Origin: Nitrospinota bacterium
GTDB taxonomy: Bacteria > Nitrospinota > Nitrospinia > UBA9942 > JAHJSF01
DNA: 6,047 bases
Assembly (NCBI GenBank): GCA_018830405.1
Contig: JAHJSF010000147.1
Span: 1 to 6,047, forward strand
Reading direction: 5' to 3'
Positions 1 to 6,047 of this stretch are shown here, in pieces. Made by a program: the position numbers and the translations under genes. Below the pieces are notes generated by a model. The model searched no databases. It had not been told where the DNA came from and saw only the letters and a list, made by a program, of their open reading frames with translations. Position 1 is the stretch's first letter. Every line of letters starts with the position of its first letter.

Positions 1-279
1 ATATATGAGACGTTCCGGGCCATGGCCGATGCCCTTAGGGGACATTTTCAGACATTCGGTCCTACACCTATATACGTGGTGGTTGGACGTGGCGGCCCTA
101 ACCTGATCAGGGGGATGGCCTATATGAAGGATGTGGTTGAATCATTGGGTCTCCCCTACCGATTCTTCGGTTTTGACAGTGCAATGTCTGAGGTGGTTAA
201 CCATGCCTTAAAGGCGGATGACTGGATGGCCAGCGAGGGGAGAAAAGAGTTGGCTAAAAAAATGGGAATTTCATTATAA
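1..279 (+). CDS. aclB: ATP-citrate lyase small (beta, AclB-like) subunit, C-terminal end, 5' truncated by window
   Basis: Reading frame 1 is open from the window edge to the TAA at 277-279, giving 92 residues; the true start lies upstream. The motif RGGPN (bases 88-102), followed by a segment reading GLPYRFFGFDSAMSEVV, matches the end of the citrate-binding domain of human ACLY, which reads RGGPNYQEG and then GIPIHVFGTETHMTAIV. In the two-subunit bacterial enzyme this domain closes the small subunit, which carries the ATP-grasp fold and binds citrate. The complete enzyme converts ATP, citrate and CoA to acetyl-CoA, oxaloacetate, ADP and phosphate in the cytoplasm. The gene ends 15 bases before the AclA-like gene on the same strand, so the two almost certainly form one transcript. 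An isolated succinyl-CoA synthetase beta subunit is less likely because of the ACLY-type motif and the fused lyase partner downstream. The ATP-grasp part cannot be examined here. Confidence 0.8.
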   Translation: MYETFRAMADALRGHFQTFGPTPIYVVVGRGGPNLIRGMAYMKDVVESLGLPYRFFGFDSAMSEVVNHALKADDWMASEGRKELAKKMGISL

Positions 280-294
280 CGAGAGGAAAAACTA

Positions 295-3006
295 ATGCAT
301 AAAGAAGGAATTAAGGGTTTTCCGTATTATGTTGGGATAGATTCCCTTGCTCAGATTGCAACTGCGGAAGACAGGGTCTGCGTACTTAATATGCTCGGGA
401 ATGAGAGTAGAGGCGTAACCCCCGTAAGCCATACCTTTTCAGGGGGTAATGTAGTCTTTGGGACAGGTCCGGGAAGGTCAGGCCAGGTTTTAAAGACCGC
501 CAAAGGGAATATCCCTGTTTATAACTCGGTCAAAGAGGGGGTAGAGGCGGGGCACACATTTAATACCGGAGTTGTCTATCTTCCCCCTTCAGCGGTTAAG
601 GATGGGGTGGCCGAGCTTGTCCGCTATAATCCCGACCTGAAGAAGATCGTCATACTTACGGAGAAGGTATCTGTAAAGGATTCGAGAGAGATTAGGTCTA
701 TATGTCAGACCAACGGCATAGATGTCTTTGGTGGAAATTGTCTTGGAGTAGCCGATTCATGGAATCATGTCAGAATAGGGGGAGCCCTTGGGGGGAACAG
801 CCCCGAGGAGTCTCTTGTTAAGGGGAGTATTGCCCTATATTCCAATTCCGGTAACTTTACCACTACCATAGCTGTTTATCTGACTACTGCGGGTTGGGGG
901 ACAACCACATCTGTATCGAGCGGGAAGGATGTCTATATCCATTTCGCCGCCAAAGAATTCTTCCATGCCCTTGATAATGATGACCGCTCCAAAGGGGCTG
1001 TTGCCTATGTTGAACCTGGTGGATATTATGAGCATGGACTTGAGATTACTAAGCCGACTGTTGCCTGTATTGTTGGGCGCTGGAAGAGTGAGTTGACCAA
1101 GGCCTGTGGTCATGCAGGTTCTTTGGCCGGTTCAGGGGATGATGCTAAAGCCAAAGAAAAGTGGTTTATGGATTACTTTGGTGTTGACTCCATATATTCC
1201 CCTGAAAACCCTGTTGTCTCTAAGAAGGGGGCGGTGGTAACCAATATAGCCCATATACCTGAGGCGATGACCAAGGTTATGGACCTCAATAAGATTAAAC
1301 CAGATTTTGAGCCGAAGGGGGATCTCTCCCTTAAATGCTGGTTTGCCAACGATCAGGGACTCTCTCTCCCCAAGGAGTTGGATTTAGAACCTGTTGAGCC
1401 TCTTGCTCCCTATAATGAACAGGTGAAAAATATCAATATGCAGGTCGGAGCACAGTTCCCCCGCCAGGGCATGAAGGATACCAGCGGAGTCTCATTCATG
1501 GATTCGAAGACCCAGGTTAGCCGAATCCAGAATGTATCTATCCTTGATGCCTCGGAAAAGTCGGTGGAGGAGAATATTGTCTTATCGCTGATAAAGTCTT
1601 ATCCGGAAGATGCTGGAAGAAAGCTGGCCAATATCGCCCTTAACGCCTATGTCAATATGCATGGAGAGGTGGGGCTGTTGGCGGCAGACGCGGCCAGAGA
1701 GGCCGGTTCTTCTCCAAACGTTGTCCTTTCATCCGCTATAGCTATTGTAGGGAAGAAAAAGGCCCAGAAGGCGATTGATATTTCGGAGCTTATTGTTGAT
1801 ACCTTTAAACATAAGGGAATTAATAATGGTTTTGGAGATTTTGATTTTTCAGAACAGTTGGCCGGACTCACAAACGACCATAAGACCCTCCTTGCAGCCG
1901 GGGCTGGGGATAAGCTTGCCCCTGCTATGCTGGCTGCTATTGATAAGGTTAGCGACAGGTCTATCTTTATAGAGTTTGTCAAGAAGGCATCTGGGGGGAA
2001 ACCATCCTCCTCTGCTATGCTTGGGGCCATTTGGGCCACTATAAGCTGGAGCGCCTTGGTTAAAAATAAGATATCAAAGGCAACATTTGTATCCCTCCCC
2101 TGGTATTCACTACTCTTTTCAGCCATGGTTGGTTCCTCTGTTTCGAATGACTCTCATACTGAAACGTCTTTCAAGGGGATCAAGAATGTTGAGATTGTAG
2201 AGGAGTGGAGTTTTACCGAAACCATCTTCCTTTCTGTTATGGGACGGAGACCTACAAAGGCTGAGCTGGTAGAGTTTAGCTGTCTTTTGGGACTGATTAT
2301 TACCAATGGTCCGGGGACAATATCTGCCCAGGGGGCTAAGGGGGCGGTCAGTGCCGATGGTCCTCAGGTTACCGATAGGGTACAGATCAACAAAGGGTTT
2401 ATCGGATTCCTTACCCATACCGGTTTCGCCCACGGCGGTAACGGTTATGAGGCGATGGCCTTCCTGATGGAGATATTTAAGGGAACTACACTTAAGGACC
2501 CGGGTAATAAGGAGCATGGTATCGACCTTAAAGAGATAGCCAATATTTATGCCAAGTCCTACGGGGCCTATAAGAAGAAGGAGAAGGAGACCGGGAATAT
2601 TGAGTATGACAAGATACCATGTATCAACCACCCCGTTTTCAAGGGGAAGGATATAAACTATGACCCGAGAGAACAGTTTGTGACGGAGTTGTTTGAGAAG
2701 AGCGGCAACTATAATATCTTCCTTGATTTCTATCATGAGCTGGTTCAGGCCCTATTTGCCAATAAGGTCTCCCCCAATGTCTATTGTGTCAACGTAGATG
2801 CGGTTATTGCCGTTATTCTCCTGAAGATGTTCTGGCCGATGATTAAGGCCAATAAGGTATCTGACAGTGATGTTGAAAGCTCGGCCTTTACAACCTTCCT
2901 GTATGGCAGGATGATGGGCTGCGCCGCTGAGATAGACGACCATCTGAATCGTGGCCGAAACATGGACACTAGGACACCGGCTAGCCAGTGTACCTATGTG
3001 GGGTAG
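295..3006 (+). CDS. aclA: ATP-citrate lyase large (alpha, AclA-like) subunit with an extra citrate-synthase-like module
   Basis: 903 residues; ATG start with GAGAGG at 281-286, 8 bases upstream. Domains in order: a CoA-binding Rossmann domain (about 40-165, glycine-rich GTGPGRSG at 56-63); a succinyl-CoA-ligase-alpha-like domain (about 175-320) with the phospho-histidine motif GHAG (H273, equivalent to human ACLY H760); a linker (about 340-420); a first citrate-synthase-like stretch (about 423-621); and a second, canonical one (about 639-895). The second keeps AHGGN (H713), H779, YDPR (R792), NVD (D835) and YGR (R872), which match citrate synthase and ACLY active-site residues. The residue matching ACLY H900 is N671. 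The end, TPASQCTYV, resembles the ACLY tail. The corresponding part of human ACLY is about 615 residues, so roughly 260-290 residues are extra, mostly between H273 and N671 (398 residues apart, against 140 in human). With AclB it should form a complete citrate-cleaving enzyme of the reductive TCA cycle. Activity is inferred. A relation to the divergent ACLs reported in Magnetococcus and Nitrospira is possible. Confidence 0.85.
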   Translation: MHKEGIKGFPYYVGIDSLAQIATAEDRVCVLNMLGNESRGVTPVSHTFSGGNVVFGTGPGRSGQVLKTAKGNIPVYNSVKEGVEAGHTFNTGVVYLPPSAVKDGVAELVRYNPDLKKIVILTEKVSVKDSREIRSICQTNGIDVFGGNCLGVADSWNHVRIGGALGGNSPEESLVKGSIALYSNSGNFTTTIAVYLTTAGWGTTTSVSSGKDVYIHFAAKEFFHALDNDDRSKGAVAYVEPGGYYEHGLEITKPTVACIVGRWKSELTKACGHAGSLAGSGDDAKAKEKWFMDYFGVDSIYSPENPVVSKKGAVVTNIAHIPEAMTKVMDLNKIKPDFEPKGDLSLKCWFANDQGLSLPKELDLEPVEPLAPYNEQVKNINMQVGAQFPRQGMKDTSGVSFMDSKTQVSRIQNVSILDASEKSVEENIVLSLIKSYPEDAGRKLANIALNAYVNMHGEVGLLAADAAREAGSSPNVVLSSAIAIVGKKKAQKAIDISELIVDTFKHKGINNGFGDFDFSEQLAGLTNDHKTLLAAGAGDKLAPAMLAAIDKVSDRSIFIEFVKKASGGKPSSSAMLGAIWATISWSALVKNKISKATFVSLPWYSLLFSAMVGSSVSNDSHTETSFKGIKNVEIVEEWSFTETIFLSVMGRRPTKAELVEFSCLLGLIITNGPGTISAQGAKGAVSADGPQVTDRVQINKGFIGFLTHTGFAHGGNGYEAMAFLMEIFKGTTLKDPGNKEHGIDLKEIANIYAKSYGAYKKKEKETGNIEYDKIPCINHPVFKGKDINYDPREQFVTELFEKSGNYNIFLDFYHELVQALFANKVSPNVYCVNVDAVIAVILLKMFWPMIKANKVSDSDVESSAFTTFLYGRMMGCAAEIDDHLNRGRNMDTRTPASQCTYVG

Positions 3007-3024
3007 TTTTACTGCTGATTAGAT

Positions 3025-3041
3025 GAGGAAATCCCTCTTTT
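3025..3041 (+). terminator. possible weak intrinsic terminator after aclA
   Basis: GAGG (3025-3028) can pair with CCTC (3034-3037) around a five-base loop, and TTTT follows directly. It lies 19 bases after the aclA stop and just before the next promoter, where a terminator is expected. The stem has only four base pairs, so it would be weak and may be chance. Confidence 0.3.
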
Positions 3042-3043
3042 AA

Positions 3044-3072
3044 TTGATTAGCGTGGATATTTTTGCTATAAA
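3044..3072 (+). promoter_or_regulatory. sigma-70-type promoter for the membrane protein gene
   Basis: TTGATT (3044-3049) and TATAAA (3067-3072) are separated by exactly 17 bases and match the -35 and -10 consensus well. Transcription would start near 3079, leaving a leader of about 67 bases before the ATG at 3146. This suggests the downstream gene is transcribed independently of the acl operon. Confidence 0.6.
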
Positions 3073-3145
3073 TGAAAAGCGTTGTGCGGCATTTTAGGCG
3101 GCTATTTAGGCTACATAGAGATTATAAAGGATTGGAGGTATTATT

Positions 3146-3796
3146 ATGACGATAATAAGCATTCTGATATTAACGAGTCTAATCCTGATTTTCTATTTTT
3201 CCTATAATGCGTCTTGTAAGGATGGCGCGGTCGATTATAATGAACTTTTGAAGCTGGGGGGGATGCTTCTCCTTGTTGCCCTTTTTATAGGTCTTTCTAT
3301 CTGGGCAACATTCTTCATTATTCACAGCTTGTCTTGGGTGTTGGTTTATATCCTTACCTTACTGAAAGACGGCATCTTTACAACCAAGGTGGCCGTTATA
3401 ATCTCTCTGCTCATTATAAATGCAGGGGGTGCTTACATCCTCAGGGAGCAGATAAGGGAGAGAAAAGAGGGTGTTGGAGAAGAAAACGGGGAGGATGATA
3501 CTCCTTCAGAGTCTGAGTCCTCCGGTGCATCAGAGACAGTTGTGACAGAGGAAGAGGTTATAGATGCAGAGGTTGTTCTGGAGGATAGTGATGATCCCCT
3601 TCTATTGACCAAGGAGATTTCAATCTCAGAACGCTTGTCCAGGGTGTTATATGAGGCGGGGATTAAGTCTGTTTCCGATTTAACCTCTATGACCGAAGGA
3701 GAGTTAGGGAATGTAAAGAATATAGGTGATAAGTCTTTGGAAGAGATAAAGGAGGCTATGGTTAGTAACGGGTTCTCCTTTAAAAAAGAGGATTAG
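3146..3796 (+). CDS. membrane protein with acidic linker and C-terminal RNA polymerase alpha-CTD-like helix-hairpin-helix domain
   Basis: 216 residues; ATG preceded by GGAGG at 3134-3138 with a 7-base gap. I do not recognise a named family for the whole protein. Residues 2-20, about 38-73 (one long or two short segments) and 82-99 are strongly hydrophobic, so three or four membrane spans are likely. The Arg/Lys-rich stretch REQIRERK at 100-107 suggests that the rest lies in the cytoplasm. Residues 108-152 form a Glu/Asp/Ser-rich, probably disordered linker. Residues 153-213 resemble the C-terminal domain of RpoA: DPLLL, then SDLTSMTEGEL, then NIGDKSLEEIKE, against NLGKKSLTEIKD in E. coli. Residues matching the E. 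coli DNA contacts R265, G296, K298, S299 and E302 are present (R163, G194, K196, S197, E200), while N268 and C269 are R166 and V167. The fold could bind DNA or proteins; the function is unknown. It has its own promoter and is followed by tRNA genes. Confidence 0.8.
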   Translation: MTIISILILTSLILIFYFSYNASCKDGAVDYNELLKLGGMLLLVALFIGLSIWATFFIIHSLSWVLVYILTLLKDGIFTTKVAVIISLLIINAGGAYILREQIRERKEGVGEENGEDDTPSESESSGASETVVTEEEVIDAEVVLEDSDDPLLLTKEISISERLSRVLYEAGIKSVSDLTSMTEGELGNVKNIGDKSLEEIKEAMVSNGFSFKKED

Positions 3797-3833
3797 TTTA
3801 TATTACACGCCTGCATGTTATCTCAAACTGCAA

Positions 3834-3908
<75 letters not shown>

Positions 3909-3917
3909 TTTAATTAT

Positions 3918-4036
3918 AAGACCTTCCATTTTAGCTTATTATAGGGTGGCGCTGTGGCCGAGAGGCTTAGGCAGAGCACTGCAAATGCTCGCACCCCGGT
4001 TCGAATCCGGGCGGCGCCTCCACTATAGAAGGTCTT
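3918..4036 (+). repeat. 9-bp inverted repeat bracketing tRNA-Cys
   Basis: AAGACCTTC at 3918-3926 is the exact reverse complement of GAAGGTCTT at 4028-4036. The arms lie 21 bases before and 5 bases after the mature tRNA-Cys. In a precursor transcript they could pair and close a stem around the tRNA, possibly guiding 5' and 3' processing. With only nine base pairs, chance is not excluded. Confidence 0.4.
3948..4022 (+). tRNA. tRNA-Cys (anticodon GCA)
   Basis: A 75-base cloverleaf. The acceptor stem GGCGCTG (3948-3954) pairs with CGGCGCC (4012-4018) with one G-T wobble; discriminator T and an encoded CCA (4020-4022) follow. The anticodon stem GAGCA/TGCTC (3974-3978 and 3986-3990) encloses CTGCAAA with anticodon GCA at 3981-3983. 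The T stem CCCGG/CCGGG (3995-3999 and 4007-4011) has the TTCGAAT loop. The variable arm is short, excluding a class II Leu or Ser tRNA. It lies 39 bases after tRNA-Gly, probably in the same transcript. Confidence 0.95.
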
Positions 4037-4072
4037 GGACAGGGGAAAAGAGGGTCTGTTGCGATTAATAGA

Positions 4073-5716
4073 TCAACCGCCAAGTATATTGAATAGGTAG
4101 GGAACCACCTGTTTCTTCCTTGAAAGGACATTCTTCATCTCGAAGATGTTGGCTTCCCTCTCCGGCAGTTCTATCGACATATAGACCTCTTGGGTAGCTG
4201 ATACACATAATAGTGTTACCTCGTAAGTTATATCGGTTACCATGAGGGCAACCAGATCAAACCCCTTTTCTTTTCTTGTGTCTTCCAAGGAGGCCATTAT
4301 TTCTTCTTTGATCTGATGAAACTTGTTGAACCCTACAACCTCAACCTGCCCTATGCCAACCTTATTTTTCCCTATAGTGAACGCTTTGAAATCGTTCAGG
4401 ATAATATCTTTGACGGACCTGTTGGTTAATAGGGAAGAGCCCTCAAACATTTCTACAGAGAATTTGTCTTTCGATATTCCAGATACATCTTCTAACCATT
4501 TCATTGCCTCAAGGTCACAGTTGGTTGTTGTGGGAGAACGGCCGGTTAGGGTGTCTGATATTATCCCGGCCAAGAGAATTCCGGCTGTGCTTTTGTCCAA
4601 ATCTGTTTTGGTATTCCTATACTTTTCAGCAATAAGGGTGCAGGTGCTTCCGACCGGGCGGATTGTAAAATCAATAGGCATTGATGTTTGAAAACTCGCC
4701 ATACGGTGATGGTCGACTACTTCTATAATCTCTGCCTGATCTGCTCCGTCTATTGCCTGTGACAGTTCGTTGTGGTCCAGCAGGATAAGTTTTATACCTG
4801 GCGGTTTCAGGAAGTTGCTCTTTGTTACAACGCCCCGGAGTCTTTCATTCTCATCTACTACTAACATCCCTTTTTCATTTGATTTAAGAAAGACCCTCTT
4901 AGCCGTTTCTACACGTTCATTTCCCTTAAACATTAAATATTTATTGGAACATGACTCTATGGCCGGGGCGGACAATTTGGCCAACCAAGCGGTCGAGGCG
5001 GAATCGTGCGGGGAACTCATCAGGCTAACCCCTTTTCCCCTGGCCATCTCCACTATATCGCCGGTCAGTTTTAGCCCCCCCGTTGTTATAACGATTGCGC
5101 ATCCCTTGGTTATAGATTCCTCTATGATATTGTATCGATCTCCAACGACTATTATAAGTTTTGATGGGTCGTGACCTTCTATCGTTTTGTTGAAGGAGGC
5201 TTGAGACATTGCCCCGACAAATACTGCATAATTTTCCTCTTTCTTGCCGGCCAGGTTGAGGATTATTTCTGAGTCGGTCGAAGAGGCAATGTTTCCCAAT
5301 GTTGTCCGTACTTGTCGGACGGTTGTCCCGCCTGACATAGAGATAAATTGTTCTGCCAAATCTGAGGCAACCAGAGTGCCAACAACCTTGTTTGTTTCGG
5401 TAACAACAGGCATGAATCTTGCGCCCTTTTCCTTGAATTTTCTCATTACATCGATTATGGGGGTATTGGGAAGAGCCGTGATTACATCCTCAATCATTAT
5501 GTCCGATAGTCGGGGGTATACATCGGAGAAGAAGGTCGGGGCCTCTCTTCCAAAGTAGCGCAAGACGAAATCTGTTTGGGGATTTATATTCCCTGCTCGG
5601 CCGGCTATTATTCCCTTAGCCCCATGAATTCTCTTAAACTCGGAATAGGCTATGGCCGAACAGATTGAATCTGTATCGGGGTTTTTGTGGCCTATTATAA
5701 TTGTTTTTCTATCCAT
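4073..5716 (-). CDS. ppaC: family II manganese-dependent inorganic pyrophosphatase with CBS-DRTGG-CBS regulatory insert
   Basis: 547 residues from the ATG at 5716. The enzyme hydrolyses pyrophosphate to phosphate in the cytoplasm and pulls biosynthetic reactions forward. The DHH-family N-terminal part begins GHKNPDTDS (metal ligands H10, D14, D16). It is interrupted by CBS 1 (about 68-125), a DRTGG domain (about 185-250, with VVGDRYN and TTGG) and CBS 2 (about 255-304). The catalytic domain resumes with LLDHNE (D314), VDHH (D335, H336, H337) and SDT (D388), and the C-terminal DHHA2 domain carries SRKKQVVP at 532-539. Length and order match clostridial CBS-PPases, in which AMP and ADP inhibit and ATP or diadenosine polyphosphates activate; such control here is inferred. 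An in-frame GTG at 5755 would add 13 residues. The ATG is preferred because the family normally begins just before the GHKNPD strand, although neither start has a strong ribosome site (a weak GTAGAG lies 11 bases before the ATG). The gene converges on tRNA-Cys and diverges from purM. Confidence 0.93.
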   Translation of the reverse strand: MDRKTIIIGHKNPDTDSICSAIAYSEFKRIHGAKGIIAGRAGNINPQTDFVLRYFGREAPTFFSDVYPRLSDIMIEDVITALPNTPIIDVMRKFKEKGARFMPVVTETNKVVGTLVASDLAEQFISMSGGTTVRQVRTTLGNIASSTDSEIILNLAGKKEENYAVFVGAMSQASFNKTIEGHDPSKLIIVVGDRYNIIEESITKGCAIVITTGGLKLTGDIVEMARGKGVSLMSSPHDSASTAWLAKLSAPAIESCSNKYLMFKGNERVETAKRVFLKSNEKGMLVVDENERLRGVVTKSNFLKPPGIKLILLDHNELSQAIDGADQAEIIEVVDHHRMASFQTSMPIDFTIRPVGSTCTLIAEKYRNTKTDLDKSTAGILLAGIISDTLTGRSPTTTNCDLEAMKWLEDVSGISKDKFSVEMFEGSSLLTNRSVKDIILNDFKAFTIGKNKVGIGQVEVVGFNKFHQIKEEIMASLEDTRKEKGFDLVALMVTDITYEVTLLCVSATQEVYMSIELPEREANIFEMKNVLSRKKQVVPYLFNILGG

Positions 5717-5780
5717 GTTTTTGTTTACTCTACAAAACCTCTGTTTGTTGGTCACTAGTGCTTAATTGCCTAAATCTTGC

Positions 5781-5900
5781 TGTAGCCGACCGGCCTTTGA
5801 CACGCCCAGCTTTGTCGCCAATCCTCGCCATAGGCCCAGCTATGGCTGCGGTTGTCTTCGCGCCGGCCGCGCCAAATTCTCGGTCTTGGTACCGACGCAG
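5781..5900. repeat. GC-rich hairpin-forming intergenic block, possible dispersed repeat
   Basis: The 272 bases between ppaC and purM contain a block of about 63% GC (76 of 120 bases by hand count), unlike the AT-rich flank just before purM. It contains a perfect 7-bp hairpin (GCCATAG 5827-5833, loop GCCCAG, CTATGGC 5840-5846) and a 5-bp one (TCGGT 5880-5884 with ACCGA 5891-5895). A GC-only run including GCCGGC lies at about 5860-5873. Short ORFs cross it on both strands, but none has a ribosome site or a recognisable product. The composition and structure suggest an inserted or dispersed intergenic repeat, or a structured leader. The copy number elsewhere in the genome cannot be seen here. 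Confidence 0.4.
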
Positions 5901-5919
5901 ACTTATGCAACTAAACACT

Positions 5920-5954
5920 GGTTAAAATTAGCTGTATCAAATACAGGTTAAAAT
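5920..5954 (+). promoter_or_regulatory. 9-bp direct repeat upstream of purM, possible operator
   Basis: GGTTAAAAT occurs at 5920-5928 and again at 5946-5954, with starts 26 bases apart (about 2.5 helical turns), in the AT-rich region 35-69 bases before the purM ATG. Spaced direct repeats here could be a regulator site, but no known motif is recognised. TATCAT at 5957-5962 could serve as a -10 box, but no convincing -35 box accompanies it. Confidence 0.25.
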
Positions 5955-5988
5955 GTTATCATAGTATCGAAATTAAAGGAGAGTTTTT

Positions 5989-6047
5989 ATGCACAAAAAA
6001 GGGGTAACCTATAAAGATTCCGGCGTAGATATAAGTGCCGGTAATGA
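5989..6047 (+). CDS. purM: phosphoribosylformylglycinamidine cyclo-ligase (AIR synthetase), N-terminal fragment cut by window end
   Basis: Only 19 complete codons are visible. The ATG at 5989 follows AAAGGAG (5975-5981) with a 7-base gap, a strong ribosome site. The peptide contains VTYKDSGVDISAGN, which matches the conserved start of PurM (TYKDAGVDIDAGN in many bacteria). PurM catalyses the ATP-dependent closure of the imidazole ring to form aminoimidazole ribotide, the fifth step of de novo purine synthesis, in the cytoplasm. It is transcribed divergently from ppaC. Whether other pur genes follow cannot be seen. The identification rests on a short but highly characteristic N-terminus. Confidence 0.85.
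   Translation, partial: MHKKGVTYKDSGVDISAGN

Follow-up and report, generated by a model that had tools for sequence, protein, structure and literature searches.

Tandem citryl-CoA lyase-like copies, the first a predicted pseudoenzyme domain, in the large subunit of a type II ATP-citrate lyase from Nitrospinota

Why should AclA, the large subunit of an ATP-citrate lyase (ACL), run to 903 residues in a Nitrospinota bacterium, when the canonical AclA of its relatives has 619–620? In the dark ocean, Nitrospina-type nitrite oxidisers fix carbon by the reverse TCA cycle, which has ATP-citrate lyase as its key enzyme. The long chain is encoded on the window, by which we mean the whole stretch of DNA analysed, an entire contig of 6047 bases from a draft genome of 1.42 Mb (87% complete) whose class includes a genome with the Nitrospina sp. 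MSP locus. A preliminary description of this DNA proposed that residues 423–621 and 639–883 of AclA are copies of one citrate-synthase-like unit and that the first should not be catalytic alone. Residues 423–883 correspond exactly to window positions 1561–2943, within the open reading frame at 295–3006 (+ strand). The parts of the chain and the gene before it are as follows (CCS, citryl-CoA synthetase; CCL, citryl-CoA lyase).

1..279, + strand: 3′ end of aclB, the citrate-binding/ATP-grasp subunit of ATP-citrate lyase (PF16114 Citrate_bind, E 7.4e-9), truncated by the contig edge
295..3006, + strand: aclA, predicted large subunit of a type II ATP-citrate lyase, 903 aa (type II PCR primer sites, orthologues)
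295..1284, + strand: CCS alpha-like part with CoA-binding and ligase domains, residues 1–330 (PF02629, PF13607; small subunit of citryl-CoA synthetase, 6hxq, E 4.2e-29)
1111..1113, + strand: H273 in a GHAG motif (42/42 orthologues)
1285..1479, + strand: linker, residues 331–395 (pLDDT <50 at 341–397; mean pairwise identity 0.58)
1480..2157, + strand: first CCL-like module, a predicted catalytically degenerate pseudo-CCL, residues 396–621 (hhalign, predicted fold, tree, alignment)
2158..3003, + strand: second CCL module, catalytically intact, residues 622–903 (PF00285; NF004869; match to a canonical-CCL profile)

The stop codon of aclB and the ATG of aclA (position 295) are 15 bases apart, with GAGAGGAAAA in between, and the aclB 3′ end is the sole Citrate_bind match in the whole genome. 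HMM searches of AclA recognized a CoA-binding and succinyl-CoA-ligase-like part at about 26–303 and a citrate-synthase/citryl-CoA-lyase part at about 615–902. In the former lies H273, which we take to be the counterpart of the histidine that is phosphorylated in succinyl-CoA and citryl-CoA synthetases. The latter, our second copy, matches the NF004869 citryl-CoA lyase model (E 9.9e-15) and, as a profile, canonical CCL (P 1e-13). The predicted pseudo-CCL follows directly on the CCS part and linker, the place of the single CCL of a canonical AclA, and the catalytic copy is C-terminal; the first ends at residue 621 and the second starts at 622, with no linker between them.

Beyond aclA, positions 3146–3793 (+ strand) encode a 216-aa protein with N-terminal hydrophobic segments and an RNA-polymerase alpha-CTD-like domain (PF03118, E 1.2e-12), an unusual membrane/alpha-CTD pairing. 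An ordinary manganese-dependent inorganic pyrophosphatase with CBS and DRTGG domains occupies 4076–5755 (− strand). A separate citrate synthase, present in most relatives, was not found in the 87% complete draft.

The assignment to type II rests on PCR primer sites and gene order. Type II ATP-citrate lyase is known from tubeworm endosymbionts and Thioflavicoccus (PMC3522073, PMC6315080), and the published primers encode VAKEEWF and NGFEAIA (PMC3522073). The window AclA has both sites, as AKEKWF (286) and NGYEAMA (716), and aclB with its PF16114 citrate-binding domain adjoins aclA; the sites are absent from the canonical ACLs of relatives. We therefore file the 903-aa protein as the large subunit of a type II ATP-citrate lyase, with predicted activity.

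Does the chain really contain one unit twice? Simple searches could not settle this, since those made with single sequences were silent: residues 412–634 alone have no Pfam match, single-sequence HMM searches of the first copy against Pfam and PDB sequences recovered no citrate synthase or CCL family, and in NCBIfam 1 of 30 members matched citryl-CoA lyase (E 0.0085), with no usable match otherwise. Pairwise likeness between the copies is weak as well (9/31 identities for 591–621 against 853–883, and 12/50 for 572–621 against 834–883). What confirmed the duplication was profile–profile comparison. We cut non-overlapping slices, 396–621 and 622–903, from an alignment of 30 full-length orthologues and compared their profiles with hhalign, which aligned 421–621 with 637–883 at a score of 61.6 (P 1.7e-8). 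The highest scores in 100 column shuffles and 100 ten-column block shuffles were 26.1 and 28.6, and the reversed profile reached 12.6. With divergent sequences added (42 orthologues) the score rose to 80.9 (P 1.9e-11). The first-copy profile also matched, in register over 179 columns, canonical CCL modules (P 1.5e-5), which are independent in that they played no part in the duplication hypothesis.

Residues 396–621 and 622–903 are thus confirmed as copies of one unit. The silence of the single-sequence HMM searches is what one would expect if the resemblance were a chance likeness of helical regions, or if the first part had an unrelated fold, but to this reading we give next to no credence: chance likeness is ruled out by the shuffles, the reversal, the independent CCLs and a 12-residue insertion common to both copies (below), and the match to a CCL fold speaks against it too. 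The preliminary description had counted the lack of any citrate-synthase-family match as evidence against itself; such a match is indeed missed by single-sequence HMMs, but it is found once profiles are compared with profiles. Its limits for the unit need correction, since the copies are real but the first does not start at 423, its own N-terminal strands beginning at about 396–400. Its view that the duplication explains the extra length of the chain agrees with our data: given a canonical AclA of 619–620 aa, the extra 284 residues are the additional CCL copy.

To what fold, then, does the first copy belong? Residues 396–630 were modelled alone with 30 orthologous fragments, and the model was of high confidence (pLDDT 91.5, pTM 0.88). 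Its top Foldseek match was the citryl-CoA lyase of Hydrogenobacter thermophilus (6hxp, E 6.5e-4), with which it aligned in VIA at Z 17.1 (rmsd 3.9, 201 residues). All 23 top VIA rows were CCL or ACL entries (Z 14.4–17.1), the CCL parts of the human, Chlorobium and Methanothrix ACLs among them at Z 14.4–16.4, whereas citrate synthases stayed at Z 11.5 or less. As the CCL and ACL entries outrank the citrate synthases, the unit is best described as CCL, a shorter relative of citrate synthase. The model thus predicts a CCL fold for residues 396–621, not an unrelated one, and what the preliminary description called citrate-synthase-like modules are homologous units indeed, but of the CCL size of about 260–280 residues and not full citrate synthases. 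The full-length AF2 model was of low confidence (pTM 0.58), and for this reason we did not read the relative placement of the two copies from it; the rows of its VIA comparison with citrate synthases span both copies, and its best Foldseek match is the canonical two-subunit ACL 6hxj.

The pairs of sites named in the preliminary description are in register in both hhalign and MAFFT (SVEENIVLS with SFTETIFLS, H456 with N671, K489 with H713, S573 with D835, and A610 with R872), and 591–621 aligns without gaps with 853–883 at an offset of 262, as it had claimed. The positions that matter for catalysis are the following.

1759..1761, + strand: K489, aligned with H713; family state R/K/T (alignment)
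2011..2013, + strand: S573, aligned with catalytic D835; Asp in 32/42 orthologues (alignment)
2122..2124, + strand: A610, aligned with R872; family state T/A/S/V (alignment)
2431..2433, + strand: H713 of the HGGNG motif, second copy (42/42)
2629..2631, + strand: H779, second copy, counterpart of the catalytic His in the CCL GxGHR loop (42/42; alignment with canonical CCL)
2797..2799, + strand: D835, second copy, counterpart of the catalytic Asp, NVDG in canonical CCL (42/42; alignment)
2908..2910, + strand: R872, second copy, active-site Arg (42/42)
2971..2973, + strand: R893, C-terminal tail of the second copy, at the position of the cross-subunit Arg of citrate synthase (42/42; canonical CCL tails aligned)

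The second copy (622–903) has the catalytic His/Asp/Arg set and the C-terminal Arg tail, with H713, H779, D835, R872 and R893 kept in all 42 sequences. The first copy (396–621) does not have the set: the loop with the equivalent of H779 is deleted, the positions of R872 and H713 have changed to T/A/S/V and R/K/T, the C-terminal tail is absent, and the Asp is missing from the window protein. The earlier arguments from K489 and A610 hold for the family; that from S573 does not, as 32 of the 42 orthologues have Asp there. Loss of catalysis is well supported by the deleted loop, the changed Arg and His positions and the missing tail, and we infer from the sequences that the first copy is not catalytic. 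It has strict positions of its own, with P474, N475, G486, W585 and L601 in 42/42 sequences and R468 in 40/42.

The first copy might still take a share in catalysis, say as a holding site for citryl-CoA on its way from the CCS to the CCL site; this would agree with its place in the chain, after the CCS part and before the active CCL, and with the Asp kept by most orthologues. With the CoA-binding/catalytic loop deleted and the Arg gone, we regard such a share in catalysis as very unlikely.

Both copies share an insertion before the last long helix.

2056..2091, + strand: 12-residue insertion LVKNKISKATFV, first copy, residues 588–599 (common to the second copy; absent in canonical CCLs)
2842..2877, + strand: 12-residue insertion IKANKVSDSDVE, second copy, residues 850–861 (alignment)

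A tree was built from 17 copies of each kind, first and second, together with 9 CCLs taken from plasmids and from the canonical ACLs of relatives; in this set the insertion was present in 34/34 copies and 0/9 CCLs. First copies, second copies and CCLs each formed one group (100/98 or better). With the CCLs as outgroup the two kinds of copies fell together to their exclusion, on long branches and with a bootstrap that is not fully settled. Sister clades and a common insertion place the duplication inside the type II ATP-citrate lyase lineage, and a single event before the spread of that lineage is the simplest history. One divergent tandem AclA (L095, G008:C20; 48% identity) has a first-copy branch of 2.61 changes per column, and its second copy has intact catalytic residues.

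A copy without chemistry could simply be decaying. Decay in progress is ruled out by the dN/dS of the first copy and by its presence in all full-length orthologues. In most of the closest pairs the ratio is 0.04–0.15, and its median over 50 pairs is 0.17, where the second copy stands at 0.08 and the CCS part at 0.07; the first copy evolves faster than the rest of AclA, yet it is clearly under selection. Both copies occur in every full-length orthologue, and none is without the first. Each of the 31 good-quality genomes in the phylum has a match to the AclA profile, and the near-complete plasmid-borne homologues among the matches listed all have the first copy (34–39% identity). The tandem architecture does not vary, either among Nitrospinota-type genomes or among the plasmid-borne homologues of heterotrophs. 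A homologous fold that has lost its catalytic residues under purifying selection is what one would call a pseudoenzyme domain, and we predict the first copy to be one.

The plasmid-borne aclB-aclA pairs of type II (L075, 7679–11703; L100, 5838–10213; L101, 5837–9828; L105, 5829–9837) come from Microvirga, Gemmobacter, Polymorphobacter and Paraburkholderia, and their large subunits are annotated as "CoA-binding protein" or "hypothetical protein". Tripartite tricarboxylate transporters are encoded close to the pairs of L075 and L100, tcuAB close to that of L100 as well, and two-component regulators close to those of L075, L100 and L101. Such neighbours suggest catabolic use of tricarboxylates by heterotrophs and not CO2 fixation. 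A scan of viral contigs found no relative, and the phage collection gave one short partial match, confined to the CCS part, and no other.

How does this enzyme compare with known ones? The canonical two-subunit ACL (Chlorobium limicola AclA, 617 aa; 6hxj) likewise has a CCS-alpha-like part followed by a CCL module, but it has one CCL copy instead of two, and the canonical CCLs compared are without the 12-residue insertion. The window protein is therefore not a canonical (type I) AclA, in which a single CCL follows CCS-alpha and linker: it has two CCL-like copies. The H. thermophilus CCL (6hxp) has the fold of both copies and is the best structural match of the first, but unlike the first copy it is free-standing, single and catalytic. 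Fused ACLs (animal ACLY, and chains of about 1024–1028 aa in the same-order relatives G002 and G005) share the CCS and CCL chemistry, but there AclB is joined to AclA with a single CCL, whereas the window AclA is separate from AclB. In all, three genomes of the same order but another family (G002:C71, G005:C78 and G006:C22; L090, L091, L094) carry a fused single chain of about 1024–1028 aa like animal ACLY, and they are without the 903-aa type. One genome, G009, carries both a canonical 619-aa AclA and a 903-aa tandem AclA (G009:C98 and G009:C28; L088, L004).

For the working of the enzyme we favour, with somewhat better than even confidence, a type II AclA with a duplicated CCL in which the intact second copy cleaves and the first serves as a structural pseudo-subunit. 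In the lineage's ancestor, the CCL unit would have been duplicated within the gene, giving the two tandem copies. The N-terminal CCS part and AclB would phosphorylate citrate and join it to CoA, by way of phosphorylation at H273, and the second copy would split the resulting citryl-CoA into acetyl-CoA and oxaloacetate. The first, having lost its His loop, active-site Arg and C-terminal tail and kept its fold, would most likely contribute its retained CCL-type dimer helices to the core that holds the CCS parts. Catalytic copies would pair between chains and exchange their R893 tails.

A scaffold or interface role is plausible and fits the pattern of conservation. First-copy identity is 0.52–0.60 in the helices that match the interface helices F, L and M of citrate synthase. 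The argument is weakened by the poor conservation of another interface helix, G, the HGG helix (0.37), and by the fact that hydrophobic cores are conserved anyway. The strict P474, N475 and G486, the near-invariant R468 and the Asp573 of 32/42 orthologues would also fit a ligand site, and they speak for a regulatory domain whose old pocket binds an effector (e.g., citrate, CoA, ADP or 2-oxoglutarate) and controls the enzyme. We hold this to be improbable, as the regions of CCL that bind CoA and substrate are the least conserved in the first copy (0.23–0.41, in the small domain, the counterpart of the CCL part that carries CoA and the catalytic His) and residue 573 of the window AclA is a Ser.

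A different pairing is also conceivable, in which the first and second copies of one chain associate in cis as an internal pseudo-heterodimer; this would take the place of one half of every citrate-synthase-like dimer and leave half the sites dead by design. Tandem linkage without a linker (621/622) and the retention of helices F, L and M in the first copy would suit it. Citrate synthase inserts an Arg from near its C-terminus into the active site of the partner subunit; a tailless first copy cannot supply such an Arg to the active copy, and the invariance of R893 in the second suggests that it serves another intact site. Dimers of second copies between chains, as in the scheme that we favour, are for these reasons preferred over a dead/live dimer in cis, which we consider unlikely, if less so than a regulatory domain.

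In the passages on type II ACL that we consulted (PMC3522073, PMC6315080), a second, degenerate CCL copy is not described. None of the open-access papers searched mentions a tandem active and pseudo CCL; type II ACL itself is known, and priority for the tandem architecture is uncertain. The ACL subunits of N. gracilis have been reported to have very low similarity to known ones (PMC3578206).

The solved ACLs that we found have one CCL per alpha chain. A second, inactive CCL throughout the lineage means that the enzyme's core has to be put together in another way. We would extend this to type II ACLs as a class only tentatively, with odds short of even: there, an obligatory pseudo-CCL in cis may replace part of the core or form an allosteric site, in an architecture unlike that of the solved enzymes. 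The extra copy would help to explain why Nitrospina-type subunits resemble known ACLs so remotely, and it would show clearly how a catalytic domain, once duplicated, can lose its chemistry and still be retained.
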